Origin: an uncultured Bacteroidales bacterium
GTDB lineage: Bacteria > Bacteroidota > Bacteroidia > Bacteroidales > Bacteroidaceae
DNA: 64,000 nucleotides
Assembly (NCBI GenBank): GCA_902799355.1
Contig: CADCAG010000025.1
Span: forward strand, 1 to 64,000
Direction: 5' to 3'
The notes below the pieces were generated by a model. The model was not told where the DNA came from and ran no database searches. It saw nothing but the letters and a program-made list of their open reading frames with translations. Below, piece after piece: positions 1 to 64,000 of this stretch. The translations under genes were made by a program, and so were the position numbers. How positions within the stretch are numbered: position 1 is the first letter of the stretch; every line of letters starts with the position of its first letter.

Positions 1-31
1 CTAAAGAAAAAAACGAAAAAGAATCTATGCT

Positions 32-127
32 ATGAAAAACAAGGAATTCTGGAAGACGGTGATTCAAGTCATCGTGACGGTGCTGACGGCACTGACGACT
101 ACGCTGGGCGTCACCAGCTGTATGTAA
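32..127 (+). CDS. smalltalk family microprotein (31 aa)
   Basis: A 31-codon reading frame starts at ATG 32 and stops at TAA 125-127. The peptide begins MKNKEFWKTVIQVIVTVLTA and ends TTLGVTSCM: a short charged N-terminus, one hydrophobic helix and a terminal Cys-Met. This matches the pattern I know from the Bacteroidales 'smalltalk protein' family (about 30 aa). In other genomes these genes usually sit between an HU-like DNA-binding protein gene and an N-acetylmuramoyl-L-alanine amidase gene. The upstream gene would lie outside the window, and no amidase follows here; a terminator comes directly after. Function is unknown; a small membrane peptide is likely. The ATG at 26 is not usable because a stop follows after one codon. 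Confidence 0.82.
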   Translation: MKNKEFWKTVIQVIVTVLTALTTTLGVTSCM

Positions 128-130
128 GGA

Positions 131-163
131 AAAGAGGTGGAGCCTGAGCGGTTCCACCTCTTT
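131..163 (+). terminator. Rho-independent-like hairpin after the smalltalk gene
   Basis: The arms AAAGAGGTGGAGCC (131-144) and GGTTCCACCTCTTT (150-163) pair along 14 positions with one G-U wobble and a 5-nt loop. The right arm ends in TTT. It lies 3 nt after the smalltalk stop codon and could also end transcription arriving from the Fic gene on the other strand. Confidence 0.7.
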
Positions 164-211
164 GGTTATTCAGTTCCTGCGGCTTACAGGAATTGGGGTC
201 GGAGATTTTTT

Positions 212-1087
212 CTACTCCTCCTGTTCGTAATAATACGAGTAGTCGATACCCTTCATGAAGATTTCGCGATCGTCAATGCGGTCTGTCAGTGCCTGTTTCA
301 GCAGTTCGCGAATTCTTGTACTATCCATTTGGCTTACAATCATGGCATCGAGATAGTCTTTCTTGTTGATCTTGCTCCAATCGACACACATCTTCAGCTG
401 CTTCTTGAATATAAGGTCGAGCCAAATACGTGTAGAGCGGCCATTACCTTCCATAAAGGGATGGGCCACATTCATCTCTACATACTTATCTACAATCTCA
501 TCGAAAGTAGTCTCTGGCATCTGCTCGATTGTCTTCAAGTTCTGATGCAGATATTCTGCCAGACAGAAAATGGTGTTACCTTTAGAAATGGTCTTAGTAC
601 GAATCTTACCTGCAAAATCATAAAGTCCACCAAAGAGGTAGGCATGAATCTGTTGTAGGGCTTTCACAGTACCTGGCTTCAACGTTTCTAACAAGCCACT
701 TTCAACAAGGGTGTAAGCTTTTTTCTTGCTCTGCCCGTCGATGGTGTTGTCGCTATATACAAACCAGTCGAGGAACGCATTGGCACGATTATTCGGATAG
801 TGCTTTGCTAATGTCTGAACACATTCAGCATCAAGTGCATCAGCGGCACGTTGCTTACCATCAGGAGCCTCGAATTTGAAGTCGTGAGTGACACTCACGA
901 GTTGAATACCATCAGCAGAAAACTTCTTTTTAAGCCAGCGCCAATAGTTACCAGCCTTCACATAGTCCTCTTCATCGTTGATGGCACGCACGATGTCAGT
1001 AGCCGAGAACCACCACTTGCTGTGTTCCTCGTCCCAAACGGCTCTTACTTCGCGGTCGTTGAAAAAACGTATTGATTTCTTGCTCAT
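212..1087 (-). CDS. Fic-domain protein with N-terminal Bro-N-like domain
   Basis: This 291-aa protein has two parts. Residues about 5-115 (IRFFNDREVRAVWDEEHSKW, then SATDIVRAI) resemble the Bro-N/phage antirepressor domain found in Bacteroidales accessory proteins. Residues about 125-275 form a Fic domain with the complete catalytic motif HPFMEGNGR near residue 206. Fic enzymes with this motif usually transfer AMP from ATP to target proteins, and the histidine is the catalytic base. I see no clear inhibitory (S/T)xxxE(G/N) helix in the protein and no small antitoxin gene beside it, so how it is kept in check is unclear. A -7 type promoter lies about 70 nt upstream. Base composition is more AT-rich than the neighbours, in keeping with an accessory gene. 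The target is unknown. Confidence 0.85.
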   Translation of the reverse strand: MSKKSIRFFNDREVRAVWDEEHSKWWFSATDIVRAINDEEDYVKAGNYWRWLKKKFSADGIQLVSVTHDFKFEAPDGKQRAADALDAECVQTLAKHYPNNRANAFLDWFVYSDNTIDGQSKKKAYTLVESGLLETLKPGTVKALQQIHAYLFGGLYDFAGKIRTKTISKGNTIFCLAEYLHQNLKTIEQMPETTFDEIVDKYVEMNVAHPFMEGNGRSTRIWLDLIFKKQLKMCVDWSKINKKDYLDAMIVSQMDSTRIRELLKQALTDRIDDREIFMKGIDYSYYYEQEE

Positions 1088-1156
1088 CGTGCCTGCAATG
1101 TTTTACTCTGCAGCCCTTACTCCCTATGGAGATCAGTTATTGTCACATTGCAAATG

Positions 1157-1164
1157 CAAAGATA
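1157..1164 (-). promoter_or_regulatory. -7 box (TATCTTTG) for the Fic gene
   Basis: CAAAGATA on the plus strand reads TATCTTTG on the minus strand, a full match to the Bacteroidetes TAnnTTTG element. A TTTG lies only 16 bp upstream, so the -33 element is weak or absent. Confidence 0.45.
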
Positions 1165-1239
1165 GTGATAATTATTGAAACAAAGAAGAAATTACCGATA
1201 TATTTTTGAAAGATAGATGGTGGTATGGAGTTTTTTTTG

Positions 1240-1247
1240 TATATTTG
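1240..1247 (+). promoter_or_regulatory. -7 box (TATATTTG) for the symporter gene
   Basis: TATATTTG matches TAnnTTTG and sits 59 bp upstream of the ATG at 1307. A long T-tract precedes it. No good TTTG is seen at the usual 19-20 bp distance. Confidence 0.5.
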
Positions 1248-1306
1248 CCGTCAAAAAATAAAAACGAGATAACTACTGACAATAACATCATAACAAGGAT
1301 AGAGAT

Positions 1307-2230
1307 ATGAAGAGAATTTGTCATTACATCTCAGAGTATATGGGCATACTGGTGCTGGCCAGCGCAGTGGTGGCACTGGTGTTTCCTGACGTGCTGCAAC
1401 ACGTGAAGCCCACAGTCATCAACTATCTGCTGGGCGTGGTAATGTTCGGCATGGGACTGACGCTGAACCTGAAGGACTTTAAGATTGTGTTCAGCAGGCC
1501 GAAGGATGTCATTATAGGTTGTATGGCACAGTTTACGGTGATGCCCCTGCTGGCATGGACGCTGGCACGGCTGTTCGCGCTGGACGAGGCACTGGCGCTG
1601 GGCGTGGTGCTGGTAGGCTGCTGTCCTGGTGGCACTGCGTCGAACGTGATAACCTATCTGGCGAAGGGCGACCTGGCGCTGTCTGTGGGAATGACAGGTG
1701 TCTCTACCCTGCTCGCCCCCTTCCTGACGCCTTTGCTGACATGGGCGCTGGCAGGAAAGAGTGTCAACGTGGATGTGGTGGGCATGCTGCTCAGCATCCT
1801 GTGGGTAGTCATCGTGCCCATTATCGTCGGACTGATTGTAAAGTGGCTGTGGCCTAAGTTCACAGAGCAGGCGACAGACTATCTGCCCGCCTTCTCATCG
1901 ATAGCCATTGCGACGATTGTAGCCATCATCATCGCTGCCAATGCAAGCAAGCTGCTAGCAGGTGGAATGATTATCATCGTGGTGGTAGCACTGCACAACG
2001 TCTGCGGATTGGCGCTGGGTTATCTGATAGGTCGTCTACTGCGACTCACGGAGGCCAAGAAGAGAGCCATCTCCATCGAGGTGGGCATGCAGAACTCTGG
2101 GTTGGCCAGCAGTCTGGCAACCATCCATTTTGCAGCTTATCCGCTGGCCACCATTCCAGGTGCAATCTTCAGTGTGTGGCATAATCTCTCCGGTGCGTTG
2201 GTAGCCCGTCTGTATACAAGGAAAGGCTAA
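1307..2230 (+). CDS. bile acid:sodium symporter (BASS) family transporter
   Basis: A 307-aa membrane protein with about 9-10 hydrophobic segments. It carries typical BASS-family signatures: GMGLTLNLKDF near residue 50, GCCPGGTASNVITYLAKGD near residue 103 and EVGMQNSGLASSLA near residue 255. The family uses the Na+ gradient to import organic anions such as bile acids, pantoate or keto acids; the substrate cannot be read from the sequence. Length is normal for the bacterial members. It stands alone between the Fic gene (divergent) and the GH2 gene (convergent), and has its own -7 box. The start at 1307 follows an A-rich leader, as usual in this group. Confidence 0.9.
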   Translation: MKRICHYISEYMGILVLASAVVALVFPDVLQHVKPTVINYLLGVVMFGMGLTLNLKDFKIVFSRPKDVIIGCMAQFTVMPLLAWTLARLFALDEALALGVVLVGCCPGGTASNVITYLAKGDLALSVGMTGVSTLLAPFLTPLLTWALAGKSVNVDVVGMLLSILWVVIVPIIVGLIVKWLWPKFTEQATDYLPAFSSIAIATIVAIIIAANASKLLAGGMIIIVVVALHNVCGLALGYLIGRLLRLTEAKKRAISIEVGMQNSGLASSLATIHFAAYPLATIPGAIFSVWHNLSGALVARLYTRKG

Positions 2231-2252
2231 CAGCCACACCAGAGAGATAAGA

Positions 2253-5200
2253 TTACTTCACGATTTTACGTCCTTCCATGATGTACATGCCGTGAGGCAG
2301 ACTCTCAGCAACATCATGACGACGGCCCTGCAGGTCGTAGACATTCCCATTGCCTACAGAAGAGGCGTTAGGAGTGAGACAGCTGATGCCTGTGGAACCA
2401 GGAACAATCTCAATGCCCAGCTCGGCACAGGAAGACCACGCATTACCATTGATCTCGCTCTTGGCGATGAGTTTCAGGTAGCGCGCTGTCTGGGGTGTAT
2501 TCAGCTTGGCAGTCTGCAGTGCTGTGGTGTTCTTGAACTCTCCGCTGACCACTGGCGAGCCCCACGAATTCTTGTCATTGCTGAGGTAGAACTCATAGCT
2601 TTTCACCATACCGTTGGCGTTGCCGTCCTGACGAGCCAGATAGGTGATGGCAGTGATGTTATAGGTCTGAACCATATCGATGACCAACGTGTGGGGACAG
2701 CGAGGCTCGCTACCCTCCCACTCTGTATGCCAGAAGGTGTCGTACTTGCCATCGATGGCTTTCGAGGCCTCGTTGCCACTATGCTGACTGTCGTAGCTGA
2801 CGACCTTCCACGCGCTCTTATTGATATATACGGGGAAGTCGTAAGTCTGGCTGGGACTGTCCATCAGACCATCGAGCGAGCAGTAGGCCGTGATGGTGCA
2901 GGCATCGTCGTGCTGGATGGTAGCAGTATATTTCTGATATTCTCCACCATTGATGCTGTACCAGATGGTAGCACCCTCTGTGGGAGTGCTCATCTGGATG
3001 CGTCCAGTGGTAAGGCGCTCTACGCTAACAGGCTGACAGACAGGCATGTCGATGCGAGCAGCCTGGGCAGCCTGGACACCAGCCTTCAAAGGAACGATGA
3101 AGAAGCGGAAAGCAGTATTAGCTGCGCGCAACTCGTATTTATCCATCACGTCAGGGCCACAGGAGTTGTTGCCAAGACCGCGAGTGACAGCATCGAGATT
3201 GACAACAGTAGTGGCACAACTCTTAAACTGATAGGTATGCTTAGCACGATTGTCCTTATCGGTATAGTTGTCCTCCGGACGGAAGTGTACGGCAGAGGCT
3301 GCCATCTGATCGGGAGCGACGAAGAGCAAGCCGAGGCCATCCGTATTGGTCACAGACATCCAGCGCACCTCCTGTTTGGTACCATGCTCCTGAGGCAGGA
3401 TATATTCTTCGTACTGGTCAGTAACCGTACTGTTATAGATGGCAGGCAGACAGGCTTCCTTGCGGTCGCGATAGCTGTCCCATGGGCCACGACCAAACCA
3501 GCTGAGCTGTTCCATCTCCTTGAGCAGCTCTAACCTGAAGCCGAGCTTGGGGATGATGGCACCTGTATTCTTGGGACGAATCATAGAGTTTGTCATGATG
3601 GTACCATCGGCACAGACGATGAAGTCGAGACTGACATCAAACGTATTCGAGCCAGTTCCGTAGGTGCTCTTCATGCTGACAGTAACGGTCTTGCCGTTGT
3701 CGTCCTTTGTCACCTTGGTGCTGGTTCCCTTCGCTGTGGAGCTGAGCGTAGGAAGTCCCAGAGCATCCCAGCTTGCCTTCTTGCTGCCATCGTTGTCTGT
3801 CGGCAGACGGAAGGCATTGAGGACAAGGGCCTTGCGAATGACTGACACGCCATCGAGCGTATAACCTGACAGCGTTCCTTTGCTCTTGCTAAAGCTGGCA
3901 GTAAAGTTCGCACCACTCACCTTGACAGCAGAACTGGTCTCCTCGACTGTCAGTGCATCAGCAGTAGCAAACGTCAGGTCCTTCATGGGCTTCTGCGCAA
4001 CCTTCACAGGCAGCTTCTCTTCAGCAACCACATAGCCAGCATCAGCCCAGGCTGTGGCCTCTTTCTGTTTGGCACAGAAATAGATGAAGGCCTCCTTGTC
4101 AGCAGAAAGCGCAGAGAGCGGTGAGAGGTCGATGGTGATATTCTTAGACTGACCAGCAGCGACATCGTCACTGATAGTTCCACTACCCAGGACGTTACCC
4201 TCTTCGTCAAGCAGTGAATAGCTGACATCATAGGTCGTGCTGGACAGGAACGCCAACTTGTTCTTCATGCGGAAGACATCGGTCTTACCACTGACAGCTG
4301 CCCACTCCAGGGGCTGGTAGATCTTCTTGGTGTTATAGGTCTTGGCAGTATAGCTCCAGTCAGGATGCACCAGACCATTGATGCAGAAATTACCATCGTT
4401 GGGGTTGTCGCCAAAGTCGCCACCATAAGCCCAGTATTGCTGACCATCAGAACTGGTTGTCAGCAGACCCTGGTCTTTGAAGTCCCAGATGAACTCACCC
4501 GTCAGACAGGGATACTGCTCGTAGAGGTCGAACATCTCACGGACATTACCCATCGAGTTACCCATAGAGTGCGAGTTCTCACACTGGATGTGAGGACGGT
4601 TCTTCTGGTTCATACCCTTGTTCTTTATGCCGTTATAATCCCAGTACATCGATGAGGATACATCGGCATAGTCACTACCACCCTCATAGTGGGTCAGACG
4701 AGTCTTGTCGAGGGCCTTGATGGCAGTCTGTACGGCAGCGAAGTTGTTGCCATTACCACTCTCGTTACCGAACGACCACATGAAGATGCAGACGTGGTTG
4801 CGCATCCAGCGAACGTGGTTCTGCGAGCGCTCTACCATGGCATTCTTGAACTGTGAGACATGCGAGAGATTCCAGTTGCCATGACACTCGACATTGGCCT
4901 CGGCCAGCACATACATACCGTACTTGTCGCAGAGGTCATAGAACACAGGATCGTTGGGATAGTGAGAGGTACGTATGGCGTTGATATTCAGACGCTTCAT
5001 GCAGAGAATATCCTGTTCAATCTCCTCAGGAGTAATGGCACGACCATTGATGGGTGAGAAATCGTGGCGATTGACACCATGGAACACCATGCGCTGGCCA
5101 TTGATGAGCAGGGCACCGTTCGTACCGATGCTAACCTCACGGAAGCCCACCTTGCCACCACGACGATCGATGACATTACCATTACTATCCTTCAATGTCA

Positions 5201-6212
5201 GCACAAGGTCATAGAGGTTGGGAGTCTCGGCAGTCCACTTGTCGGGGGCAGTGACGTCCATATCCAGACTCAGCTCAGCAGCCACAGAGGCAGAAGCTGT
5301 CGCAATGGCTGAACCATTACGCTCGATGCGGGCTTCTACAGTACCTCCGCTGAGGGCGTCAGCACCCTCTAGCGTCACCTTCACATTGGCCTTGGCATTG
5401 GTATAGCTCGCGTCAAGGTCGGTGGTAAAGAAGTAGTCGCGAATCTGACTTTTGGGGGCAGACCACAGGAAACAGCTGCGATGAATACCCGTCAGACGCC
5501 AGTAGTCCTGACACTCGAGGAACGAGCCACTGGTGAAGCGATATACCTGTAGGGCGATGGTGTTGTCACCCTCAACGAGATAGTCGGTGATATTGAACTC
5601 TGAAGGCAGGTAGGAGTCTTCGCTATAACCTACACGTTGTCCATTGACCCACAGATAGTAGCCATGACCCACGCTGTTGAAGCGCACATAGACATTGCGG
5701 CCAGCCCAGTCAGCAGGAACAGTGAAATGGCGGCGATAGGTGCCTACAGGATTCTTCTTGCTACCAGTATAGGTGAACCAGCTAGGACGATCAGCCATCA
5801 CGCTATAGGTCGACTCGTTATATGAGAACGGATAGCTGGTATTGCAATACAAGGGTTTGTCCCACGACTTGCCGTGGTTCAGTCCCCATACCTGCCAGCT
5901 GCTGGGAACATCAATGCTGGTCCAGGCAGCATCGTCGAAATCCTTGGCGAGCCACTCTTCCTTGGCATTGGAGGGAATACCTACCCACTGGAATTTCCAT
6001 ACGCCATCCAGTGACTGATAGTAAGGAGACTGTGTCATGTCGTTCTGCGCCACTTGGACGTCAGATGACATGGGAATGGCTAAGGTGTGTGCTGTCTCTC
6101 TGTTTACGCTGGTTTTGAGGGGGTCGTCCCACTCCGTTCCAGTAATGGTTGTCTGGGCTGTCGCTTGCCCAATGGTCATAAGTGCAAGAATGCTGATAGT
6201 TAGTTTTTTCAT
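2253..6212 (-). CDS. GH2 beta-galactosidase with C-terminal discoidin-like domain
   Basis: A 1319-aa secreted enzyme with a signal peptide (residues 1-20, ending ATAQ). Then come a GH2 sugar-binding jelly roll (about 55-235), an Ig-like domain, a TIM barrel, a DUF4981-like linker and a beta-galactosidase small-chain domain (about 790-1060). The acid/base Glu is in FGNESGNG near residue 482 and the nucleophile Glu in LTGEFIWDF near residue 572. Residues about 1070-1130 form a chitobiase-like beta domain (GATIWYSINGG). About 1145-1270 is an F5/8 type C (CBM32-like) domain. The protein ends with VYDLQGRR...GMYIMEGRKIVK, a short C-terminal tail common on Prevotella secreted proteins. It probably releases galactose from polysaccharide or glycan in the periplasm or at the surface. 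It is a single-gene unit without neighbouring carbohydrate genes. Confidence 0.92.
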   Translation of the reverse strand: MKKLTISILALMTIGQATAQTTITGTEWDDPLKTSVNRETAHTLAIPMSSDVQVAQNDMTQSPYYQSLDGVWKFQWVGIPSNAKEEWLAKDFDDAAWTSIDVPSSWQVWGLNHGKSWDKPLYCNTSYPFSYNESTYSVMADRPSWFTYTGSKKNPVGTYRRHFTVPADWAGRNVYVRFNSVGHGYYLWVNGQRVGYSEDSYLPSEFNITDYLVEGDNTIALQVYRFTSGSFLECQDYWRLTGIHRSCFLWSAPKSQIRDYFFTTDLDASYTNAKANVKVTLEGADALSGGTVEARIERNGSAIATASASVAAELSLDMDVTAPDKWTAETPNLYDLVLTLKDSNGNVIDRRGGKVGFREVSIGTNGALLINGQRMVFHGVNRHDFSPINGRAITPEEIEQDILCMKRLNINAIRTSHYPNDPVFYDLCDKYGMYVLAEANVECHGNWNLSHVSQFKNAMVERSQNHVRWMRNHVCIFMWSFGNESGNGNNFAAVQTAIKALDKTRLTHYEGGSDYADVSSSMYWDYNGIKNKGMNQKNRPHIQCENSHSMGNSMGNVREMFDLYEQYPCLTGEFIWDFKDQGLLTTSSDGQQYWAYGGDFGDNPNDGNFCINGLVHPDWSYTAKTYNTKKIYQPLEWAAVSGKTDVFRMKNKLAFLSSTTYDVSYSLLDEEGNVLGSGTISDDVAAGQSKNITIDLSPLSALSADKEAFIYFCAKQKEATAWADAGYVVAEEKLPVKVAQKPMKDLTFATADALTVEETSSAVKVSGANFTASFSKSKGTLSGYTLDGVSVIRKALVLNAFRLPTDNDGSKKASWDALGLPTLSSTAKGTSTKVTKDDNGKTVTVSMKSTYGTGSNTFDVSLDFIVCADGTIMTNSMIRPKNTGAIIPKLGFRLELLKEMEQLSWFGRGPWDSYRDRKEACLPAIYNSTVTDQYEEYILPQEHGTKQEVRWMSVTNTDGLGLLFVAPDQMAASAVHFRPEDNYTDKDNRAKHTYQFKSCATTVVNLDAVTRGLGNNSCGPDVMDKYELRAANTAFRFFIVPLKAGVQAAQAARIDMPVCQPVSVERLTTGRIQMSTPTEGATIWYSINGGEYQKYTATIQHDDACTITAYCSLDGLMDSPSQTYDFPVYINKSAWKVVSYDSQHSGNEASKAIDGKYDTFWHTEWEGSEPRCPHTLVIDMVQTYNITAITYLARQDGNANGMVKSYEFYLSNDKNSWGSPVVSGEFKNTTALQTAKLNTPQTARYLKLIAKSEINGNAWSSCAELGIEIVPGSTGISCLTPNASSVGNGNVYDLQGRRHDVAESLPHGMYIMEGRKIVK

Positions 6213-6256
6213 ATAGATGAGTAATATTTAGGTTACTAAAAAGTGTTGTTTCAGGT

Positions 6257-6291
6257 CAAAAATCCCTAAGCTGTTGTGCAGCTCAGGGATT
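6257..6291 (-). terminator. terminator of the ffh-folD-TPR unit
   Basis: On the minus strand AATCCCTGAGCT and AGCTTAGGGATT pair around a short loop, with one wobble, followed by a T-run. The left arm overlaps the stop codon of the small TPR gene. Confidence 0.75.
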
Positions 6292-6462
6292 ATACATATC
6301 TTTACAGTAGAAAGCCATGATATCGTCAAGCATCTGCTTGGCCTCGACAGCAGGACTGTCAGGGTCGAGCTCCATAGCCTGTATGTAGCAGTTGATGGCT
6401 TCGTGCCACTTCCCTTCCCTACGGGCCTCATTGCCTTGTTGATACCATTGTTCAGCTGTCAT
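6283..6462 (-). CDS. small TPR-like protein (59 aa)
   Basis: A 59-codon frame starts at 6462, reads [20 protein letters not shown] and continues with EAINCYIQAMELDPDSP, a clear tetratricopeptide (TPR) pattern: W/Y at position 4-6, G at 8, A at 20 and P at 32-type positions. One full TPR plus the first helix of a second are present, so it is a mini-TPR adaptor of unknown partner. Its ATG overlaps the folD stop codon (TAATG), which points to translational coupling with folD. A hairpin terminator begins inside its stop codon, so it is the last gene of the ffh-folD unit. It is just under common ORF length cut-offs and easy to miss. Confidence 0.82.
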   Translation of the reverse strand: MTAEQWYQQGNEARREGKWHEAINCYIQAMELDPDSPAVEAKQMLDDIMAFYCKDMYNP

Positions 6463-7340
6463 TACTTATAGTATTCTTTCTTACCTGCAGCGAGGGTATT
6501 CTTCATCAGTGAGCAGATGGTCATTGGACCTACGCCACCAGGAACGGGCGTGATAAAGGAGCACTTGGGAGCTACCTCGTCGAACTTGACGTCGCCATTC
6601 AGACGGAAACCGCTCTTGCGGGTAGCATCAGGAACGCGGGTGGTACCTACGTCAACGATGACAGCACCATCCTTGACCATATCGGCAGTGACAAAATCGG
6701 GCTGTCCGATGGCAGCGATAATGATGTCAGCCTCCTGGCACTCCTTCTTCAGCGTCTTAGAGCGAGAATGGCAGACGGTAACGGTAGCGTCGCCATACTG
6801 CTTCTGCATCATAAGCTGTGCCATAGGTTTGCCCACGATGTTGGAGCGACCCAGGATGACACACTTCTTACCACTGGTCTCGATGCCATAGCGCTTCAGC
6901 AGGGTGATAATACCCAACGGAGTGGCAGAGATGAAGCAGGGCAAGCCAATGGCCATGCGGCCAACGTTGATGGGATGGAAGCCGTCGACATCTTTGCGGT
7001 AGTCGATAGCCTCGATGATTTTCTGTTCATCGATATGCTTGGGAAGAGGCAGCTGGACGATGAAGCCATCGACGTCGTCGTCGCGATTTAATCGCGACAC
7101 ACAGTCGAGGAGTTCCTCCTCTGTGATGTCATCTTCATAGCGGATGAGCGTGCTCTTAAAGCCACAAGCCTCGCAGGCCAGCACCTTGTTCTTCACATAC
7201 GTCTCTGAGCCACCATCGTGACCTACGAGTACGGCTGCCAAGTGGGGCTGCTTGCCACCACGGGCTACAATCTCTTTTACCTCTTCGGCAATCTCAGCCT
7301 TGATGGCTGCTGCCGTTGCTTTTCCGTCAATTAAAATCAT
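6462..7340 (-). CDS. folD: methylenetetrahydrofolate dehydrogenase/cyclohydrolase FolD
   Basis: A 292-aa cytoplasmic enzyme of the FolD family. It interconverts 5,10-methylene-THF, 5,10-methenyl-THF and 10-formyl-THF using NADP+. Visible signatures are [13 protein letters not shown] near residue 49 with the catalytic Lys, [15 protein letters not shown] near residue 88, the nucleotide-binding loop [14 protein letters not shown] near residue 155 and the C-terminal [10 protein letters not shown]. Length is normal. It follows ffh by 35 bp on the same strand, and its stop codon is shared with the start of the small TPR gene, so the three genes are probably one operon. Confidence 0.97.
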
Positions 7341-7348
7341 ATTTTTAT

Positions 7349-7376
7349 GGGACTAATGGGGCTAATGGGGGGTAAT
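7349..7376. repeat. 9-bp tandem repeat between folD and ffh
   Basis: GGGACTAAT, GGGGCTAAT and GGGGGGTAAT follow each other directly, ending at the ffh stop codon. Three imperfect 9-bp units fill nearly the whole intergenic gap. Confidence 0.7.
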
Positions 7377-8728
7377 CAGAAAGGCATCTTGCCACCTCGC
7401 ATCTTCATGGCTGCTGCCATCTGCGCCATCTTCGACGAGCCAGCACCTGTCATCATGCGCATTACCTTACGCGTCTGCTCGAACTGCTTCAGCAGGCGGT
7501 TGACCTCCTCAATCTTTGTACCAGAACCCTTGGCAATACGCAGCTTGCGACTCTGGTTGATGATATCAGGATTCTGACGCTCCTTGGGAGTCATGGACTG
7601 GATGATGGCCTCAATGCCCTTGAAGGCGTTGTCGTCGATGTCGACATCCTTCAACGCCTTACCCACACCAGGAATCATGCTGGCGAGGTCTTTGATGTTA
7701 CCCATCTTCTTAATCTGCTGAATCTGACCCATGAAGTCGTCGAAGTCGAACTTGTTCTTGCGAATCTTCTTCTCCAGACGCTTGGCCTCTTCCTCGTCGT
7801 ACTGCTCCTGGGCACGCTCAACGAGTGAGACGATGTCACCCATACCCAAGATGCGGTCGGCCATACGCTCAGGATGGAACACGTCGAGGGCTTCCATCTT
7901 CTCGCCAGTACCCACAAACTTGATAGGCTTGGTAACAACAGTACGGATACTGAGGGCAGCACCACCACGGGTGTCACCATCGAGCTTGGTGAGTACGACA
8001 CCATCGAAGTCCAGACGGTCGTTGAACTCCTTGGCGGTATTCACAGCATCCTGACCAGTCATCGAGTCGACGACGAACAGCGTCTCGTCGGGCTGGACAG
8101 CCTGCTTCAGGGTGGCTATCTCGGTCATCATCTCCTCGTCGACAGCCAGACGACCTGCGGTATCGATGATGACAACATTGTAATTCTTCTGCTTGGCTTC
8201 ACGGATGGCGTTCTGGGCAATCTCTACAACATTCTTGTTGTCTGGCTCAGAATAGACGGGTACGCCAACGCTCTCGCCCACTACATGCAACTGCTGGATA
8301 GCAGCAGGACGATAGACGTCGCAAGCTACGAGCAGCGGATTCTTGTGCTGCTTGGTCTTCAGCATGTTGGCCAGCTTACCAGAGAATGTGGTCTTACCAG
8401 AACCCTGCAGACCAGACATCAGCACGATAGAGGGACGACCCTCCAACTTCAGCTCTACGGCCTTGCCACCCATCAGCTCTGCCAACTCGTCGTGGACAAT
8501 CTTGACCATCAACTGACTGGGCTTGATGGCGGTGAGCACATTCATGCCTAGCGCCTTCTGCTTGACAGTATCGGTAAACTGCTTGGCGACCTTGTAGTTG
8601 ACGTCGGCATCCAACAGGGCCTTACGCACATCCTTCAGGGTCTCCGCAACGTTAATCTCGGTGATTTTTCCTTCACCTTTCAGTATCTTGAACGACCGTT
8701 CAAGTCTATCACTTAAATTCTCAAACAT
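7376..8728 (-). CDS. ffh: signal recognition particle protein Ffh
   Basis: A 450-aa SRP54-type GTPase with N-terminal helical bundle (1-90), G domain (about 95-295) and methionine-rich M domain (about 325-450). G-domain motifs are GLQGSGKTTFSGKLA near residue 107, DVYRPAAIQQL, DTAGRL and TKLDGDTRGGAALS. The M domain binds SRP RNA and signal sequences and ends in MKMRGGKMPF, a usual Ffh tail. It delivers nascent membrane proteins to the FtsY receptor. It is the first gene of the ffh-folD-TPR unit, with a -33/-7 promoter just upstream that overlaps the preceding terminator. Confidence 0.98.
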   Translation of the reverse strand: MFENLSDRLERSFKILKGEGKITEINVAETLKDVRKALLDADVNYKVAKQFTDTVKQKALGMNVLTAIKPSQLMVKIVHDELAELMGGKAVELKLEGRPSIVLMSGLQGSGKTTFSGKLANMLKTKQHKNPLLVACDVYRPAAIQQLHVVGESVGVPVYSEPDNKNVVEIAQNAIREAKQKNYNVVIIDTAGRLAVDEEMMTEIATLKQAVQPDETLFVVDSMTGQDAVNTAKEFNDRLDFDGVVLTKLDGDTRGGAALSIRTVVTKPIKFVGTGEKMEALDVFHPERMADRILGMGDIVSLVERAQEQYDEEEAKRLEKKIRKNKFDFDDFMGQIQQIKKMGNIKDLASMIPGVGKALKDVDIDDNAFKGIEAIIQSMTPKERQNPDIINQSRKLRIAKGSGTKIEEVNRLLKQFEQTRKVMRMMTGAGSSKMAQMAAAMKMRGGKMPF

Positions 8729-8750
8729 AATACCTCTTTTATTTAGGGTG

Positions 8751-8782
8751 CAAATTTACAATAAAAAAACGAGACTCACAAA
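8751..8782 (-). promoter_or_regulatory. ffh promoter (TTTG, 20 bp, TAAATTTG)
   Basis: On the minus strand a TTTG (8779-8782) is followed after 20 bp by TAAATTTG (8751-8758). The -33 element lies in the loop of the terminator at 8763-8802. Confidence 0.6.
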
Positions 8783-8802
8783 TTTATGAGTCTCGTTTTT
8801 TT
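8763..8802 (-). terminator. bidirectional-looking terminator downstream of the OmpP1-like gene
   Basis: A perfect 16-bp stem (A7-CGAGACTCA against TGAGTCTCG-T7) with an 8-nt loop ends transcription of the gene at 8817-10409. Poly-A/poly-T ends make it usable from either side. Confidence 0.88.
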
Positions 8803-8816
8803 GTATCGCTATGCGT

Positions 8817-10409
8817 TTAGAAGGTGTAGCCTAGCGTGAAGAGTACCTGATGTCGCTTGTTCTCGACAGAAACCTGTGGAGCAACACAGTCAAAAGCTGG
8901 GCTGTCGGCATCGTAGTAGCTCATGAAGGGTGAGAAGGTTCCCTTGGTGACGCTATACTGATAGGCCAGCGAAGCGTTGAACTTGTCGAACGTATAGCCA
9001 AAGCCACAGGTGAAGCGATTGGTAGCATCCCAGTTGGTGTAGTCAGTAGCTGAGCTGACATACGAGCCGTCAGAGTTGATGGTACCATCCTTGAAGCCTT
9101 CCTTCTGATACATCGGACTCACATAGTTGTAACCCACACGCAAGGCAAGATTCTTGGCAGGTTTGATTTCTGCACCCAGCTTCAGGGTGTGTACACCCTT
9201 CAGTGTCTTGGCAGTATGGTCGTTCATGATGCGGTCGCTCTCCGAATTGCTGCTATAGGAGTCTGAGTATTCATCATAGTATTCGCCAGTGATATAGCGC
9301 GAATCCATGCTTCCATAGTCTGCATATTCGTAGCTGGCACCCAGAGCCACCTGTGAACCAATGGTGTGACCCAGGCTGACGCCAAACTTCCAAGGGGTAT
9401 AGAGGCGGAACTTATAGTTGGTACGCTCACGAGAATCGTTGATCTTACCCGAGTCGTAGCGATACTTACCGTCAGAGATATAGGAATAGTTGGCAGTCTT
9501 CAGCTCGTAGAAGGTGGGCGACGCGATAGACAGGCCAATGCGGAACGGAGACTCCTCGACAGGACGGAGGATGACACCAGCCTTGACGTCAATACCTTGA
9601 CCCGTTATCTCACGACGATCAGCAACAGTACACTGGAAGTCCGTCATCTGCTCTACATACTCGCTATAGTGCTTGTAGTGAACATCGTGAATACCAACGG
9701 TAAGTCCCAGATAGATACGATTGTTGATGTTGCCACTGATGTTGAAGTCATACTCGCCAATATAACCCTCGTGGGCACGGTCGAAGCGGAAATTATCTGC
9801 ATTGATATAGTCCCATGATTTGTTGGCATCATCCCAGTTGACATAGTATCCGAAGAGATCGTCCAGCTGGCTACACGTAATATAAGGAGCGCCGAAATCA
9901 GGGACGTCAATCGTCGTTCCATCAGGCTGCAGCTCTTTCTTGGCCTCATAGACATAGCCAAGGTTACCCTTCGCCCAGGTCAGCTTATTGAGCGAGGCAT
10001 TGCCCAAGTTGTTAGCTGCTGAGAGAATCATATCGAAGTTACGACTCTTGTGGTAGTTGATGGCCATATTGATATACGACGTCCTGCCACTGCGATAGGA
10101 ATAGACGAAGCCCAGCTGGTCGAACGACGCATTGGTGGTAGAGCCACCTACGGCATTCTGAGCACCACCCTGGGAAACCAGTCCCATGGAGAGGCTGATA
10201 GTCGAGTGACGGAACAGACCAATACCTGCAGGATTAGTGCCGATGGTCGAGATGTCGGCACCTAGTGCCTCCATGGCACCGCCCATACCGACATAGCGGG
10301 CTGTACCGTTCAGGTCTTCCTGAGCAATCTTCGCATTCTCATACGTTTCCTGTGCTGCTGCGGGCATAGTGGCCACGACAATAGCAGCTATTGCAAATAA
10401 CTTTTTCAT
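8817..10409 (-). CDS. outer membrane beta-barrel protein, OmpP1/FadL-like
   Basis: A 530-aa protein with a signal peptide (MKKLFAIAAIVVATMPAAAQ). The N-terminal segment ARYVGMGGAMEALGADIST, then NPAGIGLFRHSTIS, is typical of the OmpP1/FadL/TodX-like outer membrane family of Bacteroidetes, often annotated as hemin receptor or hypothetical. The rest has alternating beta strands and ends in an aromatic residue (FTLGYTF), as expected for a barrel recognised by the BAM complex. The transported substrate cannot be inferred. It lies 44 bp downstream of the Tyr/Trp-rich gene on the same strand and probably forms an operon with it, ended by a strong terminator. Confidence 0.85.
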   Translation of the reverse strand: MKKLFAIAAIVVATMPAAAQETYENAKIAQEDLNGTARYVGMGGAMEALGADISTIGTNPAGIGLFRHSTISLSMGLVSQGGAQNAVGGSTTNASFDQLGFVYSYRSGRTSYINMAINYHKSRNFDMILSAANNLGNASLNKLTWAKGNLGYVYEAKKELQPDGTTIDVPDFGAPYITCSQLDDLFGYYVNWDDANKSWDYINADNFRFDRAHEGYIGEYDFNISGNINNRIYLGLTVGIHDVHYKHYSEYVEQMTDFQCTVADRREITGQGIDVKAGVILRPVEESPFRIGLSIASPTFYELKTANYSYISDGKYRYDSGKINDSRERTNYKFRLYTPWKFGVSLGHTIGSQVALGASYEYADYGSMDSRYITGEYYDEYSDSYSSNSESDRIMNDHTAKTLKGVHTLKLGAEIKPAKNLALRVGYNYVSPMYQKEGFKDGTINSDGSYVSSATDYTNWDATNRFTCGFGYTFDKFNASLAYQYSVTKGTFSPFMSYYDADSPAFDCVAPQVSVENKRHQVLFTLGYTF

Positions 10410-10453
10410 AGCTTATACGTTTAAATGGGTTGAGGTTAGGGGTTACATATCTC

Positions 10454-11323
10454 TTATCGGCCAAAGCGTCCACCACCGCCACCAGAGCGCGAGCCTCCGC
10501 CAAAGGAGCCACCACGACTGCCTCCGCTGCTGCTACTGCTGGAGCGATTGCCACCAAAGGAGCTAGAGCTGCTGGAGCTGGAACGGTTACCGAAGCCAGT
10601 ATTGCTGCTGCGCGAATTGCCAAAGGTACTGTTCTGTGTGGAGGTAGAACGGTTATTGCTACCACGTGAATTACCAAAGCCGCCTCTAGAGCTTCCACCA
10701 CGGGCACGTCCGGAACCATTGCCGAAGGCAGAAGAGCCACTCACATTACGATTGGCGTGGAAGCGATGGCGTGTTGTGACGTGGTGACCAACACCATGAT
10801 AATAAACAGGTGTATACCAGCTGTAGTAGCCCCATGGACGATAGTAGTAGCTGCTGTACCAGCCATAGCGCCATGACGACGTCCAGCCGTAATAGCCACC
10901 ATAATACCAAGGATCATACCAGGGATCGTACCAGGAGATATACCATGGATCATACCACGTGCTGTACCAGCCATAACGACCATAGTACCACGGCGACGAC
11001 CAACGTCCGTCACGATAACCTTCCCAGTAGGCCTGACTGGGACTGTAGTCATCGAAGCGTGACAGCTGGCGCGTATACTTATAGTCGTCAGACTCTACTT
11101 CCTGTCCTACTGAGTCGATAGGTGTAACGCTGGAAGACAGACGACCATTATAGTCGTCCACGCTACGGTTGGAGCCCGAATAATAGGTATTCGTAGGCAT
11201 GCCGTAGTTCTTGGTCTCCTTGGCTACGTTCTCTTTCGTAGGAACGAAGTACATATCATCGTCCTGTGCCATCATCGAGAGTGGCAAGGAACATACTGCT
11301 GCTAAAAGAATCCACTTTTTCAT
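10454..11323 (-). CDS. secreted Tyr/Trp-rich and Gly/Ser/Arg-rich low-complexity protein
   Basis: From ATG 11323 the product is 289 aa with a signal peptide (MKKWILLAAVCSLPLSMMAQ). A longer frame upstream has no signal-like start, so 11323 is preferred. Residues about 20-105 are ordinary. About 105-175 are extremely rich in Tyr and Trp with repeats such as WYDPWY. A short His/Arg stretch (HHVTTRHRFHANR) follows. The last 95 residues are Gly/Ser/Asn/Arg repeats (FGNSRGSNN, SSSSSSSFGG, GGGGGRFGR). I do not recognise a characterised family; similar proteins in Bacteroidales are called hypothetical. It could be an envelope or matrix protein that self-associates; this is inference. It has its own -7 box and precedes the OmpP1-like gene. 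Confidence 0.8.
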   Translation of the reverse strand: MKKWILLAAVCSLPLSMMAQDDDMYFVPTKENVAKETKNYGMPTNTYYSGSNRSVDDYNGRLSSSVTPIDSVGQEVESDDYKYTRQLSRFDDYSPSQAYWEGYRDGRWSSPWYYGRYGWYSTWYDPWYISWYDPWYDPWYYGGYYGWTSSWRYGWYSSYYYRPWGYYSWYTPVYYHGVGHHVTTRHRFHANRNVSGSSAFGNGSGRARGGSSRGGFGNSRGSNNRSTSTQNSTFGNSRSSNTGFGNRSSSSSSSSFGGNRSSSSSSGGSRGGSFGGGSRSGGGGGRFGR

Positions 11324-11354
11324 AGCTTTTCGTCTTTTATACTTGTTCACGTTG

Positions 11355-11362
11355 CAAAAATA
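11355..11362 (-). promoter_or_regulatory. -7 box (TATTTTTG) for the Tyr/Trp-rich gene
   Basis: CAAAAATA on the plus strand reads TATTTTTG on the minus strand, matching TAnnTTTG, 31 bp upstream of the ATG. A TTTG lies 15 bp further upstream, closer than usual. Confidence 0.5.
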
Positions 11363-11383
11363 CAACATATTTTCATGCAAAAT

Positions 11384-11420
11384 TAGGGAAAAACCCTAAG
11401 AGAGCGTAGGTTTTTCCCTA
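11384..11420. repeat. 12-bp perfect inverted repeat between divergent promoters
   Basis: TAGGGAAAAACC (11384-11395) and GGTTTTTCCCTA (11409-11420) are exact reverse complements separated by 13 bp. The repeat lies between the promoter of the Tyr/Trp-rich gene and that of prmA. The right arm ends 7 bp before the prmA -7 box. Confidence 0.8.
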
Positions 11421-11427
11421 TTTTTTG

Positions 11428-11435
11428 TAATTTTG
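11428..11435 (+). promoter_or_regulatory. -7 box (TAATTTTG) for prmA
   Basis: TAATTTTG matches TAnnTTTG and lies 19 bp before the prmA ATG. The usual -33 region is occupied by the inverted repeat. Confidence 0.55.
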
Positions 11436-11454
11436 TGGGCAAATTTAACATCTT

Positions 11455-12342
11455 ATGAAGTATTACGAAGTTGATTTCACCATGACGCCCTGCACACAGG
11501 ACGCACAGGATATCCTCTCAGCATTGGCTGGAGAGGCTGGTTTCGAAACGTTTGAAGAGACACCAACAGGTCTGAAGGGATATGTGCAGCAAGCGCTGTT
11601 TGACGAGGATGCCCTCAAGTTAGCGCTCGAAGGGTTTCCCTTCGAGAACGTTACCCTCACCTACTCCATCCAGGAGGCTGAGGACAAAGACTGGAACGAG
11701 CAATGGGAACAGGAGGGCTTTGAACCCATAGAGGTAAGATGTAAGAAGGAAGATGGAAGATGTAGAACATTAGTTATCCACGATGGACGCCACCTGCCAT
11801 CAGACATCGACCTTCAGCCATCAGCCATCATGATTGAAATCGACGCCCACCTGGCCTTTGGCACAGGTACCCACGAGACCACCCGCATGATTTGTGGCAT
11901 GCTGCTCGATATGCAGCTAGATGGTCTGCGCGTGCTCGACTGCGGCTGTGGTACAGGCATCCTTGGCATCTGTGCCCTGAAGTTAGGCGCAGCAAGTGCA
12001 GTAGGTTACGACATCGACGAGTGGAGTGCCGACAACACGCGCCACAATGCCGTCATCAATCGTGTTGACGACCGCCTCACCGCCCTCTGTGGCGATGCCA
12101 GTGTGCTCAGCGGTTTTGCCGCTGAGTTTAACCTCGTCATGGCCAACATCAACCGCAACATCCTGCTCAACGACATGGAGCACTTCCGTAGCGTGATGGC
12201 CCCCAAGGCACAACTCATCCTCAGCGGCTTCTATAAAAATGACTGTGCCCTGCTCGAAAGCAAGGCACAGACACTTGGTTTATCATTGAAGGCTACCCGC
12301 ACCGATGGCGACTGGGCGTGCCTCCTGTTTTCTCTTGATTAG
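11455..12342 (+). CDS. prmA: ribosomal protein L11 methyltransferase PrmA
   Basis: A 295-aa SAM-dependent methyltransferase. The C-terminal Rossmann domain has motif I VLDCGCGTGILGICALKLGA near residue 160 and the post-motif IV sequence MANINRNIL near residue 224, both diagnostic for PrmA. DAHLAFGTGTHETT near residue 130 is the usual substrate-side motif. It trimethylates ribosomal protein L11. The region linking the two domains contains extra 7-bp-period repeats in the DNA (11737-11764 and about 11792-11833), giving residues such as CKKEDGRCRT. The last 4 bp overlap convergently with the ppiD-like gene. Confidence 0.93.
   Translation: MKYYEVDFTMTPCTQDAQDILSALAGEAGFETFEETPTGLKGYVQQALFDEDALKLALEGFPFENVTLTYSIQEAEDKDWNEQWEQEGFEPIEVRCKKEDGRCRTLVIHDGRHLPSDIDLQPSAIMIEIDAHLAFGTGTHETTRMICGMLLDMQLDGLRVLDCGCGTGILGICALKLGAASAVGYDIDEWSADNTRHNAVINRVDDRLTALCGDASVLSGFAAEFNLVMANINRNILLNDMEHFRSVMAPKAQLILSGFYKNDCALLESKAQTLGLSLKATRTDGDWACLLFSLD
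11737..11833. repeat. two heptamer-period arrays inside prmA
   Basis: The first array (11737-11764) reads AGATGTA-AGAAGGA-AGATGGA-AGATGTA, exactly four 7-mers. The second (about 11792-11833) consists of units close to ATCAGCC, such as ATCAGAC, ATCGACC, TTCAGCC and ATCAGCC. Both are translated without breaking the frame. Confidence 0.7.
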
Positions 12343-14483
12343 AAGAAGAGGTAGCGGTTGTCTACCACATCAGCCTTCATATACATCTCGTTCATGAAAC
12401 GGCCGGCAGCCTGCTGAGCCTGCTGCTGCAGCTGCTTCATCTGCTGCTTCTCATCCAGCTTAGCGCCCTCGCGCTGCTTCTTAGAGAGTACCTGGAAGAG
12501 GTATGCGCCACCATTACCCTTGACAACGGCGGGACTGAACTGACCCTGCTTGGCAGCAGCAACAGCACCACTCAGAGCGGGCTCGCTGGCACCAGCAGCC
12601 TGTACGAAGACAGGAGCAGAGAAGGTAATCTGACGAACGCTGTCAACAACAGCACCCTTCTGCTTAGCAGTAGCGATGTCCTTGACACCAGCCAGCTGGG
12701 CAGCAGCCTTCTCGAACTTCTTGTCACGAGTAACCTCCATCTTCAGCTGCTCCTTGACGCTCTCCATAGCACGATAGCCTACGGGGTGAACATTTGTCAG
12801 GGCGATAACCAGCAGGTGGTCGTTGTTGCCACACTCATAGAGAGGAGAAACATCACCAGCCTTAGCGTCGAAGATCCACTTCATGGCCTCACGAGTAGCA
12901 CGCAGACCAGCAACGGTGTGCTCTGAGCTGTACAGGTCGTTACGCTCCTGAACGCGGAAGCCGAACTTCTGGGCGTTCTTCTCCAGACCTTCCAGGTCCT
13001 TGTTCTCGCTGACATACTGGCTGAAGTTGTTGTATGCGTTAGAATAGGTTGTCTTTGAGAAATCGATGGTGTGCTTTACAACGGCCACGTCAAACTTGTT
13101 GACCATAGCCTTGCGGTTGGTAACCTGCAGCACGATATTGCCCTGAGAGAACTGGAGGTTCTTCAGCTCGCCAGCACCCAGTGTGTTGAGGGCACTGATA
13201 TATTCCTTCGTATCAGCATCGAGAGTCTGAGCACGCTCATACATAGCAGAGGTCATCCACTGCTTCTCACCAGTCTGGTTGTATTTCTTAGCCAGTACCT
13301 CGAAGTCTGCACCACCCTTCAGAGCGGTATAGATGCTGTCTGCCAGCTTGTGAGCCTCCTCAGCAGTAGCAGCACCAACCTGAATCTGACGATACTCGAC
13401 AGAGTCGGGCAGCTGTACCTTGTTGATGAGCTTCACCACGTTCAAGGTGTTGTCATAAGCAGTCTCGAAAGGTGCTGACACCTGACCGATCTGCATAGAG
13501 TCAATCTTCACAGCGATGTCGTTGGGGAAAGCGTTACGAGTAGCAGCGATACCTGTATAGGCAATCTGCGACTGTGCCTTGCGAACAACCTCGCCAGCTG
13601 CCATACCGTTCTCCAGCTGCTGCTGAGCATCCTTCATGGTCTTCATCAGTTCTGCGCGGTCAGCGGCAGAAGCTACCACCTGGAAGTCTACATACTTGAT
13701 GTCGCGGCTCTCCACATACTGCTTGAACTGCTCCTTCTTCTCGTCGTACTTAGCCTTCAGGTCAGCATCGCTAATCTCTACATCAGCATCCTTGATAGCG
13801 TTGTAGGGAACGGTAGCCAACAGGATGTCGCTCTCCTCGTTCTGACCATTGAAAGCCATCTTAGCAGAGATGGGGTTCGACAGCAGAGACTGAGCGAGCA
13901 GGCTCTGGTACTTCTGAGCGAGCAGCTGCTGACGCAGTGTCTTCTCAATAAACTTCCAATAGTTGTAGATACGGGTGTACTGCTCCATCATCTCTGCGTT
14001 GCCACCCTGCTCCTGCTGCTTCTTATAGTCGGCCAGGAACTTGGTGAGCTGGCTGACGTCGAAACGACCAGTCTGCTGATTGACGAACGGTGTCTGCATC
14101 AGCATACCATGAGAACCAGCCTTCAGCACGTTCTGCAACTCCTCATCGGTAACAGTCAGACCAACCTTCTTGGCTTCAGTCTCCAGAATGGTGTTGTTGA
14201 CAAACTGCTGCCATACCTGGTCTTTCACCTGGTTGAGCTCCTCCTCAGAGAGGTTGTCACGACCCTGAGTCATCTTGATTACTTCTTGATACTCGTCGAC
14301 AAGACTCTGGAAGTCCTGAACAGAGATTTTCTTACCTAACACTTCGCCGACCTGCTGACGACGCTCGTTGCCAGTAGCCTCGCACGAGCGGAACATCTCT
14401 TCGGCAATGAATGCAAAAAGGGCCAGACCAATTACTGTAGCAAGTACTGGTCCCCAGCTTCTAATTTTTCCAATTGCTGCCAT
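12339..14483 (-). CDS. PpiD/SurA-like peptidyl-prolyl isomerase, membrane anchored
   Basis: A 714-aa protein with one N-terminal membrane helix (about residues 12-30) and a large periplasmic part. Residues about 45-200 resemble the SurA/PpiD N-terminal chaperone domain (QQFVNNTILETEAKKVGLTV). About 350-465 looks like a parvulin-type rotamase (VEYRQIQVGAATAEEAHKLA, then GADFEVLAKKYNQTG). The C-terminal third repeats the fold. Such proteins help fold outer membrane and periplasmic proteins at the inner membrane. In other Bacteroidales this gene follows the lptC and CorC/HlyC-like genes, as here. A -7 box about 70 bp upstream suggests a separate promoter. Confidence 0.88.
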   Translation of the reverse strand: MAAIGKIRSWGPVLATVIGLALFAFIAEEMFRSCEATGNERRQQVGEVLGKKISVQDFQSLVDEYQEVIKMTQGRDNLSEEELNQVKDQVWQQFVNNTILETEAKKVGLTVTDEELQNVLKAGSHGMLMQTPFVNQQTGRFDVSQLTKFLADYKKQQEQGGNAEMMEQYTRIYNYWKFIEKTLRQQLLAQKYQSLLAQSLLSNPISAKMAFNGQNEESDILLATVPYNAIKDADVEISDADLKAKYDEKKEQFKQYVESRDIKYVDFQVVASAADRAELMKTMKDAQQQLENGMAAGEVVRKAQSQIAYTGIAATRNAFPNDIAVKIDSMQIGQVSAPFETAYDNTLNVVKLINKVQLPDSVEYRQIQVGAATAEEAHKLADSIYTALKGGADFEVLAKKYNQTGEKQWMTSAMYERAQTLDADTKEYISALNTLGAGELKNLQFSQGNIVLQVTNRKAMVNKFDVAVVKHTIDFSKTTYSNAYNNFSQYVSENKDLEGLEKNAQKFGFRVQERNDLYSSEHTVAGLRATREAMKWIFDAKAGDVSPLYECGNNDHLLVIALTNVHPVGYRAMESVKEQLKMEVTRDKKFEKAAAQLAGVKDIATAKQKGAVVDSVRQITFSAPVFVQAAGASEPALSGAVAAAKQGQFSPAVVKGNGGAYLFQVLSKKQREGAKLDEKQQMKQLQQQAQQAAGRFMNEMYMKADVVDNRYLFF

Positions 14484-14548
14484 TTGATTTTATAGTTATT
14501 AATTTTTTATTTTTTTTGTTCTTCTCTTGAATTTTTACATTCAGCCTG

Positions 14549-14556
14549 CAAAATTA
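14549..14556 (-). promoter_or_regulatory. -7 box (TAATTTTG) for the ppiD-like gene
   Basis: CAAAATTA on the plus strand reads TAATTTTG on the minus strand, 66 bp upstream of the start at 14483. No clear -33 TTTG is seen. Confidence 0.45.
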
Positions 14557-14601
14557 CAAAATATCAATGAAATATCCGCATCTTTTTCAAGAAAAAATGC
14601 C

Positions 14602-15924
14602 CTATTCAACGACTTTTAGCTTCACAAGCTCTATTTTCGTCATTGTATTCTTGATGATTTTGAACTCAAAGCGCCCTATTTTCACTACTTCGTTGAGCTT
14701 CGGGAAGCTCTGGTATTCATGCAGGATGAGTCCGCCAACCGTCATGTAGTCGTCACTCTCTGGCAAGTCCAGGTCGAAGAGCTCGTTGACCTTTTCTATC
14801 TCCAGGCGTGCCGACAACAGGTAGTCGCCATCGTTGAGCACCTTGGCCACATATTTGGTATTGTCATGCTCGTCTTCAATATCTCCGAAGATTTCCTCAA
14901 CGATATCCTCCAGCGACACGATACCGCTAGTACCGCCAAACTCGTCAATGACGACGCCCAGCGACTTCTTCTGCTGCAGGAATATCTGCATCAGCTTGCG
15001 GGCAGCCATGGTCTCAGGGACATACGGCATCTGCTGGATGTGCCCTTCCAAGCCCCCTAAGTTAGGGGGTTGGGGGTCTGAAGTAGTCTTGTTCAGACCC
15101 CTATCGTCCCCTAACTTAGGGGACAATGTAAACATCTCCGACGAGTGGATATAGCCGATGATATGGTCGATGTCCTCACGATAGACGATAATCTTCGAAT
15201 GTCCACTCTCCACAAACTTGTTCTTCAGCTCGTCGATGGTACAGTCGTCAATGTCTATGGCGTCGATTTCCGTACGAGGCACCATACAGTCGCGCACCTT
15301 CGTATCGGCAAAGTCCAACGCATTATGGAATATCTTGACCTCCTCCTCTATCTCGTCCTCATCCTTGGCATTATCGATGCTCGACTGCACTAGGAAGTCC
15401 AGGTCTACCTTCGTAAACTCCTTGTCGTCACTCTCTTTAGGCAGTTTCACGCCAACGATGCGCAACAGTCCTCGTGACAACAGCGTGGCAAAGCGCGAGA
15501 TGGGATAAAGAATCACATAACACAGATAGGCCGGCAGTGCGAAGACGGTCAGCATCGTATTGGGATTCGACTTAAAGATGGTCTTTGGCAGGAATTCACC
15601 CGTAAAGAGCACAACAACCGTCGACAGCAAGGTGTCAGCTGTCACGCGCATACCATCACTCAGCGGATAAAATAAGGTGGCGTCAAAGATCTTGGCAAAG
15701 AGGATACCATAGATTACCAGCGAAATATTATTGCCCACCAGCATGGTCGACACAAAGTTGTTGGGGTGACGGTAGAAGACGTCAAGAGCGCGTTGCGACA
15801 AGCCATTCTTTTCACGGTCCATCTCAGCACGCAGGCGATTGCTCGAGACAAAAGCAATCTCCATACCAGAGAAGAAGGCCGAGAAGACCATCGTCACAAT
15901 GAGTCCTATGATGAGATTCGTCAT
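14602..15924 (-). CDS. CorC/HlyC-type CNNM-CBS transporter-like protein (hemolysin family)
   Basis: A 440-aa membrane protein. The N-terminus has a DUF21/CNNM domain with about four membrane helices (residues 1-190). A pair of CBS domains follows (about 205-340; MVPRTEIDAIDIDDCTIDEL and FGGTSGIVSLEDIVEEIFGD). The C-terminal CorC_HlyC domain ends LKVVE. Relatives take part in Mg2+/Co2+ handling or, as GldE-like proteins, in envelope functions. Between SSEMF and IQQMPYVPETMAA the CBS region carries about 25 extra residues (SPKLGDDRGL...PPNLGGLEG) encoded by a palindromic DNA element at 15053-15124, absent from relatives as I remember them. The gene is in an operon-like row with lptC, the two overlapping by 4 bp. 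Confidence 0.92.
   Translation of the reverse strand: MTNLIIGLIVTMVFSAFFSGMEIAFVSSNRLRAEMDREKNGLSQRALDVFYRHPNNFVSTMLVGNNISLVIYGILFAKIFDATLFYPLSDGMRVTADTLLSTVVVLFTGEFLPKTIFKSNPNTMLTVFALPAYLCYVILYPISRFATLLSRGLLRIVGVKLPKESDDKEFTKVDLDFLVQSSIDNAKDEDEIEEEVKIFHNALDFADTKVRDCMVPRTEIDAIDIDDCTIDELKNKFVESGHSKIIVYREDIDHIIGYIHSSEMFTLSPKLGDDRGLNKTTSDPQPPNLGGLEGHIQQMPYVPETMAARKLMQIFLQQKKSLGVVIDEFGGTSGIVSLEDIVEEIFGDIEDEHDNTKYVAKVLNDGDYLLSARLEIEKVNELFDLDLPESDDYMTVGGLILHEYQSFPKLNEVVKIGRFEFKIIKNTMTKIELVKLKVVE
15053..15124. repeat. palindromic element inserted in frame in the CorC-like gene
   Basis: The 72-bp segment consists of CCCCCTAAGTTAGGGGG (15053-15069), a stem GGGGTCTGAA/TTCAGACCCC (15073-15101, loop 9) and GTCCCCTAACTTAGGGGAC (15106-15124). 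The two end palindromes are also reverse complements of each other over 15 bp. It is translated in frame. Confidence 0.85.
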
Positions 15925-16616
15925 GGCTGATACGTTGACTTTTGAGTGGCTTTATGACGCGTGGCAGCCTGACGGACAGGCACCTGTTGGATGGTGTCGG
16001 GCTTTTGGCTGTTAGCTGCAGGCTGCTGACCATTGGGAGCAGGCTGCTGGCTGTCGCCCTCCATATCCTCCGACTGGAACGAGCCCACCGAATTGGTGAC
16101 CTCATAGTGCGTCATGTGCTCATCGCTACGGAAGTAGGTACCTTCGAGTGTACGCTCTGGAGTCACCACCCGCGAAAACTTATGAGAATAGAATTCATGT
16201 CGGATGCCGTCCCACCACAGCTCTTCACTATTGAAGATAAGACCATTGACGTTACGGATCCATACACGGCCACGCAGCTCCCACAACTTGTTCTGGTCAT
16301 AATACCACGCACTATCTGCCTGGATATAACCCTCGATATGGAAGTTCTCGTCGAACTGCTCCATGAAGATACCCTTGTCAAAGGTCCAGCGTGTAGGATT
16401 CTTGATGGTATTGACATCCCAGCGCTCGGTAACGATGCGATACTTGATGACGCCAGAGTCGGAAATCAGCGTGTTGACACCATAGCTCACCATCATCGAT
16501 GCTGAGTCACGGTCACGAACGGCAGGTGCCGTGTGCGCCTTATGTTCTGTACACGACAACACCATGAGCACTACGCCCAAGCATAAGAGGTAAATAAAGT
16601 TTAGTCTACCTTCCAT
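15921..16616 (-). CDS. lptC: LPS export protein LptC
   Basis: A 231-aa protein with a lipoprotein-like N-terminus (hydrophobic stretch ending VLSC, residues about 10-22). The body has the LptC beta-jellyroll pattern: VSYGVNTLISDSGVIKYRIV, DKGIFMEQFDENFHIEGYI, VWIRNVNGLIFNSEELWWD and YFRSDEHMTHYEV. LptC sits at the inner membrane, receives lipopolysaccharide from LptB2FG and passes it to LptA. The last 45 residues are low-complexity Gln/Pro/Ala/Asn and derive partly from a 7-bp-period DNA array. The start overlaps the end of the upstream OMP gene by 16 bp and the stop overlaps the CorC-like gene, so expression is coupled. Confidence 0.87.
   Translation of the reverse strand: MEGRLNFIYLLCLGVVLMVLSCTEHKAHTAPAVRDRDSASMMVSYGVNTLISDSGVIKYRIVTERWDVNTIKNPTRWTFDKGIFMEQFDENFHIEGYIQADSAWYYDQNKLWELRGRVWIRNVNGLIFNSEELWWDGIRHEFYSHKFSRVVTPERTLEGTYFRSDEHMTHYEVTNSVGSFQSEDMEGDSQQPAPNGQQPAANSQKPDTIQQVPVRQAATRHKATQKSTYQP
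16006..16054. repeat. heptamer-period array in the 3' end of lptC
   Basis: Seven consecutive 7-mers on the plus strand: TGGCTGT, TAGCTGC, AGGCTGC, TGACCAT, TGGGAGC, AGGCTGC, TGGCTGT. They encode the Gln/Ala/Pro-rich tail of LptC. Confidence 0.65.
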
Positions 16617-17902
16617 TTTGCAAACCAGCGTTCATTGAACGTCAGTCCTATATTGATGCGGAACATGTTCTCCTTAATCAGGTCGCAACCGGTATTGCGC
16701 ACCCACTGGGCACTGATATTCAGTGTAGAACGGTTGTTCCATGAGTTATAGAGGGGAATACCGAAACCACCACTTACCGTCAGTTCACCAGGACCGTCTT
16801 GCGTACCTATTTTATAATAAGGGGTAGCATAGGAGACTCCTAAGCGGTAGTGAACCAGCTGGTAGAACTTACGACCCAGCGGTTTGGGCTGCCAGTCGAG
16901 ACCTGCAGCAACCTTGTGACGATCCAGCAGGTAACCACCCTGTAACGTATAGGTTCCTTTGGCATTGTTGAATACGGGATAGTCCAGCGAGCCCCACTTC
17001 TGCAAGGTATAGTCGGCAGCAACTGTCAGACTTCTCTTACGAATCAGCGAGGCACCCACACCAATAGTAAGGGGGAGACTGAAGGGTTCGTTAATAGACA
17101 GCTCCGTGCCATCTCCCGCAGAACTGGAAGTGCTGAGGTTCATCACCGTCAAGTCTGCATCACCGCTAAGCTTATGACCCAAGCCCACCGTAGCACCGAT
17201 GGTCAACAGGTTGTTGTCGTTCAATGGCTGCTGCCACTGTGCACCGAAGTCCAGCTTATAGCTGCTGATGGAAGCTTCATAGGTCATGGTCTCGACATTG
17301 GCACTCGTCTCATTGGTATTCATCTGGATATCCTTGGAATAATTACCCCAGAAATACGAGAAGTTGAAACCCAGCGAGAGGTTCTTCGTCACCTGCCAGC
17401 CGGCACCCACAAAGAGCTGCGAGAAGCCGCCATCACCATTATAGGTCTGCGTGGCTGTCGTCTTCGCTCCCTCTGTAGAAGCACCAATGGTACTGGTGTG
17501 CTTGTAGGAATAACCGATATTTGAGAACGGTACGACACCAAGGGCCAGACCTACACGGGGAAACAGACGGAAGCCTGCTACCGCATAGTCAAAGTTACCC
17601 GTCTTGGTGTTCAGACTCTTTCCACCTTCTTTATAATTAGACATCTGTCCCGTCACTCCAGCGTCGAAAATCATACTCAGCGAGTCGATGGCAGCGTACG
17701 AGGCAGGGTTTTGCATATTAATATACTTACCGCTTCTAAGACCATAGGCCACACCACCCATACCACGGTTAAAGCCTACGGACTGATCAGAGAGGACACC
17801 TAAGCCATACTGGCTGTAGGGTGACAGCGTCGTGCTCACCTGAGCAACAGACGGCAACAGAGCCATACCTGCCAGAAGACTTACTATAATGCGTTTCTTC
17901 AT
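16601..17902 (-). CDS. outer membrane beta-barrel protein (envelope operon)
   Basis: From ATG 17902 the product is 433 aa with a signal peptide (MKKRIIVSLLAGMALLPSVA). The 21 codons upstream would not make a signal peptide and overlap the promoter, so this start is preferred. The mature part opens with SPYSQYGLGVLSDQSVGFN and RGMGGVAYGLRSGKYINMQN, then NPASYAAIDSLSMIFD, a pattern like PorV/OmpP1-type Bacteroidetes barrels, and continues as beta strands. It lies directly before lptC, in the place where Bacteroides has a similar OMP gene. Function is unknown; a role in envelope assembly is inferred from context only. Confidence 0.83.
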   Translation of the reverse strand: MKKRIIVSLLAGMALLPSVAQVSTTLSPYSQYGLGVLSDQSVGFNRGMGGVAYGLRSGKYINMQNPASYAAIDSLSMIFDAGVTGQMSNYKEGGKSLNTKTGNFDYAVAGFRLFPRVGLALGVVPFSNIGYSYKHTSTIGASTEGAKTTATQTYNGDGGFSQLFVGAGWQVTKNLSLGFNFSYFWGNYSKDIQMNTNETSANVETMTYEASISSYKLDFGAQWQQPLNDNNLLTIGATVGLGHKLSGDADLTVMNLSTSSSAGDGTELSINEPFSLPLTIGVGASLIRKRSLTVAADYTLQKWGSLDYPVFNNAKGTYTLQGGYLLDRHKVAAGLDWQPKPLGRKFYQLVHYRLGVSYATPYYKIGTQDGPGELTVSGGFGIPLYNSWNNRSTLNISAQWVRNTGCDLIKENMFRINIGLTFNERWFAKWKVD

Positions 17903-17935
17903 CTTTCGTTTATTAGTGAATTCGATTTCGGAGTG

Positions 17936-17966
17936 CAAAGGTACAAATAAGCAGGAATAATACAAA
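17936..17966 (-). promoter_or_regulatory. promoter of the OMP-lptC-CorC operon
   Basis: On the minus strand TTTG (17963-17966), 19 bp, then TACCTTTG (17936-17943): a complete match to the Bacteroidetes -33/-7 consensus, about 34 bp upstream of the ATG. Confidence 0.75.
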
Positions 17967-18037
17967 ATAAATATACGAATTTTAATTTTTTATTAAAAAA
18001 AATCATACTAAACGCACGATAAGTGGAAAATAAAGGC

Positions 18038-18045
18038 TAATTTTG
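18038..18045 (+). promoter_or_regulatory. -7 box (TAATTTTG) immediately before the DUF4105 gene
   Basis: TAATTTTG matches TAnnTTTG and ends only 4 nt before the GTG start at 18050, so the transcript would begin at or next to the start codon. Confidence 0.5.
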
Positions 18046-18049
18046 CAGC

Positions 18050-19243
18050 GTGAAATATTTGAAGACCATAACGAGCGTCCTCAGAGGGGGGCTTTTATTG
18101 CTGGCTATGACCTGTCAGAATACAGCGATGGCACAGGACTACAACCTTCCACCGATGGATTCTGTAGAGATTAGTCTGCTTACCTGTCAGCCCCACGACG
18201 AGGTCTACAGTCTCTATGGACATACGGCCATCCGCTACCACGAACTGATCAAGGGTGGCATCGATGCTGCTTTCAACTACGGTGTGTTCAACTACAACGC
18301 ACCCTTCTTTGCCATCCGCTTTGTTTTCGGACTGACAGACTACGAGTTGGGAGCCTACCCCACCCAGCTCTTCGAGCGTGAATATCGCCATTTTGGCAGT
18401 ATGGTGACTGAGCAGGTGCTCAATCTCACCAATGAGGAGAAGTACAATCTGCGCATGGCGCTGGTAGAGAATCTGAAGCCAGCCAACTGCGTCTATCGTT
18501 ATAATTACTTCTATAACAACTGCACCACGAAGGCTCGCGACATCATAGAGCGTCACGTCAATGGAAAGCTGGAATACACTGGACGTGAGGCCTATACGCC
18601 AACATATAGGGAGATGGTTCACCACATGACACGCAACAATCCCTGGTCGCGTTTCGGCAACGATCTGCTGTTGGGCATACAGGCTGACAGCAAGACGACG
18701 ATGCGTCAGCAGGAGTTCCTGCCCGACAACCTGTTGTACGACTTCGACCACGCTCAGATATACACCAATGGCCAATACCGTCCGCTGGTCAAGGAGCGTC
18801 GCATCATGGTTCCTGCCGGTGTACAGATGGTACACAACGGTTTCCCGCTGACACCCAGTCAGTGTGGCATCATCCTATTAGTCGTTGGCCTCGTACTGTT
18901 CGTGATACAGTGGCGCATGCATCGCGCCTTTATCCTGTGGGAAGGCCTGCTGCTGCTGACATCCGGCATCATAGGCTTCATGCTGTTCCTCATGCTGTTC
19001 TCTCAGCATCCTACCGTACAGTTGAACCTGCAGATCCTGCTCTTCAACCCGCTGCATCTGGTCTACCTGTGGCCTGTCATCAAAGGCCGTCAGACACGCT
19101 ACTGGATGATCTGTGCCGTGATGGTCGCCCTGTTCCTCATAGGCAGCCTGTTCCAGTCGTATGCGGAAGGGCTCTATACTTTGGCATTATGTTTGCTGTT
19201 ACAGTCTATACTTCATCTTTTTACGCGTAAAACGAATGAATAA
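18050..19243 (+). CDS. DUF4105 / Lnb N-terminal periplasmic domain protein
   Basis: A 397-aa protein with a GTG start chosen because it gives a full signal peptide (KYLKTITSVLRGGLLLLAM, cleaved near MAQ). The domain at about 35-240 matches DUF4105: LLTCQPHDEVYSLYGHTAIR, then FNYGVFNYNAPFF, FGLTDYELG and YFYNNCTTKARDII. The conserved His in YGHTAIR and Cys in NNCTT suggest a papain/NlpC-like fold. The C-terminal 120 residues contain about four membrane helices. The enzymatic role is not established. Its stop overlaps the start of the PafA-like gene by 8 bp, indicating coupling. A -7 box lies only 4 nt before the GTG. Confidence 0.85.
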   Translation: MKYLKTITSVLRGGLLLLAMTCQNTAMAQDYNLPPMDSVEISLLTCQPHDEVYSLYGHTAIRYHELIKGGIDAAFNYGVFNYNAPFFAIRFVFGLTDYELGAYPTQLFEREYRHFGSMVTEQVLNLTNEEKYNLRMALVENLKPANCVYRYNYFYNNCTTKARDIIERHVNGKLEYTGREAYTPTYREMVHHMTRNNPWSRFGNDLLLGIQADSKTTMRQQEFLPDNLLYDFDHAQIYTNGQYRPLVKERRIMVPAGVQMVHNGFPLTPSQCGIILLVVGLVLFVIQWRMHRAFILWEGLLLLTSGIIGFMLFLMLFSQHPTVQLNLQILLFNPLHLVYLWPVIKGRQTRYWMICAVMVALFLIGSLFQSYAEGLYTLALCLLLQSILHLFTRKTNE

Positions 19244-20612
19244 CAAATACATATATATCACCCTTCTCTCAGCATTGGTTCTGGCCAGCGAGGCAGAAGC
19301 GCAGACGGTTCCACAGGCTCCCAAACTGGTGGTATCCATCACCGTTGACGAGTTGCGCACAGACCATCTGGAGACCTTCGCACCGTTGTATAATGCCTAC
19401 GGACTGCGCAGAATGCTGACAGAAGGTGCGTTCTACACCAATGCGTCCTACAGCTTCACGCCAGTAGACCGTGCATCGGCGGCAGCCTCTTTGTCGACGG
19501 GCACCACACCCTACTATCATGGTGTCACGGGCGAAGAGTGGCTCGACCGTAGCACGCTACGTCCCGTACGTGCCGTCCACGACGCGCGTCAGGGTTATTC
19601 TCCCCGCCAGTTGGGCACATCGACGGTGGGCGACGAGCTGAAGGTTGCTTCTAACGGCATTTCCAAGGTCTTTGCCTTTGCCGCCACACCAGATAATGCC
19701 ATCTTGTCAGCCGGACATGCTGCCGATGGTGCTGCATGGATACAGTCAGGCAAGTGGGTTATCACCAACTACTATGAGCCCCTCAACCAATGGCTGCGCG
19801 GCTTCACCCGCCTATACAATCCCACTGCTGACGCGAATGCCAGCGTGACAGATATCGCCGTGGAATGCCTGAAGAACAGCGGAATGGCACTCGACGACAA
19901 GACCGACCTGCTGAGCATTGGCTATTCCGTAGCTCCCCAGATGGAGGGTTATGTGGCGCTCGACCGTACCATCGCCCAGCTGGTAGACAGCGTCAGCAAG
20001 CGTGTGCCCCTCGACCGCGTGCTCTTCGTACTGACAAGCACTGGTTCGGCACGTGTAGAGAACGAACAGAACAACAACGACAAATACCGCATTCCCACGG
20101 GTAAGTTCGATATCCAGCGTACTGTCAACCTGCTGAATATGTACCTGGGCGCCACCTTCGGCACTGCCCAGTATGTTGAGACGGTCTATCAGAACCAGCT
20201 GTTCCTGGATCATAAGCTGCTGGAACGTAAGAACATCAATATGGGCGACCTGCTGCGCCGTGCTCAGGAGTTCATCCTGCAGCTGTCGGGCGTACGCCAC
20301 GTCTATACCGCCAGCCAGCTGACCACCAGCGACAGCAACCAGCTGGAGCGCATCCGCAACGGCTTTAACGTCGAGAAGTGTGGCGACCTGATTATTGAGA
20401 TTGCACCAGGCTGGGAACTGGTCAACGAGAACAATCACACCTCTACGACATCTCGAGTCAGCAACATTCCATTCCCCATTATATTCTTTGGTGCAGGTGT
20501 CAAGGCCCAGCGCATTCAGACACCCGTTACGGCCGATGCCATTGCACCGACCATAGCACGCATCATCCGCATACGTGCGCCGAATGCCTGCTCCGCAGAA
20601 CCATTGTTCTAA
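19236..20612 (+). CDS. PafA-like alkaline phosphatase superfamily protein, active site lost
   Basis: From ATG 19236 (which overlaps the previous stop) the product is 458 aa with a signal peptide ending AEAQ. The fold is that of PafA-type phosphatases: VVSITVDELRTDHLE, SAAASLSTGTTPYYHGVTGE, AILSAGHAADGAAWI and FPIIFFGAG align well. Against PafA as I remember it, only the first metal Asp (VDELR) is kept. The nucleophile Thr of PTYTxPGH is Arg, the Asn of GND is Glu, the KDR pair is lost (TPD), the late Asp-His is replaced (LTSTGSA) and the C-terminal His is gone. It is therefore probably a binding or scaffold protein, not a phosphatase. It lies directly before secA. Confidence 0.8.
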   Translation: MNNKYIYITLLSALVLASEAEAQTVPQAPKLVVSITVDELRTDHLETFAPLYNAYGLRRMLTEGAFYTNASYSFTPVDRASAAASLSTGTTPYYHGVTGEEWLDRSTLRPVRAVHDARQGYSPRQLGTSTVGDELKVASNGISKVFAFAATPDNAILSAGHAADGAAWIQSGKWVITNYYEPLNQWLRGFTRLYNPTADANASVTDIAVECLKNSGMALDDKTDLLSIGYSVAPQMEGYVALDRTIAQLVDSVSKRVPLDRVLFVLTSTGSARVENEQNNNDKYRIPTGKFDIQRTVNLLNMYLGATFGTAQYVETVYQNQLFLDHKLLERKNINMGDLLRRAQEFILQLSGVRHVYTASQLTTSDSNQLERIRNGFNVEKCGDLIIEIAPGWELVNENNHTSTTSRVSNIPFPIIFFGAGVKAQRIQTPVTADAIAPTIARIIRIRAPNACSAEPLF

Positions 20613-20676
20613 TATATAATAAGGAGAGAATGACATCACACAAATAACGACAAAAAATAAAAAACAACAATACAAC

Positions 20677-23600
20677 ATGAATTTTACAAAGATTTTACGT
20701 TCGCTGTTTGGCGACAAATCCTCACGCGACATGAAGCTCATCCAGCCTCTCGTAGAGAAGGTGAAAGCTGTTTATCCCGAGGTACAGAAGCTTGACAACG
20801 ACGCACTTCGTCAGCGTACGAAGGACATACAGCACTTTGTGCAGGACTCTGCCAACCAGCAGAAGCAAGAGATAGAGAAACTGAAGGCTACCATCGAGGA
20901 GACTCCCATCGACGAGCGTGCCGACATCTTCGCCAAGATTGACAAGCTGGAGAAAGAGGTGCTCGACATCTATGAGAAGGCCCTCGACGAGGTGATGCCC
21001 GAGGTCTTTGCCATCGTCAAGGAGACAGCACGTCGCTTTGCCGAGAACGAGGAGACCGTCGTCACCGCTACCGACTTCGACCGTGAGCTGGCTGCCGACC
21101 CCCGCAAGGACTTCATCACCATCGATGGTGACAAGGCCATCTATCACAACCACTGGACGGCTGGTGGCAACGACCTGAAATGGGAGATGGTACACTACGA
21201 CGTACAGCTCTTCGGTGGTACCGTGCTCCATCAGGGTAAGATTGCCGAGATGGCTACCGGTGAAGGTAAGACGCTGGTCGCTACCCTCCCCGTGTTCCTC
21301 AACGCCCTGACAGGCAATGGTGTCCATGTGGTTACCGTCAACGACTATCTGGCCAAGCGTGACTCCGAGTGGATGGGTCCGCTCTATATGTTCCATGGCC
21401 TCTCTGTCGACTGCATCGACAAGCACCAGCCCAACTCTCCTGAGCGCCGCCGTGCTTATCAGGCAGATATCACCTTCGGTACCAACAACGAGTTTGGTTT
21501 CGACTATCTGCGTGACAACATGGCCATCTCGCCCAGCGACCTCGTACAGCGTGCCCACAACTACGCCATCGTCGACGAGGTAGACTCGGTATTGATTGAC
21601 GATGCCCGTACACCGCTTATCATCTCTGGTCCCGTGCCCAAGGGCGACGACCAGATGTTCGAAGAGTACCAGCCACTGGTAGAGAAGCTGGTAGGCGTAC
21701 AGAAGCAGCTGGCTACGCAGTATCTGGCTGATGCCAAGCAGAAGATTACCGAGGGTATGGAGAAGAACGACAAGAAGCTGCTCGACGAGGGATTCCTCGC
21801 CCTGTACCGTTCTCATAAGTCTATGCCTAAGAACAAGCCGCTCATCAAGTTCCTCTCTGAGGATGGCATCAAGAGCGGTATGCTCAAGACCGAAGAGACC
21901 TATATGGAGAACAACAACCGTCGCATGCCCGAGGTCACAGAACCCCTGTACTTCGTGGTCGACGAGAAGCTGAACTCCTGCGACCTCACCGATAAGGGTA
22001 CCGCATGGCTCGCCAAGCAGGTAGGCGATGCCGAGCTCTTCGTATTGCCCGACATCACGTCACAGCTCTCTGCCCTGGAGGGTGACACCTCACTCTCTGA
22101 CGAGGAGCGCATCAACAAGAAGGACGAGATGCTGCAGCACTATGCCGTACAGTCTGAGCGTGTCCACACCCTGCAGCAGCTGCTCAAGGCCTACTGCATG
22201 TTCAACAAGGACGACGAATATGTCGTCATCGATGGCGAGGTGAAGATTGTCGACGAGCAGACTGGCCGTATCATGGAAGGCCGCCGCTGGTCTGACGGCT
22301 TGCACCAGGCTGTCGAGGCCAAGGAACATGTCAAGGTCGAGGCTGCCACACAGACCTTCGCCACCATCACCCTGCAGAACTACTTCCGTATGTACCACAA
22401 GCTGGCAGGTATGACGGGTACCGCTTCTACCGAGGCTGGCGAGTTCTGGGACATCTACAAGCTCGACGTCGTGGAGATTCCTACCAACCGTCCTGTCATC
22501 CGTGACGATATGGACGACCGCATCTATAAGACTGCCCGCGAGAAGTATCGTGCTGTCATCGAGGAAGTCGTACGTCTGCGCAACATGGGCCGTCCAACCT
22601 TGATTGGTACTACCAGCGTGGAAATCTCAGAGCTGCTCTCTCGCATGCTCGACATGTATGTCAATCCAGAGACCGGCAAGCGCGAGGGTATTCCCCACCA
22701 GGTGCTGAATGCCAAGCTGCACCAGAAGGAGGCCGACATCGTGGCTCTCGCTGGTCAGTCAGTCAATGGCAAGGGTGCCGTAACCATCGCCACCAACATG
22801 GCTGGTCGTGGTACCGATATCAAGCTGTCACCCGAAGTGAAAGCCGCCGGTGGTTTGGCCATCATCGGTACCGAGCGCCACGAGTCACGTCGTGTAGACC
22901 GCCAGCTGCGTGGTCGTGCAGGACGTCAGGGTGACCCGGGTTCATCACTGTTCTTCATCTCACTGGAAGACAAGCTGATGCGTCTGTTCGGTTCTGAGCG
23001 TATCGCCACCGTCATGGACAAGCTCGGCTTCAAGGAGGGCGAGATGCTGGAGAGCCCCATGATTTCCAAGCAGGTAGAGCGTGCACAGAAGAAGGTCGAG
23101 GAGAACAACTTCGGCATCCGTAAGCGCCTGCTTGAGTACGACGACGTCATGAACAAGCAGCGTACTGTCGTCTATGGCAAGCGTCGCCACGCACTCATGG
23201 GCGAGCGTATCGGCATGGACATCTCTAACACCATCTGGGACCGCGTGGTCAACATCATCGAGACCAACGACTACGAGGGCTGCAAGGAACAGTTCATCAA
23301 GATATTCGCCATGGAGTGCCCCTTCACCAGCGAGGAGTTCATCAACAAGAACCGCGAGGATCTCTGCGAGGAGGTCTTCCAGGTGGCTATGGGCACCTTC
23401 AAGCGCAAGATGGAGCACGTCCAGGAAGTCGCCATGCCCGTCATCAAGCAGGTCTACGAGAACCAGGGACAGATGTACGAGCGCATCGTAGTGCCCCTGA
23501 CCGATGGCCGCAAGATGTACAACATCCCCTGTAACCTCAAGGAAGCCTACGACACCGAGTGTAAGTCGGTCGTCAAGGAGTTCCAGAAGCAGATACTGCT

Positions 23601-24042
23601 CCACATCATCGACGAGGCCTGGAAGGAGAACCTCCGCGAGCTCGACGAGCTGAAGCACTCCGTACAGAACGCCTCCTACGAGCAGAAAGACCCGTTGCTC
23701 ATCTTCAAGCTGGAGTCTGTCAAGCTGTTCGACAACATGGTCAACACCATGAACAACCGCTCCGTCTCTATCCTCATGCGCGCTCAGATTCCTGAGATGC
23801 AGCAGGTGCAGGAGGCCGCTCCCGAACAGCACACCCAGCGCCAGCAGTACACCGAGTCGAAGCAGAACCTCAACCAGGAACAGCTCACCGACCCCAACCA
23901 GGCCGCCGCTGCCGCCCAGGACACCCGTGCCCGTCAGCCACAGGCGCCTATCATCAAGGACAAGCTGCCCGGACGTAACGATCCCTGTCCCTGCGGCTCT
24001 GGCAAGAAGTTCAAGAACTGCCACGGCCGTGGCCTAGTATAA
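20677..24042 (+). CDS. secA: preprotein translocase ATPase SecA
   Basis: An 1121-aa SecA, in the long Bacteroidetes form. Walker A is MATGEGKT near residue 192 and the DEAD-like box is [20 protein letters not shown]. The preprotein cross-linking domain, NBD2 ([15 protein letters not shown], then [16 protein letters not shown]) and helical scaffold follow. The C-terminus has a Gln/Ala-rich linker and the zinc-binding SEC-C motif [17 protein letters not shown]. SecA drives unfolded proteins through SecYEG. Codon use is strongly biased, as expected for a highly expressed gene. It follows the PafA-like gene by 64 bp and is followed by a long stem-loop. Confidence 0.98.
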
Positions 24043-24046
24043 ATCA

Positions 24047-24077
24047 TAGGACAGCCTAGGATTCCTAGGCTATCCTA
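24047..24077. other. 14-bp stem-loop between secA and the ABC ATPase gene
   Basis: TAGGACAGCCTAGG (24047-24060) pairs with CCTAGGCTATCCTA (24064-24077) with one mismatch and a 3-nt loop. It is followed by GAAAAAAATT, not a T-run, so it is not a standard terminator. It fills most of the 51-bp gap. Confidence 0.7.
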
Positions 24078-24093
24078 GAAAAAAATTACAACC

Positions 24094-24849
24094 ATGATCA
24101 AAATCACCAACCTCAAGAAACAGTTTAGCGAGACATGTGCCTGCGATATCCCGTCGTTCCAGATCAACGACGGCGATATCCTGGGTCTCGTAGGTAATAA
24201 CGGAGCCGGCAAGACCACCCTCTTCCGCATGCTCCTCGACCTCCTCAAGGCCGATAACGGCAGCGTGGAGTACATCTTTGCCCCTACTCCCGACGCCACT
24301 GTGCCCGACGTATCAACGTCGGGAGAGAGTCTTATCAACCCCACCTCCTCCGAAGCCTGGAAGCGCCACGTCGGTGCCTACATCGACGAAGGCTTCCTCA
24401 TCGACTTCCTCACCCCCGAGGAGTACTTCGCCTTTCTCGGCAAGGTGTCGGGCATGACCCAGCAGCAGGTCGACGAGCGACTGAAGGACTTCGAGCGCTT
24501 TGCCAATGGCGAGATCTTCGGACAGAAGAAGCTCATCCGCAACCTCTCAGCAGGTAACAAGATGAAGGTCGGCATCATCTCCGCGCTACTCCGCAAGCCG
24601 GAGACCGTCATCCTCGACGAGCCCTTCAACTTCCTTGACCCCACCTCGCAGCTCGTCCTCAAGCACCTGCTTACCGACTACAACCGCGAGACCGGCGCCA
24701 CCATCCTCATCTCCAGCCACAACCTGCAGCACACGGTAGACATCTCTACCCGCATCGCCCTGCTGGAACATGGCGTCGTCATCCGCGACCTACCTAACGC
24801 TGAGGGCAGCGCACGCACCGAACTCGAAGCCTACTTCTCAGCAGAGTAA
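24094..24849 (+). CDS. ABC transporter ATP-binding protein
   Basis: A 251-aa ABC ATPase with Walker A GNNGAGKTT near residue 34, signature LSAGNKMKVG near residue 150, Walker B TVILDEPFNFLDP near residue 170 and a switch His (ISSHNLQH). It would power a transporter, but no permease gene is next to it in the window. Between SVEY and SEAWKRHVGAYIDEG it carries about 20 residues (TPDATVPDVSTSGES and so on) that I do not expect in relatives. The DNA there forms a perfect hairpin. It probably belongs to the secA transcript and ends at a strong terminator. The transported substrate is unknown. Confidence 0.9.
   Translation: MIKITNLKKQFSETCACDIPSFQINDGDILGLVGNNGAGKTTLFRMLLDLLKADNGSVEYIFAPTPDATVPDVSTSGESLINPTSSEAWKRHVGAYIDEGFLIDFLTPEEYFAFLGKVSGMTQQQVDERLKDFERFANGEIFGQKKLIRNLSAGNKMKVGIISALLRKPETVILDEPFNFLDPTSQLVLKHLLTDYNRETGATILISSHNLQHTVDISTRIALLEHGVVIRDLPNAEGSARTELEAYFSAE
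24287..24325. repeat. palindromic segment inside the ABC ATPase gene
   Basis: CTCCCGACG (24287-24295) pairs with CGTCGGGAG (24317-24325). Inside it, CCCGACGT (24304-24311) pairs with ACGTCGGG (24316-24323) around a 4-nt loop. The segment is in frame and coincides with extra residues in the protein. Confidence 0.6.
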
Positions 24850-24851
24850 TC

Positions 24852-24887
24852 AAAAATGACTCAGGGATGGTGCCCTGAGTCATTTTT
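24852..24887 (+). terminator. strong Rho-independent terminator after the ABC ATPase gene
   Basis: AAAAATGACTCAGGG and CCCTGAGTCATTTTT form a perfect 15-bp stem with a 6-nt loop, 3 bp after the stop codon. Confidence 0.92.
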
Positions 24888-25042
24888 CTTATCTCTTATT
24901 TCTTCCCGTGAAATATCACAAACAACCGAACATAATCTTTAGACTCACATCTTCCCTCAGACATCTACATGTCAGTCACCTGTCCCTGCAGCATCTTATA
25001 ATAATGCCATTCGTTTTAATCTGCATCCAATGGTTATATTAA

Positions 25043-26866
25043 CTATAAACTATAATAATAAGACTTGATAAGCTCTGTCATTTTTGCTCTGCGAGCTTCA
25101 AGGAAAGTCTGGTAACTAGTGTGGTCCATTTCCAAAATCTCAACTGGGATACAGTTATCTTCAAGATTCTTTAAAAATTCCGCCTCGCTCTTAATTTCTT
25201 TGTATGAATTATCTTGTGTACCCTTTATCGCATTAAGAGCTTCGTTCAGATACTCTTTGGGAGATTTTTTACCTATCTTTATATTAAGAGGAGTATCCAG
25301 ATATGCATAGTTGGCCACCTGATTATATTCGTGTTTGTCATATCCGTTATCTACCAGATATTGTTTAGGGAAAATATGGTGAATGTCGCCACCAAGGTTT
25401 ACTAGCTCTCCAACAGGAATGTGAGATAGCAAGGAATCTTTCTTGAAGAAGTTCTGTGCAGCAAGGAATACTTGATAGGTTGGATTGATAGAAGAAACGA
25501 AAGTTAGATTCTGATTAAGCTGAACATTCCAAAAAGCATCAGAAAGGTTGGCATCTTCAATAGCTCGTAACGTGGCCTTAACTCCGTTTTCTCCTATTGC
25601 ACGTATATCTTTCGCAAACGCAGATTCTGGAGATGCACTATAACGGCCTGTCAAAACAGAAAGAACATACCAACGCTGTACCAGACTCTTAATTTCATCA
25701 ACAGGTATTTCCTTTGATTCCTGAAGCAGCAGATAAACAGCATAGGCAAAATCGATGGCCATTACTGAGTTAACCAGTTTCTTCGATGTAAAACCAGCGC
25801 TACGGATAGCCAGCATAAATTGTGTAAAATTATATCCTTTGATGACATTGTTGATACCAGCTTCAAGTTCCTTATATGTGGATTCTACAATCTCCTCCTT
25901 GAATTCACGAGTTTCGAAATCACGACCTGACAGCATGGCCACCAAGTCTGCTAACTTCGCTCTCTTACAACGATGCATAAATGCCACACGTAACACATCG
26001 TCACATTCTGGATCATATACAGTTTCCTTGTCATCTTTTAGCCACTCCAGTTTGTTAAGATAACCAGAAGAAGCAAACACCTGATCTTTCTCTTTTATCT
26101 TATTATAGAAAGTACCATCTTTGCAGAGGTGGGCAAAGTAATCAACAACCTTACGTAGTGTATTGCCGCCATGAATCTCGTCTGCTGCAATCTTAGACAT
26201 TACGAAGTCACCTTGACTTAAAGCCGTTCCTTTGGAATTAATGCGTATGAATATGTCTGTAACAACATCAATATCCAAAGATGCATCCAACTCTATTACT
26301 CCGATATTGCAATGCTGAAGGTTCTTTAGGCTTTCCAGCACCTTATGCAATTCTTCTTGGTCCATTTCCGGATTGTCGACTACATATTGGTTGATGAACT
26401 TGAAACTGGAAAAGTCAGGTTTAAAAAGCTCTGCAATATCAGGAATCCATCTTTTTCCTTTTAGATGTGCTGGAGTCTGCACTGCAAACAACTCCGCATC
26501 AGGATTACCTGAAATAGCTGCAAATGGGTCAAAAGCAATTTTTACACGACCTTCGCTATAGTCATCAAATACAACAGTTTTACCAGCAATAGCTGTCATC
26601 AAAGCTGTGATGCGTTGCTGACCATCAATGAGGACTTTCTTGCCTTCTGAAAGAGATCCATTCTTTAGTTTTACGGAAGGATTCTTCCATATGATGATAT
26701 AACCCGTTGGGTATCCCTTATAAAGAGAATCCATTAAGTCGCGTACCTGCGACTTCCGCCATACAAACGGGCGCTGAATCTCAGGAATAGCTATATCGTT
26801 AGCCTCAATTAATCCAAGTATCTGACTTATAGCCAGAGGGTAATTGTTATATTTTTGCTTGTCCAT
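25043..26866 (-). CDS. DUF262/HNH (GmrSD-like) protein, likely defence nuclease
   Basis: A 607-aa protein. The N-terminal DUF262 domain has IPEIQRPFVWRKSQVRDLMD near residue 27, GYPTGYIIIW and the NTP-associated motif DGQQRITAL near residue 82. The C-terminal part has an HNH-type centre (GDIHHIFPKQYL near residue 494, with NQVANYAYLD and NIKIGKK after it) as in DUF1524-like nucleases. This architecture is that of GmrSD/BrxU-type modification-dependent nucleases that cut modified phage DNA. It lies 6 bp downstream of the restriction-modification gene on the same strand, suggesting one defence operon. Its DNA is clearly more AT-rich than the housekeeping genes, as expected for acquired DNA. Confidence 0.87.
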   Translation of the reverse strand: MDKQKYNNYPLAISQILGLIEANDIAIPEIQRPFVWRKSQVRDLMDSLYKGYPTGYIIIWKNPSVKLKNGSLSEGKKVLIDGQQRITALMTAIAGKTVVFDDYSEGRVKIAFDPFAAISGNPDAELFAVQTPAHLKGKRWIPDIAELFKPDFSSFKFINQYVVDNPEMDQEELHKVLESLKNLQHCNIGVIELDASLDIDVVTDIFIRINSKGTALSQGDFVMSKIAADEIHGGNTLRKVVDYFAHLCKDGTFYNKIKEKDQVFASSGYLNKLEWLKDDKETVYDPECDDVLRVAFMHRCKRAKLADLVAMLSGRDFETREFKEEIVESTYKELEAGINNVIKGYNFTQFMLAIRSAGFTSKKLVNSVMAIDFAYAVYLLLQESKEIPVDEIKSLVQRWYVLSVLTGRYSASPESAFAKDIRAIGENGVKATLRAIEDANLSDAFWNVQLNQNLTFVSSINPTYQVFLAAQNFFKKDSLLSHIPVGELVNLGGDIHHIFPKQYLVDNGYDKHEYNQVANYAYLDTPLNIKIGKKSPKEYLNEALNAIKGTQDNSYKEIKSEAEFLKNLEDNCIPVEILEMDHTSYQTFLEARRAKMTELIKSYYYSL

Positions 26867-26872
26867 TATTCT

Positions 26873-27121
26873 CTATTGTTGTTTCGTCATTATACCATCA
26901 ATTTCTTGCATAATACGCTCTGTCTGCTGGAGCACATAGATAATGTTGCCATAATGCTTCACGTCCTCAAAACTCAGGGTCATGCCCTTGCGATCTTTCA
27001 GCCATTTCTGCGCTGGCTGGTAGCCACCGATAAAGAAGCTCCAGGCTGATTCAGGCACACCGTCGAAATATTGCTCAGCGTTGATATATACGCGATTGTC
27101 CTGCCAGCGGTAGCAATCCAC
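26873..27121 (-). pseudogene. out-of-frame C-terminal fragment of the type IIG/ISP-like enzyme
   Basis: An 82-codon frame (DCYRWQDNRVYINAEQYFDG, then WSFFIGGYQPAQKWLKDRKG) has the conserved end of type IIG/ISP restriction-modification proteins. It is in a different frame from the main gene, which reads past LRQLHLMED into 14 unrelated residues and stops at 27075. The frame opens only with a GTG 46 bp inside the main gene, and a TGA lies just upstream of that, so it is more likely the cut-off tail than a separate gene. Relatives have about 20 more residues between LMED and VYIN, so a small deletion probably caused the shift. Confidence 0.75.
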
Positions 27122-29945
27122 AGTCTTCCATCAGATGCAACTGCCGTAGTTCTTCTCCCTTTTCTGCCAAATCGCGGAATTTCTCCCAGTCTGTTGGATA
27201 AGGAATGCGAGGGAAGTCTATCTTCAGGAATTCCTTGTAGCGTTCGCGATATGTTGGGCTATGCAGCACAGCATAGATGTAATCGAAGAGGTCTTGGGGA
27301 TAGAGCACACCATTATAATCGCTTATTGGGTCAACCAAGACGTTGTCATCATAGCTAGGAAGGTAGTTCAGGCCTTGGGCTATTTTGTCATACAATTCTT
27401 TGTTGAAGTTGACAATGCGCTCTTCTTTGCCCATGTTTTCTTTGTAAAGGTAAAGAGGAAATACGTTCCCTCCGCCTCTATAGAAAACATTCAAATCAAC
27501 GATACCTTTTGCAATGTATGTAAGATTCCATTTGTTGTTGCCACATACTTGACCTTGTCTTCCAACAAGAATAGCGAGATTGCCGTCGTGACGCATATGA
27601 GACATTAGTTTCTCACGAGTTCGCTCTACCAATTTGGCATCGTAATAAATATATCGAATATCAAAAGGTCGGTAGGCAATTTTATTTATACATGAATCTG
27701 CTATCTCTATATTGTAATAGTTTCTCACGTTTATGCAAAGAGAATTTCGTTCTTGGTTAATAAGAACTTTATCATTTGCTGTAAACACTCCAACATTAGT
27801 TGATGAGAATAAGTCTACAACACTAATACCTGCATTATACTTTTCTTCTAATCCAAAATCTTTCGGTACAAAGAAATACATTGGTGCTCTTGGTTGCATT
27901 TCATCATATCCAACATTTTCTAAAGTGGCGTTATCAAGGAAATCATATTTTTGCTGTCTGATTCCATATAAATCTTTATGGTACACCTTTCCAAGTTCTT
28001 CTTTGTCTTTCTTGCCAGTCTTGACAAACAGGTTAATGCTGACACCCTGCATAATATCAAAGACATTCTCGTCCTTGCTTCCATCTGGGCATGTCTCTTT
28101 CTTCTTCGAATTGCCATGAAGATCAATTGTGTAAATCTTATCGAAAGTCTTCAGCAGATTCCAACGCATACCTCTGAAAGTGGGATTATCAAGATATCCA
28201 TGAGGATTGATGAATCCTATGACGCCTTCTCCATTCTTCTCAATGTAATACTGAGCAAGACGGATAAATTTCACATAGTCATCATTCAACCATTTTGGAT
28301 TACGTTCATCCAAAGACAGCATTCCGCCAGGCTCTTTCTTATAGTCCTCCATCAGAGACATAATCCAATTTCCTTTATTTTGGCTGGCTCCACTATAGGG
28401 TGGATTACCAATCATCACCATTACAGGACAGTCACGCTTAATCACATTTGCTTCTGTTGCTTCACGGCTAAGCCACTGGGCAAAGAGGGTGCGAGGCTCG
28501 TTGTTGCTTTCTTCGAGAGAATTGGTCAGATAGACATGCAGACGTTTTTCAGACTGGTGTTGATAGCCTGTTTCGCTCAGCAACATGTCAAGTTTCAAAT
28601 GGGCTACGGCATACGAGGCCATCAATATCTCGAAGCCATTCAGACGAGGCAACAGGTGTTGTTCCACATACTGCTGCCAAATGCCCTGTTGGTCGCGATA
28701 GCGGTCATAAATCTGATTGACCACCTCTGCCAAGAATGTGCCAGTACCAGTAGCAGGGTCAAGAATCTGCACACGATGGAAGCGTTTCATAGCGTGCTTC
28801 ATGCCATCTTTGGTTCGTCCATCATAGCTCTGCTCAACGGCAACATCCTTTTCAATCGTGGAGTAGTCGGCCAATCCTTCTGGCAGGTTGAACTCCTTTT
28901 GCAGAATCTCGTCAACAGCCCTAACAATAAAGCCTACAACAGGTTGTGGAGTGTACCAGACACCTTTCGATTTACGCAGTTTAGGATTGTATTCAGACAG
29001 GAAGTCCTCATAGAAATGAATCATAGGGTCGTGGTGGCGCTTGTCTTCACCATAGGCCTTCATTATTTTCTGCAAGTCAGAAGCCAAGAATACCGTCACC
29101 AAATCATCCACTACCCATGCGATACGTTCATCAAGGTCGTTGCCTGCCAGATTGTTGAATATCTGACGCAGGAAGGGGTTGGTCTTAGGAATTAATCTTG
29201 CAGCCTCTTCACGGCTAAAGTCTTCTGGTGTATCGTCGTGCAAACGAGCTGCAAACAATCCGTAGGCAATAGTCTGGGCATAGATGTCTGCAAAGTCTGA
29301 AGGCTTCAGTTCCTGAATGAGTACATCCTTGAAAGCATTATACTGTCCTCGTAGATTATCATTGGCATAGCTCTCCGTATCATCGTTCATGGCCTGCTCG
29401 ATGATATTCTCCAAGAGACGAGCCTTGCCTGCCATCAGCTTGGCCAGACGCGATGCAGACGTAATGCGCTGAATAGCGTTATTGCCTACATGCTCTATGA
29501 GATTGAGAAACTTCTCTTCATTCTCTTGGATGGCCACAATCTTGTCACCCTTCACCTCTGCTATACGCACGCTATCTACAAACTCACCATGCTCGTAAAG
29601 GTGGAAGTCCAGATAGTCAGTGAAGATGATATAGTCGAGCGCTTGCTTATAGCGTGTAAACTGCTCTTTATGGCCATGAGGATTGCGTCCGTCAAGGTCG
29701 TTGTCGCCAATATCCTTTGCCTCTATGTAAAACACAGGCATACCATCCTTACGACTGGCAATATAATCAGGTGCACCGCACTTCACTCGCTTGGGCTCGT
29801 TCACAATGCGCAGTTTGGGCAACAGCGTTTGCACCAACTGCTCCAAAGCGCCTCTGTAGCTGTGCTCTGTGGCATTGCCATCACGGAATTTCTGATTAAC
29901 GGTGCTAATATATTCTTTTAGGTCCATATTGGGTAATGTAGTCAC
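27075..29945 (-). CDS. type IIG/ISP-like restriction-modification protein, 3' end frameshifted
   Basis: A 956-aa protein with an N-terminal PD-(D/E)xK nuclease-like domain (GAPDYIASRKDGMPVFYIEA, residues about 55-75). A helical region follows, then an adenine-specific DNA methyltransferase with motif I LDPATGTGTF near residue 397 and motif IV NPPYSG near residue 513, then a target-recognition region. Such single-chain enzymes both cut and methylate DNA. A second possible start, MDLKEY, lies 6 codons in (29927). The reading frame is lost after LRQLHLMED, and the conserved ending lies in another frame (26873-27121). Whether the truncated product works is unclear. It probably shares a transcript with the DUF262 gene. 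AT-rich compared with core genes. Confidence 0.85.
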   Translation of the reverse strand: MTTLPNMDLKEYISTVNQKFRDGNATEHSYRGALEQLVQTLLPKLRIVNEPKRVKCGAPDYIASRKDGMPVFYIEAKDIGDNDLDGRNPHGHKEQFTRYKQALDYIIFTDYLDFHLYEHGEFVDSVRIAEVKGDKIVAIQENEEKFLNLIEHVGNNAIQRITSASRLAKLMAGKARLLENIIEQAMNDDTESYANDNLRGQYNAFKDVLIQELKPSDFADIYAQTIAYGLFAARLHDDTPEDFSREEAARLIPKTNPFLRQIFNNLAGNDLDERIAWVVDDLVTVFLASDLQKIMKAYGEDKRHHDPMIHFYEDFLSEYNPKLRKSKGVWYTPQPVVGFIVRAVDEILQKEFNLPEGLADYSTIEKDVAVEQSYDGRTKDGMKHAMKRFHRVQILDPATGTGTFLAEVVNQIYDRYRDQQGIWQQYVEQHLLPRLNGFEILMASYAVAHLKLDMLLSETGYQHQSEKRLHVYLTNSLEESNNEPRTLFAQWLSREATEANVIKRDCPVMVMIGNPPYSGASQNKGNWIMSLMEDYKKEPGGMLSLDERNPKWLNDDYVKFIRLAQYYIEKNGEGVIGFINPHGYLDNPTFRGMRWNLLKTFDKIYTIDLHGNSKKKETCPDGSKDENVFDIMQGVSINLFVKTGKKDKEELGKVYHKDLYGIRQQKYDFLDNATLENVGYDEMQPRAPMYFFVPKDFGLEEKYNAGISVVDLFSSTNVGVFTANDKVLINQERNSLCINVRNYYNIEIADSCINKIAYRPFDIRYIYYDAKLVERTREKLMSHMRHDGNLAILVGRQGQVCGNNKWNLTYIAKGIVDLNVFYRGGGNVFPLYLYKENMGKEERIVNFNKELYDKIAQGLNYLPSYDDNVLVDPISDYNGVLYPQDLFDYIYAVLHSPTYRERYKEFLKIDFPRIPYPTDWEKFRDLAEKGEELRQLHLMEDCGLLPLAGQSRIYQR

Positions 29946-30068
29946 ATTTAAACGTTTATAGGCTACAAATTTACTAAATTATTCTTGAAAGTAATACGCT
30001 TTTGGACAAAAAACTTCAAAAAAAGGCTCGAAAATTTGGAGCTTTAAGTAATAATGTTCATCTTTGCA

Positions 30069-30278
30069 TCAGGAAAGGAAACGATTTCCTCCAATTGTAT
30101 GGGAATAAGCACTAACATAAGGAATCATGACAATAAGCCTCATTTGAATCAACAACTCCTTTAGAGCTATCTTTTCCAACAGCTTGCCCTTATCAAGAGC
30201 CTCTGCCAGAGAGCATTTCCCATCAGCATATTTGACGATAGTCTTGATGATTTCCTTTTCTGTCTTCTTGAATTTCAT
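30069..30278 (-). CDS. small hypothetical protein, possibly internally shortened
   Basis: From ATG 30278 the frame gives 69 aa starting MKFKKTEKEIIKTIVKYADG and ending IPYVSAYSHTIGGNRFLS. The first 40 residues look like the start of a Bacteroidales hypothetical family of about 130 aa. The segment RLIVMIPY...TIGG resembles a later part of that family. The middle appears to be missing, so this may be a deletion derivative rather than a complete gene. The family comparison is from memory and uncertain. It lies 15 bp downstream of the RhuM remnant on the same strand. No function is known. Confidence 0.45.
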   Translation of the reverse strand: MKFKKTEKEIIKTIVKYADGKCSLAEALDKGKLLEKIALKELLIQMRLIVMIPYVSAYSHTIGGNRFLS

Positions 30279-30292
30279 CACTCTATTCTACA

Positions 30293-30927
30293 TTAGCCTT
30301 TCTTTTGATTGTCGTTATTCTCCAACAGCGCCTTTACTGCTTTGTCGAAGTCGCTCTCAAGCATACGCATTTCGCGCTCACGGTAGATTTCAAACTCACG
30401 CTCTGCTTTCTCAATGGCTTCCTGATATAGATATCTGTTACCTGCTGGTAGAAGTTACGCTCACTGCTACGGATGTCGCGAATGCGTTGCAGCAACTCCT
30501 TGAAGTAGCGATTACCTCCTTGCTTCAGACGTTCATCGTCCATCGTGAAGCCCTTCTGGATATATTCATGCAATAAGCGAGTGGCCCAGCGACGGAAGCG
30601 CACGGCTATAGGCGACTGAACACGATAGCCGAGGGCAATAATGACATCGAGATTGTAGTGCAGTACCTCATGAGTCTGGGTTTTGCCCTCAATAGCACCA
30701 TGCTGAGTGGTATGTCGGAATTTCCGAACTACCACTTCTTTGTCTAGTTCCTTATCTTCAAAGATGTTTTTAAGATGCTCACTGATATTCGACTTGCTCG
30801 ACTGATAAATCTCTACCAGTTGGGCTTGTGTCAGCCATACATCTTCATCAGCAAACAGAGTATTTACGCTCAGTTTCCCTTCATCATCTTTATATAGTAT
30901 CAGTTTATTCTCTGATTTCTTTGCCAT
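30293..30927 (-). pseudogene. RhuM family protein, internally deleted and frameshifted
   Basis: From ATG 30927 the first about 165 residues match the RhuM family well: VWLTQAQLVEIYQSSKSNIS, HYNLDVIIALGYRVQSPIAV and RNFYQQVTDIY. After VTDIY the annotated frame becomes unrelated sequence. In another frame YQEAIEKAEREFEIYRERE and LESDFDKAVKALLENN run to a stop at 30293-30295. That looks like the genuine RhuM C-terminus, but about 100 or more residues between the two parts are absent. RhuM proteins are widespread accessory proteins whose role is not settled; they often lie near restriction or toxin genes, as here. The gene is probably inactive if the assembly is right. Confidence 0.8.
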
Positions 30928-31026
30928 ATTTTTGTTGTCTATTATTCTATCTGCAAAGATACGAAAAATTTTGGATTTTACCAAAAAAATTGACGAAATA
31001 ATGTTGGCTATTTGCGGATTTTTTTG

Positions 31027-31034
31027 TACCTTTG
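31027..31034 (+). promoter_or_regulatory. -7 box (TACCTTTG) before the structured leader
   Basis: TACCTTTG matches TAnnTTTG and ends 4 nt before the ATG of the first micro-ORF (31039). TTGG at 31004-31007 is a poor -33 candidate. This would start a leader of about 250 nt. Confidence 0.6.
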
Positions 31035-31038
31035 TATC

Positions 31039-31116
31039 ATGAAGCTGAGGCTCGGAAAAGACCGAGGAGTGCTTTATAAAGGACTATATAACTATAGTCC
31101 CTATCCCTATAGATAG
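31039..31116 (+). CDS. leader micro-ORF 1 (25 aa, Tyr-rich)
   Basis: ATG 31039 to TAG 31116 encodes 25 residues, starting MKLRLGKDRG and ending YNYSPYPYR, with five tyrosines in the last 13. The ATG sits at the expected transcript start. The second half of the frame is the DNA of two hairpins (31081-31120). Translation would melt these hairpins, so the frame could be a leader peptide; it could also be chance. Confidence 0.35.
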   Translation: MKLRLGKDRGVLYKGLYNYSPYPYR

Positions 31117-31239
31117 GGACATATATATATAGCTTAGATGAATAGGTCTATATACAAAGACCTATATCATCTAATGCAATAAGAATAAGTCCTATCGGAC
31201 TAGGCTATATGCGGGGGTGCCTAGGAGAGGGCACCCCGC
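31051..31239 (+). promoter_or_regulatory. structured leader with successive hairpins upstream of the 282-aa gene
   Basis: Stems in order: CTCGG/CCGAG (31051-31066); GGACTATA/TATAGTCC (31081-31100); GTCCCTAT/ATAGGGAC (31097-31120), which shares bases with the previous one and so competes with it; TAGATGAATAGGTC/GACCTATATCATCTA with one bulge (31135-31173); AGTCC/GGACT (31188-31201); and the GC-rich GCGGGGGTGCC/GGCACCCCGC (31211-31239). The region has no other long gene. I do not recognise a known riboswitch, T-box or leader family. Confidence 0.6.
31138..31182 (+). CDS. leader micro-ORF 2 (14 aa)
   Basis: ATG 31138 to TAA 31182 encodes MNRSIYKDLYHLMQ. YKDLY resembles YKGLY of micro-ORF 1. The frame covers the long hairpin at 31135-31173. 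Too short to judge alone. Confidence 0.25.
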   Translation: MNRSIYKDLYHLMQ

Positions 31240-31262
31240 AGGGCCAGAGAGTAAGAGGGTAA
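31209..31262 (+). CDS. leader micro-ORF 3 (17 aa)
   Basis: ATG 31209 to TAA 31262 encodes 17 residues (MRGCLGEGTPQGQRVRG) across the GC-rich hairpin, 32 bp before the start of the 282-aa gene. May be chance. Confidence 0.22.
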   Translation: MRGCLGEGTPQGQRVRG

Positions 31263-31294
31263 AAGCTAAAGAAAGAACAGAAAGAAATAGACGT

Positions 31295-32143
31295 ATGAAA
31301 CATGAGGACATTGTCCTGGCGGCGACAAGCGCCAGGAGCTACACTCGCCACTGGCGGGCTAAGAAACTATCGTGGAACGCTATTGGCAAAATCCGATACT
31401 TGATGGACGGGGCCATCGAGTATATGGATGAGGTTACGCTGTGCTATCCACAGTACAAATTCAACAAGCTACGCACGGCTCTGGGCTTCAAGCAGGATTC
31501 GGAGCTTACCGAACTCGTAGAACAGGCTGAGGTCTTTAGCATTGTACGTCATAAGGAGAGTGGAGAGATGATAGCCTTTATGACGCCACTTGTGCCCTAT
31601 CGGTTTGTCCTTACGCCAGACCAAGTCCTTGAGGAGCCAGCCATCAAGAGCGAGGTATTTGACGTCAAGGCCAACCTGGTGTATAATCCCAAGAACAGTG
31701 ACAAGATTGCGGATAACCTGCGGGTACACAAGAGGAGCATCAACATGAAGATGCTGCTGAAAGAAAACGCACCAGCGTTTCATGCAGAAGCCAAACGTGA
31801 TGCTGATTTACGCATCAATAGCCTATTCCTCAGATTATTAAGCCAAGAGCAACCCTTCAGGGAATATTTTGGAGAGTTCCTGTACCATTACCAGGAGAAA
31901 TACAAGAAGCAGGGTAACACGTCAGTTGCTGCCCTTCAGTCACTTGTCTTCGAACGCATGATACCCCACATGGCCAGTCGTGTGGGAATAGAGAACTGGC
32001 CAGAGGAGGCCATTCTGAAATGGATCAAGAACTATTTCGGTGCCCGTCGTCTGCCCTACGTGATTACCGAAGCCCGTGAGCTATGGCTCAAGGACCAGGA
32101 GAAGGAAAAAGATGCAAGGTTTTCCCCCACGGCGTCACGTTAA
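31295..32143 (+). CDS. hypothetical protein (282 aa), no recognised family
   Basis: From ATG 31295 the product is 282 aa. A longer frame from 31217 would run through the GC-rich hairpin and is less likely. The N-terminus is basic (ATSARSYTRHWRAKKLSWNA). The middle has alternating strands and helices (FSIVRHKESGEMIAFMTPLV) and the C-terminal half looks helical (YFGEFLYHYQEKYKKQGNTS, then ARELWLKDQEKEKD). No signal peptide, membrane helix or catalytic motif is visible. The basic start would fit nucleic-acid binding; this is a guess. It stands alone on the plus strand, between a defence-type region and a surface-protein gene, with a structured leader before it and a repeat cluster after it. Confidence 0.7.
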   Translation: MKHEDIVLAATSARSYTRHWRAKKLSWNAIGKIRYLMDGAIEYMDEVTLCYPQYKFNKLRTALGFKQDSELTELVEQAEVFSIVRHKESGEMIAFMTPLVPYRFVLTPDQVLEEPAIKSEVFDVKANLVYNPKNSDKIADNLRVHKRSINMKMLLKENAPAFHAEAKRDADLRINSLFLRLLSQEQPFREYFGEFLYHYQEKYKKQGNTSVAALQSLVFERMIPHMASRVGIENWPEEAILKWIKNYFGARRLPYVITEARELWLKDQEKEKDARFSPTASR

Positions 32144-32157
32144 ATAATGTGAATGCG

Positions 32158-32256
32158 GAAATACAGCTAATACAGACGCGGGAACAGCTAATACAGACGC
32201 GTATTAGCTGTATACGGGGTGTAAATACAGCTGTCTCGCGCTCGTATCAGCTGTAT
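32158..32256. repeat. cluster of direct and inverted ACAGCTAATAC units
   Basis: ACAGCTAATACAGACGCG occurs twice as an exact 18-bp direct repeat with a 21-bp period (32163-32180, 32184-32201). The second copy forms a hairpin with GTATTAGCTGT (32201-32211). A second hairpin, ATACAGCTG/CAGCTGTAT (32225-32256), uses the same core. It starts 15 bp after the stop codon of the 282-aa gene. Confidence 0.8.
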
Positions 32257-32308
32257 AACTCGGGGATGCTTGCTTTTATGATTCTTGTTTGGTGTAGCAT
32301 ATATTCTG

Positions 32309-32464
32309 TTATCTCAAGATGTCGCTGTCGTCCAGGTCGTCTGGGTCAAGATTGAATCCTTCTTCATTGTCCAGAGACTGGGTTGCACCGCTAACAGTCA
32401 GCAGGTGGCTCTGGTGTTGCAGCATGACGAGCTGCATCGTGGGGTTGATATATTGTCTTTTCAT
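32309..32464 (-). CDS. small protein (51 aa) of the Bacteroidales 'MKKQYI.PT' type
   Basis: ATG 32464 to TAA 32309 encodes 51 residues starting MKRQYINPTMQLVMLQHQSH and ending DPDDLDDSDILR. The pattern, a short basic start, a beta-like segment rich in Val/Leu/Gln, then SHLLTVSG and an acidic tail, is one I know from many small unannotated proteins of Prevotella and Bacteroides. They often follow a gene for a large secreted protein. Here it lies 35 bp downstream of the GLUG protein gene on the same strand, so the two are probably co-transcribed. It has no signal peptide. Function unknown. Confidence 0.72.
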   Translation of the reverse strand: MKRQYINPTMQLVMLQHQSHLLTVSGATQSLDNEEGFNLDPDDLDDSDILR

Positions 32465-32499
32465 ATTTTTCTTATAATTTTGAGCGTAACGACCATTTG

Positions 32500-35466
32500 T
32501 TATTTAATCACTACTTTACGGCCATTCACGATATAGATACCTTTCTTCAGAGGTAAGACGCGGCGTCCCTGCAGGTCGAAGCAGGAGGCCCCTACCAGAC
32601 CTCCCCGTGGGGAGGCTTCCGTACTCTCCCCCTCGGGAGAGAAGGTGGGGGGTTCTATCCCCGTGGTCTCTTCTCCGAAGTCCAGCTCATACTGGCGGAC
32701 GGCCGGGCTGCCACCGTTGGCAGGGATGTGGAAGTAGGCACGGCAGGCGCCGAGGGCCTTGCCGTTGGCAATGGTACGGTCGGTCTTGGCGTAGCCCAGC
32801 TTGTTGCCGGCAGCCAGCAGCAGGATGTCGTTGCGGTTGGCATCGGTAATCTCGAATGGATTATATGTGCCGACGAACGAGCCACCGTTGAAGTCAACCA
32901 CCGTCGATGCCGAGCTATTGATGTCCACTTTTTTGAATACAGGATTCTCGATGTCGCTACCACTCTCCCACTTCACGATATAAGGCTTGCCTGGCTCTAT
33001 GCTGGTTACGGTGTTGAAGTTCAGCGTCAGCACGCCGTTGTCGTCGAGGCTTGATGTAGAGCTGTCCAGTTCCTTGACGGTGGCGCCTTCTAAGATGGTG
33101 CCTTCGAAATTGCCAATATCAAACGGCAGGCACAGCGTATTCCAGTCACCGTCCTTATAGAGTGTGCGCCCAAGGAGGGCAACGCAGCGAGGCCAACTTG
33201 CTGCTTCTTGAATGACATAGCTGTTGATATCGCTATAGACAGTATTGTTGTAAATGGCAATACCTGGTACCCCTCCGTCGTTATCGGAGACATCCTTATC
33301 GTTACATCCCCTAACCTCGTAACCATCTGATTCTGGGTAGTGATAGTAGTTGCGAAGCAAAGTTCCGGAACGGTCACCGCAGACGGCACCGCTACGCTTG
33401 ATGTTGGGAACGTGGACTCCAAATGCCAAGTTGTCGCTCAAAGTACCATCATTATCTCCTGCGATGCCACCGAATTTCATACATTCCGTAGCACCGTTCT
33501 CGATGGTGAGCGTGGCTCTGCTGGTGCATCCGCTGACGGTACCAGTGTTATAGCCCACAATGCCGCCGTGATCATTGGTTTTGTCTACTGTAGCACGGAT
33601 GGTGACGCTGTTGGTGACGTGACAGTCGGTGACGGTGCCACTGTTGTAACCCACGATGCCACCGGTACGTTCAAAACCCGTGATGTCTGCATCGGTGAGG
33701 ATGATTCCGCTGATTACTGCATCAGCAATATAGCCGAAGAGTCCCTGAGTCCTTTCACTGCCCTGACGGATGCGGATCCCGCTGATGGTATGCCCGTTGC
33801 CGAGGAAATGACCGCGGAATCGGTTCGTAGTAATTTTGCCAATAGCTTCGAAATTGCTCTCATCGTCGCCGAGGCCTGCATCGTCAAACTGTAGGTCTGC
33901 GACCAACTTATACCACTTGGCATTGTTGCCGTATGTTTTGCCGTCGGTATCTTCAGCGCCAGTATTCACGCCATAGGCAAGCATCCTTAAATCTTTGCAG
34001 TTTTGAATGAGGTAGGGACTGCTCTCGGTACCTTCGCCCTGCCACTTGTCCACCAATATGGCTGCGCCGACGGTAACAGCTTCCGCAGGCATGGTAAAGG
34101 TGTAGCCGCTGATTTCTTCACCGTTCACGATATAGCTGGCATACTGGAACAAGGAAGTCACAGCGGGTAGTCCACCGCTAAGGGTAATGGTGGTGCCCGC
34201 AAGGTAATAAGGTGTAGCATCTACTGTAGTAGCCGGTGTAGTTGTAGTAGTTATGCCATCGGCCAGCATCAAAGGATAGACGGGCATGGTGCAGGTGACT
34301 TCCGTATTCTGTGCAGGCATGGTAAAGGTGTTGCCACTGATGGCTTCACCATTCACAGCATAACCGTCAATAAAGATGTAACCTACGGGCGGAGTGCCGG
34401 TCTGTGTACCGCTCAAGGTAATAGTCGTACCGTGGGCATAACAGCCGATTGCTCCGAAGGTGACGGTTGGAGCGGTGGTAGTAGTGATGCCTTCAGCAAG
34501 CGTTAGCATGTGAAGACCGACAGAGGCAGCGTTAGCGGTGACGTCGGCACCCTTCATGCCTACGTCTGCAGCGTTGACCACGCCTGCCACGTTGCAGTCG
34601 AAGTAATAGTTACGCTGCATGGAGGTGGCATAACCGTCGCCAGCAATGGCGCCATGCTTATTTTCGTTCGAAGCTGCGGCTACGGTGACGCCATTAGCGA
34701 AATTGTCGGTCAACGTTCCGTTGTTGAAGCCCACAATGCCACCGTAGCATTCACAGCCAATATAGTTAGTGCCAGCAATGGTAAGAGTGGCAGCGCTAAC
34801 ACACTCCGTGACGGTGCCGCTGTAGTTAAAGCCGATGAGGCCACCATGATAGTCCACATCGTTCTCGACTGTATGGATGGCTACGGTATTGGTGACATGG
34901 CAGTTGCTGATGGTTGTGTTAGCTTCGTTGCGTCCCGCAATGCCGCCACAGAAACTATGGCCAGTAATGCGGGTATTGGTGAGGGTGATAGCCTTCACCT
35001 CGGCGCCACTGCCAATATAACCGAAGAGAGCTTGGTAACCGCCGTTGTTGGCAGTGGTACCTGCGTTATAGATGCGGATGCCGCTGATGGTATTATCGTT
35101 GCCGTCGAAATGGCCTTGGAACTTGCGGATTGTACTTCCATGCCTACTACCGATGCCCGAGAAGTTGCTCTCGGTGCTTGTGGCATCGTCCCAAGTGGTG
35201 GTGGGACGTAGCGACGCGTCGACGGCATCGTTGAAGTCGATGTTGTTCATCACCTTGAAGTACTCGCCGCTGTAAGTTGTGCCGCTATTCACGTCGTCGG
35301 AGAGCTTGATGAGGTCTTCTACGGTCTTGATCTGGTAGGGCTTTGCCTCTGTGCCCTCATCGCCTGAATAGAGGGGGAACTGTTTGGTGGCCGCAGCCCA
35401 CGTCGCAGCAGTAGTCAGCAGAAGAAGTGCCAACATCAGGAGTCTCTTCGGTTTACTTTTTGCCAT
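32500..35466 (-). CDS. secreted GLUG-repeat surface protein
   Basis: A 988-aa secreted protein with signal peptide (MAKSKPKRLLMLALLLLTTA). Two modules (about 30-300 and 470-720) each begin with a segment like GTEAKPYQIKTVEDLIKLSD and contain GLUG-type beta-solenoid repeats (GGLIGFNYSGTVTECVSAAT, GGIVGYNSGTVTDCHVTNS). Between them are two copies of a small beta domain (GTTITLSGTQTG; TFTMPAQNTEVT). A further beta domain and a short sorting-like tail (DLQGRRVLPLKKGIYIVNGR) end the protein. About 20 residues before the tail come from a palindromic DNA insert. Such proteins are thought to act as adhesins or surface layers; binding partner unknown. Followed by the 51-aa gene. Confidence 0.85.
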   Translation of the reverse strand: MAKSKPKRLLMLALLLLTTAATWAAATKQFPLYSGDEGTEAKPYQIKTVEDLIKLSDDVNSGTTYSGEYFKVMNNIDFNDAVDASLRPTTTWDDATSTESNFSGIGSRHGSTIRKFQGHFDGNDNTISGIRIYNAGTTANNGGYQALFGYIGSGAEVKAITLTNTRITGHSFCGGIAGRNEANTTISNCHVTNTVAIHTVENDVDYHGGLIGFNYSGTVTECVSAATLTIAGTNYIGCECYGGIVGFNNGTLTDNFANGVTVAAASNENKHGAIAGDGYATSMQRNYYFDCNVAGVVNAADVGMKGADVTANAASVGLHMLTLAEGITTTTAPTVTFGAIGCYAHGTTITLSGTQTGTPPVGYIFIDGYAVNGEAISGNTFTMPAQNTEVTCTMPVYPLMLADGITTTTTPATTVDATPYYLAGTTITLSGGLPAVTSLFQYASYIVNGEEISGYTFTMPAEAVTVGAAILVDKWQGEGTESSPYLIQNCKDLRMLAYGVNTGAEDTDGKTYGNNAKWYKLVADLQFDDAGLGDDESNFEAIGKITTNRFRGHFLGNGHTISGIRIRQGSERTQGLFGYIADAVISGIILTDADITGFERTGGIVGYNSGTVTDCHVTNSVTIRATVDKTNDHGGIVGYNTGTVSGCTSRATLTIENGATECMKFGGIAGDNDGTLSDNLAFGVHVPNIKRSGAVCGDRSGTLLRNYYHYPESDGYEVRGCNDKDVSDNDGGVPGIAIYNNTVYSDINSYVIQEAASWPRCVALLGRTLYKDGDWNTLCLPFDIGNFEGTILEGATVKELDSSTSSLDDNGVLTLNFNTVTSIEPGKPYIVKWESGSDIENPVFKKVDINSSASTVVDFNGGSFVGTYNPFEITDANRNDILLLAAGNKLGYAKTDRTIANGKALGACRAYFHIPANGGSPAVRQYELDFGEETTGIEPPTFSPEGESTEASPRGGLVGASCFDLQGRRVLPLKKGIYIVNGRKVVIK
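32589..32652. repeat. palindromic element inserted in frame near the end of the GLUG gene
   Basis: CCTCCCC/GGGGAGG (32600-32615) and CTCTCCC/GGGAGAG (32624-32641) are nested within outer arms CCCCTACC (32589-32596) and GGTGGGG (32644-32650). Translated as FSPEGESTEASPRGGLVG-like residues. The layout is like the element at 15053-15124. Confidence 0.7.
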
Positions 35467-35582
35467 GATTGTATGGTTTTGGGTTAGTTTTCATAAGTTT
35501 ATGGTAGAGATGGAATCATCTCTATTTGTTCTTCGGCTGCAAAGTTACGACTTTTCCTTGAAACTTGAATCATCAAAATACA

Positions 35583-35649
35583 AAAAAAATAACGAGCTAA
35601 AGTAAAACTTTGCTCGCTATTTTGTTACTTTTGTGATTCCGGCGGGATT
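35583..35649. repeat. 67-bp direct repeat, copy 1: tRNA-Arg 3' end plus terminator
   Basis: Identical over 67 bp to 37621-37687. It contains the last about 15 nt of tRNA-Arg and the hairpin that ends that tRNA transcript, but no tRNA body. It looks like an attachment-site or duplication scar. Confidence 0.85.
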
Positions 35650-35725
35650 AACACCTACCTTGATTATCAAGCACTTAGAAGAGAATTTGCTACTTATTGG
35701 AACGCGGTAGCAAAATGACTATTCA

Positions 35726-36775
35726 TTATTCTGGAAAGATCTCTGCGAGCTTCTTGTCAATATCTTCGCCACGCAATCCACGGGCAACGATGGTGCCATC
35801 GGGAGCAAAGAGGATGAGTTCAGGAATGCTGTTGACGCCATAGAGCTCAGAGGCTATAGCCTGCGAGTTGATAATTTGCGGATAAGGGATTGCGTCGTCT
35901 TTGATGGCGCGTAGTGTAGCCTCGGGCTTGTCTTTTACTGCTACTCCAAGAGCAGTGAAGTTGCGGTCTTTATACTTCTCGTACAAGACAATGATTTTCG
36001 GTATTCCTGCGCGACAGGGACCACACCATGATGCCCAGAAATCTACGAGCACATACTTTCCACGACCCACATAGTCGCTCAGATGGGTGGTCTTGCCGTC
36101 GTATTCTACAGCAAAATCTCTGAACTTGTCACCCTCCTGCGGACGTGTCAGCAGTTTGTTCAATCTTTCTACATACTGAGTGGTGACAGGATGCTGTTGG
36201 ACAATCTCGCCACACTGGCTGACGAGTGGCAACACATTCTTAACATCGGCTACCGTTGAGTGGGGCAATGCCGTTAGCATCAGCACAGCGGTGAGGTCGT
36301 TGCGGTGGGCAAGGATGTAGTCTTTGGTAAGTTGGATGGCTTTGTCCTTATCACCAGCCTCGATGGCTTTTCCAATCTCACGTGTGGCATCAAACATGGC
36401 ATCGTTGAGTGGAGTGCCTCCTACGCGACACGACATCCAGTCATCCTGTGTGATAATGATATTGCCTGCCTCGAGGAAGAGTGGAAAGCGCTGTGTACGA
36501 ATGCCGTATGGAATTTTGATTTCCAATATGAGTGCAGCAATCTGAGGTTTGTCTACCGTTCCACTGATGGCAACCTTGTTTCCTTGTAAGGCAAACTTCT
36601 CCGTGATAGGCGCTTGGCTTGCAAAGTCGGCCAAATAGAAGCTGTCAACCTTGGCCTCTTCTTTTTTCAGTTCTTCTATCAGTGGTGTTATGTCACAACT
36701 CAATGTGTAAGTATTTTGTGCCCAGCCCGTCATAACAACAAGGGCTAGCAGAATAGTTGTAATAGTTTTCTTCAT
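35726..36775 (-). CDS. TlpA-type thioredoxin-fold lipoprotein/periplasmic protein with DUF4369-like domain
   Basis: From ATG 36775 the product is 349 aa with a signal peptide (MKKTITTILLALVVMTGWAQ); the 43 codons upstream are not signal-like. The N-terminal part (25-130; LQGNKVAISGTVDKPQIAAL) looks like the DUF4369 domain common in Bacteroidetes thioredoxins. The C-terminal thioredoxin domain has the redox motif FWASWCGPCRAGIPKI near residue 250 and ends VARGLRGEDIDKKLAEIFPE. It probably reduces or oxidises periplasmic disulfides. It is the only clearly intact gene besides the antitoxin between the two 67-bp direct repeats. The gap up to 36971 shows nothing else. Confidence 0.87.
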   Translation of the reverse strand: MKKTITTILLALVVMTGWAQNTYTLSCDITPLIEELKKEEAKVDSFYLADFASQAPITEKFALQGNKVAISGTVDKPQIAALILEIKIPYGIRTQRFPLFLEAGNIIITQDDWMSCRVGGTPLNDAMFDATREIGKAIEAGDKDKAIQLTKDYILAHRNDLTAVLMLTALPHSTVADVKNVLPLVSQCGEIVQQHPVTTQYVERLNKLLTRPQEGDKFRDFAVEYDGKTTHLSDYVGRGKYVLVDFWASWCGPCRAGIPKIIVLYEKYKDRNFTALGVAVKDKPEATLRAIKDDAIPYPQIINSQAIASELYGVNSIPELILFAPDGTIVARGLRGEDIDKKLAEIFPE

Positions 36776-36970
36776 ATTTGGTTTATCTAAGTTGTAGTAT
36801 CTTTTAGTTATATATACGCTCAAAATTGCTAAAATATGGCGCATATGGTTGTTAATTATTTCTAAATGGCTTAAAACAATGAGACTCCCTCTGCCCGAAA
36901 GCAAAGAAAGTCTCTCAATTATTAATCTTCTCGTCTCATCATTAGTTATGGTCTATGGATTGGTAAGCTC

Positions 36971-37276
36971 TTAATAAATTGGTCGTACTACCTCCACTCT
37001 CAATCCGAGAGCATTGATGATACGATAGAACACTCCGACACTAGGAACAATGACACCATTCTCTATCTTAGAGATATAAGACTTAGTGGTGTTGGTACGA
37101 CGTGCTAACTCCTCCTGAGTTACCTTAGCCTCTTTTCTGGCATCCTGAAGTATCTGACCAGAATAGAAAGAATAAGCAGCTTCTTCTGCCTGAATACGCT
37201 CAGGTGTACCCTCCTTGCCAAACTTGGCGTCAAGTACGAGATCGTAGTCAACGATTTTGTGATTGTTTGTCTGCAT
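36971..37276 (-). CDS. HigA-type antitoxin / XRE-family HTH regulator
   Basis: A 101-aa protein whose C-terminal half is an XRE helix-turn-helix (ARKEAKVTQEELARRTNTTK, then SYISKIENGVIVPSVGVFYR). The N-terminal 40 residues are as in Bacteroidales HigA antitoxins paired with Gp49/HigB toxins. It overlaps the end of the upstream toxin remnant by 29 bp, the usual toxin-first HigBA arrangement. HigA would bind and repress the operon promoter and neutralise HigB. Since the toxin gene here is broken, the antitoxin is an orphan. Confidence 0.87.
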   Translation of the reverse strand: MQTNNHKIVDYDLVLDAKFGKEGTPERIQAEEAAYSFYSGQILQDARKEAKVTQEELARRTNTTKSYISKIENGVIVPSVGVFYRIINALGLRVEVVRPIY

Positions 37277-37450
37277 AATATGCCTCCTTAATTTTTATTG
37301 CTTTTTCTATTTCGTTTGTTGGTGTTTTCTGAGTCTTCTTCTGAAACCCATTGAATAATACAACAATCTGTCCGTCATCAAAGATAAAGAATACACGGTA
37401 GACATAAACGCCTCAAAATAACCACCGTATGTAAGAATCTTACGCTTCAT
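37248..37450 (-). pseudogene. HigB (Gp49-like) toxin, internally deleted
   Basis: ATG 37450 opens MKRKILTYGGYFEAF, a normal start of Bacteroidales HigB toxins. The typical ending, YRVFFIFDDGQIVVLFNGFQ and KKTQKTPTNEIEKAIKIKEA, lies in another frame and stops at TGA 37248-37250, inside the antitoxin gene. About 40-45 residues between the two parts are missing compared with the family, as I remember it (about 110 aa). The junction is near 37403-37410. The product could not be an active mRNA-cleaving toxin. Confidence 0.82.
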
Positions 37451-37551
37451 GGGTGCAAAGATACAAAAAGTTGTCGTATCCTACAACTTTTTGAATAATA
37501 ATTTTATAGAAATAGCACACATACAAATAAGAGAGGTATTAAAATACCTCT

Positions 37552-37567
37552 CTTTGTGATTCCGGCG
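37552..37567. repeat. third, short copy of the tRNA-Arg 3' end
   Basis: TTTGTGATTCCGGCG (37553-37567) is identical to the 3' end of tRNA-Arg. On its outer side is a hairpin GAGAGGTATT/AATACCTCTC-like (about 37531-37552), typical of post-tRNA terminators but unlike the one in the 67-bp repeat. Confidence 0.6.
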
Positions 37568-37620
37568 AATTGACTTTGTCGAACCCTTAGCCCTGCCACG
37601 GGCTAATGGTTACAAAAAGC

Positions 37621-37655
37621 AAAAAAATAACGAGCTAAAGTAAAACTTTGCTCGC
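37621..37655 (-). terminator. terminator of tRNA-Arg (in copy 2 of the 67-bp repeat)
   Basis: On the minus strand CGAGCAAAGT and ACTTTAGCTCG pair with one bulge (37631-37654), followed by TTATTTTTTT. Copy 2 of the direct repeat spans 37621-37687. Confidence 0.75.
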
Positions 37656-37671
37656 TATTTTGTTACTTTTG

Positions 37672-37745
37672 TGATTCCGGCGGGATTCAAACCCACAACC
37701 TTCTGATCCGTAGTCAGATGCTCTATTCAGTTGAGCTACGGAACC
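37672..37745 (-). tRNA. tRNA-Arg (anticodon ACG)
   Basis: The 74-nt minus-strand sequence folds as a tRNA: acceptor GGTTCCG/CGGAATC, D arm with AGCTCAACTGAATAGAGC, anticodon stem TCTGA/TCAGA with loop CTACGGA (anticodon ACG), T arm GTGGG-TTTGAAT-CCCGC and discriminator A. CCA is not encoded. It has a full -33/-7 promoter upstream. Its 3' end is duplicated at 35635-35649 and partly at 37553-37567. Confidence 0.95.
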
Positions 37746-37811
37746 CTCTCTTGGCTCCTCTTCTTATCCGACTTGCGCTAAACGCAGCGGTCGATTTCTG
37801 ATTTGCGGGTG

Positions 37812-37843
37812 CAAAGGTACGGAGTTTTTTCGTAACCACCAAA
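37812..37843 (-). promoter_or_regulatory. promoter of tRNA-Arg
   Basis: On the minus strand TTTG (37840-37843), 20 bp, then TACCTTTG (37812-37819), about 67 bp before the tRNA 5' end. Confidence 0.65.
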
Positions 37844-37954
37844 TGTTTTGCAGACTTTTTTTCAAAAAAGTGCTTTTTATAACATTTTTGGCCACAAATG
37901 GTGGTAAATTGACTTTTTTTTATTTACTTTGTCGAGTAAAACTACTGGCAAGCT

Positions 37955-40615
37955 ATGAAAAAACTGTTATTGCTTGGGATGCTGACATCTGCCCTCGTCG
38001 TGTCTGCTCAAACGACGCAGGACTCCTTGCGCGTACGTATAGGATATGGTAAAGGCGACGTGAACACGATAGCCGGTGCCGTCAGCAAGGTGACGGAGAA
38101 AAGGATGAACAAGGGTCTTGTGAACAACTCGCTGGATGCGCTGAACGGTCAGGCGGCAGGTGTGACGGTACAGTCGAGCGGCAACCAGGAGGCGATGTTG
38201 TCGGCAGTGCGCGTGCGTGGTACCACGTCGCTGACGGGTGGCAACGACCCACTGGTTATCATTGACGGTGTACAGAGCGACATCATGTCACTGTATATGA
38301 TTTACCCTGCGGACATTGAGAGTTTCACTATTCTGAAGGATGCCTCCGAGACGGCACAGTATGGCAGTCGCGGTGCTGCGGGTGTCATTGAGGTAGCCAC
38401 GAAGAAGGGCAAGGGCGAGAAGTTCCATATAGCCTATAACGGCAGCATCGGTGTGCAAGACGTCTACAAGACGGTGGAGATGCTCAACGCCTCTGAGTTT
38501 CGTGCTGCTGCGAAGTCTCTGGGTATCAACATCATAGACAAGGGGTACGATACCGACTTCACGCAGTCGCCAATCCGTACGGGTTATGTACAGAATCACC
38601 ACATTGCCTTTGGTGGCGGTACAGAAACGGCCAACTACCGTGTGTCGGTGGGTATTCAAGACCATCAGACTGTCATCAAGAACAACCGCTATCGCAACTA
38701 TAGCGCAAAGGTCGACGTCAGTCAGCTGGCTTTTGAGAACAGGCTGACGGTAGACCTGGGTGTCTTCGGTTCGTTGCAGAAGGACGACTACATCCCCTTC
38801 CCGCAGCAGCTGTTCTATTCAGCAGCGACCTTCAACCCCACCTTTGCCGACGGTAAGAATGCCAGCAATGGCTACGACCAGGTGACGGAGGCGCTATGGA
38901 TCAGCAACCCCAACGCCATTCTGGAGGTGCAGGACGATGCGAACAATGCGCACTTCAATACGCACCTGAAGGCGAAGGTTGACCTGGGCTACGGTCTTAC
39001 GTTGCGGGCTTTCGGCTCCTTCTCCTACAACAACATTCTGGGCGGCCACTACTACCCTACCTACGTCACGAATGACGGCGAGGCATACCGCAAGGAGACA
39101 AAGAGTGAAGAGAAGCTGGGTAACCTGTCGCTCAACTGGGAGCACCACTTCGGCAAGCACCATCTGAACACGCTGTTCCTGACGGAAGCGCGAAGCGAAT
39201 CGCAGAAGGGTTTCTACACGACGACTACGAAGTTCTCGACAGATGCCTTCGGCTACGACAACCTGTCGGCAGGTGCTGCCCGTCCGTGGGACGGCACGAA
39301 CTCATTCTATATAGACTCGCACATGGAGTCGTTCCTGTTTCGTGCCAACTACTCGTATAAAGAGCGCTATACGGTGACCGTCAACGCGCGTACGGACGGC
39401 TCGTCGAAGGTGGGACGTAACAACCGCTGGGGCTTCTTCCCTTCTATCAGCGGTGCGTGGGTGGTCAGCGACGAAGCGTTCATGAAGCCGCTGACATGGG
39501 TTAGCAAGCTGAAGGTGCGCATGGGTTATGGACGCAGCGGTAACCTGGGAGGTATAGACTCCTACCTGTCGCAGCAGCTCGTCCAGCCCAATGGTGTCGT
39601 CAGCGTGAATGGTGCACCCACAACGACGCTGGGCATTATCCGCAATGCGAACCCCGACCTGCGATGGGAAATCAAGCGGACATTCAACGTGGGTGTGGAC
39701 ATGGCATTCTGGCAGAACCGCATCCTGCTGTCTGCCGATTTCTATACCTCGCGAACGTCAGACCTGCTCTACAACTATACCGTTCCCGTTCCGCCCTACA
39801 CCTACAACAAGCTGTTGGCGAACATCGGCAAGATGCGCAACCACGGCTTCGAGATTGGTTTCGGCATTACGCCCATCAGCAACAAGGATATGCTGTTGAG
39901 CATCAATATGAACTGGAGCTTCCAGCGTAACAAGCTGGTAACGCTGGACGGTGAGTTCAACGGCCAGTATCTGACGGCACCGTCTGTGAAGGGCATCTCG
40001 TCGCTGTATGGTGCAGGATTCCACGGTTCCAGCGACGTCTGCTACCAGATAGTCGGTGAGCCGCTGGGCGTCTTCCTGTTGCCCCACTGCAAGGGGCTCA
40101 TTACCTATGAGGACGGCACGAAGGAGTATGACGTCACTGACGAGAAATATGTCTGTGGTCAGGCCACTCCGAAGGCCAGGATGGGTTCGAATATTGCCTT
40201 CCGCTATCGTCAGTGGGACATCGCCATCCAGATGAACGGTGCCTTTGGCCACAAGATTTTCAACGGCACGTCGCTGACCTATATGAATATGCTCTCGCTG
40301 CCTAACTACAATGTGATGAAGGGTGCGCCGGAGATGAACATCCACGACCAGACCATCAGCGACTACTGGCTGGAGGATGGCGACTACGTGAACATCGACT
40401 ACGTCACCATTGGCTGGGATGTCCCCATCCGTTCACGCTTCGTCAAGAGTCTGCGCCTCTCGTGCTCCGTCAATAACCTGGCCACGATAACGGGTTACTC
40501 AGGACTGACGCCGATGATCAACTCGTCGGTCATCGACTCCTCACTGGGCGTTGACGACAAGCGGTCGTATCCCGTATACCGCTCGTACTCTATTGGCTTA
40601 AATATACAATTCTAA
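37955..40615 (+). CDS. SusC/RagA-type TonB-dependent outer membrane transporter
   Basis: An 886-aa protein with signal peptide (MKKLLLLGMLTSALVVSAQ). The plug domain starts almost at once (VTEKRMNKGLVNNSLDALNG, then VRVRGTTSLTGGNDPLVIID and AQYGSRGAAGVIEVATKKG). The usual N-terminal carboxypeptidase-like domain of SusC proteins is absent, which makes it shorter than the roughly 1000 aa norm. The rest is a 22-strand-type barrel ending YRSYSIGLNIQF. With SusD it would import a glycan or peptide using TonB energy. The SusD gene follows 18 bp downstream. No enzymes or regulators accompany the pair, so the substrate is not indicated. Confidence 0.93.
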   Translation: MKKLLLLGMLTSALVVSAQTTQDSLRVRIGYGKGDVNTIAGAVSKVTEKRMNKGLVNNSLDALNGQAAGVTVQSSGNQEAMLSAVRVRGTTSLTGGNDPLVIIDGVQSDIMSLYMIYPADIESFTILKDASETAQYGSRGAAGVIEVATKKGKGEKFHIAYNGSIGVQDVYKTVEMLNASEFRAAAKSLGINIIDKGYDTDFTQSPIRTGYVQNHHIAFGGGTETANYRVSVGIQDHQTVIKNNRYRNYSAKVDVSQLAFENRLTVDLGVFGSLQKDDYIPFPQQLFYSAATFNPTFADGKNASNGYDQVTEALWISNPNAILEVQDDANNAHFNTHLKAKVDLGYGLTLRAFGSFSYNNILGGHYYPTYVTNDGEAYRKETKSEEKLGNLSLNWEHHFGKHHLNTLFLTEARSESQKGFYTTTTKFSTDAFGYDNLSAGAARPWDGTNSFYIDSHMESFLFRANYSYKERYTVTVNARTDGSSKVGRNNRWGFFPSISGAWVVSDEAFMKPLTWVSKLKVRMGYGRSGNLGGIDSYLSQQLVQPNGVVSVNGAPTTTLGIIRNANPDLRWEIKRTFNVGVDMAFWQNRILLSADFYTSRTSDLLYNYTVPVPPYTYNKLLANIGKMRNHGFEIGFGITPISNKDMLLSINMNWSFQRNKLVTLDGEFNGQYLTAPSVKGISSLYGAGFHGSSDVCYQIVGEPLGVFLLPHCKGLITYEDGTKEYDVTDEKYVCGQATPKARMGSNIAFRYRQWDIAIQMNGAFGHKIFNGTSLTYMNMLSLPNYNVMKGAPEMNIHDQTISDYWLEDGDYVNIDYVTIGWDVPIRSRFVKSLRLSCSVNNLATITGYSGLTPMINSSVIDSSLGVDDKRSYPVYRSYSIGLNIQF

Positions 40616-40633
40616 CCAAAGAACAAGAATATC

Positions 40634-42184
40634 ATGAGAAAGCTATCATTCGTTCTCTTTACCATAGTGCTGACCGCCTGCTCGCTCGACGAGCATCCGC
40701 GCGACCAGATTCCTGAAGAAGAGGTCTACACGTCGGCAAGCACGCTCTTTAACCACACGGTAGCCACCTTATATAATTATATTGGCGGCAGCAAGGAAGG
40801 GGAAGGACTACAGGGCACCGGACGCTGCGTCTGGGACTTGCAGACCTTCGGCTCTGACGAAGCGCTGTTGCCCACACGTGGCACCGACTGGTATGACGGC
40901 GGCATCTGGCAGGCCATGTACATGCACAGCTGGACGCCAGGACACGAGATTGTCAACAATTCGTGGCTCTACCTTTATAAAGTTATCACACTCTGCAACC
41001 GCTCGCTGGCCAATCTGGAAGCCCACAAAGCACTGGCAGGCACGAGCTACGAAGTATGGAATGCGGAGATTCGTGCCCTGCGTGCCATCTACTACTGGTA
41101 TCTGATAGACCTCTTTGGCGATGTGCCCTTGGTGATCTCCAGCGATGTCTCCCTCAAAGACGTGATGCGTTCACCCCGTGCAGAGGTGTTCCAGTTCTGC
41201 GTTGACGAGCTCAACGATTGCAACCAATATCTGTCCATGGAGAATAGTGTCCCAGAGGGTAACTACTACGGTCGCGTCACCATGCCCGTGGCCTACTTCG
41301 TGCTAGCGAAACTGATGCTTAACAGTGCGATATATACAGGGAAAACAGACGTCAACGAATACTATCAGAGATGCATCGAATACTGTGATTTCCTGGAGTT
41401 TATGGGATTCCAGCTGGAGGGCTTGATGGATATGAACTTCTACGTCTACAACCAGCATTCCAAAGAGAACATCTTCACCATTCCGATGGACAAGTACTAC
41501 TTTGCCAACCTCAATCAGAACCTTGTCCGTTCGTTGCACTACCGCCATGCCGACGCCTATGGATTCACTGGCGAGAACGGTACCTGTGCCACGCTGAAGA
41601 CCATAAAGGTCTTTGGCTACAATACGGAAGAGGAAGACACGCGCTTCGCTGCTACTTTCTATGCAGACGTGCTGAAGGGGCCTGACGCCAATCCGATACT
41701 GGACCGTATGGGACAAACGCTGAAGTACTATCCCGAGGAAGTGGAGATGGACCTGAGTGGTACGCCCTATGTGGAGACGGCAGGTGCCCGCATGAGGAAA
41801 TACCAGATTGACAAGAATAGCGCCAAAGGTGGACAGCTGATGAATAACGACATCGTACTGTTCCGCTTTGCCGACGTGCTGCTGATGCGTGCTGAAGCCA
41901 AGCTACGCCTAGGGATAGACGGGCATGAGGACTTCGACAGAGTACGCCAACGCTCTGGCATGCCTGTACGCCCCTACACCCTAGAGAATATTCTGGACGA
42001 GCGCCTGCTGGAGCTCTGCTGGGAGGGTTGGCGCCGTCAGGACCTGATCCGTTTCGGACAATACAAGTCACTCTACGATGGTCCTGATGCAGTAGACGAA
42101 AGCGACGGTCACACCGCCCTCTTCCCTATTCCTTCGGATGCTCGTACGCTGAATCCACAAATTACGCAGAACCCTGGCTACTAA
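40634..42184 (+). CDS. SusD/RagB family surface lipoprotein
   Basis: A 516-aa lipoprotein (MRKLSFVLFTIVLTACSLDE, lipobox LTAC with Cys 16). The TPR-like SusD fold is seen in RAIYYWYLIDLFGDVPLVIS near residue 156 and in the C-terminal RFADVLLMRAEAKLRLG and RRQDLIRFGQY. SusD proteins cap the SusC barrel and bind the incoming ligand at the cell surface. It follows the SusC gene by 18 bp and ends the unit; the next gene is convergent. Length and features are normal. Confidence 0.95.
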   Translation: MRKLSFVLFTIVLTACSLDEHPRDQIPEEEVYTSASTLFNHTVATLYNYIGGSKEGEGLQGTGRCVWDLQTFGSDEALLPTRGTDWYDGGIWQAMYMHSWTPGHEIVNNSWLYLYKVITLCNRSLANLEAHKALAGTSYEVWNAEIRALRAIYYWYLIDLFGDVPLVISSDVSLKDVMRSPRAEVFQFCVDELNDCNQYLSMENSVPEGNYYGRVTMPVAYFVLAKLMLNSAIYTGKTDVNEYYQRCIEYCDFLEFMGFQLEGLMDMNFYVYNQHSKENIFTIPMDKYYFANLNQNLVRSLHYRHADAYGFTGENGTCATLKTIKVFGYNTEEEDTRFAATFYADVLKGPDANPILDRMGQTLKYYPEEVEMDLSGTPYVETAGARMRKYQIDKNSAKGGQLMNNDIVLFRFADVLLMRAEAKLRLGIDGHEDFDRVRQRSGMPVRPYTLENILDERLLELCWEGWRRQDLIRFGQYKSLYDGPDAVDESDGHTALFPIPSDARTLNPQITQNPGY

Positions 42185-42195
42185 AGGGCTACCGG

Positions 42196-43536
42196 CTATT
42201 TCTTAGGAGTGTCATCGAACAGGTCTTGAAGCAATATCTGGCGTGCATCGCGCAGATAGTTGCTACGCAGTTCCATGGCCTTGCTCCACGTGTCGGAGAA
42301 GAGCTCGCTGACGTCGAGATTGATTTTCCACGAGCCATGTGACTCCAGGCGGTCAATCATGGTGCCGAGCGTCAGGTTCTTAATGTCCTCAGCAGGCATG
42401 AAGCGTGAGGTCTCTCCCTTCTCGTCGACGGTAATCTCGATGACTAGACCAGCTGCTATCTGTTCGTAGAGCAGGTCGTTGACAATGCGGATGGGCACCG
42501 TGGTCTCTCTGCTGAGCTCAAAGGCGCTAAGCGGTCGCTGTCCGTTGGCAAAGCGTCGACAGATGCGACTCATAATCAGGCTGTTGAGCAGTATCTTATA
42601 GCGGTAGCTGATTTCGCCTGTATTGGCGTCATAGTCATAGAAATCGAGATTCTGGTTGGTATAGCAGAGCTCAGCACCAAAGAGACAGATGGTCCACGAA
42701 ATCTGCAGCCACAGCATGAACAGCGGCAGGGCGGCAAACGAACCGTAGATGGCGTTGTAGCTGGAGAGGAAAATCTGTGAATGAATGTAGAAGATCTGCA
42801 GTCCCTGCATGGCGACACCTGCCAGGATGCCTGGGAAGATGGCGCAGATGGGTTTGACATGCGTGTTGGGCATGAAGATGTAGAGGGCGATAAACATGCC
42901 CGACATCAGGACGTACGGCAACAGGTCGATGAGGAAGCGGAGCGTGGGCCCCAGCAGCAGGAAGTCGGGCAGCGAGTCGGCAACGGTGGCCATGAAGATG
43001 GAGATACCCGACGTGATAACGATGATGATAGGAAAGAGGAAGAACATGGCCAGGTAGTCCGTAAAGGTACGGAAGATGCTACGTGGCTTCTTGACCTGCC
43101 AAATCTCATTGAAGGCATCCTCGATATTGCTGACCAGCATGAGCACCGTGTAGAGCATGAAGACAAGACCAATACCCAGAAAGACGCCACTCTTGGTATG
43201 TACAAGGTAGCTGTTGACGAAACCGATAATCACCTCTGCCACCTGTGGCTGCGACTCGAAAGCGTCGCGAAACCACACCTCGATATACTTGCTATAGCCA
43301 AAACCACGGGCAATGGCAAAGACAACAGCGGTAATGGGCACGATGGCCAGCAGCGTGGAATAGGTCAGCGCCGAGGCTTTCTGCAGCACCCGCTTGGTGG
43401 TAAAGAAGCGGATGGCGAGGATGAGCTTCTTGAGGATTTCCAAGAAGAGGAATCTCAGCGGCGACACGTTGTTCTGGTTGATGCGCCAGATGTCGGTCTC
43501 GAAAAACTTGATGATGCGATCTATGCGTTGGGCCAT
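42196..43536 (-). CDS. YihY/virulence factor BrkB family membrane protein
   Basis: A 446-aa protein with about six membrane helices in residues 30-300. The family signature is seen in KASALTYSTLLAIVPITAVV near residue 50, and later in FAALPLFMLWLQISWTICLF with GAELCYTNQN. The C-terminal 130 residues are soluble and look like a winged-helix domain (FELSRETTVPIRIVNDLLYE), a common extension in Bacteroidetes. The family was once called RNase BN by mistake; its function is unknown, possibly transport or envelope related. It lies downstream of rnpB on the same strand. Confidence 0.9.
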   Translation of the reverse strand: MAQRIDRIIKFFETDIWRINQNNVSPLRFLFLEILKKLILAIRFFTTKRVLQKASALTYSTLLAIVPITAVVFAIARGFGYSKYIEVWFRDAFESQPQVAEVIIGFVNSYLVHTKSGVFLGIGLVFMLYTVLMLVSNIEDAFNEIWQVKKPRSIFRTFTDYLAMFFLFPIIIVITSGISIFMATVADSLPDFLLLGPTLRFLIDLLPYVLMSGMFIALYIFMPNTHVKPICAIFPGILAGVAMQGLQIFYIHSQIFLSSYNAIYGSFAALPLFMLWLQISWTICLFGAELCYTNQNLDFYDYDANTGEISYRYKILLNSLIMSRICRRFANGQRPLSAFELSRETTVPIRIVNDLLYEQIAAGLVIEITVDEKGETSRFMPAEDIKNLTLGTMIDRLESHGSWKINLDVSELFSDTWSKAMELRSNYLRDARQILLQDLFDDTPKK

Positions 43537-43577
43537 GGATGCGAAGTTCTAAGTTGTTAATTACGATAAGAAAAAAA

Positions 43578-43943
43578 GAAAGCACTGCCCCTATAAGCCG
43601 GGTTCTGTACCTTTTGCAAGGTGTCTGCCATTTATCTACTCCGCAGGTTACCCTACGACTCAAGCATTCTACCCTCCATCGCAGCTTGCGCTTCGGACGG
43701 ACAGCCCTCAGACGATGGTATACGCGAACTTGCAGCCTCCAGATGGAACAGCCCGACGATCACCCGCCGGCTGGTGGTCTCTTACACCACCTTCTCACCC
43801 TTACCCCGTGGGGCGGTAATTTTCTTCTCCCATATCCAGCTGTCGCCAACTGCTGGCACTTTCACCAGTGGAGTGTCCTGTGCTGCCCGGACTTTCCTCT
43901 CGTGCTCCAATGAGCACCAGCGGCAGACCGAGGCACTGCTTTC
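43578..43943 (-). ncRNA. rnpB: RNase P RNA (bacterial type A)
   Basis: The minus strand has the diagnostic conserved core GAGGAAAGTCCGGGC near the 5' end (about 43888-43903) and ends ACAGAACCCGGCTTATAGGG, with the 5' and 3' termini pairing (GCAGTGCC region). The 3' end is followed by a T-run (43571-43577). As catalytic subunit of RNase P it removes the 5' leader from pre-tRNAs. End positions are estimated from the terminal helix, good to a few bases. Confidence 0.95.
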
Positions 43944-43949
43944 AGCGTG

Positions 43950-43957
43950 CAAAGGTA
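43950..43957 (-). promoter_or_regulatory. -7 box (TACCTTTG) for rnpB
   Basis: CAAAGGTA on the plus strand reads TACCTTTG on the minus strand, 6 bp from the RNA 5' end. The -33 position falls in the AATGAAG repeat array and has no TTTG. Confidence 0.65.
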
Positions 43958-43965
43958 ACATTTTT

Positions 43966-43993
43966 AATGAAGAATGAAGAATGAAGAATGAAG
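43966..43993. repeat. four exact AATGAAG heptamers between rnpB and valS
   Basis: AATGAAG is repeated exactly four times (28 bp). The repeats contain ATGs that extend the valS frame upstream artificially. Confidence 0.9.
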
Positions 43994-44014
43994 AATTTTC
44001 TTTGTGGCAGCAAA

Positions 44015-44042
44015 TTTTTCACTTTTCACTTTTCACTTTTCA
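44015..44042. repeat. four CTTTTCA heptamers upstream of the valS promoter
   Basis: TTTTTCA-CTTTTCA-CTTTTCA-CTTTTCA: four 7-bp units ending about 10 bp before the valS -7 box. Confidence 0.9.
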
Positions 44043-44052
44043 CTTTTTTTCG

Positions 44053-44060
44053 TACCTTTG
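44053..44060 (+). promoter_or_regulatory. -7 box (TACCTTTG) for valS
   Basis: TACCTTTG matches TAnnTTTG and lies 23 bp upstream of the preferred ATG at 44084. The -33 region consists of CTTTTCA repeats. Confidence 0.6.
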
Positions 44061-44083
44061 CAACCGTTTTTATAATAAGGTAT

Positions 44084-46789
44084 ATGGAATTAGCAAGTAA
44101 ATATGACCCAAAAGAGGTCGAAGGAAAGTGGTATCAGTATTGGCTGGACCACAAACTTTTCTCTAGTAAACCTGATGGCCGTGAGCCCTACACGATCGTT
44201 ATTCCACCGCCCAATGTGACGGGTGTGCTGCATATGGGCCACATGCTGAACAACACCATCCAGGATATTTTGGTTCGTCGTGCACGCATGGAAGGTAAGA
44301 ACGCCCTGTGGGTGCCCGGTACCGACCACGCTTCGATTGCTACTGAGGCCAAGGTGGTGAAGAAGCTGGCTGGCGAAGGCATTAAGAAGCGCGACCTGAC
44401 ACGTGATCAGTTCCTGGAGCATGCCTGGGATTGGACGCACGAGCACGGTGGCATTATCCTGAAGCAGTTGCGCCGTCTGGGTGCCAGCTGCGACTGGGAC
44501 CGCACCGCTTTCACCATGGACGAGAAGCGTTCAGAGAGTGTCATCAAGGTTTTCGTAGACCTCTACAATAAGGGACTGATCTATCGCGGTCTGCGCATGG
44601 TCAACTGGGACCCCAAGGCGCTGACAGCCCTGTCTACCGAGGAGGTTATCTACAAGGAAGAGCAGAGTCACCTGTTCCATCTGAAATACTATGTGGACGG
44701 TCTGACCACCCTCGATAACGAGGAGGCTCTGAAGGCCGAGGGCAACATCATCCACAAGGATGCGAAGGGCTACTATGCCGTTGTTGCCACCACGCGTCCT
44801 GAGACCATCATGGGTGATACGGCCATGTGTATCAACCCCAAGGACCCCAAGAACCAGTGGCTGAAAGGTCGCAAGGTGATTGTTCCGCTGGTGAACCGTG
44901 TCATTCCCGTCATTGAGGACCGTTATGTGGATATCGAGTTTGGTACGGGTTGCTTGAAGGTTACTCCCGCCCACGACACTAACGACTACATGCTGGGTAA
45001 GACGCACAACCTGGAGACCATCGACATCTTCAATGCCGACGGTACCATCTCTGAGCAGAGCCCGCTATATGTCGGCATGGACCGCTTTGACTGCCGCAAG
45101 CAGATTGCCAAGGACCTGCAGGAAGCTGGTCTGATGGAGAAGATAGAGGACTACGTCAACAAGGTTGGCTACTCGGAGCGTAACCCCGACACCGCTATCG
45201 AGCCCCGTCTCTCGCTGCAGTGGTTCCTGAAGATGAAGCACTTTGCTGACATCGCTCTGCCGCCAGTGATGAACGACGAACTGAAGTTCTATCCTGCCAA
45301 GTACAAAAACACCTACAAGAACTGGCTGGAGAACATCCAGGACTGGTGTATCTCTCGTCAGCTGTGGTGGGGTCATCGCATTCCTGCCTATTACTACAAC
45401 GAGAACGACGACTATGTCGTAGCCGAGACTCGTGAGGAGGCTCTGAAGCTGGCTCAGCAGAAGAATGCTGCCATCACCGATGCAGACCTTCGTCAGGACG
45501 AGGACGCCCTCGATACCTGGTTCTCTTCATGGCTGTGGCCTATCTCGCTGTTTGACGGCATTAACAACCCTGGCAATGAGGAAATCAACTACTACTACCC
45601 CACCTCAGACCTGGTAACGGGTCCGGATATTATCTTCTTCTGGGTAGCTCGTATGATTATGGCCGGCTATGAGTATATCGGCAAGATGCCTTTCAAGAAT
45701 GTATACTTCACGGGTATCGTTCGCGACAAGCTGGGTCGTAAGATGTCGAAGTCACTGGGTAACAGCCCCGACCCCATCGAACTCATTGAGAAGTTCGGTG
45801 CCGACGGTGTACGCATGGGTATGATGCTCTCTGCACCTGCTGGTAACGACATCCTCTTCGACGAGGCACTCTGCGAGCAGGGCCGTAACTTCAACAATAA
45901 GATTTGGAATGCCTTCCGTCTGGTTAAGGGTTGGAAGGTTACAGATATGCCACAGTCAGAGGCTGGCAAGATTGCTACCGCATGGTTCGAGGCTAAGCTG
46001 CGTCAGACCAATGCCGAGGTTGACGACCTCTTCAAGAAGTACCGCATCTCGGAGGCTCTGATGGCTGTCTATAAGCTCTTCTGGGACGAGTTCTCCAGCT
46101 GGTATCTGGAGATGGTGAAGCCCGCCTACATCAATGGCGAGGCACAGCCCATCGACAAGCAGACCTACGAGAAGACCCTCGAGTTCTTCGAGATTCTGCT
46201 GAAGATGCTCCACCCGTTCATGCCGTTCATCACGGAAGAGTTGTGGCAGCATCTCTACGACCGCAACGAGGGAGAGTCGATTATGCGCGACAAGCTGACA
46301 CTGCCCGCTCCTACTGCTGCTGACGACGAGTTAGCTGCACAGATAGAGAACGTGAAGCAGATTGTCTCCGGCGTTCGTATGGTTCGCAACCAGAAGAACA
46401 TCGCTCCCAAGGAGCAGCTCAGCCTGCAGACTGTCGGCCAGAACCGCTACGAGGCCTTCAACGCCGTTATCAGCAAGATGGCCAACCTGAGCGCTATCGA
46501 GGTGGTTGCTGAGAAAGACGCCACCGCCAGTGCCTTCATGATTGGTACCGACGAGTTTGCCGTTCCTCTGGGCAACATGATTGACGTGGAAGCTGAAATC
46601 CAGAAGATGGAGGCTCAGCTGCAGCACCTCGAAGGCTTCTTGGCAGGTGTCAAGAAGAAGCTCTCCAACGAGCGCTTCGTCGCTAACGCTCCAGAGGCTG
46701 TTGTCGCCATGGAACGTAAGAAGCAGAGCGACTCTGAGGAGAAGATTGCTGCCCTGCGCGAGTCAATAGCTGCGCTGAGAGCACAATGA
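44084..46789 (+). CDS. valS: valine--tRNA ligase
   Basis: From ATG 44084 ([20 protein letters not shown]) the product is 901 aa, normal for ValS. The frame is open further upstream, but that part is repeat DNA lying before the promoter. Class I signatures are [13 protein letters not shown] (HIGH-type) near residue 42 and [14 protein letters not shown] near residue 550. The editing domain ([13 protein letters not shown]), anticodon-binding domain and C-terminal coiled coil ([19 protein letters not shown]) are all visible. It charges tRNA-Val. The stop overlaps the HD gene start (ATGA). Confidence 0.97.
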
Positions 46790-48006
46790 ACGAACACAAG
46801 ATTATAAACGACCCCGTCTTCGGATTTATCAAAATCCGGAGGGGGTTGCTTTATGATATAGTACAGCACCCGCTGTTTCAGCGACTGAACCGGATCGTAC
46901 AACTGGGACTGGCATCTGTCGTCTATCCTGGTGCCCGCCACACCCGTTTCCAACATTCGCTGGGTGCTCTGCACCTGATGTCGGAAGCCGTCAAGTCGCT
47001 GACAGAGAAAGGCATCTACATCTTTGACTCTGAGGCTGAAGCCGTACAGGCAGCCATCCTGATGCACGACATAGGCCACGGGCCGTTCTCGCACGTTTTG
47101 GAGAACACGCTGATTCACGGCATCTCACACGAAGACATCTCGCTCTTGATGATGGAACAGATCAACAACGACCTGAAAGGTCAGCTGAATCTGGCTATCT
47201 CTATCTTCAAGGACGAATACCCCAACAAGATTTTCCACCAGCTCATCTCTTCACAGCTGGACATGGACCGCCTGGACTACCTGCGTCGCGACTCGTTCTA
47301 TACGGGAGTGACAGAGGGAAATATTGGTTCAGCACGTATCATCAAGATGCTCAACGTGATGGACGACCGTCTGGTGGTAGAAGCCAAAGGCATCTACTCT
47401 GTAGAGAACTACCTGACGACACGACGGTTGATGTACTGGCAGGTTTATCTGCACAAGACAACGGTTGGCTACGAGAAGATACTGGTCAATGCGCTGAAGA
47501 GAGCCAAGCAGCTGGTACAGGAGGGCCGCGAGGTGTTTGCCTCTCCTGCCCTGGCCTACTTCCTCCAGAACAACGTTGACGCCAAATGGTTTGCTACGCA
47601 CAACGAAGCACTCAGCAACTATGCTGAGTTGGACGACTCTGACATCTGGAGCGCCCTGAAGGTGTGGCGCCATCACGACGACAAGATACTAGCAACGCTG
47701 GCCACCGACTTGGTAGACCGCCGTCTGTTCAAGGTAGAGGTGACGGAAGAGCCGCCCACAGAGGAGCATCTCGCTGAGATACGTCAGCGAATAGCTCTTG
47801 CCATGGGCATTAGCGAGGCGAACACCAGCCACCTGATGTCGCTGACGGAGATAGGCAAAGACATGTACAATCCTGACGATGACAGCATCGGAATCCTGTA
47901 CAAAGACGGTACTGTAAAAGACATCTCTGAGGCCTCTGAAATCCTCAATGTACAGCTACTTTCAAAAAAAATACGCAAATATTACCTCTGTTATCAACGA
48001 GTTTAA
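46786..48006 (+). CDS. HD-domain phosphohydrolase (dNTPase-like)
   Basis: A 406-aa cytoplasmic protein of the HD superfamily. Metal-binding residues are seen in [15 protein letters not shown] (His) near residue 46, [20 protein letters not shown] (His-Asp) near residue 85 and [17 protein letters not shown] (Asp) near residue 162. The layout matches the SAMHD1/dGTPase-like HD proteins found in most Bacteroidetes. Substrate not established; dNTP hydrolysis is the usual suggestion. Translationally coupled to valS by a 4-bp ATGA overlap. Confidence 0.9.
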
Positions 48007-48017
48007 GATTTTTTTTG

Positions 48018-48025
48018 TAACTTTG
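48018..48025 (+). promoter_or_regulatory. -7 box (TAACTTTG) for the lpx operon
   Basis: TAACTTTG matches TAnnTTTG, 28 bp upstream of the lpxD ATG, directly after the HD gene. Confidence 0.55.
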
Positions 48026-48053
48026 CAGCGTTTATTAAAACCAAATACATACT

Positions 48054-49037
48054 ATGGAGTTTACAGCCAAGCAAATTGCTGACATGATTAACGGACGTGT
48101 TGAGGGCAATCCTGACGCTAAAATCAACACCTTTGCTAAGATTGAAGAAGGTCGGGAAGGAGCTATCTCTTTCCTTTCCAATCCGAAATACACCCCTTAC
48201 ATCTACGAGACACAGTCGAGCGTAGTGCTCATCAACGAGGATGTGGAACTGACACAGCCCGTCAGTTGCACGCTCATCCGCGTCAAGAACGCCTATGAGA
48301 GTGTGGCCAAGCTGTTACAGTTGTATGCCTCGATGATGCCTCAGAAGACGGGTATCGACCCGCTGGCCTTCGTGTCCAAGTCGGCAAAGATTGGTGAGAA
48401 CGTATATATTGCCCCCTTTGCCTATATCGGTGACAACGTAACCATCGGCGACGGTACGCGCATCTTCCCACACGTCACCATCTATGACGGCTGTAAGATT
48501 GGCAAGAATGTCACCATTCATGCTGGCAGCGTCATCGGTGCCGACGGTTTCGGCTTTGCGCCCAACCATGAAGGTTACGACAAGATTCCACAGATTGGTA
48601 TCGTGGTCATTGAGGATAATGTGGAGATTGGTGCCAACACCTGTGTGGACCGCTCTACCATGGGGCAGACGATTATCCACAAGGGTGTGAAGCTGGACAA
48701 CCTCATCCAGGTAGCCCACAACTGCGAGATCGGTGAGAACACTGTGATGTCTGCACAGGTAGGCATGGCAGGAAGTACCAAGATTGGTGCGTGGTGTATG
48801 GTGGGAGGCCAGGCAGGTTTCTCCGGACATATCAAGATTGCCGACAAGACTTTTGTAGGTGCACAGAGTGGAGTCATCAGCAATACCAAGGGTAATGGCG
48901 AGCAGCTGATTGGCGCACCGGCCATCGATCCGAAGATTTTCTTCAAAGCTCAGGCTGTCATGAAGCGCCTGCCCGACATGTACAAAGAGCTAGGCATGCT
49001 GCGCAAGGAAATAGAAGAACTCAAGAAATCAAAATAA
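48054..49037 (+). CDS. lpxD: UDP-3-O-(3-hydroxyacyl)glucosamine N-acyltransferase LpxD
   Basis: A 327-aa enzyme of lipid A biosynthesis. The N-terminal uridine-binding domain ([18 protein letters not shown]) is followed by left-handed beta-helix hexapeptide repeats ([20 protein letters not shown] and so on) with the catalytic His in [14 protein letters not shown] near residue 225, and a C-terminal helix. It adds the N-linked hydroxyacyl chain in step three of the pathway. First gene of the lpxD-lpxC/fabZ-lpxA-miaA-PBP1A row, 6 bp before the next gene. Confidence 0.97.
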
Positions 49038-49043
49038 GATACT

Positions 49044-50426
49044 ATGAAACAGAAAACACTCAAAGGCAGTTTCTCCCTCTTCGGTAAGGGATTGCACACA
49101 GGTTTGAACCTGACAGTAACGTTCAACCCTGCCCCAGAGAACACTGGTTATAAGATACAGCGCATAGACCTGGAAGGTGAGCCTATCATTGACGGTATTG
49201 CCGAGAATGTCATTGACACTCAGCGCGGTACCGTACTGGCTAAGGGTGACGCCCGCGTGTCAACCGTAGAACACGGTCTGGCTGCCCTGTACGCCTTGGG
49301 CATCGACAACTGTCTGATTCAGGTCAACGGACCGGAGTTCCCCATCCTGGACGGTTCTGCCATCCAGTATGTGGAGAAAATCAGAGAGGTCGGCATGGAG
49401 GAGCAGAACGCTCCCAAGGATTGGTATATCATCCGCAAGAAGATTGAGGTGAAGGACGAGAAGACCGGTTCGTGCATCACTATCCTGCCCGATGACGAGT
49501 TCTCTATCACCGCCATGTGCTCCTTTGACTCAAAGATTATCAATTCGCAGTTTGCTACCGTCAACAAGGTAGAGGACTTCCCTGCAGAGATAGCTCCCGC
49601 ACGTACCTTTGTCTTTGTACGCGACATTGAACCGCTGTTGCAGGCTAACCTCATCAAGGGTGGCGACCTGGACAACGCTATCGTCATCTACGAGCGCCAG
49701 ACAACACAGGAGCGCCTCGACATGCTGGCAGACATGCTGGGTGTGGAGCATCGCGATGCTACCGAGCTGGGCTACATACAACACAAGCCGCTGGTATGGG
49801 AGAACGAATGTACTCGCCACAAGTTGCTGGACGTCATCGGCGATATGGCGCTGATCGGCAAGCCCATCAAGGGTCGCATCATCGCAACACGTCCCGGACA
49901 TACCATCAATAACAAGTTTGCACGTCAGATGCGCCGTGAGATTCGCAAGCACGAGATTCAGGCACCATTCTACGATCCCAACGAGGAGCCGGTAATGGAT
50001 GTCAACCGCATCCGTGAACTGCTGCCCCACCGCTATCCCATGCAGTTGGTCGACAAGGTTATCTCGCTGGGTGCCAACACCATTGTGGGTATCAAGAACG
50101 TTACCTCCAACGAGCCGTTCTTCCAGGGACACTTCCCCGAAGAGCCCGTCATGCCAGGTGTTCTGCAGATTGAGGCGATGGCACAGTGTGGAGGTCTCTT
50201 GGTGCTGAACACGCTGGAGGATCCCGCAAGCTGGTCTACCTACTTCATGAAGATTGACGACGTGAAATTCCGTCAGAAGGTTGTTCCTGGTGACACCCTC
50301 ATCTTCAAGGTCGACCTGCTGGCACCTGTACGCCACGGCATCTCTTCGATGAAAGGTTACATCTTTGTCGGCGACCATGTTGTTGCCGAGGCAACCTTCA
50401 CCGCACAAATCGTCAAGAACAAGTAA
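49044..50426 (+). CDS. lpxC/fabZ: bifunctional LpxC deacetylase / FabZ dehydratase
   Basis: A 460-aa natural fusion known from Bacteroidetes. Residues 1-300 are LpxC, the zinc-dependent deacetylase of the committed lipid A step (STVEHGLAALYALGIDNCLI near 73, HKLLDVIGDMALIGKPIKG near 255). Residues about 315-460 are FabZ (LLPHRYPMQLVDKVI, then FFQGHFPEEPVMPGVLQIEA with the catalytic His), the 3-hydroxyacyl-ACP dehydratase of fatty acid synthesis. Both enzymes compete for the same hydroxyacyl pool, so the fusion fixes their ratio. Placed between lpxD and lpxA. Confidence 0.97.
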   Translation: MKQKTLKGSFSLFGKGLHTGLNLTVTFNPAPENTGYKIQRIDLEGEPIIDGIAENVIDTQRGTVLAKGDARVSTVEHGLAALYALGIDNCLIQVNGPEFPILDGSAIQYVEKIREVGMEEQNAPKDWYIIRKKIEVKDEKTGSCITILPDDEFSITAMCSFDSKIINSQFATVNKVEDFPAEIAPARTFVFVRDIEPLLQANLIKGGDLDNAIVIYERQTTQERLDMLADMLGVEHRDATELGYIQHKPLVWENECTRHKLLDVIGDMALIGKPIKGRIIATRPGHTINNKFARQMRREIRKHEIQAPFYDPNEEPVMDVNRIRELLPHRYPMQLVDKVISLGANTIVGIKNVTSNEPFFQGHFPEEPVMPGVLQIEAMAQCGGLLVLNTLEDPASWSTYFMKIDDVKFRQKVVPGDTLIFKVDLLAPVRHGISSMKGYIFVGDHVVAEATFTAQIVKNK

Positions 50427-50468
50427 AAAAAGACTTTAAATCACACATATATATAATATTGTACGCGC

Positions 50469-51239
50469 ATGAACCAGATACATCCATTGGCCGTAGTAGA
50501 CCCTGAGGCAAAGCTTGGTGACAACAACGTCATTGGCCCCTTTTGTGTCATCGACAAGAATGTCGTCATTGGTGACAACAATAAGTTTCTGAACAATGTG
50601 ACCATCCACTTTGGTGCTCGCATTGGTAATAACAACGAATTCTTCCCCGGTGCCAGCATTTCTACCAAACCCCAGGACTTGAAGTTCCAGGGTGAAGAGA
50701 CTACCTGCGAGATTGGCAACAACAACAGCATTCGCGAGAATGTAACCATCAGTCGCGGTACGGCATCAAGAGGCAGAACCGTCGTAGGCAATGGCAACCT
50801 GCTCATGGAGAACATGCACATCGGTCACGACTGTGTGATAGGTAATGGTTGCATCATCGGCAATTCGACAAAGTTTGCCGGAGAGGTGGAGGTTGACGAC
50901 AATGCCATCATCTCTGCCTGCTGCCTGTTCCACCAGTTCCTGCACGTCGGAGGCTATATCATGTTCCAGGGCGGCAGCCGTACTTCACAGGACATTCCTC
51001 CCTATGTTATTGCCGGCAAAGAACCTATCCGCTATGCGGGTGTCAACCTGATTGGTCTGCGCCGCAGAGGTTTCTCTAACGAGACCATCGACGCCATCCA
51101 CGATGCATATCGCATCATCTACTCCAAAGGTATCATGAAGGACGGCGTTGCCGAGGCACGTGCGAAATATCCTGATTCCAAGGAGGTTGACTATATCTGT
51201 TCGTTCATCGAGAACTCTAAGCGTGGAGTGATACGATAA
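50469..51239 (+). CDS. lpxA: UDP-N-acetylglucosamine acyltransferase LpxA
   Basis: A 256-aa hexapeptide-repeat acyltransferase ([20 protein letters not shown]) with the catalytic His in the [18 protein letters not shown] region near residue 118 and the typical C-terminal helical domain ([20 protein letters not shown]). It performs the first step of lipid A synthesis, transferring a hydroxyacyl chain to UDP-GlcNAc. It follows lpxC/fabZ by 42 bp in the same operon. Confidence 0.97.
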
Positions 51240-51273
51240 AGCGAGCAAAGAAGCCAGAAAAAATGAGGAGGAA

Positions 51274-52170
51274 ATGGTGGTGAAGACGCTCGTTGTTGTT
51301 ACGGGACCTACGGCAGTAGGCAAGACAGCGCTGACGATGGAGTTGGCACAACACTATGGTGTACCTATCATCAATGCAGACTCCAGGCAGATCTACCGCG
51401 AACTGAAAATCGGGACGGCAGCACCTACCGATGAACAATTACGGCAAGTACCCCACCTCTTTGTTGGCTCCAAAAGCATCGACGACTATTACAACGCCTC
51501 CATGTACGAACAGGAGGTGTTGTCGTACATAAAAGAGTCGTCATCGCCCATCCAGCTGCTGTCGGGTGGAAGCATGATGTACATCGACGCGGTATGCAAT
51601 GGCATTGACGACATTCCCACCGTTCGCGACGACATCCGCGAGGAGATGAAGCGACGCTATCAGGAAGAAGGACTGGAGGCGCTCTGTGAAGAACTACGCC
51701 AGTTGGATCCGGAGCATTACGCTATCGTGGACCGCCAAAACTACCGTCGCGTCATTCATGCACTGGAAATCTGTCATCAGACAGGTAAGACGTACACGTC
51801 GTTCCGCACACAACAGAAGAAGGAGCGCCCCTTCCGCATCGTCAAGATTGGACTGAACAGAGAGCGCGAGGAACTCTACAACCGCATCAATCAGCGTGTG
51901 GACCAGATGATGAAAGACGGACTACTGGAAGAGGCAAAGAGTCTCATTAACAAACGGAGCGTAAACGCCTTGAACACAGTGGGATATAAAGAGATATTCG
52001 ACTATCTTGACGGGCGTTGGTCGCTGGAAGAAGCGGTAGAGCGCATCAAAGGGAATACGCGTCGCTATGCTCGCAAACAACTGACGTGGTACAAGCGTGA
52101 CGAGGACATGCGCTGGTTCCACCCAGACGACATACAAGAAATATTGAACTATCTTAAGCACTATGAATAA
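51274..52170 (+). CDS. miaA: tRNA dimethylallyltransferase MiaA
   Basis: A 298-aa enzyme that prenylates adenosine 37 of tRNAs reading UNN codons. P-loop [15 protein letters not shown] near residue 10, [20 protein letters not shown], and the C-terminal [20 protein letters not shown] are diagnostic. The ATG is preceded by GAGGAGG, an unusually good Shine-Dalgarno sequence for a Bacteroidetes gene. The end overlaps the PBP1A start by 8 bp. Confidence 0.97.
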
Positions 52171-54613
52171 ATACGTTGAAAGATGTTGGAATGGCATCAA
52201 AAACTTTTGGCCTTGGTATAAGCATCTTTATGCTGGTCGCAAATGGTATAGCAAGTTGGGGATTGGCTTCCTGACTTTTGTCGTTGCCTTCCTGCTCTAC
52301 CTGATAATGGTAGACATCAACTTCCTGTGGCTCTTTGGACGTTCGCCAGGCATGAATGCCATCATGAATCCAAAGACTGTCCAGGCATCTGAGTTATATA
52401 GTGCGGATGGTGTTCTCATTGGAAAGTATTTCAGCGAGAACCGTACCCCTGTAGCCTACGAAGACATCAACCCCGTATTCTGGCAGGCACTGGTAGACAC
52501 GGAAGACGAGCGCTTCTATCATCATTTCGGTGTCGACTTCCAAGGTGTCTTTGCTGCCTTCAAGGACTACGTCGTCCACCACGAGGCCCGTGGAGCATCG
52601 ACCATCACCCAACAGCTGGTAAAGAACATGTTCCGTGTACGTACGGAGTATTCTACGGGACTGTTGGGCAACATCCCTGGCGTCAAGATGCTTATCATGA
52701 AGAGCAAGGAATGGATAACGGCTGTGAAAATCGAGTTGTTCTTTAACAAGCAGGAAATCCTCACGATGTATGCAAACACCGTCGACTTTGGTTCTAACGC
52801 TTTCGGCATCAAGACTGCTGCCAAGACGTATTTCGGTACGACGCCCAAGAACCTTACTGCCGACCAGGCCGCTGTTCTCGTGGGACTGCTGAAGGCAACA
52901 ACCTACTATAATCCGCGCATCAATCCGAAGAACTCCATGAACCGTCGCAATGTGGTGCTCAACAACATGCTGAACCACAAACACCTGACACAGGAGGCCT
53001 ACGACACGCTGAAGGTCAAGTCGGTCAAGTTGGACTTCAGCGTAGAGAACAACTACGATGGTCAGGCACTTTACTTCCGTGAGGCTGTCAAGAACCACAT
53101 GCAGAAGTGGTGCAATGAGAATGGATACGATCTGTACAGGGACGGTCTGAAGATTTATACCACCATTGACACCCGCATGCAGAAGTATGCCGAGGAGGCT
53201 GCTGTCAAGCAGATGAAACAGGTGCAGAAGACGTTCAATGCCCACTGGGGAAGTACCAATCCCTGGCAGGACGAGCGCCACGTAGAGATTCCCCACTTCA
53301 TCGAGGATCTGGCAAAGAAAACGTCCTACTACAAGATGCTGGCACAGAAGTATGACAACAATAAGGACAGTATCGACTACTACCTGAATCTGCCGCATAA
53401 GGTGAAGCTCTTTGACTATGAACAAGGCACCATCGAGAAAGAGATGTCAACGCTGGACTCCATCCGTTATATGGAGCACTTCATGCACTGCGGATTCGTT
53501 GCTATGGAGCCCCAGACAGGTCATGTAAAAGCTTGGGTGGGCGATATCGATTTCAAGACGTGGAAGTATGACAAGGTAACAGCTATGCGCCAGCCTGGCT
53601 CTACGTTCAAGCTCTTCGTCTATGCGGAAGCCATGAATCAAGGTATTACCCCTTGTGACACCCGTAAGGACGAATACTTCTCGATGAAGGTCTATGACGC
53701 CAAGGAGAAGAAGGAAGTGACATGGGCCCCCACCAATGCCGACGGTCGTTTCTCTGGTGTGAACATCACGCTGAAGCAAGCCTTCGCCATGAGTATCAAC
53801 TCAGTGGCAGTACGCTTGGGACAAGAGTGCGGTATCGAACGTATTGCCAAGACCGCTTATGACATGGGTATCAAGAGTCATCTCGACCCCACTCCCGCCT
53901 TGGCACTGGGTTCCAGCGACGTCACCTTGGAAGAGCTGGTCAACGCCTACTGTACGCCCTGTAACAATGGTGTACACCGCAAGCCCGTCCTCGTCACCCG
54001 CATCCTTGACCGTGACGGTAACGAGATATATGTTGCCCCCGCTGACGACGAACAGGCACTCTCACGGAAGTCTGCCTTTATGGTTCAGCAGCTGCTGATG
54101 GGTGGTATGAGTGGTACTTCCTCACGTCTGCGTGGCTTTGTGGGTTATGGTACTGACACTGACTTTGGTGGAAAGACGGGTACGTCGAACAACCACTCTG
54201 ATGCCTGGTTCATTGCCACCACACCAAAACTAGTGTGTGGCGCCTGGGTGGGTGGTGAATATCGTTGTATCCATTTCCGTACAGGAGAGCTGGGACAAGG
54301 CAACCGTACAGCACTGCCCATCTGCGGATACTTCCTGCAGAGCGTGCTGGCAGACAACAACTTCTCACAGTACCATGCCAAGTTCGACAAGTATGAGGGT
54401 CTGTCGCCCAACGACTATGGTTGTGGTGGCTACTTCAAGGCTCCTTCCGACTCCGATTCGCTGGCAGTAGATAGTCTTGCACTGGATGGTGAGCGCACTG
54501 TTGAGGTCATTGACGAGATGGGTAATATCGTTAGCAAACCTGTAGATCACAACACCAACCAACAGGCTCTTCCCGACAGCAAACCAGCAGCAGAAGAGCC
54601 GAAAGAAGAGTAG
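52163..54613 (+). CDS. penicillin-binding protein 1A-type transglycosylase/transpeptidase
   Basis: An 816-aa inner-membrane protein with one N-terminal helix (about residues 30-52). The transglycosylase domain (GT51) has [20 protein letters not shown] near residue 114 and [14 protein letters not shown]. The transpeptidase domain has the SxxK serine in [15 protein letters not shown] near residue 480, SIN near residue 540 and [14 protein letters not shown] near residue 670. It builds and cross-links peptidoglycan. The C-terminal 60 residues are Asp/Ser/Glu-rich. Its start overlaps miaA. Confidence 0.95.
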
Positions 54614-54672
54614 AGCCAGACTTCATAACAGTACTAATATTCATTAATTACAGCATTTTTTGGGTGTTTTAT

Positions 54673-54727
54673 TTTGTCATGTCAAATATAAGTTGTAATT
54701 TTACACCCAAATTTGGCTATACAACTT
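54673..54727 (+). promoter_or_regulatory. promoter and candidate AraR operator of the arabinose operon
   Basis: TTTG (54673-54676), 19 bp, then TAATTTTA (54696-54703), a near match to the -33/-7 consensus. Overlapping palindromes are TGTAATTTTACA (54694-54705), CCAAATTTGG (54707-54716) and an outer pair AAGTTGTA (54690-54697) with TACAACTT (54720-54727). They cover the -7 box and transcription start, where a repressor would act. Confidence 0.6.
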
Positions 54728-54741
54728 AAAACATCAAAGAA

Positions 54742-55914
54742 ATGAAGAGCTTAAAAGCAACTTTTTGTCTTGTAGGCATTGCTGCAGCAATGTTTACAGC
54801 ATGTAGTTCTGCTCCTGAGCAGACACTGACAGTGTCAGGACTCGATCCTGCCAAGTTTGACACCCTCATCAACGAGAAGCCCGTCAAGCTGTACACGTTG
54901 AAAAACCAGAACGGTATGGAGGTATGCATCACCAACTATGGTGGTCGTATCGTATCGCTCGTAGTACCCGACAAGGATGGCAAACCCACCGATGTCGTGC
55001 TTGGTTTCGACAACATCGCACAGTATGCTGACACCCTGAACTCTCCTTCTGACTATGGTTCCAGCGTAGGCCGTTATGCCAACCGCATCAAGAACGGTCA
55101 GTTTAAGTTGGGTGATGCTGAGTATCAGCTGAAGCAGAACGACGGACCTAACTGTCTGCATGGTGGCGGCACTACCGGTTGGATGAACCAGGTGTATGAC
55201 GCTGAGCAGATTGGCGACTCTATCCTGAAGCTGACCATTGTTGCCCAGGATGGCGAGAACGGTTTCCCTGGTACTGTTACCGCTACTACAACCTATAAGG
55301 TTACTGCTGACAACACACTGGATATGGTGTGGGAGGCTACTACCGACAAGGAGACCATCATCAACCAGACTAACCACAACTACTACAATCTCTCTGGCGA
55401 CTTCACGCAGGCTGCCTACGACCAGGTGCTGTATGTCAATGCCGACAAGTTCACTGCTTCTGACAAGCTGTACATCCCCACTGGCGAGATTCGTGACGTC
55501 GAGGGTACCGCAATGGATTTCCGTACTCCCCACGCTGTTGGTGACTCTATCAACTCTACTTACGATCAGGTTGCCAATGCTACCGGTTACGACCACAACT
55601 ACTGTCTGAACACCGCTGGTGACGACAAGACGGTATGTGCCTCATTGTATTCTCCCAAGACCGGTATCCTGATGGAGATGCGCACCAACGAGCCTGGCGT
55701 ACAGGTTTACTCGGGCAACTTCCAGGGTGTTGGCAAAGATGCAGATATCATCCGCAAGCATGGTGTGAAGTATCCTAAGCACGTCAGCGTATGTCTGGAG
55801 AGCCAGAAATACCCCGACAGCCCCAACCATCCTGAATGGGCAAGTCCCGTACTGAAGCCCGGCGAGAAGTACTACAGCCATGCTTCTTACACCTTCTCTA
55901 TTTTTAATGAATAA
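54742..55914 (+). CDS. aldose 1-epimerase (mutarotase) lipoprotein
   Basis: A 390-aa lipoprotein (KATFCLVGIAAAMFTACSSA, Cys 21) of the galactose mutarotase family. Family motifs include ITNYGGRIVSLVVPDKDGKP, SVGRYANRIKNGQF, NQTNHNYYNLSGD with a catalytic His and a late Glu in EMRTNEPGVQVYSGN. It interconverts alpha and beta anomers of sugars outside the inner membrane. As first gene of this operon, before the sugar symporter and araD/araA, its likely substrate is L-arabinose, as in Bacteroides. The operon promoter lies about 40 bp upstream. Confidence 0.93.
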   Translation: MKSLKATFCLVGIAAAMFTACSSAPEQTLTVSGLDPAKFDTLINEKPVKLYTLKNQNGMEVCITNYGGRIVSLVVPDKDGKPTDVVLGFDNIAQYADTLNSPSDYGSSVGRYANRIKNGQFKLGDAEYQLKQNDGPNCLHGGGTTGWMNQVYDAEQIGDSILKLTIVAQDGENGFPGTVTATTTYKVTADNTLDMVWEATTDKETIINQTNHNYYNLSGDFTQAAYDQVLYVNADKFTASDKLYIPTGEIRDVEGTAMDFRTPHAVGDSINSTYDQVANATGYDHNYCLNTAGDDKTVCASLYSPKTGILMEMRTNEPGVQVYSGNFQGVGKDADIIRKHGVKYPKHVSVCLESQKYPDSPNHPEWASPVLKPGEKYYSHASYTFSIFNE

Positions 55915-55941
55915 ACTCATTTAATAACTATATCAAAACTT

Positions 55942-57924
55942 ATGAATAAAATTTTCGAGGCACTTAGCAACAATGGCTTTGCAACTGCCGACTATCTTGT
56001 CTTTATCGTTTACATCATCATTCTTGTGGGAATGGGACTGTTCCTGTCTCGTAGCAAGAAGGGTGAAGAGAAATCATCTACCGACTACTTCCTGGCAGGT
56101 AACACACTGACCTGGTGGGCTGTGGGTGCATCACTTATCGCTGCCAACATCTCTGCCGAGCAGTTCATCGGTATGTCCGGTTCAGCCTTCGCATCGGGTA
56201 TTGCACAGGCTGCCTACGAGTTGATGGCCGCTGCCACCCTGCTGGTAGTAGGTAAGTTCCTGCTGCCGCTGATGATTGAGAAGAAGATTTTCACCATCCC
56301 TCAGTTCCTGCGCGAGCGATATAACTGGGGTGTAGGTTTCGCCTTCTCTCTGCTGTGGCTGTTCCTCTATGTCTTCGTTAACCTGACATCAGTAGCTTGG
56401 TTGGGTGCACTGGCTATCCAGCAGATTCTGGGTCTGCCAACCGACATGATCATCAACGTTGGCGGTATGGAAATCGACCAGGTTCGTATGTGCATCATCC
56501 TCGCTCTGTTCCTCATCGCAGGTATCTACTCTATCTACGGTGGTCTGGCCTCTGTAGCATGGACTGACGTAATGCAGGTAACCTTCCTCGTAGGTGGTGG
56601 TCTGATTACTGCTTATGCTGCGCTGTCAGTTATCGGTAGCGAGATGGGCTTGGGAGGAGCCTGGGATGCTCTGACACACATCAAAGACTATCTGGCATCT
56701 ATCGATGGCGACAAGCACTTTAACCTCGTGGTTACCCGTAACGAAGCCCTCTATCCTGCTATCAACGGTGTCGTTGATGGTGCTGGCAACGTTATCCAGA
56801 AGGAAGACCCCTTCTTCACCAATCCTGGTATCGTACTGATCTTCGGTGCTCTGTGGTTGACCAACCTGGGTTACTGGGGCTTCAACCAGTACATCATCCA
56901 GAAGGGTCTGGCTGCTAAGTCTCTGGCAGAGGCTAAGAAGGGTATGGTATTCGCTGCCTTCCTGAAGATTCTTATTCCGTTCATCGTATGTATCCCTGGT
57001 GTCTGCGCCTTCTACATCATGACTGCTCCTGAGTGCGACGGTCTCCGCGAGACACTGGCAGGTTCTATCACACGTTCTGACGATGCTTATCCTTTCCTGA
57101 TTCGTAACTTCACACCTACTGTTGTCAAGGGTCTGAGCTTTGCTGCACTGGCTGCTGCTGTGATTTCTTCACTGGCATCTATGTTCAACTCTACCTCTAC
57201 CCTCTTCACGATGGATATCTACAAGCAGTTCATCAACAAGAACGCCTCTGAGAAGCGTCTGGTGAATGTAGGTCGTATGACTTCTGTTAGCGCCCTGATC
57301 ATCGCCCTCATCGCTGTATACCCGCTGATGGGTGGTATCGACCAGGCATTCCAGTTCATCCAGGAGTACTCTGCATTCGTTTATCCCGGTGTGGTTGTCA
57401 TCTTCGGTCTCGGACTGTTGTGGAAGCGTGCCAGCGGTACTGCTGCTGTGGTTTGCGCCATCGGCACCTTCGCCTTCTCAATCATCTATAAGTTCGCCTT
57501 CCCCGAGATGCCGTTCCTCGTACGTTCAGGTATCGTCTTCATCACGCTGGTTATCCTGTTCGTATGGATTTCACTGAAGAGCAAGAAGGCCGTTCCTGCT
57601 GACGAGCTTGACGAGCATACCATCAAGACTCAGCTGCGCTGGAGCACTATCATGTTCTGCACAGCAGCCATCTCGTTCGTGCTGTTCATCGGTGGTTTCT
57701 TCAACGAGACCATGCATATTCACGGCTTCGAGGGCGCTATGATCTTCTTCGCTGCTATCACTGCTACCATCGGTATCTATCTGCGCTCTAACGCACTGGA
57801 TAAAGTACAGGATCCCAAGTTGGTGGCTATCGACCTAAATATCTTCAAGACTGACAAGACATTCAACATCGGTGCCTTTGGTGTTATTGCCATCCTCACC
57901 ATCCTGTACATTGCTCTGTGGTAA
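55942..57924 (+). CDS. sodium:solute symporter (SSS family), probable L-arabinose transporter
   Basis: A 660-aa inner-membrane protein with about 14 hydrophobic helices. The SSS/SGLT pattern is clear: DYFLAGNTLTWWAVGASLIA, AANISAEQFIGMSGSAFASG, YGGLASVAWTDVMQVTFLVG and FAALAAAVISSLASMFNSTS with the conserved Ser pair of the Na2 site. It imports sugars with Na+. It lies between the mutarotase and the AraR-like gene, the same order as in the Bacteroides arabinose locus, so L-arabinose is the likely cargo. Confidence 0.93.
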   Translation: MNKIFEALSNNGFATADYLVFIVYIIILVGMGLFLSRSKKGEEKSSTDYFLAGNTLTWWAVGASLIAANISAEQFIGMSGSAFASGIAQAAYELMAAATLLVVGKFLLPLMIEKKIFTIPQFLRERYNWGVGFAFSLLWLFLYVFVNLTSVAWLGALAIQQILGLPTDMIINVGGMEIDQVRMCIILALFLIAGIYSIYGGLASVAWTDVMQVTFLVGGGLITAYAALSVIGSEMGLGGAWDALTHIKDYLASIDGDKHFNLVVTRNEALYPAINGVVDGAGNVIQKEDPFFTNPGIVLIFGALWLTNLGYWGFNQYIIQKGLAAKSLAEAKKGMVFAAFLKILIPFIVCIPGVCAFYIMTAPECDGLRETLAGSITRSDDAYPFLIRNFTPTVVKGLSFAALAAAVISSLASMFNSTSTLFTMDIYKQFINKNASEKRLVNVGRMTSVSALIIALIAVYPLMGGIDQAFQFIQEYSAFVYPGVVVIFGLGLLWKRASGTAAVVCAIGTFAFSIIYKFAFPEMPFLVRSGIVFITLVILFVWISLKSKKAVPADELDEHTIKTQLRWSTIMFCTAAISFVLFIGGFFNETMHIHGFEGAMIFFAAITATIGIYLRSNALDKVQDPKLVAIDLNIFKTDKTFNIGAFGVIAILTILYIALW

Positions 57925-57942
57925 AACATATAGCGAACAACC

Positions 57943-58620
57943 ATGACCAAGTATTATATAGAACATCAAAAGATCCTTGTGTCGGTGGACTGCATCATCT
58001 TCGGCTTTGAACACAACAAGCTGAAGGTGTTGCTGGGCCACCGACCCATCGATCCCGGTAAAGGTCTATGGAGCCTCTATGGAGGCTTCGTACGCAACGA
58101 AGAGAGTGTTGACGAGGCTGCTGACCGTACACTCTTTGAGCTGACGGGCCTGCGCAACGTGTATATGCGACAGGTAGGCGCCTTCGGTAGTGTTGATCGC
58201 GACCCAGGAGCACGCGTCGTCAGTGTCGCTTACTACGCACTCATCAACGTGAAGGACTACGACCAGAAGCTGCTGGCAGAGCACGATGTGGAATGGGTGA
58301 ACATTGAGGAATTACCCGAGATGTTCTCTGACCACAAGCAGATGATTGGCAAAGCCCGCAAGCTCATGCAGCAGAAAATCCGCACGGAGCCCATCAGCTT
58401 CCAACTGCTGCCAGGTCTTTTCACGCTCACCCAGCTGCAGCGTCTCTACGAAGCTGTCAATGGTGAGGAGGTCGACAAGCGTAACTTCCGCAAGCGTATC
58501 AAGGAGATGGACTTCATCGAGAAGACCGACCTGATAGACAAGACCGGCTCCAAGCGTGGAGCATACCTCTATCGTTTCAACAAGAACGCTTACAACGAAG
58601 ATTCAAACTTCAAGTTGTAA
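57943..58620 (+). CDS. AraR-like Nudix-related transcriptional regulator
   Basis: A 225-aa protein with an N-terminal Nudix fold (residues about 10-140) and a C-terminal winged helix (about 150-220; FTLTQLQRLYEAVNGEEVDK, RKRIKEMDFI). The Nudix box GFVRNEESVDEAADRTLFEL deviates from GX5EX7REUXEEXGU: RE is RT and EE is EL, so catalytic glutamates are missing. This is as expected for NrtR/AraR-type regulators that bind rather than hydrolyse a ligand. In Bacteroides a protein of this type is the L-arabinose-responsive repressor. It sits inside the operon it would control; see the palindromes at 54690-54727. Confidence 0.88.
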   Translation: MTKYYIEHQKILVSVDCIIFGFEHNKLKVLLGHRPIDPGKGLWSLYGGFVRNEESVDEAADRTLFELTGLRNVYMRQVGAFGSVDRDPGARVVSVAYYALINVKDYDQKLLAEHDVEWVNIEELPEMFSDHKQMIGKARKLMQQKIRTEPISFQLLPGLFTLTQLQRLYEAVNGEEVDKRNFRKRIKEMDFIEKTDLIDKTGSKRGAYLYRFNKNAYNEDSNFKL

Positions 58621-58646
58621 TTGACAATTGATAATTGAAAATTGAT
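58619..58646. repeat. four AATTGAN heptamers between araR and araD
   Basis: AATTGAC-AATTGAT-AATTGAA-AATTGAT: four 7-bp units beginning inside the araR-like stop codon and ending 4 bp before the araD ATG. Confidence 0.88.
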
Positions 58647-58650
58647 TATT

Positions 58651-59361
58651 ATGTTAGAAGAACTCAAACAGAAGGTTTTTAAAGCCAACCTTGATTTGGT
58701 CAAGCAAGGACTGGTTATCTTCACATGGGGCAACGTCTCGGGCATCGACCGCGAGAAAGGCCTCGTAGTCATCAAGCCCAGTGGCGTCAGCTACGACGAG
58801 ATGAAGGCCGAGGATATGGTAGTAGTAGACCTGGAGAGTGGTAAAGTAGTAGAGGGCGACCTCAATCCTAGCAGTGACACTCCCACACACCTTGTTCTGT
58901 ACAAGGCATTCCCCAACATCCAGGGTGTCGTTCACACCCACTCCACCTATGCCACCGCTTTCGCACAGGCTGGTCGTGACATTCCCAATATCGGAACTAC
59001 ACATGCCGACTATTTCTACAAGGATATTCCTTGCACGCGCGATATGACAGAAACAGAGGTGAAGGGACAGTACGAGCTGGAGACGGGTAAAGTCATCGTT
59101 GACGAGATTCTGAACATCCGCAAGATCAATCCTGACCACACCCCCGCTGTCTTGGTCAAGAACCACGGTCCATTCTCGTGGGGTACCTCTCCCGACAATG
59201 CAGTCTACAACGCCAAGGTCATGGAACAGTGTGCCAAGATGGCTTTCGTAGCCTTCTCAGTGAATCCTAACCTGACGATGAACCCGCTGCTCATTGAGAA
59301 GCACTACATGCGCAAGCACGGTCCCAACGCATATTATGGTCAGAAAGGTCAGAAACACTAA
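58651..59361 (+). CDS. araD: L-ribulose-5-phosphate 4-epimerase
   Basis: A 236-aa class II aldolase-fold enzyme. Start ATG 58651 gives the usual [20 protein letters not shown]. Signatures are [20 protein letters not shown] near residue 28, [15 protein letters not shown] (zinc His pair) near residue 93 and KNHGPFSWG near residue 169. It converts L-ribulose 5-phosphate to D-xylulose 5-phosphate. It precedes araA by 19 bp. The kinase gene araB is not in the window. Confidence 0.95.
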
Positions 59362-59380
59362 TCACATTATTACTAAAACA

Positions 59381-60919
59381 ATGAAAGCATTTGAGAATTT
59401 AGAACTTTGGTGGGTCACTGGTGCCCAGTTGCTCTATGGTGGTGACGCTGTCGTTGCCGTTGACGGACACTCTAAGGAGATGGTAGATGGACTGAACGCC
59501 TCTGGCAATATCCCCGTAAAGATTGTTTATAAAGGTACTGCAAACAGCTCGAAGGAAGTAGAGCAGGTTATGCTGGCTGCCAACAACGAGCAGAAGTGCG
59601 TGGGCGTCATCACATGGATGCACACCTTCTCACCCGCCAAGATGTGGATCAAGGGTCTGCAGGCTCTGCAGAAGCCCCTACTCCACTTCCATACACAGTA
59701 CAACGCCGAGATTCCCTGGGAGACGATGGACATGGACTTCATGAACCTGAACCAGTCGGCTCATGGTGACATCGAGTTCGGACATATCTGCACCCGCATG
59801 CGCATCCCTCGCAAGGTGGTTTGTGGCTACTGGAAGGACACTGCCGCTCAGCAGCAGATTGCCGTCTGGGCACGCGTAGCTGCTGGTGTAGCTGATGCTC
59901 ACAACGTTCGCTGTCTGATGTTCGGTATGAACATGAACAACGTAGCCGTTACCGATGGCGACCGTGTAGAGTTCGAGCAGCGTCTGGGATACCACGTTGA
60001 CTACTATCCCGTCAGCTCACTGATGGAGTACTGGAAGAAGGTCACCGACCAAGAAGTCAGCGAACTCGTCGAAGAGTATAAGAAGCTCTATACCATCAAG
60101 ATAGACGAAAGCGGTGAAGCCGTTTATTGGGAGAAAGTCAAGAACGCAGCAAAGGCAGAAATCGCCCTGCGCCGTGTCTTGAAGGACGAAGGTGCCACAG
60201 CCTTCACCACCAATTTCGACGACCTCGGCGATGCCGATATCAACCAGCCCGACTTCTGTGGTTTCGACCAGATTCCTGGTCTCGCCTCACAGCGTCTGAT
60301 GGCTGAGGGTATTGGTTTCGGTGCTGAGGGCGACTGGAAGACAGCCTGTCTCTGCCGCACCTTGTGGGTTATCCAGCAGGGCATGCCTCAGGGATGTTCA
60401 TTCCTCGAGGACTACACCCTCAACTTCGCTGGCGACCGCTCATCATGCCTGCAGAGCCATATGCTCGAGGTTTGTCCGCTCATCGCTGTCGACAAGCCCA
60501 CCCTCGAGGTTCACTTCCTCGGCATCGGCATCCGCAAGCAGCAGACTGCCCGCCTCGTCTTTACCTCAAAGGTTGGTCGTGGCATCAAGGCTACTGTTGT
60601 TGACCTCGGCAATCGCTTCCGCCTCATCTCTCAGGAGGTCGAGTGCATCAAACCCAAACCCATGCCCAACCTGCCTGTGGCTAGTGCTCTGTGGGTTCCC
60701 CAGCCTACTTTCGAGATTGGTGCTGGCGCCTGGATTCTTGCTGGCGGCACTCACCACAGCGCCTTCTCGTACGACATTGACGAACAGTACTGGGAAGACT
60801 TCGCTGAGATGGTCGGCATCGAGTATGTCAAGATCAACAAGGACACCAAGACCTACGAGTTCAAGCAGCAGCTGCAGAACAACGAAATGTACTACATGCT
60901 GAACAAAGCGCTCAGATAA
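59381..60919 (+). CDS. araA: L-arabinose isomerase
   Basis: From ATG 59381 (MKAFENLELWWVTGAQLLYG) the product is 512 aa, normal for AraA; the frame upstream overlaps araD and is not used. Signatures are TWMHTFSPAKMWIKGLQALQ, LHFHTQYNAEIPW, AEGIGFGAEGDWKTA with metal-binding Glu, and the late GGTHHSAFSY His. It converts L-arabinose to L-ribulose, the first intracellular step. It is the last gene of the operon, followed by a strong terminator. Confidence 0.97.
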   Translation: MKAFENLELWWVTGAQLLYGGDAVVAVDGHSKEMVDGLNASGNIPVKIVYKGTANSSKEVEQVMLAANNEQKCVGVITWMHTFSPAKMWIKGLQALQKPLLHFHTQYNAEIPWETMDMDFMNLNQSAHGDIEFGHICTRMRIPRKVVCGYWKDTAAQQQIAVWARVAAGVADAHNVRCLMFGMNMNNVAVTDGDRVEFEQRLGYHVDYYPVSSLMEYWKKVTDQEVSELVEEYKKLYTIKIDESGEAVYWEKVKNAAKAEIALRRVLKDEGATAFTTNFDDLGDADINQPDFCGFDQIPGLASQRLMAEGIGFGAEGDWKTACLCRTLWVIQQGMPQGCSFLEDYTLNFAGDRSSCLQSHMLEVCPLIAVDKPTLEVHFLGIGIRKQQTARLVFTSKVGRGIKATVVDLGNRFRLISQEVECIKPKPMPNLPVASALWVPQPTFEIGAGAWILAGGTHHSAFSYDIDEQYWEDFAEMVGIEYVKINKDTKTYEFKQQLQNNEMYYMLNKALR

Positions 60920-60939
60920 TCAGGACTGATTACTCTATA

Positions 60940-60975
60940 AAATAAGGAGCATCCTTGCGGGTGCTCCTTATTTTT
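60940..60975 (+). terminator. terminator of the arabinose operon
   Basis: AAATAAGGAGCA and TGCTCCTTATTT form a perfect 12-bp stem with a 10-nt loop, followed by T's, 20 bp after the araA stop. It can also serve the convergent esterase gene. Confidence 0.9.
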
Positions 60976-61003
60976 ATGCGGGTATTACTAATTTATTGCT
61001 ATC

Positions 61004-62602
61004 TTATCTACGGCTCTTTTCAGCCTCTTCTCGTTTAGATTTATAGAAGCGGTCTACAAAGTCTATCTGTTTTCGGTTGGGCACCGTGATGAGTGAAGCA
61101 CCGTTGCTGAACTGTATCGTGGTAGCCTTTTGCTCGTCGAAGGTGGGCCAGTATGGAAGTCCCTTGCCATTGGGATTACAGGTCTTGGCAAAGTTCACCC
61201 AGTACTGCTGCAGAATCTCAGCGACAGCAGCCTCATGGGGATACTTGGCAGCCTGACCGAGGAATGTCTCGTTCAGATACATGATGTCGTCAGCATGGGC
61301 CACACCTTTACGACGTGCATCGGGCGAGAAGCTGACTGTCGAGGGTTGTGCCAGGAAAGCAGCATATACCCCACTCTTTCCCGTCTTGCTCTGTAGCTTA
61401 GCCCAGGCGTATGATGGCCATGCAAAACCCATATCGCGGAATGCATCGCCAAAGCCGTGCCACGCCTCGTCGTCTGTATTGCCGGGATATACCTTCAGTG
61501 CTTCGTCAGCAAAGTCACCGAATATCTGGCGTACCTGCTTCTGGTAGTCTTCTACCTTAATATTAGCAGGACTGAACAGGGCACCCTCATCGCTGTTGGT
61601 CATGATGATAACAGGAACATCGTTATATTCGCCACGCTCATAGAGACGGTACTGGTCGTCGCAGATCACATAGCCGTCCACGCAAGGCCAGAAGCCCTCA
61701 AATCCCACATTACCGTCGCAGAGTGCCATAGCATCCATCTTACGCATCTGCTTGATATTTTTCTTCTTCAGGAATTTCTGGAAGTCCACACCCTGTTGTT
61801 CAGCACCCTTCTGCGAGGCGTCCAAACCTAGACTGCGGGGTGCGTCTTTCCAGGGAGCAAAAGAACCACCACTATGGCTGATAGCGGCACGGAACAGTCC
61901 CTTGGTCAAGGGCGAAGCACACAGCATGCTACAACTGATGGCACCTGCCGACTCGCCAAAGATGGTAACCTTTGAAGGGTCGCCGCCAAAGTTCACAATG
62001 TTTCGCTGTACCCACTGCAAAGCATATATCTGATCCAGCAGACCATAATTACCAGAGTGTCCGTCGGGCGACTCCTTGCTCAGCTCCGGATGAGCCATGA
62101 ATCCCAGTGCTCCTGTACGATACTCAACACTGACGATAACCACGCCACGACGTGCTAGACTGGTCCACAGGTCGCCACCGTACCACTCTGTACGAAAGCC
62201 ACCGCCATGAATCCATACCATCACCGGTAGTCGCTCAGCAACAGACTTCGCAGGTGTGGCAATGCCCAAATACAGACAGTCCTCACTCATCGTGTCTGCC
62301 TTACGGTCAGGACGTGTAGGCTGTGGAGGCAACGGACCGAACGTGTCGCACACCCTGACGCCCTCCCACGACTTGGCAGGTTGTGGAGCCTTCCAGCGCA
62401 GGTCTCCCACAGGAGGAGCTGCATAGGGGATTGCTCTATAGACGGCCAGATCGGTGCCGTCCAGTACACCTTGTACATCGCCCGTTTCTACGTGCGTCAT
62501 CAACAGCGGTTGTTGCGCTGTTGTTACTTGACCATTGGTCTTCTGTGGTGCCAGTGTCGTCATTGTGACGACAGCAAGCAAAAGGGAAAATATGTGTTTC
62601 AT
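61004..62602 (-). CDS. secreted carboxylesterase/lipase, type B
   Basis: From ATG 62602 the product is 532 aa with a signal peptide (MKHIFSLLLAVVTMTTLAPQ). Alpha/beta-hydrolase features are the oxyanion segment WIHGGGFRTEWYGG, the nucleophile elbow TIFGESAGAISCSM near residue 215, an acid in MTNSDEGALFS near residue 335 and the catalytic His in RKGVAHADDIMYL. N-terminal GVLDGTDLAVYRAIPYAAPP and EDCLYLGIATP are typical of type B carboxylesterases. It probably removes acyl groups from polysaccharides or lipids outside the inner membrane. The ATG lies 4 nt after a perfect -7 box. Confidence 0.92.
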   Translation of the reverse strand: MKHIFSLLLAVVTMTTLAPQKTNGQVTTAQQPLLMTHVETGDVQGVLDGTDLAVYRAIPYAAPPVGDLRWKAPQPAKSWEGVRVCDTFGPLPPQPTRPDRKADTMSEDCLYLGIATPAKSVAERLPVMVWIHGGGFRTEWYGGDLWTSLARRGVVIVSVEYRTGALGFMAHPELSKESPDGHSGNYGLLDQIYALQWVQRNIVNFGGDPSKVTIFGESAGAISCSMLCASPLTKGLFRAAISHSGGSFAPWKDAPRSLGLDASQKGAEQQGVDFQKFLKKKNIKQMRKMDAMALCDGNVGFEGFWPCVDGYVICDDQYRLYERGEYNDVPVIIMTNSDEGALFSPANIKVEDYQKQVRQIFGDFADEALKVYPGNTDDEAWHGFGDAFRDMGFAWPSYAWAKLQSKTGKSGVYAAFLAQPSTVSFSPDARRKGVAHADDIMYLNETFLGQAAKYPHEAAVAEILQQYWVNFAKTCNPNGKGLPYWPTFDEQKATTIQFSNGASLITVPNRKQIDFVDRFYKSKREEAEKSRR

Positions 62603-62606
62603 GCTG

Positions 62607-62614
62607 CAAATATA
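62607..62614 (-). promoter_or_regulatory. -7 box (TATATTTG) 4 nt before the esterase ATG
   Basis: CAAATATA on the plus strand reads TATATTTG on the minus strand; the sequence is TATATTTG-CAGC-ATG. Transcription would start at or beside the start codon. Confidence 0.55.
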
Positions 62615-62653
62615 CAAAAAAAATATTGAATTTTATTCAATATACACTGTTAA

Positions 62654-63175
62654 TTATTGCTGCAAAGACAGAAAGAACCGCTGGAACTCACTTTCGAAAT
62701 TGGGAGTAAGTATCCCCTGCCCTATGGCGTCGCGGATTTCCAGAAGACTCCAGAAACGGCCACCGTCGAGTTCGTCCTGTGAGGGCTGGATGGGGCCGTC
62801 ATAGATGGTACGGTGGACATAGACGAGTTCACGCTCACGCAGACTCTCGAAGACATATTTCCCCATGGCTATAGGGGCAAAGTCGGTGATGCCCAGCTCC
62901 TCGCGAACCTCGCGGCGGAGGGCATCTTCGGGATTCTCTCCATAGTCAATATGGCCACCGACGGCAGTATCCCACTTGCCTGGCTGGATGTCTTTCCACT
63001 CTGGGCGTCGCTGCAGGTAAATGTCACCCTGGGAATTGAACACATGAAGGTGGACAACGGGGTGCAACAGATGCGTGCCACTATGACACTCACCACGCGT
63101 AGCCTTGCCCACAACACGCCCCTCTTCGTCAACAATGGGGAATAACTCTTGTGAATTGTCTTTCTTCTGTTCCAT
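62654..63175 (-). CDS. Nudix hydrolase
   Basis: A 173-aa protein with an intact Nudix box, GHIDYGENPEDALRREVREE followed by LGI, matching GX5EX7REUXEEXGU. N-terminal FPIVDEEGRVVGKATRGECH and VVHLHVFNSQGDIYLQRRPE resemble the IDI-like/YfcD-type Nudix group. It would hydrolyse a nucleoside diphosphate derivative; substrate unknown. Unlike the AraR-like protein it keeps all catalytic glutamates. The ATG lies 4 nt after a perfect -7 box. Confidence 0.93.
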   Translation of the reverse strand: MEQKKDNSQELFPIVDEEGRVVGKATRGECHSGTHLLHPVVHLHVFNSQGDIYLQRRPEWKDIQPGKWDTAVGGHIDYGENPEDALRREVREELGITDFAPIAMGKYVFESLRERELVYVHRTIYDGPIQPSQDELDGGRFWSLLEIRDAIGQGILTPNFESEFQRFFLSLQQ

Positions 63176-63179
63176 GCTG

Positions 63180-63187
63180 CAAAGTTA
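63180..63187 (-). promoter_or_regulatory. -7 box (TAACTTTG) 4 nt before the Nudix ATG
   Basis: CAAAGTTA reads TAACTTTG on the minus strand; the sequence is TAACTTTG-CAGC-ATG, the same spacing as the neighbouring esterase gene. Confidence 0.55.
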
Positions 63188-63270
63188 CAACTTTTGGCGA
63201 TTATAAGTTGTATGAATATCGATAAAGTGGAAAAAACGCTCATGTTTTAGCTATTTTTTGCAAAGTGTGC

Positions 63271-63301
63271 TTTGCATTTCGCAGAATTATTTGTAACTTT
63301 G
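63271..63301 (+). promoter_or_regulatory. promoter of the PFOR gene
   Basis: TTTG (63271-63274), 19 bp, then TAACTTTG (63294-63301): a complete consensus. It is followed by an AT-rich leader of about 90 nt up to the ATG at 63399 with no other feature. Confidence 0.78.
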
Positions 63302-63365
63302 CAGGCGTTTATAAACAAATACTAATTTTTAGGTATTAATAATAATAGGTAATAGGAAATAATAA

Positions 63366-64000
<635 letters not shown>

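Follow-up and report, generated by a model that had tools for sequence, protein, structure and literature searches.

The stretch of DNA analysed here (hereafter, the window) spans 64 kb of a genome of 2.87 Mb that is 82.9% complete. A gene for a 282-aa protein lies on its plus strand, preceded by a structured leader and followed by a repeat array. The features are listed below with reference to 27 gene-bearing loci, i.e., the window and loci L018 to L043.

31027 to 31034, plus strand: TACCTTTG, putative Bacteroidetes-type -7 box; TAnnTTTG lies 23 to 26 nt before H0 in 20 of 27 loci
31042 to 31074, plus strand: H0, first hairpin, with its core at 31051 to 31066 and an outer AAGC/GCTT stem; 27 of 27 loci
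31081 to 31100, plus strand: H1 stem, which has bases 31097 to 31100 in common with H2
31097 to 31120, plus strand: H2 stem with a conserved CTATAAATAG-like loop; pairing in 79 of 91 cells
31136 to 31172, plus strand: H3, third hairpin, variable in length and sequence between loci
31210 to 31240, plus strand: H4, G+C-rich hairpin before the start codon
31295 to 32143, plus strand: gene for the 282-aa protein; no Pfam or NCBIfam family, model pLDDT 78.8, predicted winged helix
32112 to 32261, no strand assigned: dispersed repeat of about 145 bp covering the ORF end and the array
32161 to 32257, no strand assigned: array of 21-bp period, ACAGCTAATAC and variants in both orientations

Just upstream of this unit, the minus strand carries defence-type genes (25043 to 30984), including those for an HEC-05-like protein (25043 to 26866), a type IIG restriction-methylation enzyme (27075 to 29945) and a RhuM-family protein whose match spans only about the first half of its profiles. 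The minus strand of the window also holds a tRNA-Arg gene (37671 to 37745) and an RNase P class A RNA (43578 to 43939).

The 282-aa protein had been described as belonging to no recognizable family, and Pfam and NCBIfam scans indeed assign it to none. Searches of Pfam, NCBIfam, PDB sequences and PHROGs revealed no known catalytic domain; the single PDB match (E 1.2) and one weak PHROGs match (E 0.046) were rejected. PADLOC matched neither this protein nor DUF6078 (see below) as a defence gene, and searches for a phage, plasmid or viral origin gave no match. The structural model predicts a winged helix, through which the protein likely binds DNA. Its predicted N-terminal domain is similar in arrangement, over 84 to 92 residues, to the plasmid initiators 4pt7, 4pql and 5kbj, which we take to be RepA_N-type staphylococcal proteins. 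With an iteron-like array also lying beside the gene, the locus could be related to an iteron-type replicon or be what is left of one in the chromosome, in which case the winged-helix protein would be initiator-like and the 21- to 22-bp array would supply the iterons; we consider this distinctly unlikely.

The family occurs in 14 of 299 genomes of its genus, full-length in 12, and is absent from 294 other genomes sampled from the same order. Most named relatives are titled Prevotella or Prevotellaceae, and many of them were sampled from rumen or fore-stomach; among the titles of the 26 further loci, one is Bacteroidaceae, one Bacteroidales and one Saccharibacteria (L028), the last probably a binning error.

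Conserved base-sharing stems in the leader

The leader precedes the gene in the 26 further loci and is conserved in all 27 compared; its 5' structures are conserved, covarying and mutually exclusive. The -7 box announced at 31027 in the preliminary description is present (TACCTTTG, 31027 to 31034), a motif that we presume to be of the Bacteroidetes type and a putative promoter, and we infer a transcript start from this box. The series of hairpins described there was likewise recovered, with stems at 31051 to 31066, 31081 to 31100, 31097 to 31120, 31136 to 31172 and 31210 to 31240. It had also been proposed that conservation of the hairpins be looked for beside homologues of the protein. H0 is found in 27 of 27 loci and also marks the left boundary of gene-less leader copies. 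In H2, 79 of 91 cells are paired over 13 distinct sequences, a figure matched by none of 5,000 shuffles, which ignore relatedness. H4-like GGCGTGCC..GGCACGCC hairpins occur in many, not all, loci.

The mutual exclusion of the stems at 31081 to 31100 and 31097 to 31120 holds in the window, where they overlap at 31097 to 31100, and extends well beyond it: a perfect 7-bp H1 sharing bases with H2 was found in 19 of 27 leaders, and the 3' arm of H1 overlaps H2 by at least 3 bases in 17. Nine H1 arm pairs are listed, e.g., GGACTAT/ATAGTCC, GCCAATA/TATTGGC and GAGCTAT/ATAGCTC, two of the nine being overlapping registers of nearly one stem. Since the arms vary and the overlap is retained, base-sharing is kept while sequence changes. 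RNAalifold on the plain alignment found H0 and H2 and missed H1, which is out of register there. No Rfam family scored above its gathering score for the leader; microRNA models at 31113 to 31210 reached 24 to 25 bits against a gathering score of 100 and were taken as chance.

The three ATG micro-ORFs of 25, 14 and 17 codons are as first described, with YKGLY and YKDLY in the first two. An ATG ORF of at least 8 codons starting before the H2 loop was detected by script in 15 of 27 leaders, or 16 with L037, which the script had misplaced. The micro-ORFs vary between loci, and a peptide like the first one of the window (LYK..YSPYP) is confined to L019, L022 and L024, three leaders from a single site. 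With no conserved leader peptide across the 27 leaders, the leader-peptide control suggested earlier is not supported, and an attenuator of this kind was rejected.

Leader copies with and without the gene

A covariance model of H0 to H2, run over the 299 genomes, matched 23 places in 15 genomes, ten of which were read out in detail. Thirteen leaders precede the gene, one precedes a gene lacking its middle (G081), and one is followed by a gene cut after 22 codons (G265 C22). The remaining eight, in five genomes, have no gene (G265 C45, C9 and C2, G083 C28, G055 C13, G142 C12 and C50, and G173 C225). The promoter stretch is absent in seven gene-less copies, where other sequence abuts H0. Some gene-less leaders share their genome with a copy of the gene, and fusion to an array was seen in some. 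The five G265 copies have about 230 to 250 bp of upstream sequence and about 130 to 150 bp of leader in common. G083 C28 matches the C9 element of the same genome in pieces, the main ones at 91 to 100% identity, without the gene body; in G055 C13 the leader runs into a GTACTnnAGTAC array. Both copies retain the leader and array of the gene-bearing copy in their own genome. The two G142 leaders adjoin a TTTGGAGCCTCCAAACGA-type array, and G173 has a leader and no gene.

The gene-less leader copies found at other places in related genomes make it likely that the unit is a small mobile element. Inspection by eye of the edges of the G265 and G083 copies disclosed neither target-site duplications nor terminal inverted repeats, and a search of 40 relatives of G055 for an empty site returned only one-sided flank matches. 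In G265, a long perfect hairpin upstream of the leader has the loop CCCCCC in L148, L132 and L150 and GGGGGG in L144 and L151, looking as if the hairpin had flipped. A further 100-bp stretch, common to L144 (218 to 317) and L148 (977 to 1076) of the same genome at 93% identity, includes a reading frame with a leader-peptide-like ...DVAGG motif, as read by eye.

Conserved exclusive stems and promoter spacing would also suit an ordinary regulator gene of the chromosome, with a conserved switch in its mRNA leader and unrelated repeats nearby, and arrays of 22-bp period are frequent in the genus, even where the gene is missing. Gene-less leader copies weigh against such an explanation, as do the patchy presence of the gene, the excess of arrays beside it (15 of 23 loci; see below) and neighbourhoods that change between loci, the neighbouring genes sorting the 27 gene-bearing loci into 18 groups. 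An ordinary regulator appears unlikely.

Repeat arrays and the DUF6078 gene

The cluster of repeats reported behind the gene is real, its start lying 17 bp past the stop codon, at 32161, rather than 15 bp. At up to one mismatch, ACAGCTAATAC has five sites in the window, four of them in the cluster, versus 0.94 expected, and none of 100 shuffles reached five. The 13-mer ACAGCTAATACAG, again at up to one mismatch, has 44 sites in 31 clusters of its own genome. Each of 27 other genomes has 0 to 11 sites, and the reversed control pattern is roughly as frequent there. The last 10 or so codons of the gene fall within the dispersed repeat (about 32112 to 32261), copies of which lie in two other contigs of the genome (87% identity over 150 and 90% over 143 columns). 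The array, being part of a repeat that extends over the last codons, may thus have entered the end of the gene.

Arrays were scored by a lag test, in which 16 of 20 bases had to be alike at a given lag, over 23 non-redundant loci (the same-site L019, L022, L026 and L029 were dropped before counting). A lag-22 array lies beside the gene in 15 of 23 loci; that of the window has lag 21. Control genes from the same loci have lag 22 in 1 of 63 and lag 21 in 2 of 63, with 0 or 1 at other lags. The idea that the repeats of the window would recur beside homologues fails for the ACAGCTAATAC sequence and survives for the period, which is kept while the sequences are lineage-specific: array sequences differ between lineages, and repeat families are restricted to few genomes. 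Tandem GTACTnnAGTAC was found in 2 of 28 genomes, only at element copies, with six weaker partial copies elsewhere in G055. Without mismatches, GAATTTACGCAGAATTC was found in 3 of 28 genomes, each time no more than about 300 bp from a leader; its one-mismatch form has 27 dispersed sites in G055, away from the element there, and two further sites elsewhere in G258. Most arrays are direct repeats; the window cluster has both orientations. Palindromy averaged 4.67 of 6 pairs over 27 arrays versus 3.97 when shuffled, the value for the window itself being low (3). Such arrays were reported in none of the titles and abstracts found on Prevotella repeats (PMC5771137 included).

A second gene, encoding DUF6078 (PF19555), accompanies the unit in 12 of 27 loci. 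It lies directly after the 282-aa family gene in ten (L018, L019, L022, L023, L024, L026, L029, L030, L040 and L042); in L041 it is found 140 bp downstream and in L038 immediately upstream. The other 15 loci, the window among them, have no adjacent DUF6078 gene. A search for a DUF6078 remnant after the window gene gave nothing convincing (best E 0.18). Lacking DUF6078 and having its last codons supplied by a genome-dispersed array, the copy in the window may be worn. The distant relative in G129 also adjoins a DUF6078 gene. A search of 12 genomes gave 22 PF19555 matches, spread over seven of them; all were inspected except L190, which lies at a contig end. Most of these 21 genes have no adjoining 282-aa family gene, and 14 of them lie within 300 bp of a lag-22 array. 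Among control genes, such arrays accompany 17 of 260 in G179 and G138 and 7 of 239 in the pair G016 and G010; the G179 and G138 controls show other periods too, with lag 14 at 30 of the 260.

Array periods are 21 to 22, once 23 (L173). The arrays differ at most DUF6078 loci; L183 and L192 are alike, as are L176 and L182, and L187 and L188 have one in common. One repeat core follows one DUF6078 clade across several species: within the linked clade, the GTACTnnAGTAC core adjoins 9 of 11 DUF6078 genes, or 5 of 7 with same-site relatives taken as one, versus 1 of 19 others. GATACACACAGTCTC adjoins a DUF6078 gene of G003; that genome has 10 sites for it, and 27 others have none. At L172, L177 and L186, DUF6078 genes neighbour VapE-like AAA+ proteins, which might represent another class of such units. 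A DUF6078 fold model, built from 11 sequences with pLDDT 66.3 and a best Foldseek match at E 4.9, was not used, and our literature search found no paper containing the word DUF6078.

Arrays also occur away from both genes. G016 and G010, with no PF19555 match and no 282-aa gene, have six lag-22 arrays in 200 kb (3.0 per 100 kb) and three in 139 kb (2.2 per 100 kb), respectively, which count against a strict link between gene and array; the gene-bearing G179 and G138 have nine in 200 kb (4.5 per 100 kb) and seven in 174 kb (4.0 per 100 kb). Loci L074 to L090 of G016 and G010 comprise period-22 intergenic arrays of several unrelated sequences. Independent, MITE-like minisatellites, beside which the element carrying the gene lands or by which it is hit, would explain both these arrays and the window, whose array is part of a dispersed repeat reaching over the end of the gene; the 23-nt tandem-repeat MITE BrickBuilt of Porphyromonas gingivalis provides a described case (PMC4596501). 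This explanation is at odds with the excess of arrays beside both the 282-aa and the DUF6078 genes, with the repeat core that tracks a DUF6078 clade over several species, and with the confinement of tandem GTACTnnAGTAC to element copies in 2 of 28 genomes, and we consider it improbable.

A candidate mobile unit and its known counterparts

The preliminary description left a choice between leader-peptide control and a mobile or regulatory unit associated with flanking structures. The latter is supported by the joint occurrence of leader and gene in 27 loci, by gene-less leaders and by adjoining arrays far in excess of control. At a probability of roughly 45%, we propose that leader, 282-aa gene and 21- to 22-bp array form a small element that likely copies itself, leaving gene-less derivatives and repeats around the chromosome. 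By analogy, it can be read as a REPIN/RAYT-like mobile unit with unrelated proteins, which would spread its repeats in the way proposed for RAYT proteins and REPINs. With its predicted winged helix, the 282-aa protein would bind DNA, the array or the leader region being the probable site, and DUF6078 would determine the choice of repeat. Transcription would be driven by the box at 31027, and the leader might both form the left end of the element and switch the gene; movement would proceed by copying.

Gene-less leaders, the 18 neighbourhoods and the array excess beside both genes support this mobile-unit reading, as do the leader with its exclusive stems, the repeat core that tracks a DUF6078 clade, the restriction of repeat families to few genomes and the DUF6078 gene beside the distant relative in G129. 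It is weakened by the failure to see an empty site or target-site duplication and to find a known catalytic domain; by the arrays in G016 and G010, the 15 of 27 loci without DUF6078 and the G055 array family dispersed off the element; and by the window array, which belongs to a dispersed repeat and may have entered the end of the gene. A bolder proposal, which we regard as possible and rather doubtful, is that Bacteroidales harbour a second, independently evolved REPIN/RAYT-like world. Each DUF6078 would drive its own family of 22-bp-phased palindromic arrays with initiator-like partners such as the winged-helix family, and the base-switching leader would act as mobile left end and expression switch.

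Several known systems resemble parts of this unit. Riboswitches and protein-bound mRNA leaders likewise feature a conserved 5' leader with mutually exclusive stems; the leader here differs in being retained also in gene-less copies. As with a MITE and its parent element, gene-less derivatives keep the ends of a gene-bearing copy (G083 C28 and G055 C13). REPIN-RAYT systems are the main known case in which short dispersed repeats come with a gene dedicated to them. Among the literature found, the nearest described repeat in the order is BrickBuilt, a 23-nt tandem-repeat MITE of Porphyromonas gingivalis with intergenic, dispersed tandem repeats of near-equal unit length and leader and tail flanks (PMC4596501). 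By this description, BrickBuilt lacks a gene of its own and carries IS5-like terminal inverted repeats, whereas the arrays here adjoin DUF6078 and the 282-aa family and have many different sequences. If the mobile-unit reading is true, such units are a possible parent for 22- to 23-nt minisatellites of the BrickBuilt kind.

In REPIN-RAYT systems, a single-copy gene is adjoined by its own short palindromic repeats, which differ from gene to gene and are dispersed in that genome (PMC3116915). A different repeat family beside each gene is found here at most DUF6078 loci, and repeats are likewise dispersed in their own genome (44 sites in G000, 10 in G003). The arrangements differ in that REPINs are described as inverted pairs (PMC3116915), whereas most of the phased 21- to 22-bp arrays are direct, and in that the present unit includes a conserved base-sharing leader. 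Pfam scans of the 282-aa protein and the DUF6078 proteins found no RAYT (Y1/HUH-type) domain; therefore, the unit is not a member of REPIN-RAYT. As an unrelated counterpart, if the reading is true, it would imply that the REPIN-RAYT arrangement arose more than once, suggest for DUF6078 a first role open to testing, and contribute a conserved leader with base-sharing stems that persists even in the absence of the gene.
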